From positions 1 to 38,167 of the forward strand of contig JAJYWL010000009.1 in NCBI GenBank assembly GCA_021791545.1: a DNA stretch of 38,167 bases, written 5' to 3'. The notes below the pieces were generated by a model. The model ran no database searches. It was not told where the DNA came from and saw only the letters and a list, made by a program, of their open reading frames with translations. The stretch comes from a bacterium (GTDB lineage Bacteria; Patescibacteriota; Microgenomatia; Levybacterales; UBA12049). Of the stretch, positions 1 through 38,167 are shown one piece after another; within the stretch, counting starts at the first letter, position 1, and every line of letters starts with the position of its first letter. The translations under genes and the position numbers were made by a program.

Positions 1-162
1 ATGGTTGAACTTAAACACAAAAAAGCTAAGCTAAGCAATGCGCACATTGCAATTTCAAATAGCAGAGATGGCTCTGTGGTAAACGATACGCTTGCGGTTT
101 GTCAAAAAGGCCATGGAATGGTCGATAAATTTTCTTCTTTTATTGATTCTTTGCACTCTTAG
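1..162 (+). CDS. hypothetical protein or C-terminal end of a gene entering the window
   Basis: An open frame runs from the first base (an ATG) to a TAG at 160-162 and gives 53 residues without a recognisable domain. Because the window opens exactly at its first codon, I cannot tell whether this is a complete small protein or the tail of a longer one. Its last 23 bases overlap the 3' end of the convergent YtxH-like gene. No ribosome binding site or promoter can be assessed. Chance open frame remains a real alternative. Confidence 0.3.
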   Translation: MVELKHKKAKLSNAHIAISNSRDGSVVNDTLAVCQKGHGMVDKFSSFIDSLHS

Positions 163-418
163 TTTTTTTAGTAACTTTTTCTTTAAGTTCTTTCGTCTTT
201 TTCCCCGGAGTTGTTTCTACATCTATAATGTTTTCTCTTGTGTAATCAGCTACATCGTCAATTTTTGCCTTTATTTTTGCTTTAGTATTTTTATCAGTGA
301 TAAATGTACTGATAAAGGCTCCCGCTATAGCCCCTACGGTTCCTGCTAGGATAATCGCCTGACCACCTTTTGAATTTTTCTTTTTGTCTTTTTTTAACAT
401 ATTCTTCACGTCTTTCAT
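140..418 (-). CDS. YtxH-like small membrane-anchored protein
   Basis: The 92-residue product has a lysine-rich start, one short glycine/alanine-rich hydrophobic segment (about residues 19-42, containing GTVGAIAGAFISTF) and a long charged tail rich in Lys, Glu and Asp that would form helix or coiled coil. This is the layout of the YtxH/gas-vesicle-like family of single-pass stress-associated proteins, whose molecular role is poorly defined. The tail ends with repeated Lys-Thr-Lys patterns. A TAATAT box (426-431 read on the minus strand) lies 7 nt before the ATG with no Shine-Dalgarno, so the mRNA is probably leaderless. A second in-frame ATG seven codons in is possible. The family assignment rests on composition and architecture only. 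Confidence 0.65.
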   Translation of the reverse strand: MKDVKNMLKKDKKKNSKGGQAIILAGTVGAIAGAFISTFITDKNTKAKIKAKIDDVADYTRENIIDVETTPGKKTKELKEKVTKKTKSAKNQ

Positions 419-483
419 GAGTTAAATATTATTGAGCAATAGAAAGAATCAAAAAAGATTTATGTAAGCAAAAGATAAGAATC

Positions 484-993
484 TCATGCTACATTTCTTG
501 AAACAATAGCTTTTCTGACTTTTGCAATTATTCTGTCTTGGGTATTTCCGGCAAGTCTTGTAACAACTCCCCTGTAGTTTCCTGTCTCGATAAGACGTTG
601 TAGATTGTAAGTTGTGAACGGACCACTAAAATCTTTGTAATCTACCCCTTCTTCTCCATAACAACCGGCTTTAACGCCTTCATGGGTAAGAAAAATTACA
701 TAGCCTTCGTTTTCTCTAATGAGCCCTGCCAAGGGACCTTTTTGAGAAGTTATGGTCACCGATTTACCTGTTGTTTCCAGATATTCATTTACGTGGGGTA
801 GCTTTGAAATTCTCGTAAAATAATCCAACGTTCTCTTAGCCTTCTCAAAATCACTTAAGGGAGCTTTCGATTCATCTGTCTTCCCATGTTGTAAGCTTAC
901 TTGTGCTTCTAAAAGATCTTTAATCGCCTGATGTCTTAGTTCTTCAAGATGAACAGGTTCTCGTTCTCGGTCCATGGAAAGACAAGTTAACAT
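484..993 (-). CDS. hypothetical protein, soluble, about 163-169 aa
   Basis: I do not recognise this protein. It is soluble, with no membrane segment or signal peptide. The N-terminal third is helical and charged (LEELRHQAIKDLLEAQ), followed by a region of beta-strand character (VTITSQKGPLAGLIRENEG) and a C-terminal basic part. The first ATG at 993 gives 169 residues; a second in-frame ATG at 975 (MDRERE) is also plausible, and neither has a clear Shine-Dalgarno. It lies between two minus-strand small genes with short gaps but no overlaps, so operon membership is uncertain. Codon use resembles the neighbours. Confidence 0.6.
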   Translation of the reverse strand: MLTCLSMDREREPVHLEELRHQAIKDLLEAQVSLQHGKTDESKAPLSDFEKAKRTLDYFTRISKLPHVNEYLETTGKSVTITSQKGPLAGLIRENEGYVIFLTHEGVKAGCYGEEGVDYKDFSGPFTTYNLQRLIETGNYRGVVTRLAGNTQDRIIAKVRKAIVSRNVA

Positions 994-1039
994 CCAAATG
1001 TAAATGTAATGAAAGAAAAGATATAAGAATTAATTAGAT

Positions 1040-1366
1040 TTAGAGGACGAAAGAAACAGCCAAGGCGACAATTATCAATATTACCAAAAGACTGGAAAGA
1101 CCCCCAAAAGCTGCAAAAGTGAGTATTGGCAAAAGCCCTAAAACGGATAATACCCATAAAAGAAGTAGAATACTTGCGACTGCTTGAAGAGGTCTCGGTA
1201 AAAGACTTATTGCCCATGCAACTAGTGCAAATATGAGAAGACTCCATAGCGTAATTGGATGTCCATTAACAACAAACAAGGTAAGATTGGGTATGTTTAC
1301 ACCTGAAACTGAAATGTATCCCAAGAACCAAAGTATGATTAAAACAACTATTATTGCTGCTAACAT
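1040..1366 (-). CDS. small polytopic membrane protein, unknown function
   Basis: The 108-residue product is almost entirely hydrophobic and has about four predicted membrane segments (near residues 2-22, 38-56, 60-80 and 86-107), separated by very short loops such as the one containing LLPRP. It has no charged functional motif and no recognisable family signature; similar tiny membrane proteins are common in CPR genomes. It starts with ATG at 1366. There is no Shine-Dalgarno, and the upstream minus-strand DNA is AT-rich with a GATAAA-like box about 8 nt before the start. Its neighbours are small hypothetical genes, which give no functional clue. Confidence 0.65.
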   Translation of the reverse strand: MLAAIIVVLIILWFLGYISVSGVNIPNLTLFVVNGHPITLWSLLIFALVAWAISLLPRPLQAVASILLLLWVLSVLGLLPILTFAAFGGLSSLLVILIIVALAVSFVL

Positions 1367-1455
1367 GCAACGACTTTATCATTTAGTTATTAAAAAAATG
1401 TTGCAGATGAGTAAAAATTTGGGAAGAAGTGTTCCTGTAAGTTAAACTAAATGAA

Positions 1456-2179
1456 TTAATCCTCTAGCTCTTCAGGTTCCAATTGATTTTTAAGTGGAGT
1501 AGTCTTTTTGTGTACTAGTTTTGCGGGGATTAATCCCATGTAATCGGCATTTGAAGAATAGTGATGAATACTTTCATGCACTGCAACAAAAGGCATTAAT
1601 CCGGCAACTGCTCCCTCCTAACACGAATCTGTATGTAAACCAATCAGCAACTGCTACATAAGGCTCGGCAACTATTGCGGGGAAATTTCTCGTAAAAAAT
1701 TCCCTTGCTGCCAAATTTGTTGCATACTCCGTGATTCTTCCGATACCTATACCAAAATCGGCAATATCCTCTTTAGGAACTAATTTTGAAAATCTTTCGG
1801 TATGTACGATTTTACTTGATGGTCCTTTAGGATCATCAATAACCGCTTTAAACACTACGGTAGGTTTTGATGTTTCTCCCGGTAGATCAAAGGTACGTAT
1901 CATTCTCTTATGAAGTCCTTCTGAAAAATGAATTAACTCCAGGGGTCTAGATAAAATTCCGCGTTCTGCATTTCTCCAAAACTGAATGTTTGAAGGAACT
2001 TCGTTATTGTATATGCTGTCACTTGTTACGGGGACTTCGCTTGGAAGATGATAACCTCTGCCGTCTGTTATATCTTCAATTGGCCAGTTAGGTCTTTTAG
2101 GTGATGATTCAGAAGCAATTGTAGGAGTTATCCCTACGGTTTTAACAGGTTCACTTGAAAATGAAAGTCTTTCTGCCAT
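1456..2179 (-). pseudogene. frameshifted gene for an unknown protein (about 240 aa if restored)
   Basis: Reading from ATG 2179 the frame is intact to the words YRFVLGG, then runs into a Ser/Cys-rich tail that stops at 1574. Dropping one G in the GGG at 1613-1615 restores a smooth continuation (GGAVAGLMPFVAVHES, then IHHYSSNADYMGLIPAKL) ending with TAA at 1456. The restored stretch has normal composition, an HESIHHY segment and an acidic end. The protein is soluble and is not one I recognise. A longer TTG start at 2227 is possible but less likely. The single extra base could be a sequencing or assembly error in a homopolymer, a true mutation, or, less likely, programmed +1 frameshifting at AGGAGGG. 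Confidence 0.75.
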
Positions 2180-2200
2180 AAAAAATGGCAGAGTTTTTTT
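2172..2200 (+). terminator. terminator-like hairpin with T7 tract over the start of the frameshifted gene
   Basis: The sequence has an 8-bp stem (TCTGCCAT / ATGGCAGA), a five-A loop, and then AG followed by seven Ts, which on the plus strand has the form of an intrinsic terminator. No plus-strand gene upstream needs it. On the minus strand the same stem contains the ATG at 2179. It could stop antisense transcription, mask the start codon, or be chance. Confidence 0.4.
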
Positions 2201-2260
2201 ATAAAACAAATAAGGTATTTTTGTCAATTGCCAAAATGATGAATATTTAAAAAGAAGTAG

Positions 2261-2266
2261 TATAAT
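2261..2266 (+). promoter_or_regulatory. -10 box (TATAAT) of the 2273 gene
   Basis: A perfect TATAAT ends 6 nt before the ATG at 2273. Transcription would start at or next to the A of the start codon, which predicts a leaderless mRNA. No good -35 is seen 16-18 nt upstream. Confidence 0.6.
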
Positions 2267-2272
2267 CCGACT

Positions 2273-2521
2273 ATGAAAGAAGGAGTCAGTCCAAGCGATG
2301 AAAATTTAGGTAAAAATTGTATATGGTGGCAAAATACATGTGTTATTCCTAAAGCAGAATTACTAGGTAGGCAAAGTTGCGAAGGGATTATAGATGATGT
2401 CTGCCTTCTTAGATTAAACGGAAGAGAACCAGCTAGTTTGACGAGAGTACAGGTGACAGAAATTCAAACTAATATATTGTATCTAAACGGTAAGAATCTT
2501 CCTCCGGGGGATATTAAATAA
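2273..2521 (+). CDS. hypothetical protein, 82 aa
   Basis: A small soluble protein without a recognised domain. It has three cysteines (in the NCIWW, NTCVIP and QSCEG contexts) plus a fourth in DVCLL, and a C-terminal half with beta-strand pattern (ASLTRVQVTEIQTNILYLNG). The TATAAT directly before the ATG is the best evidence that it is a real gene. It points away from the frameshifted gene and converges on tRNA-Glu. I cannot suggest a function. Confidence 0.55.
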   Translation: MKEGVSPSDENLGKNCIWWQNTCVIPKAELLGRQSCEGIIDDVCLLRLNGREPASLTRVQVTEIQTNILYLNGKNLPPGDIK

Positions 2522-2528
2522 TATTTAG

Positions 2529-2602
2529 TACCGAGTAGGGGAGTCGAACCCCTGATTCTCGGGCTGAAAACCCGATGTCCTAGGCCACTAGACGAACTCG
2601 GC
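2529..2602 (-). tRNA. tRNA-Glu (anticodon TTC)
   Basis: The minus strand folds as a full cloverleaf: a 7-bp acceptor stem (GCCGAGT/ACTCGGT, first pair G-T), anticodon loop TTTTCAG with TTC, T-arm GGGTTCGACTCCC and discriminator A. CCA is not encoded. Confidence 0.95.
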
Positions 2603-2611
2603 GTGAAGTTA

Positions 2612-2640
2612 ATTATACCTTAAAATTATTCCTGAAGCAA
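2612..2640 (-). promoter_or_regulatory. promoter of tRNA-Glu
   Basis: Read on the minus strand: TTGCTT, 17 nt, TATAAT, ending 9 nt before the first base of tRNA-Glu. Spacing and -10 match sigma-70-type promoters well. Confidence 0.65.
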
Positions 2641-2654
2641 TAATATGGCCACAA

Positions 2655-2693
2655 AAAACACCTCAAAAAGGTTTTTAAACCCGTGAGGTGTTT
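2655..2693 (-). terminator. intrinsic terminator after the MscS-like gene
   Basis: Inverted arms AAACACCTCA (2655-2664) and TGAGGTGTTT (2684-2693) flank a loop of about 19 nt that can itself pair in part. On the minus strand the stem runs into a T-rich tract, and it sits 5 nt beyond the stop of the 2698-3357 gene. The plus strand is also T-rich after the stem, so it may work both ways. Confidence 0.7.
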
Positions 2694-2697
2694 AATT

Positions 2698-3357
2698 TTA
2701 TTTTAGCCTTTTCCTTAGACCTTCCAGAGTGTCTCTGGCTGTACCTTGTCCTCCAAGGCCGAATGCTATTCCGCCGGCTAAAGCGATCATCGCTACCAAT
2801 CCTGTGAACAGGATCCTGATTAGATCGGCTGCGACGCCAAGCTGTGTTAATACAGCAAGGATAACAAAAACATTAATTGCCCATCTGGTAACAGTAGCAA
2901 TTGTTGCCGAAGTTTGTCTGTCAAAACCTTTTGCAGAAGCTTGGATAAGCTCTCCAGCCAGTCTTGCAAGAACAAAACCTACGAGTGCTATTACTGCTGC
3001 TACAAATACGTTAGGCAAATAAAGCAAGAATTCGTTGAGGACAGTAATTATTCTGGGTAATCCCCAAACGTCAGCTGTAGGGATTAAGAAAACAATAATT
3101 ACAAACCATCTAACGATTTCTCCCAATATGTTTGCCCAGACCATTTCATCTTTCAGCTGAGGTATTCCATACCTTTTAAGAAATCTATCCAATTTCAAAG
3201 CTCTGAAAGCACCAACAATGAGTTGTTTAAGGATGGACCCGATGATTACGCCGATAAGAAGAATAACTAGTCCGGCAACAAACTTAGGGGTAAAATAAGC
3301 AATCCCTGCTAGGGCATTATTCAGGGAGGCCGTTAAAGCCGCACTTACATTTGGCAT
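2698..3357 (-). CDS. MscS-like / conserved TM-helix membrane protein
   Basis: A 219-residue protein with about five membrane segments. The N-terminal part (about residues 20-50) resembles the conserved TM helix repeat found in small channel-like proteins, and the last membrane segment carries GGIAFGLGGQGTARD, the glycine-rich pore-helix pattern typical of MscS-type mechanosensitive channels. The large cytoplasmic beta domain of true MscS is absent: the protein ends at about residue 219 with the basic LEGLRKRLK. It is probably a small channel or osmotic-stress membrane protein. The ATG is preceded by the best Shine-Dalgarno in the window (AAGGAGGTGA, 5 nt spacing), and a TTGACA-N17-TATGCT promoter lies just upstream. 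A terminator follows, so it is a single-gene unit. Confidence 0.8.
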   Translation of the reverse strand: MPNVSAALTASLNNALAGIAYFTPKFVAGLVILLIGVIIGSILKQLIVGAFRALKLDRFLKRYGIPQLKDEMVWANILGEIVRWFVIIVFLIPTADVWGLPRIITVLNEFLLYLPNVFVAAVIALVGFVLARLAGELIQASAKGFDRQTSATIATVTRWAINVFVILAVLTQLGVAADLIRILFTGLVAMIALAGGIAFGLGGQGTARDTLEGLRKRLK

Positions 3358-3392
3358 TTATACTCACCTCCTTTCATCAAAGAATTACAAAC

Positions 3393-3421
3393 AGCATATA
3401 CACTACCAATTGTCTTGTCAA
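3393..3421 (-). promoter_or_regulatory. promoter of the MscS-like gene
   Basis: On the minus strand: TTGACA (3416-3421), 17 nt, TATGCT (3393-3398). The consensus -35 overlaps by six bases the -35 of the divergent tRNA-Lys promoter. Confidence 0.7.
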
Positions 3422-3443
3422 GATGTGCTCGGCTTGCTATAAT
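3415..3443 (+). promoter_or_regulatory. promoter of tRNA-Lys(TTT)
   Basis: TTGTCA (3415-3420), 17 nt, TATAAT (3438-3443). The start would be near 3450, leaving a leader of about 55 nt with a strong hairpin before the tRNA. Confidence 0.75.
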
Positions 3444-3456
3444 CAGACTGTTGTTT

Positions 3457-3496
3457 AGTATGCAAACTCCCACTATTTGAGTAGGTTTTGCATACT
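3457..3496 (+). other. 10-bp hairpin in the leader between promoter and tRNA-Lys
   Basis: AGTATGCAAA (3457-3466) and TTTGCATACT (3487-3496) are perfect inverse complements around a 20-nt loop, followed by TTTTA. It lies wholly within the predicted transcript ahead of the tRNA. It could act as a weak terminator or attenuator, a processing site or an operator. Confidence 0.6.
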
Positions 3497-3505
3497 TTTA
3501 TGATT

Positions 3506-3577
3506 GGGCCGGTAGCTCAGTGGCAGAGCAGGAGCCTTTTAAGCTCTTGGTCGTGGGTTCGAATCCCTCCCGGCTCA
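3506..3577 (+). tRNA. tRNA-Lys (anticodon TTT)
   Basis: Cloverleaf with acceptor GGGCCGG/CCGGCTC, D-arm AGCTCAGTGGCAGAGC, anticodon loop CTTTTAA (TTT), T-arm GGGTTCGAATCCC and discriminator A. CCA is not encoded. The histidine kinase gene starts 27 nt after its 3' end with no separate promoter visible. Confidence 0.95.
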
Positions 3578-3604
3578 CCTCACTAAACATTCAATTGTAA
3601 AATC

Positions 3605-4765
3605 ATGGCAAAAAAATATCTTTCACCAAATATTCCCTTAGATGAAAAAAAAAGATTAAATTCTTTGTACCATCTTAAAATTCTAGATACTCTTCCTGAG
3701 GAAAGATTTGACAGAATAACAAAACTTGCAACTTCCTTATTCGGTGTACCCATTTCGACAATAACTCTCATAGATTCAAATAGAGAATGGTTTAAATCTT
3801 GTCAGGGACTTGATAATAGAGAAGGAAAAAGAGCTATCTCGTTTTGTGGACACGCAATACTTGAGGACGAAGAACTAATAATTAACGACACTCTCAAAGA
3901 TGAAAGATTTAGAAATAACCCGATGGTAACGAAAAAACCAAAGATTAGATTTTATGCCGGAATTCCATTAAGGTCTGCTGACGGATTTAAAGTTGGAGTA
4001 CTTTGTATTAAAGATACAAAACCAAGAAAGTTAAGTTTCGAACAAAAAGAAAATCTTAAGAGACTGGCAAAATGGGCAGAGATTGAACTTAATATGCATG
4101 AACTTTCTAATTCTCTTGAAGCAAGAAAAAATGCCGAAGATAAAATTGTAAAATTAAACGATACATTAAAACTATTAAACAAAATTTTAAGACATGATTT
4201 ATTTAATAATTTAACGGTAATTAATAATAAAATTAAGCTTTTTCTTAGAAAATCTATAGATGAAGACTCATTAAAAAATACGATAGATACCGTAGAAAGA
4301 AGCATTGATCTTATAAATCAAGTAAAACACATGGAAGATACCGTAACAAGTGGATCTGAAATCAAAAGATATAAAGCGGAAAATATGATCAAGAAAGTTG
4401 CAAGAGAATTTCCTCAATTAAAGATTACAGTTAATGGTGATCAGGTTGTTGTTGACGAAAATTTCTTTTCAGTTTTTGAAAACATAATAAGAAACGCATA
4501 CATTCACGGAAATGCAGACAGGGTCTCAGTAAAAGTAAAACAGATAGATGAAAAAGCAGAGATAAGTTTTTCAGACAACGGAATAGGGATTCCTGACAAA
4601 ATTAAAGAAAAAATATTTGATGAAGGATTTAAATATGGAGAGAATGGCCATACAGGATTAGGACTTTATATAGTTAAAAATATAATTGAAAGCTATGAGG
4701 GAACTGTTTCGGTGAAAAACAATAAACCCAAAGGAAGCGTATTTACCCTTCGCTTCAAAGCCTAA
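3605..4765 (+). CDS. GAF-domain sensor histidine kinase (orphan)
   Basis: A 386-residue soluble kinase. Residues about 25-160 form a GAF sensor domain (opening LNSLYHLKILDTLPEERFD, a pattern common in GAF kinases). The phospho-acceptor H197 lies in ILRHDLFNNL, an H-box style frequent in archaeal-type histidine kinases. The HATPase part has the N-box NIIRNAYIHG (about 293), G1 DNGIGIP (about 324) and G2 GHTGLGLYIVK (about 349). There is no membrane segment, so it should sense a cytoplasmic signal. No response regulator is encoded in the window. It follows tRNA-Lys by 27 nt and probably shares its transcript. The 3' end nearly touches the convergent EamA-like gene. The signal sensed is unknown. 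Confidence 0.88.
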   Translation: MAKKYLSPNIPLDEKKRLNSLYHLKILDTLPEERFDRITKLATSLFGVPISTITLIDSNREWFKSCQGLDNREGKRAISFCGHAILEDEELIINDTLKDERFRNNPMVTKKPKIRFYAGIPLRSADGFKVGVLCIKDTKPRKLSFEQKENLKRLAKWAEIELNMHELSNSLEARKNAEDKIVKLNDTLKLLNKILRHDLFNNLTVINNKIKLFLRKSIDEDSLKNTIDTVERSIDLINQVKHMEDTVTSGSEIKRYKAENMIKKVAREFPQLKITVNGDQVVVDENFFSVFENIIRNAYIHGNADRVSVKVKQIDEKAEISFSDNGIGIPDKIKEKIFDEGFKYGENGHTGLGLYIVKNIIESYEGTVSVKNNKPKGSVFTLRFKA

Positions 4766-4767
4766 TA

Positions 4768-5187
4768 TTATTTAAAAGTAACTAAAATAGCGCCTACAGA
4801 CATCAAAAGAGCTCCAACTATTACTCCTAAGGTAACTTTTTCCTTTAGTATTAAAAAAGCTAAGAATATGGTGATTACCAGACTTAATTTATCTATGGGA
4901 GATACTTGCGAAGCGTTTCCCATCTGAAGTGCTTTAAAATAAAATAACCAAGAAATTCCGGTCGCAATTCCTGAAAGAATCAAGAAAGTAAGCGAAAATT
5001 TCGAAAGAAATGATATATCTTTATAAGTACCCTGAAAAAAGACTATCGCCCAGGCAAAAATGACTATTACAATGCTTCTTATGGCAGTTGCTAGATTTGA
5101 ATCGACATCTTTTATTCCAATTTTTGCAAGTATAGCTGTTACAGCCGCAAAGAAAGCACCGAGCAACGCATATATCAACCATGACAT
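4768..5187 (-). CDS. EamA/DMT-family membrane transporter, single-repeat form
   Basis: The 139-residue product has about five membrane helices and the typical EamA half-repeat pattern: it starts WLIYALLGAFFAAVTAILAK, has a middle segment with GISWLFYFKALQMGNASQVSPIDKLS, and ends in a helix with GVIVGALLMSVGAILV. Most EamA proteins are about 300 residues with two repeats; this is one repeat and probably works as a dimer, like small drug/metabolite transporters. The substrate cannot be read from sequence. A GAAGG lies too close to the ATG to be a good Shine-Dalgarno. It is separated by 36 bp from the glycosyltransferase upstream on the same strand and may be co-transcribed with it. Confidence 0.85.
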   Translation of the reverse strand: MSWLIYALLGAFFAAVTAILAKIGIKDVDSNLATAIRSIVIVIFAWAIVFFQGTYKDISFLSKFSLTFLILSGIATGISWLFYFKALQMGNASQVSPIDKLSLVITIFLAFLILKEKVTLGVIVGALLMSVGAILVTFK

Positions 5188-5223
5188 ACCTTCAGCTTAT
5201 AATTAATCGAAGGAAAAAACAAC

Positions 5224-6330
5224 TTACCATTTATCAATCTCGTGGAAAATTTTAAAGTATTCGTCAGGATTAGATTCGAATTTTCCTACCGATTGCAAAA
5301 TTCTGTAATAATAATTTTCGTATCTGTCTGTCATTATCTCCGAATTAAAATTCCTCAAGGAATAGCTTCTACAGTAATTCCTACTGATTATTCCTATGTT
5401 ATCTACTGCTTCTATAAGTTCGTCCAGGTCGTTTACTACAAAGCCCGTTTTCCCATGAAGCACTATCTCTGAGGTTGATCCTTTATCTAAAGCCACAACG
5501 GGACATCCTGTTGCCATTGCTTCTATCATTGTCAGACCAAAAGGCTCATTCCACGTGACAGGGTGTAAAAGGCATAATGCTTTTGTCATAAGTTCGTTTC
5601 TTTCCTGTTCGTTTATTTCGCCAATCCATTTTATTCTTTCTCCGATTAATCTTGGTTTTATATATTCATTAAAATAAGGAATATTTTGTTTATCCAGTTT
5701 TGCAGCAATAACCAATGGAAGATCAAGAGCTTGTGCAACATCTATTGCAAGATGAGTTCCTTTTTCCATATCTATCCTCCCAACATATAAGAGATAGCCG
5801 TCGCTGTAACCGGCAAAGGGGTAATTTTTCATATTAAGACCGTTGTAAATGGTTTGAGTCTGAATATCGGGAAAATGTTTTACCTGAGCCCTGGAAATCG
5901 ATACATAGTAAGGATTTGTAAAGGTTTCATATAGTCTTTTGTTATTTTTATTTATATTCCCGTGAATCGTCATTACAACAGGAGTTTTAGAAAACTGAGC
6001 GACATTAAGCCCAAAAACACTATTATGGTCATGAATGATGTCGAATTCTCTTTGCTTCATGTATGCTCTTCCTATATGAAGTGCAGTCCACTCATTTAAT
6101 CCGTAATGATTTTGTACTCCCGCTTCTCTTAGGGATATAGGAAAGGCGGAATCAAGTTTTGCGCTTGTAATTGAATCACCTGTAGCAAAAAGCGTTACGT
6201 CGTGTCCTCTTTTTACAAGCTCTTCTGTGAGAGACGAAACTACTCTTTCTGTGCCTCCATATTTGGGCGGAGGTACTCTTTCCGCAGCGGGCGCTATCAT
6301 TGCTATTTTTAGTTTTCTTGGCTTTTCCAT
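5224..6330 (-). CDS. GT4-family glycosyltransferase
   Basis: About 368 residues from the ATG at 6330 (MEKPRKLKIAMIAP). It has a GT-B fold: the N-terminal Rossmann part carries PPPKYGGTERVVSSLTEELV, and the C-terminal half has the donor-binding segment YLLYVGRIDMEKG and the GT4 signature EPFGLTMIEAMATGCPVVAL, including the two glutamates of the E-x7-E motif. Such enzymes transfer a nucleotide-activated sugar to lipid or glycan acceptors at the membrane, probably for cell-surface polysaccharide; the sugar is unknown. A 19-codon upstream extension to an ATG at 6387 is open but hydrophobic and less like the family start. It is divergent from the stress-protein gene. Confidence 0.88.
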   Translation of the reverse strand: MEKPRKLKIAMIAPAAERVPPPKYGGTERVVSSLTEELVKRGHDVTLFATGDSITSAKLDSAFPISLREAGVQNHYGLNEWTALHIGRAYMKQREFDIIHDHNSVFGLNVAQFSKTPVVMTIHGNINKNNKRLYETFTNPYYVSISRAQVKHFPDIQTQTIYNGLNMKNYPFAGYSDGYLLYVGRIDMEKGTHLAIDVAQALDLPLVIAAKLDKQNIPYFNEYIKPRLIGERIKWIGEINEQERNELMTKALCLLHPVTWNEPFGLTMIEAMATGCPVVALDKGSTSEIVLHGKTGFVVNDLDELIEAVDNIGIISRNYCRSYSLRNFNSEIMTDRYENYYYRILQSVGKFESNPDEYFKIFHEIDKW

Positions 6331-6464
6331 AGAGACCGATGATAAACAATCAATATAAAAAGAGAGTAAGAAAATATACTCATGCATTCTTTCAATACTC
6401 TTACATATAATTGCTTTTTTCCTTATGAACTTTCCTCTATATTAATTTAACGAAAGGATAAATT

Positions 6465-7046
6465 ATGACAAGAATGTTACTGGGAATATTTTCAAACAGG
6501 TCTGATGCAGACAACGCGGTAAACGAATTAAGAAGTAATGGATTTGACCCCAAAAATATCTCAATCATCATGAGAGGGGAGAAAGACAACGTTGTTGTGA
6601 ATGACGGAAATAATAATTCATTAGGAGCAAATATCATACAAGGAGCAGCTTCCGGAGCTACTACAGGTGGAGTGATAGGTGGTATTGCAGGACTTTTAGT
6701 CGGAATTGGAGCCATAGCAGTTCCCGGAATAGGTGCGCTTTTGATAGGTGGTCCTTTGGCGGCAGCGTTAGGACTAACAGGTGCAGCTGCAACCACGGTA
6801 TCGGGTGCAGTAACGGGTCTTCTTGCAGGTGGGTTGGTTGGAGGACTTATGGGGATAGGACTTCCTGAAAATGAGGCAAGATTATACGAAGAAAGACTAA
6901 GAGAGGGTGGAATATTGGTTGCAGCAGTAACCGATCATGAAACAGAAGACGAAGCAAGAGATATATTGGAGGAAAATAACGCAGATCAGATAAGATCAAT
7001 AAATATCGATCAGAATACATCAAGACATGAGCATGTTGTTTCTTAA
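6465..7046 (+). CDS. general stress protein 17M / YflT-like protein with glycine-zipper region
   Basis: A 193-residue protein in three parts. An N-terminal alpha/beta domain (about 1-50, with GIFSNRSDADNAVNELRSNG) matches the YflT/GSP17M type of stress domain. A long Gly/Ala-rich segment (about 53-135) has repeated GxxxG patterns and would insert in or lie on the membrane. A C-terminal alpha/beta domain (about 140-180, GGILVAAVTDHETEDEARDIL) echoes the N-terminal one. The exact role is unknown; homologues are induced by general stress. An AAAGG Shine-Dalgarno lies about 8 nt before the ATG, and a TATATT -10 candidate is at 6438-6443. The 3' side runs into the candidate structured RNA. Confidence 0.82.
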   Translation: MTRMLLGIFSNRSDADNAVNELRSNGFDPKNISIIMRGEKDNVVVNDGNNNSLGANIIQGAASGATTGGVIGGIAGLLVGIGAIAVPGIGALLIGGPLAAALGLTGAAATTVSGAVTGLLAGGLVGGLMGIGLPENEARLYEERLREGGILVAAVTDHETEDEARDILEENNADQIRSINIDQNTSRHEHVVS

Positions 7047-7062
7047 GTAATTAAGAGACTGA

Positions 7063-7197
7063 AATAAGGGACAATCTTATAGATTTAAGTGGTGCTTCTT
7101 AACTTGCACAACTGGCACTTAAGTCTTTCCTGCGAGGACGGATTATAGAAATATTTTCCGTAAACTCTTTAAGGAGGTGATTGTCCTTTATTTTTGT
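7063..7197 (+). ncRNA. candidate structured RNA (3' UTR element or small RNA), family unknown
   Basis: The region between the stress gene and the IMPDH/GMPR gene folds on paper into a closed multi-arm structure. The outer stem pairs GGACAATC (7069-7076) with GATTGTCC (7179-7186); outside it the flanks 7063-7068 and 7187-7192 can also pair except at one position. Arm 1 pairs GATTTAAGTG (7082-7091) with CACTTAAGTC (7116-7125) and encloses a GTGC/GCAC hairpin. Arm 2 is a small TCCT-GCG-AGGA hairpin. Arm 3 pairs ACGGA (7138-7142) with TCCGT (7157-7161) and is capped by ATA-GAAA-TAT. A T-rich tract follows the outer stem on the plus strand, as after a terminator. I do not recognise it as SRP RNA, tmRNA, RNase P or a named riboswitch. 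Confidence 0.45.
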
Positions 7198-8249
7198 TGA
7201 GAAAGAGAACTTAGCCAGGGGATTGATTCGGATTGTGTAGAACTTGATACAAGGTTGAAAATTGCTTTCTTTTGGAAGTCTTCTATTGATTGTGCTCCGG
7301 CATAAGTCATTGCACTTCTAAGGCCACCCATTAATTCATATACCACTTTTTCTACAGGACCTTTGGCAGGAACTCTTATAGAAACACCTTCGGCAGTTCT
7401 AAATTCTCCTGTCTCTACGCCGTTATCTTTCATATATTCGGCGGAAGCTTGGCCTCTTGCTATCTTATATCCGTTCACCACACGTCCTGGAGCTTCGTCT
7501 GTTCCTGCAAATAATGAACCTATCATTACCAAATTTGCTCCTGCCGCAATGGCTTTTGCAAAATCGGCTGGTTTTTTGACTCCGCCGTCGGCAATTACAT
7601 CTATTCCTGACGAGGTTGTCTCAAATACGGCAGAGAGTTGAGGAAAGCCGTTTCCCGCAACAAGTCTTGTGATACAAAGACCTCCCGGACCGACACCTAC
7701 TCTTGCAAAATCTATACCAGCCTTTTTGTATTCCTTTGCCTGTTCATATGTAACTATGTTTCCTGCTATAACAAAAACCTTAAGTTCTTTCTTTATTTTA
7801 GTAGCAAGTTCCTTGACTCTTTGCATTCCTCCGTTTGCAACATCAACTAGGATAACTTTTGCACCGGCATCTATGAGTTCTTTTGCTTCTTCAAAACCGT
7901 TTTTTAATCCTACGGCATATACGCAGGCAATATTCTCCTGGGTGAATTTTTTGCAAAGTTTTTTTCTATCCTCAAGATCTCCTCTAGGTAAGATGCCTAT
8001 AGCTCCCAATTGGAATAATTTTCTTATCATATCTTCTCCACAAATAGTATCCATTGGGGCTGCAATTATCGGCTTTTCCAATAGATATGGCCCTAATTTG
8101 ACTCTCGTATCAACGGCGCTTCTTGATAATGCTTTTGAACTTTGGGGAACTAAAAGAACATCATCATAGGTTAGTGAGGTAGGGTTTACCGAGCCGACAT
8201 CCGGCCAAGAAGTTGTTTTCCCGAGATACTTATAGAAGGTTTTAGACAT
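7188..8249 (-). CDS. IMP dehydrogenase/GMP reductase-family protein lacking CBS domains
   Basis: A 353-residue TIM-barrel oxidoreductase of purine nucleotide metabolism. The catalytic cysteine is C192 in GPGGLCITR, followed by [12 protein letters not shown]. The phosphate-binding segments VIADGG (about 219) and MIGSLFAGT (about 242) are present. There is no CBS pair after the first 100 residues, which makes it shorter than typical GuaB (about 490 aa). DVANG, AGNIVT and PQLSAV are closer to GMP reductase, whereas [20 protein letters not shown] is closer to IMP dehydrogenase, so the reaction direction cannot be fixed by eye. It starts at ATG 8249; no Shine-Dalgarno is seen, and the leader contains a terminator-like hairpin. 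The stop codon sits inside the flanking pairing of the structured RNA. Confidence 0.85.
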
Positions 8250-8257
8250 TAAACCAA

Positions 8258-8280
8258 TAAAAATTCCGCTTTGGGCGGAA
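8258..8280 (-). promoter_or_regulatory. terminator-like hairpin (possible attenuator) in the IMPDH/GMPR leader
   Basis: On the minus strand TTCCGC (8275-8280) pairs with GCGGAA (8264-8269) over a five-base loop and is followed directly by TTTTTATT. It lies inside the predicted transcript, between the -10 box and the ATG at 8249, so it may regulate read-through into the gene. Confidence 0.55.
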
Positions 8281-8296
8281 ATTGTTTCCCTTAAAG

Positions 8297-8325
8297 ATAC
8301 TAATCCATCGGATTTTCTTTGTCAA
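8297..8325 (-). promoter_or_regulatory. promoter of the IMPDH/GMPR-family gene
   Basis: On the minus strand: consensus TTGACA (8320-8325), 17 nt, TAGTAT (8297-8302). It is divergent from and back-to-back with the uvrA promoter. Confidence 0.75.
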
Positions 8326-8330
8326 TACAC

Positions 8331-8359
8331 TTGCCTGAATAAAAAAATAGGACTATAAT
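8331..8359 (+). promoter_or_regulatory. promoter of uvrA
   Basis: TTGCCT (8331-8336), 17 nt, TATAAT (8354-8359). The start would be near 8366, giving a leader of about 23 nt before the ATG at 8389. Confidence 0.7.
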
Positions 8360-8388
8360 ATTTGGTCAATAAAAACAACCAGATTATT

Positions 8389-11271
8389 ATGGATAAAATA
8401 ACAGTAAAAGGGGCACGAGAAAATAATCTTAAAGATATAGATGTAGAAATACCAAAAAATAAACTGGTAGTTTTAACAGGTATTTCCGGTAGTGGAAAAT
8501 CATCTCTTGCTTTCGATACGATTTATGCCGAAGGACAAAGAAGATACGTTGAAAGCCTATCCTCATACGCAAGACAGTTCTTGGGTGTAATGAAAAAACC
8601 CGATATAGATTTAATAGAAGGTCTTTCTCCCGCAATATCAATAGATCAGAAATCAACTTCGCATAATCCAAGGTCTACAGTGGGTACGGTAACCGAAATT
8701 TATGATTATTTAAGACTTTTGTTTGCAAGAATAGGACATCCTCATTGTCCAAACTGCGGAAGAGAAATAACCCATTTATCAAAAGAACAGATAGTCAATT
8801 CCATATACTCGCTTTTAGATACCAATCCCAGGATAAAAATGCTTATTCTGGCCCCTATTGTTAAAGGAAGAAAAGGTGAATATGTGGAGCTTTTTCAGGA
8901 TCTAAGAAAAAGAGGATATAAAAGAGCAAGAATTGATAAGCAAGTTTATTCCCTTGATGAGGATTTCATTCTTATTAAAACAAATAAACACACAATAGAA
9001 GCTGTTATAGACCAGGTCGTGTTTACAAAAGATACGGATAGGGGAAGGATAGCAACGGATGTCGAACAAGGACTTAAACTCGGAGACGGTGAAATAATAA
9101 TAGCCGAAATAAAAGATCCGGGATTCGATATTCCCGAAAAACCAAAGAAAATGGAAGATACCCTTTTTTCCGAAAAATTTGCCTGTCCTATCGATAATAT
9201 TTTTCTTCCGGAACTTGAACCGAGAATCTTTTCCTTTAATACACCCCACGGTGCATGTCCGGAATGCGACGGGTTGGGAACTATTCTTACGGTAGATAGA
9301 GACTTGGTATTTAACGACAACCTTACAATAAACGAAGGCGGGATAATGCCGTTCTCCAACCAATTGTCACACGATACCTGGTTCTCAAGAACTTTCAAGA
9401 CTTTCTGTGAAGAAAACGGAATTTCCCTGACCAAAAGATTCGGAGAGATATCGGACGAACAGAAAGAACTTATTCTTATGGGAACAGGAGAGAAAGAATA
9501 CTACGTTGAAGGAGAAAATAGGTGGGGAAGAGAAACCGCAATAAATGAACCGTTTAAAGGCATACTCCATGAACTAAAGGAAAGATATCAATCGACAGAA
9601 TCCGTATTTCTTAAATCTCAAATAGAAAGATATATGAGATATGAGTCTTGCCCCGTCTGTAAGGGCTCCAGACTTAAAAAAGAAGCATTATCGATAACTG
9701 TTGACGACAAATCAATCGTAGATGTATCGGATATGTCTGTTCATGATTCTTATCAGTTCTTCGATTCATTAAAGAATAAGATTTCCGACAGGGAAAACGA
9801 AATTGGAAAGATCATATTGAAAGAAATTAAGCAAAGGCTTTCTTTTCTTTTGGACGTCGGTCTTGATTACCTTACTCTCTCAAGAGGCGCAAATACCCTG
9901 GCGGGAGGAGAAGCACAGAGAATAAGACTAGCTTCCCAGATAGGGTCGGGTCTTACGGGAGTTCTATATGTACTTGACGAACCCTCGATAGGACTTCATC
10001 AAAGAGATAATCAAAAACTCATAGATACTCTCAAGAAGCTAAGGGATTTGGGAAATACCGTTTTGGTCGTAGAACACGATGAAGAAACCATGGAGCAATC
10101 CGACTATATAATTGACTTTGGTCCTGGAGCAGGCGAGCAAGGGGGAAACATAATAGCAAAAGGAACGATAGGAGAAATAAAAGAAAATCCAAATTCTTTA
10201 ACGGGAGAATATCTTTCGTTAAGAAAAAAGATAAAAGTATTGAATACAAATAAACAACTACTCCAAAATAATAAAGCTATTTCATTAATAGGAGCTTCCG
10301 AGCATAATCTTAAAAACGTAGACGTCGATTTCCCTCTTAATAAGTTAGTTGTCGTAACCGGAGTTTCGGGAAGCGGCAAATCTACTTTAGTAAACGATAT
10401 TTTATACCATGCCTTAATGGCAAAAAGTAACCCCTTTCACAAAGAAAAACCGGGTAGATTCAAGACACTTTCGGGATACGAAAACATTAAGAATATATAT
10501 ATGATTGATCAATCACCAATAGGAAGAACGCCAAGAAGTAATCCCGCAACCTATACGGGTTCCTTCAACTACATAAGGGAGATGTTCGCAAAGACTAAAG
10601 ACGCAAGACTTAAGGGCTATGGACCCGGAAGATTTTCATTCAATGTAAAAGGAGGAAGATGCGAAGCATGTGAGGGAGAAGGAAGAATCAAAATTGAAAT
10701 GCAGTTCCTACCCGATGTCTATGTTACCTGCGAGGTCTGCAATGGTAAACAATACAATAGAGAAGCTTTAGAGGTTACATTAAATGGAAAAAATATTGCA
10801 GAAGTTTTAGCAATGAGTGTTTCTGAAGCTCTAACATTTTTTGCAAATGTGCCAAGTCTTGCTCATAAGCTACAGACATTAAATGATGTTGGGTTATCAT
10901 ATATTAAGTTGGGACAGCCGGCTCCAACATTGTCGGGAGGAGAAGCACAGAGAGTAAAGCTTGCATCCGAACTATCGAAAAGAGGTTCTAATGCTTTGTA
11001 TCTTCTCGATGAGCCTACGACGGGTCTTCATTTCGCAGACTTGGAGAAACTGTTATATGTCCTTCGAAGACTTGTTGATCAGGGTAATACCGTAATAGTA
11101 ATAGAACATAACCTTGATGTCATAAAAAATGCCGATTATATAATTGATCTTGGACCGGAAGGCGGGGAAAAAGGCGGAGAAATCGTTGTTAAGGGTACTC
11201 CCGAAGAAGTAGCTGCAAACAAAAGATCTTATACCGGCCAATTCCTAAGTAAGCACTTGTTTACAAAATAA
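8389..11271 (+). CDS. uvrA: UvrABC excinuclease subunit A
   Basis: A 960-residue DNA-damage recognition ATPase of nucleotide excision repair. It has two ABC ATPase modules: Walker [10 protein letters not shown] at 31-39 and GVSGSGKST at about 658, signature motifs LAGGEAQR (about 503) and LSGGEAQR (about 849), each followed by an LDEP Walker B. Zinc module 2 is intact (C758, C761, C781, C784). Zinc module 1 has C266, C290 and C293, but the expected fourth cysteine is D269 (FACPID instead of CPxC). I chose ATG 8389 because family proteins start MDKI-xVKGAREN; the frame is also open to a TTG nine codons earlier, next to the -10 box. The transglutaminase-like gene begins 24 bp downstream and uvrC follows it. 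Confidence 0.98.
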
Positions 11272-11295
11272 ACTCTTTCATCAATAATAGATTTA

Positions 11296-13176
11296 ATGAA
11301 AAGGCTTTTATCCTTTTTTTTAGTTTTATTCCTGTTCCTCTCTTTAGTAAAAACAACATTCGCAGCAGATAACTTTTCCACAAACTATAACGTGAATTAC
11401 ACGGTCTCTTCGAATGCGAATACCCATGTAGATATAAACGTTGTGATGACTAATCTATCCGATCAGTATTATGCTGCTTCGTATAAGATCCTGCTTGGCT
11501 TTACAAACATTAAAAATGCCAGAGCTTCAGATTCAAATGGACAAATAATCCCAAGAGTGGAACAGACAGGAAAGGGAAGCAGCATTGAGCTTGCTTTTAA
11601 TAAACCTACTTTGGGAATCGGAAACAAGAGTACTTTCACATTTTCTTTTGACACTGGCGAGGTTGCTCAGAATATAGGGGATATTTGGGAAATAAATATT
11701 CCTGGTATTGCCGCACAGAATGATTTCTCACAGTTCAACGTCAATGTATTTTATCCCTCGTATTTAGGACAACCCAGTTTTATAAAGCCCGACGTAGGAA
11801 AGGCATATCTCCAGCCCGGTAAATTAAGCTTTAGTAAAGATCAACTAGGCTCGTCAGGAATATCTATATCTTTCGGAAATTATCAGGTCTATAAGTTGGG
11901 TCTTGTATATCATCTGGAAAATACAAATCTATTTCCGATAACAACTGATATTGCGCTTCCGCCAAGTACAAATTATCAGGACATAGAAGTTGAAGATATT
12001 AATCCGAAACCTATAAATATTACAACGGATAATGACGGTAATTGGCTTGCGAGATACTATCTAAACCCTTCCCAAAAGATTGATGTAAATGTTACCGAAA
12101 AGGCAAAAGTCTTCTATTCACCAAAAGAAGAAGTTTTAGACAAAAATCAAATAAATGAATATCTAAAACCCAAACCCTATTGGGAAGTGAACAATAGCGA
12201 AATTCAGAAGGAAGCTAAATATCTAAAAACACCGAGCGAAATATACAACTATGTTGTAGGAAAGTTAAATTATGATTTTCTGAGGGTAACCCAGAAAGAC
12301 CCAAGACTTGGTGCAGCGAAAACCCTGCAGAATCCGGATTCTGCAGTCTGTCTTGAATTCACGGACCTTTTTGTAGCCTTGGCAAGAGCTGCCGGTATAC
12401 CTGCCAGAGAAGTAGACGGTTATGGATACACAAAAAACTCTAAAGAAAGGCCTTTGTCTTTGGTAGAGGATATTCTTCACGCTTGGCCTGAATATTATGA
12501 TTCGGCCAAGAGAACATGGGTTATGGTCGATCCGACATGGGGAAACACAACCGGTGGAGTAGATTACTTTAACGTGCTTGATTTTGACCATATAGCATTT
12601 GTTATTAAAGGGTATAACAGCAGTTACCCTGTTCCCGCAGGGGGATATAAGCTTGCATCGAATAAAAATTCCAAAGACGTGACTGTTGAGCTAAGTGGTG
12701 ATTTTGGATTACCTCAAACAAAGGTAGAAACAGAAGGAATATTTCCAGCCAATGTCTTTCCGGGATTTCCCGTATCGGGAACGATAAGAGTGAAAAACAC
12801 CGGAAAGTTCGTTTCAACAGGGCAAAAAATAACTCTTTCTACAAACATTTTAAAACCGGGCACACAGACTTTAAATGTCGGAACAATTCCTCCCTTTGGT
12901 TACGTAGATGTTCCTGTCAATTTTGATAAGACTCCTATTTTGACAAATGCGGTTGATCAGATTAAAATTACAGACGAAAAGAATACTTATATATATTCAA
13001 TGAAGATTTCTCCATTTTTCTTTAATAAATGGATAGTTTTGGGAGTAATTTCAGTTGTCAGTTTCATCATCATTATACTTATCATTGCCATCGGATCCAG
13101 GAGTTTATCTCTTCTTAAACGAAAACAAAGAAGTGATTTACGTTGGGAAAGCCAAGAACCTCCGCAAAAGAGTTAG
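11296..13176 (+). CDS. membrane-anchored transglutaminase-like protein
   Basis: A 626-residue protein with a Sec signal peptide (about 1-23, cut near TFAADN). A long beta-rich extracellular region (about 25-300) is followed by a transglutaminase-like domain with the full papain-type triad: C352 in SAVCLEFTDLF, H395 in LHAWPEYY and D412 in VDPTWG. After it comes an immunoglobulin-like beta domain (about 465-570), a membrane helix (about 577-599) and a short basic cytoplasmic tail. It should act at the cell surface, cross-linking or cutting peptides; the substrate is unknown. It starts at ATG 11296, 24 bp after uvrA, with no Shine-Dalgarno. The last 120 bp, coding the membrane helix and tail, also code the start of UvrC in another frame. 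Confidence 0.88.
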   Translation: MKRLLSFFLVLFLFLSLVKTTFAADNFSTNYNVNYTVSSNANTHVDINVVMTNLSDQYYAASYKILLGFTNIKNARASDSNGQIIPRVEQTGKGSSIELAFNKPTLGIGNKSTFTFSFDTGEVAQNIGDIWEINIPGIAAQNDFSQFNVNVFYPSYLGQPSFIKPDVGKAYLQPGKLSFSKDQLGSSGISISFGNYQVYKLGLVYHLENTNLFPITTDIALPPSTNYQDIEVEDINPKPINITTDNDGNWLARYYLNPSQKIDVNVTEKAKVFYSPKEEVLDKNQINEYLKPKPYWEVNNSEIQKEAKYLKTPSEIYNYVVGKLNYDFLRVTQKDPRLGAAKTLQNPDSAVCLEFTDLFVALARAAGIPAREVDGYGYTKNSKERPLSLVEDILHAWPEYYDSAKRTWVMVDPTWGNTTGGVDYFNVLDFDHIAFVIKGYNSSYPVPAGGYKLASNKNSKDVTVELSGDFGLPQTKVETEGIFPANVFPGFPVSGTIRVKNTGKFVSTGQKITLSTNILKPGTQTLNVGTIPPFGYVDVPVNFDKTPILTNAVDQIKITDEKNTYIYSMKISPFFFNKWIVLGVISVVSFIIIILIIAIGSRSLSLLKRKQRSDLRWESQEPPQKS

Positions 13177-14320
13177 CTCCTATTTCACTAAATCCGACCT
13201 TGGAGAAAAAACAAGAATGCTTGTTTCCCAGATTCGAGATGTTAGGACTGTGGTCGTACAATCTGAAATTGAATCATTTTTACTGGAAGAGAGACTAATC
13301 AAGAAGTATAAGCCTAAATACAACATTAAACTTACAGACGGCAAAGCATATCCTCTGATAAGAATTACTGTAAAAGACGAGTATCCTAAAGTTTTACTTG
13401 CAAGAAAAGAAGATGATCCTAAATCATTATACTTTGGTCCATATACGAGCTCAGGATCTCTTAAAATGGTGCTAAAACTAATAAGAAAGATTATCCCATA
13501 TCAGTCTACGCTGAATCATCCTAAAGGCTTGTGCTTGTATTATCACCTCGGACTTTGTCCCTGTCCCTCTACTCTAACAGGCAGAGAATACAGAAAAAAC
13601 ATAAAAAGCCTAATCAATTTCCTAAACGGTGATACAAAAAAAGTAATTAGGGACTTTGAAAACGAAAGGGAAATATCAAGTAAAGAAGAAAACTTTGAAC
13701 AAGCCTCAATGATCCAGAAAAGAATTGAGGCAATTAAACTGATTACCAGCCCTTTCTATAAACCCTTCGAGTATGAATCTAATCCTAATTTAAGAGATGA
13801 CGTATTACAAATGGAGCTTTCCGAACTAAAAAATATATTAAACTCCAATAATGTTCCCGTATCAAATCTTGGCAGAATAGAATGCTACGATATCTCCAAC
13901 ATTCAGGGGAAAAATGCTACCGCTTCAATGGTTGTATTAACAAACGGCGAGAGAGATACGTCTCAATACAGAAGATTCAAGATAAGGATGGAATATAAGG
14001 GAGGAAAACCTAACGATTTCGCAATGATGCAGGAAGTACTCACGAGAAGACTAAAACACGATGAATGGGAAAAACCAGGATTAATTGTAGTAGACGGTGG
14101 AAAAGGTCAGGTTTCGGCTGCTACAGAAGTCATTGAGGAAAATATTCCGTTAATAGGTTTAGCAAAAAGAGAAGAAACTATAATTACAAGAGATTTACAA
14201 GAAATAAAGCTTCCTAAAGATTCCAAAGCGCTACAGCTTATCATGAAAATAAGAGATGAAGCACACAGATTTGCAATTACTTATCACAGAAAACTTCGAT
14301 CAAAAAGTTTCCTTCCCTAA
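13055..14320 (+). CDS. uvrC: UvrABC excinuclease subunit C, short form
   Basis: The product is 421 residues and makes the two incisions in nucleotide excision repair. The N-terminal GIY-YIG nuclease is clear (LPSDPGVYLF, VIYVGKAKNLRKRVSSYF), followed by the UVR motif (NFEQASMIQKRIEAI, about 220) and the RNase H-like C-terminal nuclease (IECYDISNIQG, VVDGGKGQ, DEAHRFAITYHRKLRSK). It then stops; the usual 150-200 residues with the tandem helix-hairpin-helix are missing, and the next gene's stop codon starts at the next base, so there is no room for them. No ATG fits the start: TTG 13055 (or TTG 13085) after an in-frame TAA at 13046 is the only option, giving a 122-bp overlap with the transglutaminase gene. 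The start is uncertain; the identity is not. Confidence 0.93.
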   Translation: MSVSSSLYLSLPSDPGVYLFLNENKEVIYVGKAKNLRKRVSSYFTKSDLGEKTRMLVSQIRDVRTVVVQSEIESFLLEERLIKKYKPKYNIKLTDGKAYPLIRITVKDEYPKVLLARKEDDPKSLYFGPYTSSGSLKMVLKLIRKIIPYQSTLNHPKGLCLYYHLGLCPCPSTLTGREYRKNIKSLINFLNGDTKKVIRDFENEREISSKEENFEQASMIQKRIEAIKLITSPFYKPFEYESNPNLRDDVLQMELSELKNILNSNNVPVSNLGRIECYDISNIQGKNATASMVVLTNGERDTSQYRRFKIRMEYKGGKPNDFAMMQEVLTRRLKHDEWEKPGLIVVDGGKGQVSAATEVIEENIPLIGLAKREETIITRDLQEIKLPKDSKALQLIMKIRDEAHRFAITYHRKLRSKSFLP

Positions 14321-15679
14321 CTATTTTCTTGTGACGTTATACCTATAGGGGAACATTACGAATGTTGCAGGTGGATCGTCCAAGAGATACTTCTGGAAAT
14401 CTGAATAAATCTTAGTTCTCTCTGCAAGATTCATTGTTTGTCTTCCGTCTTCCAGCAATTTATCTATTCTTAAATTCTTGTACTTGGTAATATTGCTTTC
14501 CTGATCGGAATGCCATAGGACATATTGATCCGGATCTTTAGGGACATTAAACTCCCCCAAGAATACCTGAAAATTTGAGGGAAGAGAATTTACCACCTTA
14601 ATATCCGCTTTCACCCCTATCTTTTCCCAGCTGTCCCTGATAATTTTAGCCAAATCTTTATATTCGGGAAGTGTCTGTATTGTCAATACAAGTTTTCCGC
14701 TATCTGATGCTGAAGAAAGATTCATGAGGGATTTTGCATGTTCAATGTCCTGGGAGTAGGTAGATAAGCTGCCGGAGTTTACCCAGGAGTTTGGAGGAAA
14801 GGGACCATAATTTCTTTTACCCTCGTTGAAATTGTCAGGAATCGCATAGGATAATGCTTCTCTTAATCTTTTATCGGAGAGGTTTTTGTCCTGGGTATTA
14901 TAGAAGATGGTGGTAAGCGTATCGTAGTTAACCTGTTTATTAACTATTGTGTTGGGAAATGATTTAAAGCTCATGTTCTTATAATCAAGGTTAGAAAGAT
15001 TTTCCGCTTCGGTAATCTCTCCTAAGACAAAAGCATTCTTTAAAGAGTCTTCAGTGGGATAGAATTGGTAAGAAAGTTCCTTATTAAGATCCTTGGTCGA
15101 AAGAAGGTTTATTGATTGAACAAAATTTCCATTTATATTAATAGATTGAACTTTATAATTTCCAAGCCCTATATATCCTTTTTTGAAAATAGGGTGGGAA
15201 ACAGTAACAAGAAAAGGTGAATAGCTGTATTTAAGCTTAAAAATTATTGTTGAATCGTCTGGTCTTTCTGTAATTACATCCGAAAAATTGTATTGAATTT
15301 GGCTTGAAGTAAGTCTTGTACCATCGGTAAACCTAAGATTGTTATTCAAATGAAAAATATATGTCTTTCCGTTATTTTTTACTTCCCATTTAGTAGCTAC
15401 ATCCGGTTTTGGTTCACCTTTATCATCAATATATGTTAAACCTCTTGAGATTTGGCCCAATATACTCTCGGGTAAATTGTCAGAAGTATATGCTCCAACC
15501 ATCCCTATTGTTTTCTGCTGACTAAAAGGAAGAAGAGGAATAAACATGTTTAGACCGAAGCGGATTATGAAAAAAGCAAGAAGTCCCAAAACCATTGAAA
15601 GTAATATTGTCTTCCCCCACTTCTTGATGTAGGCCTTAATAAGCCAGAGTATGAGACGTCTTCTCTTTAAAAAAATCAT
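14321..15679 (-). CDS. membrane-anchored family 5 solute-binding protein (oligopeptide-type)
   Basis: A 452-residue protein with a basic N-terminus and one membrane anchor (about 25-50, LLSMVLGLLAFFIIRFGL) and no lipobox cysteine. The extracellular part matches SBP family 5: LPESILGQISRGLTYID, WEVKNNGKTYIFHLNNNLRFTDG-type opening blocks and DKRLREALSYAIP in the middle. It lacks the ABC permease and ATPase genes that normally accompany such proteins, so it may serve another transporter or have a surface role. Its ATG is 13 bp after the stop of secG on the same strand, so the three genes PF04020, secG and this one form a likely operon. The stop codon directly abuts that of uvrC. Confidence 0.85.
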   Translation of the reverse strand: MIFLKRRRLILWLIKAYIKKWGKTILLSMVLGLLAFFIIRFGLNMFIPLLPFSQQKTIGMVGAYTSDNLPESILGQISRGLTYIDDKGEPKPDVATKWEVKNNGKTYIFHLNNNLRFTDGTRLTSSQIQYNFSDVITERPDDSTIIFKLKYSYSPFLVTVSHPIFKKGYIGLGNYKVQSININGNFVQSINLLSTKDLNKELSYQFYPTEDSLKNAFVLGEITEAENLSNLDYKNMSFKSFPNTIVNKQVNYDTLTTIFYNTQDKNLSDKRLREALSYAIPDNFNEGKRNYGPFPPNSWVNSGSLSTYSQDIEHAKSLMNLSSASDSGKLVLTIQTLPEYKDLAKIIRDSWEKIGVKADIKVVNSLPSNFQVFLGEFNVPKDPDQYVLWHSDQESNITKYKNLRIDKLLEDGRQTMNLAERTKIYSDFQKYLLDDPPATFVMFPYRYNVTRK

Positions 15680-15692
15680 AGTTTTATGCTAT

Positions 15693-15908
15693 TTATCTGG
15701 GGATAAGAAGTACTAAAGAAATGATGCCGAACAAGGCTGCTAATACAACAGTTGCCCACATAAGCATCTTCTCGATACTTCTTTTACTTCTATAGAATTC
15801 TCCGCTGCCACCAAATGAACCGGAAAGACCGCTCCCTTGCATTTGAAGTAAAATCGCGCCGATTAGAAGAATTGCCACTACTACCTCTAGGATGTTAAGA
15901 AATATCAT
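15693..15908 (-). CDS. secG: protein translocase subunit SecG
   Basis: A 71-residue protein with two membrane helices (about 3-22 and 48-69) joined by a Gly/Ser-rich loop. The family hallmark is present: LLQMQGSGLSGSFGGSGEFYRSKRSIEKML. SecG helps SecYE/SecA drive protein export. It is 12 bp downstream of the PF04020 gene and 13 bp upstream of the solute-binding protein gene, all on the minus strand. No Shine-Dalgarno is obvious before the ATG. The length and motif match the family closely. Confidence 0.93.
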   Translation of the reverse strand: MIFLNILEVVVAILLIGAILLQMQGSGLSGSFGGSGEFYRSKRSIEKMLMWATVVLAALFGIISLVLLIPR

Positions 15909-15920
15909 ATGAAGATTATA

Positions 15921-16331
15921 TCATTTTTTAGTTAGCCAGGAAAGGAAAGTAACAACCAAGGATTGGCCTACGGCAACCACGATGAAAGATATGATGACAT
16001 TTACCGCCATTTTTGGAATCACAAAGCCGGCATAGTTTATACCCTCAAACGTAAAAGCCGTAATTCCAATCTGCGGAACAAATACGGTAAGTAAATAAAA
16101 TATTATTACGTTCGAAAGAAATGAAAACATTCCCAGTGTGACCAAGTTAAGAGGAAGCGTTAAAAGATTCAATATTGGCTTTATCACTATAAATAATATC
16201 GACAATGCAAGGCCTCCGAATAAGAAAGTTACAAGACCTCCGCTTACCTTAAAACCCGGAATTACTTGCGAAAGAACGAAGAGGGAAAATGAGTTAAATA
16301 AAACTGTCCTTAAAAAGGATTTCATAGCCAT
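15921..16331 (-). CDS. PF04020-type four-helix membrane protein (phage holin family IV / YvlD-like)
   Basis: A 136-residue protein with four membrane helices. The pattern LVIKPILNLLTLPLNLVTLGMFSFLSN (here starting FIVIKPILN) is the signature of the PF04020 family, called mycobacterial phage holin superfamily IV but widespread in chromosomes as YvlD-like proteins of unknown role. The context beside secG argues for a chromosomal envelope protein, not a phage holin. The ATG at 16331 opens MAMKS; the third codon is also ATG. The 77-bp gap to the divergent DUF2130 gene holds that gene's promoter and a short palindrome. Confidence 0.85.
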   Translation of the reverse strand: MAMKSFLRTVLFNSFSLFVLSQVIPGFKVSGGLVTFLFGGLALSILFIVIKPILNLLTLPLNLVTLGMFSFLSNVIIFYLLTVFVPQIGITAFTFEGINYAGFVIPKMAVNVIISFIVVAVGQSLVVTFLSWLTKK

Positions 16332-16360
16332 ATAAAAATGCTAACAAAAAGCAAACCTTT

Positions 16361-16399
16361 AGTCAAAACTGTTGACTTTTGAAAGTAAGGGCGTATTAT
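16361..16399 (+). promoter_or_regulatory. promoter of the DUF2130 gene with overlapping palindrome
   Basis: TTGACT (16372-16377), 16 nt, TATTAT (16394-16399), 9 nt before the ATG. The -35 is the right arm of a perfect inverted repeat AGTCAA-AACTG-TTGACT (16361-16377), which could be a repressor site. Confidence 0.6.
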
Positions 16400-16408
16400 A
16401 GATAAAAC

Positions 16409-17512
16409 ATGAACGATATTGTTTGCCCAAACTGTGGAAAAAGAATAGAAATCTCCGAAGCTCTTAGGCATGAATTTGAGGAAAAAGTAAGGAAAGAAGA
16501 ACAATCAAAAGCTAAAGAAGAAATCGAAAAGATTAAACTTCAAACACAAGCAGATCTTGAGAAGAAACTTAAGGAAGAATTTGAAAATAAAACAAAAGAA
16601 TCTAAGCTCCAACTTGAGGAAGCAGAAAAAAAGCAAAAAGAACTTCAAGAAAAGCTCACATTAGCCGCAAAAGAACAAAAAGAAAATGAAGAAAAGATAA
16701 AAATCGAAGCAGCAAAAGAAGCTTCCGAAAAAGCAAGGCTTGAAAAGCTTGAATACGAAAAGAAAATAGGCGATATGCAAAAAGCTCTTGAAGAAGCACA
16801 AAGAAAAGGAAAGCAAGGTTCCCAACAACTTCAGGGAGAAGTACTTGAACTTGACTTGGAAGAAAGGCTTAAGCAAACATTTCCAAACGACGAATTTCTT
16901 CCTATTCCAAAAGGGGTAGAAGGCGGAGATATCTGGCAAAAAGTCAAACTAAACGGAAAAGTAGTAGGTTCGATTCTTTGGGAAACAAAAAGAACGAAAG
17001 CCTGGAGCAAAGGCTGGATAACAAAACTCAAAGAAGACGCCGGACGAGTATCTGCATCTGAAGCCATTATAGTTTCACAAGTCTTACCCGAAGACAGTAA
17101 AAGTTTTGACAGAAAAGACGGAATCTGGATAACCGATTATGAAACAGCAATAAACATATGCAGATTTATCAGATTCCTTATCTCTACCGTCGCAACAGTT
17201 AAATCTTCTGCCTCCCAGACCGAGGAAGAATGGGGAAGGATAAGAGACTATATGATGAGCGATTCATTTAAACATAGGATGCAAGCACATTTTGACGGAA
17301 TCAAAGCCTTAAGAGACAGCCTCGACGCAGAGAAGAGATCTACAATTCTTAGATGGAAAAAACAGGAATCACAAATCGAAAAACTTGATACAAATACGAC
17401 CAACTTCTATGGCGAACTTAAATCAATAGTCTCTAATCTTCCTGAAATAAGCGGTGTTGATACACTGCTTTTGGAGGATTCAGATGAAGAAGCCCAAGAA
17501 ACCCTCATATAA
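16409..17512 (+). CDS. DUF2130 domain protein (coiled coil plus nuclease-like domain)
   Basis: A 367-residue protein. It opens with a single CPNCG zinc-knuckle half (C6, C9), then a long Glu/Lys-rich coiled coil (about 15-145), then the DUF2130 domain (about 150-360). The domain segment GSILWETKRTKAWSKGW has the E-x-K arrangement of PD-(D/E)XK-type nucleases, preceded by GGDIWQKV. The family's job is not established; a role in DNA handling is an inference. The start is an ATG 9 nt after a TATTAT box with no Shine-Dalgarno, so it is probably leaderless. Its last 29 bp overlap the start of rnhB, so the two genes are translationally linked. Confidence 0.85.
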   Translation: MNDIVCPNCGKRIEISEALRHEFEEKVRKEEQSKAKEEIEKIKLQTQADLEKKLKEEFENKTKESKLQLEEAEKKQKELQEKLTLAAKEQKENEEKIKIEAAKEASEKARLEKLEYEKKIGDMQKALEEAQRKGKQGSQQLQGEVLELDLEERLKQTFPNDEFLPIPKGVEGGDIWQKVKLNGKVVGSILWETKRTKAWSKGWITKLKEDAGRVSASEAIIVSQVLPEDSKSFDRKDGIWITDYETAINICRFIRFLISTVATVKSSASQTEEEWGRIRDYMMSDSFKHRMQAHFDGIKALRDSLDAEKRSTILRWKKQESQIEKLDTNTTNFYGELKSIVSNLPEISGVDTLLLEDSDEEAQETLI

Positions 17513-18119
17513 CTTGGAAAAACAATATTTGTCATCCGGAATTGACTATGTATTCGGTATTGATGAAGTGGGAAGAGGATGCTTTGCAGGACCTCTCGTT
17601 GCCTCTGCGGTTTGTTTTGACAAAAAGATCAAAAGAAAATGGTTCAAAGATATCAATGACTCAAAACAGCTTACAGCAAAAGAAAGAAGAAGGCTGTCTA
17701 AACTGATAATAAGACACGGCAGCTCGTACACAGAGACAATAGATGTAGAAACAATTAATAAAATTGGTATAGGTAAGGCGAATACTTTAATTTTTAAAAA
17801 ACTTATTAAAAAAATATCTAATGACCTTGGTAAAAATAAAATTCAGTTCCTTATTGATGGAAACAAAAAAGATATCCAAATTGAAAACTTAGAATTTATA
17901 GTAAAAGGTGACAATAAAATTATTTCTGTTGCTGCTGCATCAATAGTAGCAAAAGATCATAGAGATAGAATTATGAGAGATTTGGATAAAGTATATAAAG
18001 GTTATAATTTAGCAAAAAATAAAGGATACGGAACAAAATTTCACCAAGAAGCAATTAAAAAATTTGGATTATCTGATATACACAGAAAATCTTTTGATCT
18101 TCAGAAATTTACCCAATAG
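17484..18119 (+). CDS. rnhB: ribonuclease HII
   Basis: A 211-residue enzyme that removes RNA from RNA-DNA hybrids, including Okazaki primers and misincorporated ribonucleotides. The active-site motif GIDEVGRGCFAGPLVASAV (D27, E28) is followed by DSKQLT, LIDGNK with a conserved Asp, VAAASIVAKDHRDR and, near the end, SDIHRKSF. The start ATG 17484 is fixed by a GGAGG six nt upstream, inside the DUF2130 gene; a longer TTG-initiated reading at 17454 has no support. It is one of few genes here with a good Shine-Dalgarno, as expected for an internal operon gene. Its 3' end overlaps the convergent amidotransferase gene by 11 bp. Confidence 0.96.
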   Translation: MKKPKKPSYNLEKQYLSSGIDYVFGIDEVGRGCFAGPLVASAVCFDKKIKRKWFKDINDSKQLTAKERRRLSKLIIRHGSSYTETIDVETINKIGIGKANTLIFKKLIKKISNDLGKNKIQFLIDGNKKDIQIENLEFIVKGDNKIISVAAASIVAKDHRDRIMRDLDKVYKGYNLAKNKGYGTKFHQEAIKKFGLSDIHRKSFDLQKFTQ

Positions 18120-18663
18120 CTCCAAGAAAATTTTTTAATATTCTTTCTCCGCAAGTTTGATCAACAAACATTTCTGGATGAAATTGAACTCCATAAATAG
18201 GAAGGGACTTATGTTTTACAGCTTCGATTCCGTCTTTAGATTTTGCTAATGCAATTAAATCAGTAGGAACTTTTGAAATAACCCATCTATGGTTTTCAAA
18301 AACCTTGAAATTATCTATCCATTTAAATATCTGATCTTCTTCAAGTATCTCTATATCCAATATGCCGTTTTCTTTTTTCTCCAATCTTTTCAATTCTGCT
18401 CCAAACGCATGTGCAATTAACTGAAATCCTAAACAAATACCAAATATCGGAATTTTTATTTCTTTTACAAAATTAATTTCTCTTGAAAATTTTTCTTCAT
18501 TCCCAAGTATTGGAAAGCTATGGCCACCTGAAAGTATCACGCAATCAGCATAAAATTCATTGTTTAATTGGGAAAAGGGAATAATGGAAACATCATGAGG
18601 TTTTAAAATACCTACCAATTTGTCGAGGTATGAAGAGCCATTATCTACGAGCAGTATTTTCAT
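18109..18663 (-). CDS. class I glutamine amidotransferase (GuaA-type glutaminase domain)
   Basis: A 184-residue stand-alone glutaminase. The nucleophile is C77 in GICLGFQLIAHAFGAEL, with H162 and E164 in GVQFHPEMF completing the triad. It supplies ammonia to a partner synthase. The layout is closest to the glutaminase part of GMP synthase (split as in archaea) or the PabA/TrpG type; the synthase partner is not in this window, so the pathway is open. An unusual point is GGH where most have GGP at about residues 46-48. The ATG lies 4 nt after the 3' end of tRNA-Lys(CTT) on the same strand, so the tRNA and gene must be co-transcribed or the gene uses a promoter inside the tRNA. Confidence 0.87.
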   Translation of the reverse strand: MKILLVDNGSSYLDKLVGILKPHDVSIIPFSQLNNEFYADCVILSGGHSFPILGNEEKFSREINFVKEIKIPIFGICLGFQLIAHAFGAELKRLEKKENGILDIEILEEDQIFKWIDNFKVFENHRWVISKVPTDLIALAKSKDGIEAVKHKSLPIYGVQFHPEMFVDQTCGERILKNFLGAIG

Positions 18664-18667
18664 TCAG

Positions 18668-18740
18668 TGAGCCGCCAGGGAATCGAACCCTGAACCTACT
18701 CCTTAAGAGGGAGTTGCTCTGCCAATTGAGCTAGCGGCCC
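18668..18740 (-). tRNA. tRNA-Lys (anticodon CTT)
   Basis: Cloverleaf with acceptor GGGCCGC/GCGGCTC, D-arm AGCTCAATTGGCAGAGC, anticodon loop CTCTTAA (CTT), T-arm GGGTTCGATTCCC and discriminator A. CCA is not encoded. An extended -10 (TGGTAAAAT; TAAAAT at 18749-18754, minus) lies 8 nt upstream. Confidence 0.95.
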
Positions 18741-18789
18741 GTGGACTCATTTTACCAGAAATCTAGCCATATTTCATTACCTTATAAGC

Positions 18790-18823
18790 TTTACTTCAGC
18801 CTCCCTAGAGTAGTATACTAGGG
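18790..18823 (+). promoter_or_regulatory. promoter of tRNA-Arg(TCG) with inverted repeat over the -10
   Basis: TTACTT (18791-18796), 17 nt, TATACT (18814-18819), 10 nt before the tRNA. The arms CCCTAG (18803-18808) and CTAGGG (18818-18823) form a perfect inverted repeat around the -10, extended outward by CAGC/GCTG with a bulge. Confidence 0.55.
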
Positions 18824-18829
18824 CTGAAA

Positions 18830-18903
18830 GCGCCCTTAGCTCAACTGGATAGAGCGGACGGCTTCGGACCGTCAGGTTGCGGGTTCGACTCCTGCAGGGC
18901 GCG
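18830..18903 (+). tRNA. tRNA-Arg (anticodon TCG)
   Basis: Perfect acceptor GCGCCCT/AGGGCGC, D-arm AGCTCAACTGGATAGAGC, anticodon stem GACGG/CCGTC with loop CTTCGGA (TCG), T-arm GGGTTCGACTCC and discriminator G. CCA is not encoded. Confidence 0.96.
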
Positions 18904-18941
18904 CAAATCACATACAGCTCAACTGATTTATCCTATAATAG

Positions 18942-18970
18942 TTGAGTTTAACCTCAATTTCTGATATAAT
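18942..18970 (+). promoter_or_regulatory. promoter of the 18980 gene
   Basis: TTGAGT (18942-18947), 17 nt, TATAAT (18965-18970), 9 nt before the ATG. The mRNA would be leaderless or nearly so. Confidence 0.7.
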
Positions 18971-18979
18971 CTTGCACTC

Positions 18980-19465
18980 ATGTTAGAAAGAGCAGTAACT
19001 CCAGACATAAATATCCAACCAGAAAGCATGGCTATCCATGAGGGGCATTTAGTGGAAAGTTTTGCAGACGGAAGAGTTAAAACATTCAGCGGTCACAGTC
19101 CTAAAACCTTAATTCACCTTCCTGAATTTAACACTCATGTAGTAATACATAAATTCGGGCCTTTTGAATTTAATAAAGTAGGAGAAGTAGATTATATAGA
19201 AGTAAGAAGGGGACATCATAAAGGAAGATTTGCCATGGGATTTTCTGATAAGAAAGGCGGAACTTCATTTGAATACGATAGCTGGTCCGATGAGGGTGTA
19301 ATTGGAACATCTTACGGAAAAAGACTTGATTTAGTAATTGCCTCCTTATTTTTTGATGATCCAAAAATGAATGAAAAGATTGGTGAGGCAAAAATGGATG
19401 AAACGGTTAAAAGATATCTTAAATTTGCCATAATCACACAAGGAAGACTTCATCCTCTTAAATAA
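18980..19465 (+). CDS. hypothetical protein, 161 aa
   Basis: I do not recognise this protein. It is soluble, histidine-rich (HEGHLVES, SGHSPKTLIHL, RRGHHKGRF) and of mixed alpha/beta character, without signal peptide or membrane segment. The middle (EYDSWSDEGVIGTSYGKRLDL) and the helical end look well folded. The sigma-70-like promoter with its -10 at 18965 strongly supports the ATG and a leaderless mRNA. It is followed 35 bp later by another unknown gene with its own TATAAT, so the two are probably separate units. Confidence 0.65.
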   Translation: MLERAVTPDINIQPESMAIHEGHLVESFADGRVKTFSGHSPKTLIHLPEFNTHVVIHKFGPFEFNKVGEVDYIEVRRGHHKGRFAMGFSDKKGGTSFEYDSWSDEGVIGTSYGKRLDLVIASLFFDDPKMNEKIGEAKMDETVKRYLKFAIITQGRLHPLK

Positions 19466-19488
19466 ATTCCAGCTTTAAATGGTTGTGT

Positions 19489-19494
19489 TATAAT
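19489..19494 (+). promoter_or_regulatory. -10 box (TATAAT) of the 19501 gene
   Basis: A perfect TATAAT 6 nt before the ATG at 19501 predicts a leaderless mRNA and argues against the longer TTG start at 19483, which would lie upstream of the -10. Confidence 0.6.
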
Positions 19495-19500
19495 CTCAAT

Positions 19501-19908
19501 ATGACTGAGGGAAGTCGACGGATTAATCCGGCCGATATATTTAGATCATTCCATAGAAGCGGAAAAAAAGAAGCGGCATCTCCCGAAATCCCTGTTATTC
19601 CGACAGCAGTCTCTCGTGAATTACCCTCCGATTATGAAGATTTAGAAATTTCCCTAACACCCCAAGCCCAGATAGCTTTAGATCATCTAATGGACATTAC
19701 GGGATCTTCTATTCACAGAATTATTAATCAAACACTGGTAGATATGGCTGCAATAAGAGGTAGAGCACAAGAATTAGGTACAGACCACGTTAAGATTGTC
19801 GATAAATGGGGTAACGGTAGAAGAATAAAACTACATGAAATTGAACCGCCAACTCCCGAAAATCTTGTATTTTTTCCCAACGGAAACGATCAAGACGATC
19901 AAGCCTAA
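19501..19908 (+). CDS. hypothetical protein, 135 aa
   Basis: A soluble, acidic protein of unknown function. The first 50 residues are Pro/Ser-rich and look disordered (SPEIPVIPTAVSRELPSDYE). A helical centre (LTPQAQIALDHLMDITGSSIHRIINQTLVDMAAIRGRAQEL) resembles in pattern, but not in provable homology, small DNA-binding or ribbon-helix-helix-type helices. The end is Pro/Asp-rich. The start ATG 19501 is fixed by the TATAAT box. It precedes the MacAB-like operon by 53 bp on the same strand but seems to have its own promoter, so a role in controlling that operon is only a guess. Confidence 0.65.
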   Translation: MTEGSRRINPADIFRSFHRSGKKEAASPEIPVIPTAVSRELPSDYEDLEISLTPQAQIALDHLMDITGSSIHRIINQTLVDMAAIRGRAQELGTDHVKIVDKWGNGRRIKLHEIEPPTPENLVFFPNGNDQDDQA

Positions 19909-19961
19909 TAGAATCTCTATTTCTATTTACTTTTCCATAATTAAGCACTAATATAGATTTG

Positions 19962-21014
19962 ATGAGCAAAGTGTTGAACTTATTAAAAGCTGGTAGAAAA
20001 TGGGCATTTTCCCACAAGAAAATTTCCTTAATTATTCTTATTGTTCTTTTAGTATTAGCTTTTTTTATGTGGCCTAAAAATCCTCCAAAAGTTCTTACCC
20101 AAGAAGCTTCTTACTCCGATGTTGTAAAAACTGTTTCAACTACCGGAAAAATTGATTCCGATAATACTGCCGATCTTTCATTTCAAAGCGGGGGAAAACT
20201 AATATATCTAGGAGCAAAAGTAGGGGATTATGTCAAAAAAGGCCAGGCGATAGCAAGTTTGGATCAAACACAACTTCAGGCATCATATAGACAAGCTGTA
20301 CAAGATTTTACAGCGGCAAAAGCCGCTTCCGATCAATATTATGACGGGCATAAAAGCACGGGAGAAAGCTATCCGGAGAAAGTAACAAGAACGGCATTGG
20401 ATGCGACACAAAATAAAGCATATGACCAGATGATGAAAGTTCAGAATGATTTATATAACTCTACCCTTTATTCACCTATAGACGGAATATTAACAAGAGC
20501 TGATACGCAATCTATAAATGTAAATGTTCTTCCAACAACCGTATTTACGGTAACCGATCCTACTTCTTTAGTCTTCAAGATGGAAGTAGATGAATCGGAT
20601 ATCGGAAACATAAAAGACAACCAACAAGTCGAAATTAATTTGGATTCCTTTCCAAACGACACTCTTAAAGTCTATGTAGATCAAATAGACTTTGTTAGCC
20701 ATACCACATCCTCAGGAGGAACAGCCTTCTATGTAAAAGCTAAACTTCCTCAAAACAGTGCTTACAGAGTAGGAATGAGCGGAAATGCAGACATAATAGT
20801 AGACAAAAAAGAACACGTTCTTGCTATTCCGTTGTCGAGCGTAACAGACGACAATTCTGTATATGTAAAAGTAGGGAATAAATATGAAAAAAGAAAAGTT
20901 AAATTAGGTCTACAGAGCGATACTCTTACAGAGGTTTTATCCGGAGTAAGTGTTGGAGAAACTGTAGCTGTAGATCCTACTTCAGTTCCCCAAAACTTAA
21001 TAGCTAAAAAATAA
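19962..21014 (+). CDS. MacA-like periplasmic adaptor (HlyD family)
   Basis: A 350-residue membrane-fusion protein. It has one N-terminal anchor (about 21-38), then the lipoyl half (SGGKLIYLGAKVGDYVKKGQAIASLDQ, about 76-102), a short helical hairpin (about 103-150, clearly shorter than in MacA of Gram-negatives), the second lipoyl half (LYSPIDGILTRADTQSINVNV), a beta-barrel and a C-terminal membrane-proximal domain (VYVKVGNKYEKRKVKLGLQSD). In a CPR cell without a classical outer membrane it would act outside the cytoplasmic membrane with the MacB-like pair. ATG 19962 follows a TAATAT box by 7 nt. The ATPase gene starts 5 bp after its stop. Confidence 0.9.
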   Translation: MSKVLNLLKAGRKWAFSHKKISLIILIVLLVLAFFMWPKNPPKVLTQEASYSDVVKTVSTTGKIDSDNTADLSFQSGGKLIYLGAKVGDYVKKGQAIASLDQTQLQASYRQAVQDFTAAKAASDQYYDGHKSTGESYPEKVTRTALDATQNKAYDQMMKVQNDLYNSTLYSPIDGILTRADTQSINVNVLPTTVFTVTDPTSLVFKMEVDESDIGNIKDNQQVEINLDSFPNDTLKVYVDQIDFVSHTTSSGGTAFYVKAKLPQNSAYRVGMSGNADIIVDKKEHVLAIPLSSVTDDNSVYVKVGNKYEKRKVKLGLQSDTLTEVLSGVSVGETVAVDPTSVPQNLIAKK

Positions 21015-21019
21015 CTTCT

Positions 21020-21700
21020 ATGAAAAAGAATAGCATCATCAAAATGGTAGACATTGCCAAGGTATATGATGGCGGAGAATTTCATACTCAAGCTTTAAAA
21101 GACATAGATTTAGATGTCGAGAGCGGTGATTTTTTGGCAATAACAGGAAGATCAGGATCGGGAAAATCAACCTTGATGCATATAATAGGACTATTAGATA
21201 CTCCAAGCTCGGGAAAATATATTCTTAACGGAACAGACGTCTCAAAACTTGATGAAGATGAACAAGCTCTTCAAAGAAACAAGGAGATAGGCTTTGTTTT
21301 TCAGCAATTCAACCTTCTTCCCAAACTATCTGCCTTAGACAACGTAATACTTCCCTCAATTTATGCCGGGACAGCTTCAAAAGAAAGGACAGAAAAAGCA
21401 GATATGCTTTTGACTATGTTAGGACTTGCGGATCATATAAATAAAAGACCAAATCAGATGTCGGGAGGACAACAACAAAGAGTAGCTATAGCAAGAGCAC
21501 TTATGAATGATCCCGAGCTTATCTTAGCCGATGAGCCAACGGGAAACCTTGATACTGCTTCTGGCGACGACGTAATGAAAACATTAAAACAACTTAACAA
21601 AGAAGGAAAAACCATTGTTCTCATAACACATGAACACGATATAGCTTTGCAAGCAAGAAAAATACTTCATCTTGAAGACGGGAGGCTTATTGAAAAATGA
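21020..21700 (+). CDS. MacB/LolD-type ABC transporter ATP-binding protein
   Basis: A 226-residue ATPase with all motifs: Walker A GRSGSGKST (about 43-51), Q-loop FVFQQFNLLPKLSALDNV, signature MSGGQQQRVAIARAL, Walker B LILADEPTGNLD and switch His in LITHEHD. The Q-loop and PTGNLD wording is typical of the MacB/LolD/FtsE subgroup that powers export of peptides, lipoproteins or antibiotics by a mechanotransmission mechanism. It begins at ATG 21020, 5 bp after the adaptor gene, and its TGA overlaps the permease ATG by 4 bp, so the three genes are one operon. Confidence 0.95.
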   Translation: MKKNSIIKMVDIAKVYDGGEFHTQALKDIDLDVESGDFLAITGRSGSGKSTLMHIIGLLDTPSSGKYILNGTDVSKLDEDEQALQRNKEIGFVFQQFNLLPKLSALDNVILPSIYAGTASKERTEKADMLLTMLGLADHINKRPNQMSGGQQQRVAIARALMNDPELILADEPTGNLDTASGDDVMKTLKQLNKEGKTIVLITHEHDIALQARKILHLEDGRLIEK

Positions 21701-22887
21701 ACACCAGAGAACTTATAACTCTTTCTTTTAACGCTATTTGGGGAAATAAAATGAGAAGCTTCCTCACTACACTTGGAATAACCATCGGAGTTTTTGCAAT
21801 AATTGTTTTGGTATCAATCGGCTCAGGACTTCAGGCATATATTTCAAGTCAAATTTCCTCATTAGGCCCTAATATCATGGATGTTATTCCCGGAAATAAT
21901 TTAATGTCCGCCTTTGGTCCGGGTACTCAAAACAAGTTCACAATTCCTCTTGCCCAAAAATTATCCGATAGACTTGCTCCCATAGCTCAAGTCGCACCTC
22001 TTGCCGAAGTTCTTACAAATGTTAAATACAAAAATGTTGTCGATAAAAATGTGTATGCAATAGGAAGTACATACAATTTTCCTAAAGCCGTTGTTTATGG
22101 AAAAACAATAATGGGAAGATGGTTTTCCCAAGGCCAGGAACAATCGGGATCAAAAGTGGCAGTAATAGGCTACACCGTATATACAAAGTTTTTTAGTAAC
22201 AAAAATCCGATAGGCGAAAAGATATTTGTAGGCAATGAAAAATATACCGTTGTGGGTGTCGCGGAAAAAAACGGAGCATCTTTGGGAGTAGACCATGACA
22301 ATGTTGTCTATATCCCGATTGAAGCCGTTCACTCACAATTCGGAGTAGATAGACTGATGGAAATTGTTGTTAATACCAATTCCGAAAATAATGTTCCTAT
22401 AGTTAAGAAACAAATCAACGCAATACTTTCCAAAGACTTAAATCCCGACGAATACAGTATTCAGACAGGAGACAGTCTTTCTAAAACACTCTCCAACATA
22501 ACAGGTATGCTTTCTCTTGCATTAGGAGGCATAGCTGCAATTTCCCTTTTAGTCGGCGGGATCGGGGTTGCAAACATAATGCTTGTTTCAGTTACGGAAA
22601 GAACGAAGGAAATAGGACTTAGAAAAGCTTTAGGAGCAAAAAGAAAGGATATTCTCAGTCAATTCTTATTAGAGTCAGTCATGCTCTCAATGACGGGGGG
22701 TATTGTTGGTATTTTATTAGGAATGATAGCGTCCATAATAATAGCGATGATTCTTGTTTCAAGTGTAACATTCTGGTCGGTTGCTCTTGCTTTCTGCTTC
22801 TCGGTTGCAGTTGGTATAATATTCGGTATGGCTCCTGCCATTAGAGCCTCTAAATTATCTCCAATTGATGCTCTTAGATATGAATAA
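21697..22887 (+). CDS. MacB-like ABC transporter permease (FtsX/MacB family)
   Basis: A 396-residue permease with the MacB topology: one N-terminal membrane helix (about 18-42, FLTTLGITIGVFAIIVLVSIG), a large extracytoplasmic MacB_PCD domain (about 45-270), then three C-terminal helices (about 275-300, 325-350 and 358-382) with SVTERTKEIGLRKALGAKRKDI between them, the conserved coupling helix that contacts the ATPase. It ends with IRASKLSPIDALRYE, the family's typical tail. It exports an unknown substrate with the upstream ATPase and adaptor. It shares ATGA with the ATPase gene and overlaps the next gene by 8 bp. Confidence 0.94.
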   Translation: MNTRELITLSFNAIWGNKMRSFLTTLGITIGVFAIIVLVSIGSGLQAYISSQISSLGPNIMDVIPGNNLMSAFGPGTQNKFTIPLAQKLSDRLAPIAQVAPLAEVLTNVKYKNVVDKNVYAIGSTYNFPKAVVYGKTIMGRWFSQGQEQSGSKVAVIGYTVYTKFFSNKNPIGEKIFVGNEKYTVVGVAEKNGASLGVDHDNVVYIPIEAVHSQFGVDRLMEIVVNTNSENNVPIVKKQINAILSKDLNPDEYSIQTGDSLSKTLSNITGMLSLALGGIAAISLLVGGIGVANIMLVSVTERTKEIGLRKALGAKRKDILSQFLLESVMLSMTGGIVGILLGMIASIIIAMILVSSVTFWSVALAFCFSVAVGIIFGMAPAIRASKLSPIDALRYE

Positions 22888-25285
22888 TAAGGTTCTTTCT
22901 CTCGTAAAATACATAATCGGTTGGCCTTTATCGGTAGTTGCATTGTTTTTTGTAGTAAGACTGCTTCTTCCGAAAATCACGACCATTCAGAACGATCTTC
23001 ATGAAATAAAAATTCCTTATCTTATAATTTCCATTTTATTATTCGTCATCTATTATTTCTTAAGAGTTGTTATCTGGAAAAGGCTAATAGATAAAAAGGG
23101 AAATAAGCTGAATTTTAAAAATACTGCATATATTTGGGCTTTCTCCGAAATAAAAAGATATATACCCGGAAATCTCTGGTCTTTCCTCTCAAGATCCTCA
23201 CAACATATAGATAGGGGAATAGAAAAAAGAGAGATCCTTCACTCCTTATTAGTGGAAACCGAATTAGTAGTATTGGGATGTTTAGCTTTTTCATATTTTT
23301 TCTTGATTTTTTTCTTCTGGAATTATCCGGTTAATATTGCAATTCTTTTAATAACTGTTGCCGCTGTATCAATTTTTATTATCGGAGGAAAGTATTTTAA
23401 AGGAAAATTTTTCAATCTTATTTTCCCTTCTTTCGATTTTAAAGAAAACCTTAACTTATTCTTACTATCATTTCTTGATTTTGCAATTTTTGGAATAGCT
23501 TCTTATTTTTCGGCGATTTCTTTATTTTATATTGATATCAGAAGTTTTCTTGATGTATCAAGTTTATTTACCTTTGCTTTATTGGTAGGTTACCTTTCAA
23601 TTGTCACTCCTATGGGACTTGGAGTGAGAGAGGGGATAGTAACATGGGGACTGGCAGGTTTTATTGGAACCGCAGCGGCAGCTGTTGCATCTATTTATAC
23701 AAGAATTACATTAATACTCTCCGAACTCACATTTCTTTTAATTATCTTCTTGTGGAATAGAATAAATAGCCCGAAGATTTTAAAACTGGAAGCTAAGTTG
23801 TGGAAAAAAAGATATGAAATTTTACTTTTTATTTTTGTTTTAATCTATATTCTATATTTTACGACTGCAAGTTTTCTAAGATATTCAAACTTCTATACGG
23901 GCAGGTTTGATTTAGGAAATATGGATCAAGCAGTCTGGAATACTCTTCACAACAGGCCATTTCAGATAACCGATCCTAACGGTACCAACATAATTTCAAG
24001 AATGTCATTTCATGCAGACTTGATTCTTGTCCTGCTCGCTCCCTTTTATTATTTTTGGAACAGCCCTCTAACCCTGTTACTAATTCAATCAATAATTTTA
24101 GGACTTGGAGGAATTTTTGTTTATCTGATTGCCAGAGAAATACTTAAGAATAAAGCTTTATCTCTTGCTTTTGCACTTTCTTTCCTTCTTTATTCTCCCA
24201 TGCAATGGGCTAATCTTTATGATTTTCACCCTGTTACTCTCGCAACTACTTTTCTTCTTGCCACATTTTATTTCTTCATAAAAAGGAAATATATTTTATT
24301 TGCTATCTTCGCCGTCCTTTCTGGATTAACAAAAGAAGAAGTTTGGGCAGTAGTTGCTATATTCGGCATATTTAAACTTTGGGAAGTACTTGTAGATTAC
24401 ATCAAAGCAAAAAAAGTAATCTTATATAAAAAATATATTTCCAAAATAATTTTTGGACTACTTATTATCGTTACCAGCCTTTCTCTTTTCTATTACTTCA
24501 TTTGGATAGCTATTCCTCAGGCAAGAGGCGGGGGACATTTTGCGCTTCAATACTATTCGGATTTCGGCGACTCACCTTCAGGGATAATAAAAAATATAAT
24601 TCTTTCACCCAACAAGACACTACCCATTATTTTTGAAAAAAATCATCTCATTTATATTTTCCAGCTCTTCTTCCCTCTGGGATTCTTATCTTTTTTCTCT
24701 CCACAAATACTTATCTTTGCAATTCCCGATTTAGTCATTAATCTATTAAGCAACAATACCCAACTCCACGAAATATATTATCAATATTCGTCTACTATTA
24801 CGCCCTTTATCTTTATCTCCGCCATTTATTCCGTAATAAGGCTAAAAAAGAGATTTAAAAATCTTAGTTATTCCGGTCTAGCTATTTTACTTGTAATTCT
24901 ATCTTTATACTCTGCCTACAGCATGGGTCCCTTACCGGGTTCAAGAAGACCTAATACAGATATGTTCTCAAAACAACTACAAAATGCTGGAATAATAGAA
25001 GATTTTCTTAGTGACATTCCAAGAAGATACAGCGTAGCCGCTACAAACAACATAGGATCCCATCTTTCCCATAGGCAAAGAATTTACACTATCCCCGTTG
25101 GAATAGATCAGGCTGATGTAGTTATTTTTCTTCTCAATGATCCTTATGCCCAACCTTCTTTAGCCGCTCAGAAAGAAATGGTATATAAGTTAAGACACGA
25201 CGACAGGTATATAGAAATTTATGAACTTAATGACTTTATAGCTTTTCAAAAAAGAAACCTTGAAAATGATTTTTATAAGCACTAG
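22880..25285 (+). CDS. large membrane protein: UPF0104-like flippase domain fused to DUF2079-like domain
   Basis: About 801 residues from ATG 22880 (MNNKVLSL). The first 310 residues have about eight membrane helices and the UPF0104/LPG-synthase-TM pattern (IKRYIPGNLWSFLSRSSQ, then MGLGVREGIVTWGLAGF). From about residue 320 a second multi-helix half begins with the DUF2079 wording GRFDLGNMDQAVWNT, LYDFHPVTLATTFLLATFYF and SGLTKEEVWAV. The two domains usually occur as separate proteins linked to lipid or glycan export and glycosyltransfer across the membrane. The start overlaps the MacB-like permease by 8 bp, so it belongs to the same operon. Its substrate is unknown; a TTG start five codons earlier is open. 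Confidence 0.85.
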   Translation: MNNKVLSLVKYIIGWPLSVVALFFVVRLLLPKITTIQNDLHEIKIPYLIISILLFVIYYFLRVVIWKRLIDKKGNKLNFKNTAYIWAFSEIKRYIPGNLWSFLSRSSQHIDRGIEKREILHSLLVETELVVLGCLAFSYFFLIFFFWNYPVNIAILLITVAAVSIFIIGGKYFKGKFFNLIFPSFDFKENLNLFLLSFLDFAIFGIASYFSAISLFYIDIRSFLDVSSLFTFALLVGYLSIVTPMGLGVREGIVTWGLAGFIGTAAAAVASIYTRITLILSELTFLLIIFLWNRINSPKILKLEAKLWKKRYEILLFIFVLIYILYFTTASFLRYSNFYTGRFDLGNMDQAVWNTLHNRPFQITDPNGTNIISRMSFHADLILVLLAPFYYFWNSPLTLLLIQSIILGLGGIFVYLIAREILKNKALSLAFALSFLLYSPMQWANLYDFHPVTLATTFLLATFYFFIKRKYILFAIFAVLSGLTKEEVWAVVAIFGIFKLWEVLVDYIKAKKVILYKKYISKIIFGLLIIVTSLSLFYYFIWIAIPQARGGGHFALQYYSDFGDSPSGIIKNIILSPNKTLPIIFEKNHLIYIFQLFFPLGFLSFFSPQILIFAIPDLVINLLSNNTQLHEIYYQYSSTITPFIFISAIYSVIRLKKRFKNLSYSGLAILLVILSLYSAYSMGPLPGSRRPNTDMFSKQLQNAGIIEDFLSDIPRRYSVAATNNIGSHLSHRQRIYTIPVGIDQADVVIFLLNDPYAQPSLAAQKEMVYKLRHDDRYIEIYELNDFIAFQKRNLENDFYKH

Positions 25286-25294
25286 TATTAAATT

Positions 25295-26104
25295 GTGGTA
25301 AATGTTATTAAAGCAACAGGGGAGATAGAACCATTTAGCAAAGAAAAGCTGGCGGCTTCAATAAAAAGAGCAGGAATTCCGGAAAACCTCGAAGACAAAG
25401 TATTAAACCACGTAGAAGATAAACTATATGAGAATATTCCTACTTCGGAAGTTTACAGCCACATAACTGAGTTTTTAGGCGAAACACACACCCCGTCTAA
25501 AATTAAATACAGCCTTAAGCACGCAATAATGTCACTAGGTCCAACGGGATATCCGTTTGAAGATTATGTTTCCGAACTTCTTAAAAAAATGGGCTATACG
25601 ACTGAGACAAGGTCACTTCTTAAGGGAAGATGCGTAACTCACGAAGTTGACGTCGTAGCTCAAAAGGATCATCCCTTTGCAAGAATCATGGTTGAAGCAA
25701 AGTTTCACAATACTCCGGGAACCAGAACCGATGTACATGTAGCTTTGTACACAAAGGCAAGATTTGACGATGTAAAAGAAAAACATAATCTGACCGAAGG
25801 CATGATAGTAACCAACACTAAAGTAACTACAGATGCTCTGTCTTATGCTTTATGTTCCGGTATGAAAGTATTGGGTTGGAGCTATCCCCAGGAAGAAAGC
25901 ATCAGGGATCTAATCGAGAAGTATTCCTTGTGGCCAATTACTTTTCTTTCCCAAATTAGTCTTCCCCAGATACAAACTCTTGTCGAAAATCACATCGTCC
26001 TTCTTTCCGACGTGATAGAAAAACCGGAATCTTTAGATATACTTGCACTTGATCCACAAGTAAAAAAGAAAGTACTCGAAGAAGCAAAAAGAATTTTAGG
26101 TTAA
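25295..26104 (+). CDS. ATP-cone domain fused to PD-(D/E)XK restriction-type endonuclease
   Basis: A 269-residue protein. Residues about 3-90 form an ATP-cone (VIKATGEIEPFSKEKLAASIKRAG), the nucleotide-sensing domain best known from ribonucleotide reductases and NrdR. Residues about 90-205 form a restriction endonuclease-like domain with D119 in HEVDVVAQKD and E134-x-K136 in MVEAKF, matching the PD-(D/E)XK core. The helical C-terminus is unassigned. This is a nucleotide-gated nuclease in form; its target is unknown. The start is GTG 25295, 6 nt after a TAGTAT box and 9 bp after the previous stop. The 3' end overlaps dinB by 4 bp in a convergent arrangement. Confidence 0.85.
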   Translation: MVNVIKATGEIEPFSKEKLAASIKRAGIPENLEDKVLNHVEDKLYENIPTSEVYSHITEFLGETHTPSKIKYSLKHAIMSLGPTGYPFEDYVSELLKKMGYTTETRSLLKGRCVTHEVDVVAQKDHPFARIMVEAKFHNTPGTRTDVHVALYTKARFDDVKEKHNLTEGMIVTNTKVTTDALSYALCSGMKVLGWSYPQEESIRDLIEKYSLWPITFLSQISLPQIQTLVENHIVLLSDVIEKPESLDILALDPQVKKKVLEEAKRILG

Positions 26105-27360
26105 ATATCAACTTTTCCAACAAGCTTTGACCTCTCAAATCTATCTGCCATATAGCCATTTGGAACAGTTTTTAAATTAGGTCCGTAAAGAAGAAAGCCA
26201 TTTCTAATAGTATGATCACCAAATCTGTCATTTATCGTATCTACCACTTTTGAGATTTTTTCTTTCCTCTCTTCATTATCAAATAGTGAAAGGGTTAGGT
26301 TTTTTGAATCTTCAAGGTTACCTATGGAAACCGAAATCTGTCTTACCATCTGATTTTCCCTATCGCCATTATCCCATTGCCATTCCTCATATAACTTTCT
26401 GCAAAGGGCAAAAATATCGCTTCCTTTGTCTATATATTCCTTTATAGTCTTTCTTCCGTGTGCGCTTCTATTTCCTCCCAGATAGAGAAATACCGTTCTT
26501 CCTTTTTTTCCTATCCTCCTAAGCTTAATTGAGATTTCTTCGGAAAGTTCATATATATGCTGCAGGACAATTCTTTGGTCATAGGTATTCTTAGGAATAC
26601 AATAGCTTCTCCCAACGGATTTTGTTTCGGTCTCAAAATAATAGGGGATAACCTCTGCCGTATCATCGGCCATTCCCAAGGATTTTAAAAAATGTCCCTC
26701 CACATCCTTAAATTCTTCTACAAGTTTTTCCAGAGGGGCACTTCTAAGTTCAAGAGGTGTATATATACCAATTCTGTTTAATCTTTTTCTAACTCTTTCT
26801 CCTATCCCACAAAGATCGGTAAGTTCTATTTTAGAATATACGTCCAAAACATTGTCTCTTGTTATTTCCGTCAGACCGTTTGGTTTATTCATTCCCGAAC
26901 CTAATTTTGCCAGAAGCTTGTTGTGGGAAATACCTACGGATACGGTAATATATTCTCCTATCTCGTTTCTGATCCTTTCTTTTATCCTTTCTATTAGCTC
27001 ATACTTTCCTCCGAATAAATTCTGTGTTGCCGTTACATCCATAAATACTTCATCTAGAGAAAAAATTTCGACATAAGGGGAAAAATCTTTGCAGATATTT
27101 ATGAATTTCTGAGTTATTTCCCAATATCTCTCAAACTGAGCAGGAACAAATATCATGTCCGGAATTATTTTAGTAGCTTCCCAGGTCCTGGAAGGTGATT
27201 TAACTCCCAGTTTCTTTGCCTGCCTTGAGGCTGCTATTATGCAAGTCCTTCCGTTTGTTGCTGTTACACCAATAGGTTTGTCTCGTAGTTTCGGATTAAA
27301 CTGTTGTTCACAGGATGCAAAATACGAATCAAAATCTATATGAAGAATTACTTTTTCCAT
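26101..27360 (-). CDS. dinB: DNA polymerase IV (Y-family, translesion)
   Basis: A 419-residue Y-family polymerase that copies past DNA lesions. Metal-binding residues are D9 in LHIDFDSYFASCEQQ and D103-E104 in EIFSLDEVFMDVT. The thumb helix-hairpin-helix region (DLCGIGERVRKRLNRIGIYT) and the little-finger domain (KSVGRSYCIPKNTYD) follow. The C-terminus has no clear beta-clamp peptide visible to me. ATG 27360 is chosen because family proteins start directly with this strand; a TTG six codons upstream is open. No Shine-Dalgarno is present. Confidence 0.95.
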   Translation of the reverse strand: MEKVILHIDFDSYFASCEQQFNPKLRDKPIGVTATNGRTCIIAASRQAKKLGVKSPSRTWEATKIIPDMIFVPAQFERYWEITQKFINICKDFSPYVEIFSLDEVFMDVTATQNLFGGKYELIERIKERIRNEIGEYITVSVGISHNKLLAKLGSGMNKPNGLTEITRDNVLDVYSKIELTDLCGIGERVRKRLNRIGIYTPLELRSAPLEKLVEEFKDVEGHFLKSLGMADDTAEVIPYYFETETKSVGRSYCIPKNTYDQRIVLQHIYELSEEISIKLRRIGKKGRTVFLYLGGNRSAHGRKTIKEYIDKGSDIFALCRKLYEEWQWDNGDRENQMVRQISVSIGNLEDSKNLTLSLFDNEERKEKISKVVDTINDRFGDHTIRNGFLLYGPNLKTVPNGYMADRFERSKLVGKVDI

Positions 27361-27505
27361 AGTTAAAGTAAGTACCAATAAGCGTATTTTGAGAGGATTT
27401 TTTTAATAAATATTAAGGGCAGCATGAGAATAGTGTATGAGAAAAATACTCGAATTACAATAGAACAAAATACGACAAATAATTACTTAATAGGGTCAGT
27501 TTTTA

Positions 27506-28438
27506 TTAAAGTCCGTAGGCGGAAAGAGAAGCGTTTCCTATATGTGTTCTATGAAGAGACATTATAAAGCTGTCGCACTGAATTTGTCCGGGAATGGAAG
27601 AAAATGCGCCTATAATTCCTACTTTTCTTGCAGCGTTAAAAGCCGTATTACTGAATGATCCGTAAGGATAGGTAAGTATATTAACGTCTTGTCCTGCATA
27701 TGACTTTATTTCTTCCTTACCTACCGAGATTTCCATTTCGTCTTTAGCCTCGTTTCCGTTGCCAAGAGGGTAGTGAGACCATGTATGGTCCGTAAACTGA
27801 ACAAGTCCGCTTGATGCTAAATCTCTAACCTGATCAAGAGAAAGCATGTCAGGATTGCCTACAAGACCCGTAGCAAGCATTAAATTTGCTTTAATACCAT
27901 ATTTCCTTAATACAGGAAGAGCATAGGTATCATTATCCGCATATCCATCGTCCATGGTGACCAAGACAGGTTTTCCAGAAAGCTGGGTATGTGTAAGAAG
28001 TGCATTCACAAGATCGCTCGCATAAATTGGAGTGTATCCGTTTTGGATAAGATAAGCCATCTGCTGATCAAATATTCCGTTATCGACAGAGAGAGAAGTC
28101 TGTTTTTTGGCAACAGACATAGCTTCAGGCTGTATATGGTGATACATCAATACAGGTACATGCAGACAGAATCCAGATTCTACAGGTTTTACCTCGGGAT
28201 TTGAATTAGGATAGTTTGCCGGGTAAGGTGAAATTGTAGATACCGTAACTAGCTTGGGAGTGTATGGAACTGATGCTTTTACAAATTTAGGAAGATAAGA
28301 TGACTTTTTTTCCAAAATGCTGTTTCCTAATGTAAGTACGGAAAGAAAAACTATAGCAAGTATTGACAGGTATACAAATCCGGGAAGACCTTTACTCCGA
28401 TTTCTGGATTTTACCCTTTTAACCCTCTTTTTAGGCAT
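27506..28438 (-). CDS. membrane-anchored polysaccharide deacetylase (CE4 family)
   Basis: A 310-residue protein with a very basic N-terminus (PKKRVKRVKSRNRSKG), one membrane anchor (about 20-40), a Pro/Ser linker and a NodB-type deacetylase domain (about 90-300). Motif 1 is TMDDGYADN (D163, D164), and motif 2 is HTWSHYP (H218, H222), the zinc-binding pair. It removes acetyl groups from N-acetylated surface glycans or peptidoglycan outside the membrane. The -10 box TATACT (28445-28450, minus) ends 6 nt before the ATG, so the mRNA is probably leaderless. It is divergent from typA. Confidence 0.9.
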   Translation of the reverse strand: MPKKRVKRVKSRNRSKGLPGFVYLSILAIVFLSVLTLGNSILEKKSSYLPKFVKASVPYTPKLVTVSTISPYPANYPNSNPEVKPVESGFCLHVPVLMYHHIQPEAMSVAKKQTSLSVDNGIFDQQMAYLIQNGYTPIYASDLVNALLTHTQLSGKPVLVTMDDGYADNDTYALPVLRKYGIKANLMLATGLVGNPDMLSLDQVRDLASSGLVQFTDHTWSHYPLGNGNEAKDEMEISVGKEEIKSYAGQDVNILTYPYGSFSNTAFNAARKVGIIGAFSSIPGQIQCDSFIMSLHRTHIGNASLSAYGL

Positions 28439-28444
28439 AGGGAA

Positions 28445-28450
28445 AGTATA
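28445..28450 (-). promoter_or_regulatory. -10 box (TATACT) of the deacetylase gene
   Basis: On the minus strand TATACT ends 6 nt before the ATG at 28438, predicting a leaderless mRNA. It is divergent from the typA -10 at 28486. Confidence 0.5.
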
Positions 28451-28485
28451 CCATAGCTAGAAATAATTTTAAGTAAGACTTATGT

Positions 28486-28518
28486 TATAATTCAGAAGCA
28501 GCGAAAAGCTGTTTTTTT
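28486..28518 (+). promoter_or_regulatory. typA -10 box followed by terminator-like leader hairpin
   Basis: TATAAT (28486-28491) is followed by CAGC-GAAAA-GCTG (arms 28499-28502 and 28508-28511; extendable to 7 bp with G-T and A-T pairs) and seven Ts that end exactly at the ATG. The whole predicted leader of about 20 nt is this hairpin plus T-tract, with no Shine-Dalgarno. Confidence 0.6.
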
Positions 28519-30348
28519 ATGAATAATGAATTTAAATCCGACAAGATAAGAAACGTTGCCGTAATTGCCCATGTCGACCATGGCAAGACAACATTGATTG
28601 ATTTCATGCTCAAACAGTCTCATACATTCAGAGAAAATGAAGCGGAAATGAGTCAGACCACAATCCTTGATTCCAATCCTCTGGAAAGGGAAAGGGGAAT
28701 TACAATCCTTGCCAAAAATACGGCAATCTACTACAAAGATTACAAAATAAACATTATTGATACTCCAGGCCACGCGGATTTCTCGGGAGAAGTCGAAAGA
28801 ACTCTCAATATGGCAGACGGAGCGCTTCTCATAATTGACGCGCAGGAGGGTCCTATGCCTCAGACAAAATTTGTCTTGAAAAAAGCTATAGAACTGGGTT
28901 TAAAAATAATTGTCGTACTAAATAAGATCGACAAAAAACTAGCCGATGTTAATCAGACAATAAATAGGACAAACGATTTATTCCTTGAACTTGCAACAAC
29001 AACAGAACATCTGGAATTCCCTGTATATTATGCAATCGGAAGAGAAGGAAGAGCGGCAGGAAGCTTAGATGAATTAACAAATTCAACAACCCTTGAACCT
29101 ATCTTAAACGAAATTATTGAATATATACCTGCTCCTTCCGTAGAAGAGGGAACTTTTCAAATGCTGGTATCGAATCTCGATTTTGATACCCATAAAGGAA
29201 AACATGCTATAGGAAGAATAAGAAGAGGAAACCTCAATAAAGGCCAAAGCCTTGTAATAATAAATGAACAAGGGCAGAAAATCTCGGGAAGAGCAGAAAG
29301 CATAAGAATAAGCCACGGTCTTAAAAAAATAGAAGTAGACGAAGCATTTGCCGGAGACATTATAGATATGACGGGTTTTGCAAATGTCGCAATAGGGGAT
29401 ACCATCACCGATTCTACAAATCCGGAACCTTTGCCAAGAATTATCCTTGAAGAACCTACCATAAAAATTGCAATTTCTGCAAACACTTCACCTTTTGCCG
29501 GAAGAGAAGGAAAGTTCACTAACTCAAGGCAGATACTTGAAAGACTTGTAAAAGAACTTGAAACAAATATCAGTTTAAGACTTGAAAAAGAAGGAGAAAG
29601 GATGATCCTCTCGGGAAGAGGGGAACTTCATCTCTCTATCCTTGTTGAGACGTTAAGAAGAGAGGGATATGAGTTTCAGGTAGAAAAACCCCAGGTTATT
29701 ACAAAAACTGTCGACGGACAAACCCTGGAACCAGTAGAAGTTGCGATAATAGATGTCCCCGATGAATTTGTAGGTATTATCACAACAGAGATGGGTAAAA
29801 GAAAAGGACAGATGATCGATATGCATTCAGACGGAAAAGGAAACACTAGATTTGAATTTAAAATTCCTTCAAAGAACCTTTTTGGAATAAGAAACGATCT
29901 TTTGACAAACACTAAGGGAACAGCAGTGGTTAATACTGTATTTTTTGACTTTGAACCTCTTACTCCTCCAATTCCAAAGATAAGAAACGGAGTATTAATA
30001 GCATCGGAGGGTGGAAACGCATTGAAATACGGACTTAATAACGCACAAGGAAGAGGAATCACTTTTATTGAACCGGGAACACCTGTATACGAGGGTATGA
30101 TCGTGGGTGAAAATGCCAAGCAGGATGACATTGAAATAAACGTAACCAAAGAGAAAAAACAGACAAATATGAGAGCTTCTACTTCAGATGTAACTTTAGG
30201 AGCACTAACTCCACCAACTATTTTAAGTCTTGAAGAATGCATAGATTTTCTCGAAGACGATGAACTATTGGAAGTAACTCCTCAAAATCTAAGGCTTAGA
30301 AAGAAATATTTAAGCCGCCTAGACAGAGTTAGACAGGCAAGAGCATAA
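28519..30348 (+). CDS. typA: translational GTPase TypA/BipA
   Basis: A 609-residue ribosome-associated GTPase of stress and cold adaptation. It has G1 AHVDHGKTT (about 18-26), the switch I motif RERGITI, G3 DTPGHADF, G4 NKIDK and the typical TypA C-terminal part (GRGELHLSILVETLRREGYEFQV, then VDVPDEFVG-like VAIIDVPDEFVG, and a basic end with LRLRKKYLSRLDRVR). Length matches the family (about 600-615). It is preceded by a TATAAT box and a terminator-like hairpin, so expression may be controlled in the leader. rarA starts 30 bp downstream with its own -10. Confidence 0.97.
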   Translation: MNNEFKSDKIRNVAVIAHVDHGKTTLIDFMLKQSHTFRENEAEMSQTTILDSNPLERERGITILAKNTAIYYKDYKINIIDTPGHADFSGEVERTLNMADGALLIIDAQEGPMPQTKFVLKKAIELGLKIIVVLNKIDKKLADVNQTINRTNDLFLELATTTEHLEFPVYYAIGREGRAAGSLDELTNSTTLEPILNEIIEYIPAPSVEEGTFQMLVSNLDFDTHKGKHAIGRIRRGNLNKGQSLVIINEQGQKISGRAESIRISHGLKKIEVDEAFAGDIIDMTGFANVAIGDTITDSTNPEPLPRIILEEPTIKIAISANTSPFAGREGKFTNSRQILERLVKELETNISLRLEKEGERMILSGRGELHLSILVETLRREGYEFQVEKPQVITKTVDGQTLEPVEVAIIDVPDEFVGIITTEMGKRKGQMIDMHSDGKGNTRFEFKIPSKNLFGIRNDLLTNTKGTAVVNTVFFDFEPLTPPIPKIRNGVLIASEGGNALKYGLNNAQGRGITFIEPGTPVYEGMIVGENAKQDDIEINVTKEKKQTNMRASTSDVTLGALTPPTILSLEECIDFLEDDELLEVTPQNLRLRKKYLSRLDRVRQARA

Positions 30349-30364
30349 AAGTTTTATAAAGTGC

Positions 30365-30370
30365 TACAAT
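30365..30370 (+). promoter_or_regulatory. -10 box (TACAAT) of rarA
   Basis: TACAAT ends 8 nt before the ATG at 30379; no Shine-Dalgarno lies between, so the transcript is likely leaderless. Read-through from typA is also possible. Confidence 0.45.
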
Positions 30371-30378
30371 AGGCCCAT

Positions 30379-31578
30379 ATGAATTTGGCATATAGAATGA
30401 GGCCTCAAAACTTAGAAGAATTCGTAGGACAACATCACCTTGTAGGACAGGGAAAATTAATAAATAGAGTAATAACGACAGATTCACCTTTTTCTCTTAT
30501 TCTATGGGGACCTCCCGGTAGCGGAAAAACAACCCTTGCGAACATAATTGCTAATGAAATAAACGCTGACTTTCATCATCTTTCTGCAGTAGAAGCTGGA
30601 AAAGCAGACCTTCATAAAATAATTGACGAGGCAAAGGAAAATCTGAAAAAAAATATTAAAACGATTCTTTTTATAGATGAAATTCATAGGTGGAATAAAG
30701 CACAACAAGATTCTCTTCTTCCCTATGTGGAAAACGGAACAATAAACCTTATAGGAGCAACAACGGAAAATCCGTCTTTTGAGGTAATAAGCGCTTTGCT
30801 TTCAAGATCTAAAGTACTTGTACTTCAAGCTTTAACTTTTGAAGAACTTGAGTTTATTCTCGACAGAGCATTAAAAGATAAAACAAGAGGACTTGGAAAA
30901 CTTAAGAAAAAAATTGAAAGAGGAGCAAAAGAACTTTTAATAAGATTCTCCGGAGGAGACGCAAGAATAATGTTAAACGGTTTAGAAATGGCAGCAACTT
31001 CATATAAGACAGAGAAGATAACTCCTCAAATAATAGAAGAAGTATTCCAAACAAAATCTGCTGGACTTTATGACAAGAAAGCAGACGAACATTACAACAT
31101 AATCTCTGCTTTCATTAAATCTATGAGAGGATCTGACGTCGACGCGGCTCTATACTATATGGCTCGAATGCTCGAAAACGGAGAAGATCCTAAATTTATA
31201 GCAAGAAGAATGATTATATTCGCGGCAGAAGATATAGGAATGGCAGACAGAGGAGCTTTGATTCAAGCTGACGAAGCATTTGAGGCGGTTAATAAAATAG
31301 GAATGCCTGAAGCTCAACTTATCCTTGCCTATGTGGTCATATACCTTGCAAAAGCTCCTAAATCAAGATCTGTTGCAAACGCATTGGGAAAAGCAAAACA
31401 AGCAGTATATGAATTTCCCAATGAACCTGTCCCTCTTCATCTGAGAAATGCTCCTACAAAACTAATGAAAGAGTTGGGGTACGCAAAAGATTATAAATGG
31501 AGCGAAAAATATGTAGGACCCAAAGAAAAACTTCCTTTTCTTCCCAAAAGACTGGCTGGGAAAAAATTCTATGAGTAA
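30379..31578 (+). CDS. rarA: replication-associated recombination protein A (RarA/MgsA AAA+ ATPase)
   Basis: A 399-residue AAA+ protein acting at stalled replication forks. Walker A is GPPGSGKTT (44-52), Walker B LFIDEIHRWNKAQQD, sensor 1 GATTENPSFEV and sensor 2 region SGGDARIMLN. The C-terminal tetramerisation part is intact (DVDAALYYMARMLENGEDPKFIARRM, AEDIGMADRGAL) through to the usual LPKRLAGKKFYE end. It begins at ATG 30379 close to its -10 box. It converges on the 31580 gene with 1 bp between stop codons. Confidence 0.96.
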   Translation: MNLAYRMRPQNLEEFVGQHHLVGQGKLINRVITTDSPFSLILWGPPGSGKTTLANIIANEINADFHHLSAVEAGKADLHKIIDEAKENLKKNIKTILFIDEIHRWNKAQQDSLLPYVENGTINLIGATTENPSFEVISALLSRSKVLVLQALTFEELEFILDRALKDKTRGLGKLKKKIERGAKELLIRFSGGDARIMLNGLEMAATSYKTEKITPQIIEEVFQTKSAGLYDKKADEHYNIISAFIKSMRGSDVDAALYYMARMLENGEDPKFIARRMIIFAAEDIGMADRGALIQADEAFEAVNKIGMPEAQLILAYVVIYLAKAPKSRSVANALGKAKQAVYEFPNEPVPLHLRNAPTKLMKELGYAKDYKWSEKYVGPKEKLPFLPKRLAGKKFYE

Positions 31579-31579
31579 T

Positions 31580-31915
31580 TTAGTTTCTCTTATTAACCGC
31601 TTTTATATCCCAAATAATATAATCTATACCGTAATCGGGCATAACTGGAAGAGGAATTGACTGAAAATCTTTTTCCATTTCCTGTCCTAAAACAGCTTTA
31701 AAATCGGCAATAACTTCTTGACGATCTTGGGAAGGACCTGAAACTGAAAGTGAAAACACTGATAAATGTAAAGGCATTGGAAACACTTCCTTTGTGAAAA
31801 TGAAATGCGCTCCCTTTTGGTAGGTATCCCAAACCTCATCATCGTTAGCAACAGTCCCTGTTAATATTGTAGGAAGAGTTTTGCATTTATCTAATATTTC
31901 TTCTCTTTCTGGCAT
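31580..31915 (-). CDS. hypothetical protein, 111 aa
   Basis: A small soluble alpha/beta protein I do not recognise. It has a strand segment around HLSVFSLSVSG, a helix (DRQEVIADFKAVLGQEM) and a final YIIWDIKAVNKRN. The start ATG 31915 is supported by a TATAAT 7 nt upstream; the longer reading frame to 32005 runs through tRNA-His and is an artefact. It lies 48 bp downstream of tRNA-His on the same strand but has its own promoter. The function is unknown. Confidence 0.65.
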   Translation of the reverse strand: MPEREEILDKCKTLPTILTGTVANDDEVWDTYQKGAHFIFTKEVFPMPLHLSVFSLSVSGPSQDRQEVIADFKAVLGQEMEKDFQSIPLPVMPDYGIDYIIWDIKAVNKRN

Positions 31916-31922
31916 AGGGGGA

Positions 31923-31928
31923 ATTATA
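31923..31928 (-). promoter_or_regulatory. -10 box (TATAAT) of the 31915 gene
   Basis: Perfect TATAAT on the minus strand, 7 nt before the ATG. It predicts a leaderless mRNA separate from the upstream tRNA-His. Confidence 0.6.
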
Positions 31929-31963
31929 TCTGAAAGTTGATAAATTGCAACCAAGATCTTATG

Positions 31964-32036
31964 GGTGGAAGACGGGATTCGGACCCGCGACCCCCTGGAC
32001 CACAACCAGGTGCTCTACCACTGAGCTACATCCACC
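31964..32036 (-). tRNA. tRNA-His (anticodon GTG)
   Basis: Cloverleaf with the extra 5' G (G-1) opposite C73 as expected for His, acceptor GTGGATG/CTTCCAC, D-arm AGCTCAGTGGTAGAGC, anticodon loop TTGTGGT (GTG) and T-arm GGGTCCGAATCCC. CCA is not encoded. TATAAT (32047-32052, minus) lies 10 nt upstream. Confidence 0.95.
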
Positions 32037-32141
32037 AAGTGATGTAATTATACACTATTTTGGCCTCAAATATTAAACTTTCCCAATTCTTACCTAAAAC
32101 TAATTCAAATAGAATATTTCCAATATATCTTTGGAGGAACT

Positions 32142-32267
32142 ATGAGTGAGGGGGTGAAGGATATGCCAGAAGATAAAAAACAAAAAGCAGGCAAAAAAGG
32201 AGGAAGGTCGGAAAAGAGCAAAAATGACTCGAATAATTCGGGAAGCTCAAACGAAAATAATAAATAA
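32142..32267 (+). CDS. small hydrophilic protein, 41 aa
   Basis: This short frame codes 41 residues rich in Lys, Gly, Ser and Asn (KKQKAGKKGGRSEKSK, then an Asn/Ser-rich end), basic and probably disordered. It is supported by a GGAGG Shine-Dalgarno 6 nt before the ATG, a TATATC -10 candidate just upstream, and an intrinsic terminator starting 16 bp after the stop; together these make a complete small transcription unit between two tRNA genes. An internal ATG at codon 8 is a possible alternative start. The function is unknown; binding to nucleic acid would fit the charge but is only a guess. Confidence 0.6.
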   Translation: MSEGVKDMPEDKKQKAGKKGGRSEKSKNDSNNSGSSNENNK

Positions 32268-32283
32268 GTCCTTTTAAGCTAAA

Positions 32284-32312
32284 AACAGGCAACGAAAGTT
32301 GTCTGTTTTTTT
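32284..32312 (+). terminator. intrinsic terminator after the 41-aa gene
   Basis: A nine-pair stem ACAGGCAAC/GTTGTCTGT (one G-T pair) with a GAAA tetraloop, followed by TTTTTTT. It is a textbook intrinsic terminator on the plus strand. Confidence 0.9.
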
Positions 32313-32315
32313 GTG

Positions 32316-32388
32316 CGACCCTGGAGGGAATCGAACCCCCAACCTGGTGCTTAGAACGCACTCGCTCTATCCGTTGAGCTACAGGGCC
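32316..32388 (-). tRNA. tRNA-Arg (anticodon TCT)
   Basis: Cloverleaf with acceptor GGCCCTG/CAGGGTC, D-arm AGCTCAACGGATAGAGC, anticodon loop GTTCTAA (TCT), T-arm GGGTTCGATTCCC and discriminator G. CCA is not encoded. Confidence 0.94.
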
Positions 32389-32434
32389 GAGCAGATATAT
32401 TTTAGCAGATTGGAAGCTAAATTAAAAATCCTGA

Positions 32435-32440
32435 TATAAT
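32435..32440 (+). promoter_or_regulatory. -10 box (TATAAT) of the 32447 gene
   Basis: Perfect TATAAT 6 nt before the ATG at 32447; leaderless mRNA predicted. No strong -35. Confidence 0.6.
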
Positions 32441-32446
32441 CTTAGT

Positions 32447-33277
32447 ATGAAGAAGTTATTCTATGATCAATTTATACCTCTAACTTTAACAGTACTTACT
32501 TTCCTTGGTATTTCATTGCTCCTTTTCTTCTATATAAATATTTTAAATTTAGTGGGCGCTAGGGAAAAAATATTAACTCAGATAAAAATTGTAGATGTAA
32601 CAATAGGCCTTACGATTTATCTTAAAACCTCTATAGACTTTGCAATCTTTATAGGAAATCTGATGAAAAGTAATCCGGGCTGGAAAAAAAGAGTTTCAAT
32701 TGAGATAGGAACAGCCGTAGGAAATGCTATAGGAATTCTTCTAATACTTACTCTCTGGAATTTCTTTAGAGAAATACCACTTTTGATGTTAATTATGATA
32801 ATTCTTGCATCATTGGTACTTCTTTTAATGGCAGAGGAAAGTGTTGACGACTTCCTGGCACAGGAAAAGTATAAAAAGTTACATAGAGGAGCAAGACTAC
32901 TTCAAAAAGAACTTAATTTTATTAACAAGTTCTTTAAACCTTTCTTGGGAAAAATCCTTCCTAATTTAAAAATTACCAATATAAAAACTCTCTCTTTCTT
33001 TAATCTCCTATTCTTCTCGCTAACTATTCCTTTCATTTTGGGATTGGATGACTTTGCAGGATATATTCCTCTTTTTTCCATAGTGAATGTATTCGGTTTT
33101 GCAATTGGAGTATTCTTGGGACACATGATATTAAACTTAGGATTATTCCTTAGTCCCTCAAGAACCATAACGATAGTGAGATCTCCACTTGTCCTAGTAG
33201 TGGGTGCTTCTGCTTTTACCGCAATTGCACTTTGGGGATTTTACGAGGCGATAAGAATTATTCCTTCAATTTTCTGA
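32447..33277 (+). CDS. polytopic membrane protein, possible transporter of unknown family
   Basis: A 276-residue protein with about seven membrane segments in two halves joined by a charged cytoplasmic loop (about 130-165, EESVDDFLAQEKYKKLHRG). Both halves show an acidic residue in or near a helix followed by a Gly-rich helix (SIDFAIFIG then GTAVGNAIGILL; GLDDFAGYI then FGFAIGVFLGHMI), a pseudo-repeat reminiscent of the LysE/CadD-like transporter fold. I cannot assign a family by eye. The TATAAT directly before the ATG supports the start. The unit ends at a bidirectional terminator shared with the tRNA cluster. Confidence 0.7.
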   Translation: MKKLFYDQFIPLTLTVLTFLGISLLLFFYINILNLVGAREKILTQIKIVDVTIGLTIYLKTSIDFAIFIGNLMKSNPGWKKRVSIEIGTAVGNAIGILLILTLWNFFREIPLLMLIMIILASLVLLLMAEESVDDFLAQEKYKKLHRGARLLQKELNFINKFFKPFLGKILPNLKITNIKTLSFFNLLFFSLTIPFILGLDDFAGYIPLFSIVNVFGFAIGVFLGHMILNLGLFLSPSRTITIVRSPLVLVVGASAFTAIALWGFYEAIRIIPSIF

Positions 33278-33280
33278 CCA

Positions 33281-33328
33281 CAAAAAAAGGACTCCTCAAA
33301 ACCTGCCGTTTTAAAAAATCCTTTTGTG
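33281..33328. terminator. bidirectional terminator between the membrane protein gene and the tRNA operon
   Basis: Arms AAAAGGA (33285-33291) and TCCTTTT (33319-33325) enclose a smaller AAAAC/GTTTT hairpin. On the minus strand the stem is followed by a long T-run that ends the Leu-Pro-Gly tRNA transcript; on the plus strand a shorter T-run follows the 32447 gene. Confidence 0.65.
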
Positions 33329-33399
33329 AGCGGGATACGGGAGTCGAACCCGTCTTTTTTGCTTGGAAAGCAAATGTTGAACCGATCAACTAATCCCGC
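33329..33399 (-). tRNA. tRNA-Gly (anticodon TCC)
   Basis: Acceptor GCGGGAT/ATCCCGC, anticodon stem TTTGC/GCAAA with loop TTTCCAA (TCC), T-arm GGGTTCGACTCCC and discriminator T. CCA is not encoded. It is the third gene of the Leu-Pro-Gly tRNA operon. Confidence 0.94.
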
Positions 33400-33442
33400 G
33401 CTCTAGTAGATTATATAAAAAATGCTTGAGCCTATCAAGCTG

Positions 33443-33515
33443 TCGGGGAAAGAGGACTCGAACCTCCGACCTCACGGTCCCAAACCGCGCGCTCTGCCAA
33501 CTGAGCTACTCCCCG
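33443..33515 (-). tRNA. tRNA-Pro (anticodon TGG)
   Basis: Acceptor CGGGGAG/TTCCCCG, D-arm AGCTCAGTTGGCAGAGC, anticodon loop TTTGGGA (TGG), T-arm GAGGTTCGAGTCCTC and discriminator A. The C1-G72 pair is unlike the usual G1-C72 but normal for bacterial tRNA-Pro. CCA is not encoded; tRNA-Leu lies 3 bp upstream. Confidence 0.95.
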
Positions 33516-33518
33516 TTA

Positions 33519-33605
33519 TGTGCCGCGAGAGAGAGTCGAACTCTCACGCCCTTGCGGACAAAGGCTCTTAAGGCCCTCGTGTCTGCCATTCCACCACCGC
33601 GGCAC
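33519..33605 (-). tRNA. tRNA-Leu (anticodon TAA)
   Basis: An 87-nt tRNA with the long variable arm of class II tRNAs (TGTCCGCAAGGGCG region), acceptor GTGCCGC/GCGGCAC, anticodon loop CTTAAGA (TAA), T-arm GAGTTCGACTCTC and discriminator A. CCA is not encoded. It is the first gene of the operon. Confidence 0.95.
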
Positions 33606-33616
33606 GTAGTACATGT

Positions 33617-33645
33617 ATTTTACCCTAGTAGGAAGCTATATTCAA
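33617..33645 (-). promoter_or_regulatory. promoter of the tRNA Leu-Pro-Gly operon
   Basis: On the minus strand: TTGAAT (33640-33645), 17 nt, TAAAAT (33617-33622), 11 nt before tRNA-Leu. The -35 overlaps the last codons of the carboxypeptidase gene. Confidence 0.6.
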
Positions 33646-34607
33646 CCATGGTGGGGTGGAGTTATTCCTAAGCTCTTTAAAGAATAATCAAGTAAATCTA
33701 TCATTTCGTTTCTTCTGTCCTCACTGTTTAATATCACTCCTATTATCTGGTGGCCTCCATAATTAAGATAGGTAACCAGACAAAGGCCTGCTTCATCCGT
33801 ATATCCTGTTTTTACACCCTGGACGCCGGGATAACTTGTAAGAAGATTTGTCTCGTTTTCAAGATATATTTCTTTATGTGATTTTGTGTAAGGAATCGTA
33901 TATTCAAAAGTAGAACTAACATTTCTAAATTCCTGGAAGTTATTCAATGCATAGGTAGTCATGACCAGAAGATCATAAGCAGTCGTATATTGCTGCCCAT
34001 CTCCCTCCAATCCACTTGGATTAGTAAAGTTGGTATTAGACAATCCTAACGCTTTAGCTTTTTCATTCATTGCCTTAATAAAAGCATCTCTTCCGCCCGA
34101 ATAGTTTGAAGCAAATGTTTCCGCTGCATCGTTAGCACTATGCAAAATCATGGCGTACATAAGATCGTTTAAAGTATAAGTTTCCCCGGCAGTTAAGCCT
34201 GCACTATCTTCTCCTACAATATCCTGATTTGTTACATAATACTTATTATCTTTTTTGGGATTTTCCAACGCTATTATTGCAGTCATTATCTTGGTAAGAG
34301 ATGCCATAGGAAGTTTTTCCATCGGATTTTTCTCATATAGCACCTTCTTGGTAGTAAGATCATAAACCAATGCAGATCTACCCGTTATTTCAGGTTTTGC
34401 AATTCCAGAATTAATTTCGTCTGTTAATGAAGGAAGCCATAAATTAAGAGTTGAAACTTCTTTATTTTTTAACATCGTCAGAAAATCAGGAAGAGGGGAG
34501 AGAAGACTCTGTTTTTGTCCGCTGGCTAAAAATAGAGGATGAAACAAAGTTGAGATGGTTGCATAAATAAAGAAGAAGTATAGACAGTACAGGAGTAGTT
34601 TCTTCAC
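33642..34607 (-). CDS. D-alanyl-D-alanine carboxypeptidase (peptidase S11, DacA-like)
   Basis: A 321-residue penicillin-binding-protein-type enzyme that trims peptidoglycan stem peptides outside the membrane. An N-terminal signal anchor (about 4-26) is followed by the catalytic domain with the three active-site motifs: S103-x-x-K106 (MASLTKIMTA), S157-x-N159 (LHSANDAAE) and K266-T-G (GVKTGYTDEAG). The C-terminal beta domain of PBP5 is absent, common in short S11 enzymes. The start is GTG 34607, 6 nt after TAAAAT (34614-34619, minus); a TTG one codon earlier is also open. It points toward the tRNA operon on the same strand. Confidence 0.93.
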   Translation of the reverse strand: MKKLLLYCLYFFFIYATISTLFHPLFLASGQKQSLLSPLPDFLTMLKNKEVSTLNLWLPSLTDEINSGIAKPEITGRSALVYDLTTKKVLYEKNPMEKLPMASLTKIMTAIIALENPKKDNKYYVTNQDIVGEDSAGLTAGETYTLNDLMYAMILHSANDAAETFASNYSGGRDAFIKAMNEKAKALGLSNTNFTNPSGLEGDGQQYTTAYDLLVMTTYALNNFQEFRNVSSTFEYTIPYTKSHKEIYLENETNLLTSYPGVQGVKTGYTDEAGLCLVTYLNYGGHQIIGVILNSEDRRNEMIDLLDYSLKSLGITPPHHG

Positions 34608-34633
34608 CAATCTATTTTAACTCGGGCTCTTCC

Positions 34634-34662
34634 TTGAAGCAACAGCCTTATTTTGGTATCAT
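34634..34662 (+). promoter_or_regulatory. promoter of tRNA-Gln
   Basis: TTGAAG (34634-34639), 17 nt, TATCAT (34657-34662), 16 nt before the tRNA. It is divergent from the carboxypeptidase promoter. Confidence 0.6.
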
Positions 34663-34678
34663 TAACAAGTCCACATTT

Positions 34679-34749
34679 TGCCGAGTCGTCTAATGGTAGG
34701 ACAACGGACTTTGGATCCGTTTATTCTGGTTCGAGTCCAGGCTCGGCAG
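34679..34749 (+). tRNA. tRNA-Gln (anticodon TTG)
   Basis: Acceptor TGCCGAG/CTCGGCA, D-arm GTCTAATGGTAGGAC, anticodon stem ACGGA/TCCGT with loop CTTTGGA (TTG), T-arm CTGGTTCGAGTCCAG and discriminator G. The following CA does not complete an encoded CCA. Confidence 0.95.
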
Positions 34750-34812
34750 CAGCTTATCAATCGCACCCTCACCATCCACCTTAAAATAATTTAAGTTATA
34801 AAACTCTTCTGC

Positions 34813-34818
34813 TATAAT
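34813..34818 (+). promoter_or_regulatory. -10 box (TATAAT) of the Maf-like gene
   Basis: Perfect TATAAT 9 nt before the ATG at 34828; a leaderless or near-leaderless mRNA is predicted. Confidence 0.6.
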
Positions 34819-34827
34819 CCAACTACT

Positions 34828-35397
34828 ATGAAAGTTATACTTGGTTCGTCTTCTAAATTTAGACAACAGGTAATGCAAGACCTGGGTTACGATTTCGAAA
34901 TAGTTTCTCCTGATATTGACGAAAAAAGTATAAGAGATAATAATCCAGAGAAAATAGTGACAAAATTAGCTCACGCAAAGGCAGAAGCTATCATCAAAAA
35001 AATAAAAGAACCAGCACTCATTATTACGGCTGACCAGGTAATATCGTTTAAAGGAAAAATAAGAGAAAAACCAACTTCTAATGAAGAAGCGTTTGAGTTT
35101 TTATCAAGCTATGGAGAAGAACCATCAGAGACAGTAAATAGTGTAGTGGCAACAAATACAGAAAATGGCAAACAAGTATCTGGTATTGATATTGTAAAGG
35201 TATACTTACATCCCATTCCACAAGACGTTATAAATAAATTAATAGAGCAGGGAATTATTTTTCACTGTGCAGGGGCATTAAGACTTGAAGATCCATTAAT
35301 GAAAGCTTTTATACAAAAGATTGACGGGACAGAGGACAGTCTAATGGGGTTACCTAAAACACTCGTAAAAAATTTAATTAAACAAGTCATATCCTAA
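34828..35397 (+). CDS. Maf-like nucleotide pyrophosphatase
   Basis: A 189-residue protein of the Maf/HAM1 fold. It opens with the substrate-binding strand-loop VILGSSSKFRQQVMQDLG (in place of the usual S-x-SPRR), has D69 in IITADQVIS, the segment IREKPTSNEEAFEFL and a late AGALRLEDPL segment. Maf proteins hydrolyse modified or canonical nucleoside triphosphates, cleaning the pool, and are linked to septum arrest. The canonical double-Arg is reduced to one Arg here, so specificity may differ. The gene stands alone after tRNA-Gln with its own TATAAT. Confidence 0.85.
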   Translation: MKVILGSSSKFRQQVMQDLGYDFEIVSPDIDEKSIRDNNPEKIVTKLAHAKAEAIIKKIKEPALIITADQVISFKGKIREKPTSNEEAFEFLSSYGEEPSETVNSVVATNTENGKQVSGIDIVKVYLHPIPQDVINKLIEQGIIFHCAGALRLEDPLMKAFIQKIDGTEDSLMGLPKTLVKNLIKQVIS

Positions 35398-35430
35398 GTG
35401 GTTGATGAAAGTTGGTTGATATTATAAATC

Positions 35431-35721
35431 ATGCTAGTAGTTATAACACTTGGTAATTCCCTTCCATCAACTCTAAACAGATTTTTTGAAACATTAGCAG
35501 CCCAACCTATAATGCAGGAAGATTTAACAGAAGAATTTGTAAAAGAATTTACAGATAGGGTTCAACCACTTGGTTGTATCCTTATAGTAACTGGTAGCTT
35601 TTTTTGTCATGATAAAGAAAATATTGACTCGCATTTATCTACAATGGTTACGAAACAGGCTACAGGATTATTTGCTAAAGATACTTCATATGAGCAGCGT
35701 TTCTACAATTTAATTAAATAG
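35431..35721 (+). CDS. hypothetical protein, 96 aa
   Basis: A small soluble protein with no recognised domain. It starts with a strand (MLVVITLGNS), has a central helix pair (LTEEFVKEFTDRV) and a strand (GCILIVTGSFFCH), then a polar end. The TATTAT box (35420-35425) lies 5 nt before the ATG with no Shine-Dalgarno, matching the other leaderless starts. The gap to the Maf-like gene is 33 bp. Function unknown. Confidence 0.55.
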   Translation: MLVVITLGNSLPSTLNRFFETLAAQPIMQEDLTEEFVKEFTDRVQPLGCILIVTGSFFCHDKENIDSHLSTMVTKQATGLFAKDTSYEQRFYNLIK

Positions 35722-35804
35722 TTTTATATTGATCTTATTTGTCTCAGCCTCGAAGTAACACAATCAGTTATAACGACTAAACGAATCTAGACCAAGATGC
35801 TCGG

Positions 35805-35821
35805 GCTAATGTATAATTAGC
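35805..35821 (+). promoter_or_regulatory. -10 box of the kinase gene inside a palindrome
   Basis: TATAAT (35812-35817) lies within the inverted repeat GCTAAT-GTATA-ATTAGC (35805-35821), a possible operator centred on the -10. The ATG follows 10 nt after the -10. Confidence 0.5.
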
Positions 35822-35827
35822 TCGCAT

Positions 35828-36349
35828 ATGCCATTAATTTATATTACAGGACTCTCTGGATCAGGTAAAAGCACTATATCGGAAGAACTCAAAAAAAGAG
35901 GCTTTGAATCGCATGATGCAGACTCGGAAAATTTCAACGCTTGGTATGAAATAAAAACAGGCAAGCCGATTAAGGATGACAAATTAATCGAAACCTCAGA
36001 AGAGTGGTACAAAAATTACCAATGGCAAACTTCAAGAGCAATGGTGGAAAAATTAGCGAAAAATGCTAAAAATAAAATAATATTCTTATGTGGAGCCAGC
36101 TACAATGAAAATTCCTGTTGGGATCTTTTTGATAAAGTCATCTGCTTAATTATTAACGAGTCAACACTTCGAAAAAGAATCCTAACACGTACTACAAATA
36201 CTTTTGGTAAGAAAAAACACGAATTTGACTCAATTTTAGAGTGGTACAAAAATTATCCAGGGGATTATATTAAAATGGGAGCAAGAATAGTTGATGCCAA
36301 TCGTCCACTAAATGTAGTTATCGACGAAATTATAAAAAATCTTAATTAA
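35828..36349 (+). CDS. small P-loop kinase (AAA/adenylate-kinase-like)
   Basis: A 173-residue protein with Walker A GLSGSGKST (8-16), an early helix EELKKRGFESHDADS of the kind that follows the P-loop in gluconate, adenylylsulfate or nucleoside kinases, a Walker B-like strand (KIIFLCGASYNE) and a lid-like basic segment (STLRKRILTRTTNTFGKKKHEF). This suggests phosphoryl transfer to a small molecule or nucleotide; the substrate is unknown. It stands alone, with a gap of 106 bp before it that holds only its promoter region. Confidence 0.75.
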   Translation: MPLIYITGLSGSGKSTISEELKKRGFESHDADSENFNAWYEIKTGKPIKDDKLIETSEEWYKNYQWQTSRAMVEKLAKNAKNKIIFLCGASYNENSCWDLFDKVICLIINESTLRKRILTRTTNTFGKKKHEFDSILEWYKNYPGDYIKMGARIVDANRPLNVVIDEIIKNLN

Positions 36350-36399
36350 ATAAATAAGTTCCAAGTTCATCCAGAAACAACAGCCAATACAAACTCTGC

Positions 36400-36405
36400 T
36401 ATAAT
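36400..36405 (+). promoter_or_regulatory. -10 box (TATAAT) of the thioredoxin-like/permease operon
   Basis: Perfect TATAAT 7 nt before the ATG at 36413; no Shine-Dalgarno between, so the first gene is probably translated leaderless. Confidence 0.6.
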
Positions 36406-36412
36406 TCTTCTT

Positions 36413-36661
36413 ATGAAACCCTCTATCCAAGTGTTAGGCGCTGGTTGTCAAAACTGCAAAAGATTATTTGAGATAACGAACGAGATAGTAGAAGAACTTA
36501 ATATAGATACAAAAGTAGAATACGTTACTGATGTTTCAAAGATAGTAGAAATGGGAATAATGCAAAGTCCCGTTCTGGCTGTAAACGGAAAACCGGCAAT
36601 GATAGGTTTTATCCCGAACAAAGAGAGAATAAAAGAAGCCCTGACTAAGGCACTTGATTAA
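36413..36661 (+). CDS. small thioredoxin-like protein (redox-active disulfide protein type)
   Basis: An 82-residue thioredoxin-fold protein with the redox pair C12-C15 in GAGCQNCKRLFE, followed by helix and strands and the cis-Pro site MQSPVLAVNGKPAM. This is the compact family found beside YraQ/ArsP-type permeases, where it may reduce or deliver a thiol-bound substrate. The permease ATG comes 1 bp after its TAA, so the two genes are co-translated. The start is supported by the TATAAT box. Confidence 0.87.
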   Translation: MKPSIQVLGAGCQNCKRLFEITNEIVEELNIDTKVEYVTDVSKIVEMGIMQSPVLAVNGKPAMIGFIPNKERIKEALTKALD

Positions 36662-36662
36662 G

Positions 36663-37553
36663 ATGCTAAAAGAAATCACTACCTTTTTCATATATGACAC
36701 CGTTAAAATTTTTCTTCTCTTAACTTCCATTGTCTTCCTAGTTTCTTTTCTTCGTTCATATTTTCCTCCCGAAAAAACAAAACATTTTTTAACCCATAGG
36801 CTTCCATTTGTTGGAAATATTTTAGCTGCACTCGTCGGAATAGTAACTCCATTCTGCTCCTGCTCTGCTGTCCCTTTGTTTATTGGATTTGTTGAAAGTG
36901 GAGTTCCGTTGGGTGTAACATTTTCCTACCTTATAGCTGCTCCTATGATAAATGAGGTAGCAGTTATTCTTCTCTTTGGATTATTTGGGATTAAAATTGC
37001 AGCACTATATGTTATTTCTGGTTTAGTCATAGCATCTGTAGTCGGGTTTTTCTTGGGAAAGATGAACCTGGAAAATTTAGTGGAAGATTATGTCTGGAAA
37101 ATTAAATCAGGACAGACTATGGAAAACCAAAAAATTTCAGCTAAAGAAAAAGCCTATCAAGCTTATCTATATACAAAAGATTTGGTAATAAAAGTCTTCC
37201 CCTATGTCCTTCTTGGAGTAGGTATTGGAGCATTAATCCATGGATATGCTCCTGAAAAGTTTTTGACACAATTTGCAGGAAAGAATAATTTATTTGCCGT
37301 TCCACTAGCTGTTTTGATCGGTGTTCCCTTATATTCAAACGCAGCCGGAACAATACCCGTTGTTAGCTCATTGATAGAGAAGGGTCTTCCTTTAGGAACA
37401 TCACTTGCATTTATGATGTCCATAACTGCACTTTCTTTTCCTGAGATGGTAATATTAAGAAAAGTTCTAAAAATTAAACTTCTTGGAATCTACATTGCCA
37501 TCCTCTCAATTGGCATAATATTTACGGGATATCTTTTTAACCTTATCATCTAA
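36663..37553 (+). CDS. permease of the YraQ/ArsP family (PF03773-like)
   Basis: A 296-residue membrane protein with about eight helices. The cysteine motif TPFCSCSAVPLFIGFVESG near residue 60 and the later related LYSNAAGTIPVVSSLIEKG and LPLGTSLAFMMSITALSFPE are typical of the YraQ/ArsP permease family, some members of which export organoarsenicals. Its partner thioredoxin-like gene directly upstream supports a thiol-linked substrate. The true substrate is unknown. ATG 36663 is preferred over an open TTG at 36654, which lies in the upstream gene. No other gene follows in the operon. Confidence 0.87.
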   Translation: MLKEITTFFIYDTVKIFLLLTSIVFLVSFLRSYFPPEKTKHFLTHRLPFVGNILAALVGIVTPFCSCSAVPLFIGFVESGVPLGVTFSYLIAAPMINEVAVILLFGLFGIKIAALYVISGLVIASVVGFFLGKMNLENLVEDYVWKIKSGQTMENQKISAKEKAYQAYLYTKDLVIKVFPYVLLGVGIGALIHGYAPEKFLTQFAGKNNLFAVPLAVLIGVPLYSNAAGTIPVVSSLIEKGLPLGTSLAFMMSITALSFPEMVILRKVLKIKLLGIYIAILSIGIIFTGYLFNLII

Positions 37554-37599
37554 TCCAGAAAGAAGACATATTTTAATAGCTATTTCCTTTTATTCCTGT

Positions 37600-37605
37600 T
37601 ATAAT
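37600..37605 (+). promoter_or_regulatory. -10 box (TATAAT) of the CxxC protein gene
   Basis: TATAAT lies 41 nt before the ATG at 37647, so unlike most genes here it should have a real leader of about 35 nt, containing a weak CTGT/ACAG hairpin. Confidence 0.45.
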
Positions 37606-37646
37606 ACTTAAACAAATCCTGTCCCCTAAACAGTTCTTTTAGTCAT

Positions 37647-37919
37647 ATGAAAAAATCCACAAATCCATGTACAAGATGCGGAAAAGAAAGAGTTTTTTTA
37701 AGAGAGTGGGTGGAGACTGTTCCATCATTTTTAGGAGACGAGGTTAAAGTAATTCATAGAGAAAATGTTTGTCCTGATAGTGAGTGCCAAAAAATCGTAC
37801 AGGCAGAACTAGATAAACAAAAAAAGAAAAGAGATGAATTAGCAAGAAATAAGGATGAAAGACTCAAAAACAGAAAATCCAACTTTGCCTTAGCAAGAAA
37901 AAAGAAAACCCTCAATTAA
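37647..37919 (+). CDS. small CxxC zinc-ribbon-like protein with basic tail
   Basis: A 90-residue protein with C8-x2-C11 (PCTRCGKE) and C42-x4-C47 (VCPDSECQK), four cysteines that could bind one zinc ion as a ribbon. The C-terminal half (about 50-90) is a strongly basic helix (KQKKKRDELARNKDERLKNRK), suggesting nucleic acid or ribosome contact. I do not recognise a named family. It is a single gene with its own promoter, and the next gene starts 37 bp later with another -10. Confidence 0.7.
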   Translation: MKKSTNPCTRCGKERVFLREWVETVPSFLGDEVKVIHRENVCPDSECQKIVQAELDKQKKKRDELARNKDERLKNRKSNFALARKKKTLN

Positions 37920-37944
37920 GACTTCCATCTGAAATAAATTTAGC

Positions 37945-37950
37945 TATAAT
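37945..37950 (+). promoter_or_regulatory. -10 box (TATAAT) of the 37957 gene
   Basis: Perfect TATAAT 6 nt before the ATG at 37957; leaderless mRNA predicted. Confidence 0.6.
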
Positions 37951-37956
37951 AGACAT

Positions 37957-38167
37957 ATGACAGCAACTCAAATATCCGGAGGAGTAGTACATGAACTACC
38001 TCAAGACTTACGAGATACTTTATCTTCAGATCCCAAAGCTCTTCAAGCCTGGGAAAGCTTAACGCCTCTTGCTCGAAATGAATGGATTTGTTGGACAACT
38101 TTTGTTAAAAAAGAAGAGACCAGAAAAGAACATGTCGAAAGAGTGCGTTCGGAACTTAAAGAAGGCA
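37957..38167 (+). CDS. YdeI/OmdA-like protein (partial, cut by window end)
   Basis: The first 70 residues of a gene that continues past the window. The segment LRDTLSSDPKALQAWESLTPLARNEWICWT, then KKEETRKEHVERV, matches the pattern of the C-terminal module of YdeI/OmdA (bacteriocin-protection, OmpD-associated) proteins: a small residue, DP, helix, L-T/S-P, R-x-E, W, and ETR-x-x-R/H. The family's biochemical role is not established. The start follows TATAAT by 6 nt. The length cannot be judged. Confidence 0.6.
   Translation, partial: MTATQISGGVVHELPQDLRDTLSSDPKALQAWESLTPLARNEWICWTTFVKKEETRKEHVERVRSELKEG

Follow-up and report, generated by a model that had tools for sequence, protein, structure and literature searches.

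A stable three-arm structure in the gap between convergent yflT and GMPR genes of a Patescibacteria-type genome: a candidate branched transcription terminator

Bacterial small RNAs derived from 3′ UTRs end in the terminator of their host mRNA, and regulatory leaders that sequester a Shine-Dalgarno (SD) sequence (riboswitches, thermometers) hold a strong SD motif in one of the stems around a multi-arm junction. In case of intrinsic (Rho-independent) terminators, measured loops have a median length of 4 nt, and terminator searches usually allow loops of 3–13 nt and 59 nt in all (PMC1852404, PMC12207403).

The element described here was found in a tiny, Patescibacteria-type genome (assembly of 775 kb), in a stretch of 38,167 nucleotides (contig JAJYWL010000009.1) referred to as the window; coordinates refer to the window unless another locus is named (Table 1). 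A gene for a YflT-domain stress protein (yflT) and one for an IMPDH/GMPR-family enzyme (GMPR) are arranged tail-to-tail, and the 141-bp gap between them is filled by the element, which starts 16 nt past the yflT stop codon and whose closing stem (P1) even covers the GMPR stop codon. The possible −10 box in front of yflT is weakly compatible with a monocistronic yflT transcript.

Table 1. Features of the yflT–GMPR gap and its surroundings (positions in the window)
Feature	Position	Strand	Remarks
Possible −10 box, TATAAT	6406–6411	+	sequence match only; weak, no good −35 identified
YflT-domain stress protein gene (yflT)	6465–7046	+	ORF of 193 aa; Pfam PF11181, E 6.7e-11
P1, 5′ strand AATAAGGGACAATC	7063–7076	+	pair probabilities 0.99–1.0
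P2 arm	7081–7126	+	7081–7091/7116–7126; inner GTGC/GCAC hairpin 7092–7095/7106–7109
P3 arm	7127–7176	+	7127–7131/7172–7176, 7134–7136/7165–7167, 7138–7142/7157–7161, 7145–7147/7152–7154; GAAA loop 7148–7151
16S tail complement AAGGAGGTGAT	7171–7181	+	exactly complementary over 11 nt to the 3′ tail of the organism's own 16S rRNA; mostly base-paired in the structure
P1, 3′ strand GATTGTCCTTTATT	7179–7192	+	overlaps GMPR stop codon (7188–7190, − strand)
T-rich tract TTTATTTTTGTT	7187–7198	+	expected + strand 3′ end; from sequence
IMPDH/GMPR-family enzyme gene (GMPR)	7188–8249	−	convergent neighbour; Pfam PF00478, E 1.8e-82

The + strand of positions 7063–7197 folds into three arms (P1, P2 and P3) with a minimum free energy of −45.4 kcal/mol, and the same structure is obtained in the longer contexts 6465–7260 and 6900–7350. 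Pair probabilities exceed 0.85 for nearly all pairs, the least certain ones being 7134–7136/7165–7167 (0.57), 7127/7176 (0.65) and 7081/7126 (0.75). The outer stem of the original prediction (7069–7076/7179–7186) proved to be longer than claimed, since P1 comprises 14 continuous pairs including one G·U and, together with its flanks, reaches 19 pairs with one bulge. The proposed 10-bp arm 7082–7091/7116–7125 enclosing GTGC/GCAC was recovered in P2 with pair probabilities of ~0.99 or more, as was the ACGGA/TCCGT arm with its GAAA cap in P3 (7138–7142/7157–7161; 0.87–1.0). The likewise proposed TCCT/AGGA pairing also exists, but not as a small local hairpin: the main partner of TCCT is the distant AGGA at 7172–7175 (0.87–0.90), and P3 is therefore one long arm rather than a local hairpin plus a separate arm.

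Stability was far beyond that of shuffled sequence on both strands, as would be expected of the structured RNA originally suggested. None of 200 shuffles folded with an energy as low as that of the + strand (shuffle mean −26.1, sd 3.6; z −5.4), and the − strand (−34.5 kcal/mol) attained a z of −5.1. The interior, i.e., both arms without P1, still yielded z −3.5 on the + strand; P3 by itself yielded z −2.2 on this strand, and P2 by itself z −3.4 as compared to −1.8 on the − strand, being below all shuffles on the + strand only. Five pairs are G·U on the + strand and would be A·C mismatches on the − strand. These five pairs together with the lower z of P2 favour the + strand, i.e., transcription from yflT. 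A stable structured transcript of this strand is supported.

For a genomic background, 298 kb of stretches sampled from the 775-kb assembly were scanned for stems of at least 13 bp, with at most one G·U and a span of 60–190 nt, that end on a T tract. P1 was the sole such stem, and three of eight simulated genomes produced one by chance; the probability of encountering one such combination somewhere in 298 kb is therefore not negligible. Pure chance is nevertheless unlikely in view of the position in the gap and the inner arms, and what makes the case strong is that P1, both inner arms and the T tract occur together at this place in the gap. The strongest intergenic folds sampled are otherwise mostly rRNA, tRNA or simple terminator hairpins, against which the multi-branched architecture stands out. 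The fold is real and unusually stable.

Two side observations concern the same genome. A second unexplained intergenic structure on the − strand of L058 (~5337–5466) consists of a long hairpin AACTATCTCAGGGAGAGAAATCTCCCTGGGGTAG with flanking pairing and has no T tract. The 23S rRNA gene (L063:7866–12061; G000:C10) is 4.2 kb long, with two group I intron matches inside it (8261–8522, 9159–9378).

Comparison with Rfam 15, at the gathering threshold and with E values up to 10, yielded no family match but only chance-level snoRNA-type scores. The original view that the element is not SRP RNA, tmRNA, RNase P RNA or a riboswitch agrees with this result (no match to the first three, and no riboswitch-regulated gene downstream on the + strand); the 6S RNA model did not match either. 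No homologue was retrieved by BLAST from 60 relatives or from 380 genomes of the phylum, just short chance pieces, and phages and plasmids likewise gave only such pieces. A covariance model, of limited reach because it was built from one sequence, was run against 73 genomes of the family, 82 of the order and 374 of the class (overlapping sets) as well as nine selected genomes, among them the ones that carry the GMPR orthologues. It recognized the window only, besides one chance-level match in G365 (L051; E 0.064 per genome among 374 genomes).

The orthologous GMPR loci (L031–L034) have other 3′ neighbours and no such fold, and the 3′ ends of yflT homologues carry simple terminators or none and no such element. 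Two viral contigs sharing the 17-mer AAGGGACAATCTTATAG carry that piece alone, and a similar 26-mer in the organism's own genome (C7:29026–29051) falls at the beginning of an unrelated coding gene. Conservation, by which the original prediction was to be judged, was accordingly found in none of the relatives searched (several hundred genomes, none of the same genus, so that youth of the element and sparse sampling look alike). The element is so far known from one lineage and one genome and represents an orphan structure.

As originally proposed, a T-rich tract follows the outer stem on the plus strand. The base of P1 (GGGAC/GTCC) runs straight into TTTATTTTTGTT, and the stable stem with adjoining T-rich tract by which intrinsic terminators are recognized is thus present. 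The enclosed ~100 nt place P1 outside the limits of compact canonical terminators (loop of 3–13 nt, at most 59 nt in total). A consensus scan of the gap found no compact terminator and did not list the element itself either. Other convergent gaps of this genome possess strong simple-hairpin terminators in the same place (L063 ~3720–3880, L067 ~2937–3066), and simple terminator-like hairpins occur right after the stop codon in several yflT homologues (L041, L042, L070, L077, L078, L080). The hairpin in L063, an ordinary terminator of this genome, is long and near-perfect (GGTGATACGATAATT/GGTTATCGTATCACC) and is followed by a T tract.

P1 with its tract, the absence of any compact terminator between the two genes and the simple terminators at corresponding places elsewhere make an oversized, branched intrinsic terminator, which at the same time forms the 3′-UTR end structure of the yflT mRNA, the best reading, and it is adopted here with moderate confidence. 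Of the three options offered by the original prediction, a complex terminator and an element in the 3′ UTR of the stress gene are hence jointly retained as the best fit; the third, a small RNA, is not supported as a conserved one, since no homologue was found. During transcription of yflT by RNA polymerase, P2 and P3 would fold while emerging and, once folded, probably bring both strands of P1 together. P1 would then zip up beside the U-rich tract, with release of the transcript near 7195. Being compact, the fold would also shield the 3′ terminus of the mRNA against exonucleases, and polymerases coming from the convergent GMPR gene could be stopped by it, at least in part. However, two things are left unexplained by a plain terminator, namely the arms P2 and P3 and the 11-nt stretch complementary to the 16S rRNA tail.

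This complement, AAGGAGGTGAT, has only one further copy in the 775-kb assembly, which is simply the 16S gene read on its complementary strand; about one copy per 775 kb is expected by chance (scaled), which is about what is observed. Its occurrence inside this 135-nt element is not expected by chance, but this was noticed post hoc and serves as a lead rather than a test. Matches of at least 9 nt to the 16S tail are rarely accidental in this genome, nearly all of those in the 298 kb being ribosome-binding sites with a start codon a few nt further on. No ATG, GTG or TTG follows AAGGAGGTGAT at usable spacing; a small protein started from it was ruled out, the next TTG giving just 6 codons.

One may consider a small RNA, either derived from the 3′ UTR or independent, in which AAGGAGGTGAT would bind the tail of the 16S rRNA by base pairing and curb translation initiation in dependence on stress-gene expression, with P3 gating the motif via TTCCT. 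P2 and P3 are indeed more elaborate than a terminator requires, and the predicted duplex with the 16S tail (−23.4 kcal/mol) outweighs the ~11 kcal/mol needed to open the site, which would allow, without proof, either a small RNA that binds ribosomes or the remnant of a ribosome-binding site. On the other hand, most of AAGGAGGTGAT is paired by P3 and P1, a single copy is within chance expectation, a consensus scan revealed no evident promoter of the element's own, neither BLAST nor the single-sequence model detected a homologue, and a literature search yielded no comparable RNA. A small RNA of this kind therefore appears unlikely. A more specific version is a long shot: a stress-linked small RNA confined to this lineage, released from the yflT message at its 3′ end, would present a gated, full-length SD motif devoid of a start codon as a decoy for the 30S subunit.

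The 16S tail complement might alternatively be the relic of a gene that once lay downstream of yflT: its ribosome-binding site and leader would have been severed by rearrangement at the GMPR 3′ end and later folded into, or reused as, the terminator. The interval GMPR–tRNA–MscS is rearranged in every close relative seen: in L031–L033, whose GMPR is 72–75 % identical, other sequence lies between GMPR and the same mechanosensitive-channel gene (2698–3357 in the window). The yflT–GMPR junction is hence young. Moreover, a strong ribosome-binding-site motif occurs behind some yflT homologues and is directly followed by a start codon in L044 and L070 (also L074), while AAGGAGGTGAT of the window is devoid of one. 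The 14-bp P1 with its T tract would, however, need a separate explanation, and no remnant coding sequence was seen, the sequence from 7188 onwards being coding sequence of GMPR. Such a relic is decidedly unlikely.

The segment 3578–7187, between GMPR and an apparent tRNA-Lys gene (3506–3577) beside the MscS-like channel gene, is a variable spot: it contains GAF/histidine-kinase, EamA, glycosyltransferase and yflT genes in the window, and other genes or just the tRNA in L031, L032 and L033. In L033 (5050–5340), 12 nt of the tRNA 3′ end (TGAGCCGGGTGG) recur slightly more than 100 nt away from the tRNA, towards GMPR, and resemble an attachment-site scar. A tRNA-attachment origin of the element itself was rejected, as the window contains neither extra copies nor duplicated flanks.

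A perfect-ended inverted repeat within a rearranged interval could also represent a single copy of a mobile, MITE-like element with P1 as its terminal repeats, but only one copy is present in the genome, none was found in relatives, phages, plasmids or viral contigs, and the flanks show no target-site duplication, which renders this origin very improbable. A cis-regulatory leader or riboswitch-like element of the + strand, to which the multi-arm junction with its sequestered SD motif might point, is hardly credible, since the absence of a downstream gene on this strand (the next one, GMPR, being on the opposite strand) largely refutes it and neither an Rfam match nor homologues were found.

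If the branched terminator holds true, a branched hairpin of ~130 nt, invisible to finders limited to 59 nt, can serve in intrinsic termination, and the 3′ limits of genes could be overlooked systematically in reduced genomes; the decoy, if true, would constitute a new way of coupling translation to stress. Compared with known systems, the element resembles SD-sequestering leaders in having a strong SD motif paired within one stem of its multi-arm junction, but differs from them in lacking a downstream gene on the same strand. It resembles 3′-UTR-derived small RNAs in position, size and terminator-like 3′ end, whereas it has no homologues. With intrinsic terminators, including bidirectional ones between convergent genes, it has in common a G+C-containing stem that borders directly on a U-rich tract, located between genes arranged tail-to-tail; in contrast to their loops of 3–13 nt within 59 nt or less (PMC1852404, PMC12207403), it encloses ~100 nt with two arms and extends over 130 nt.
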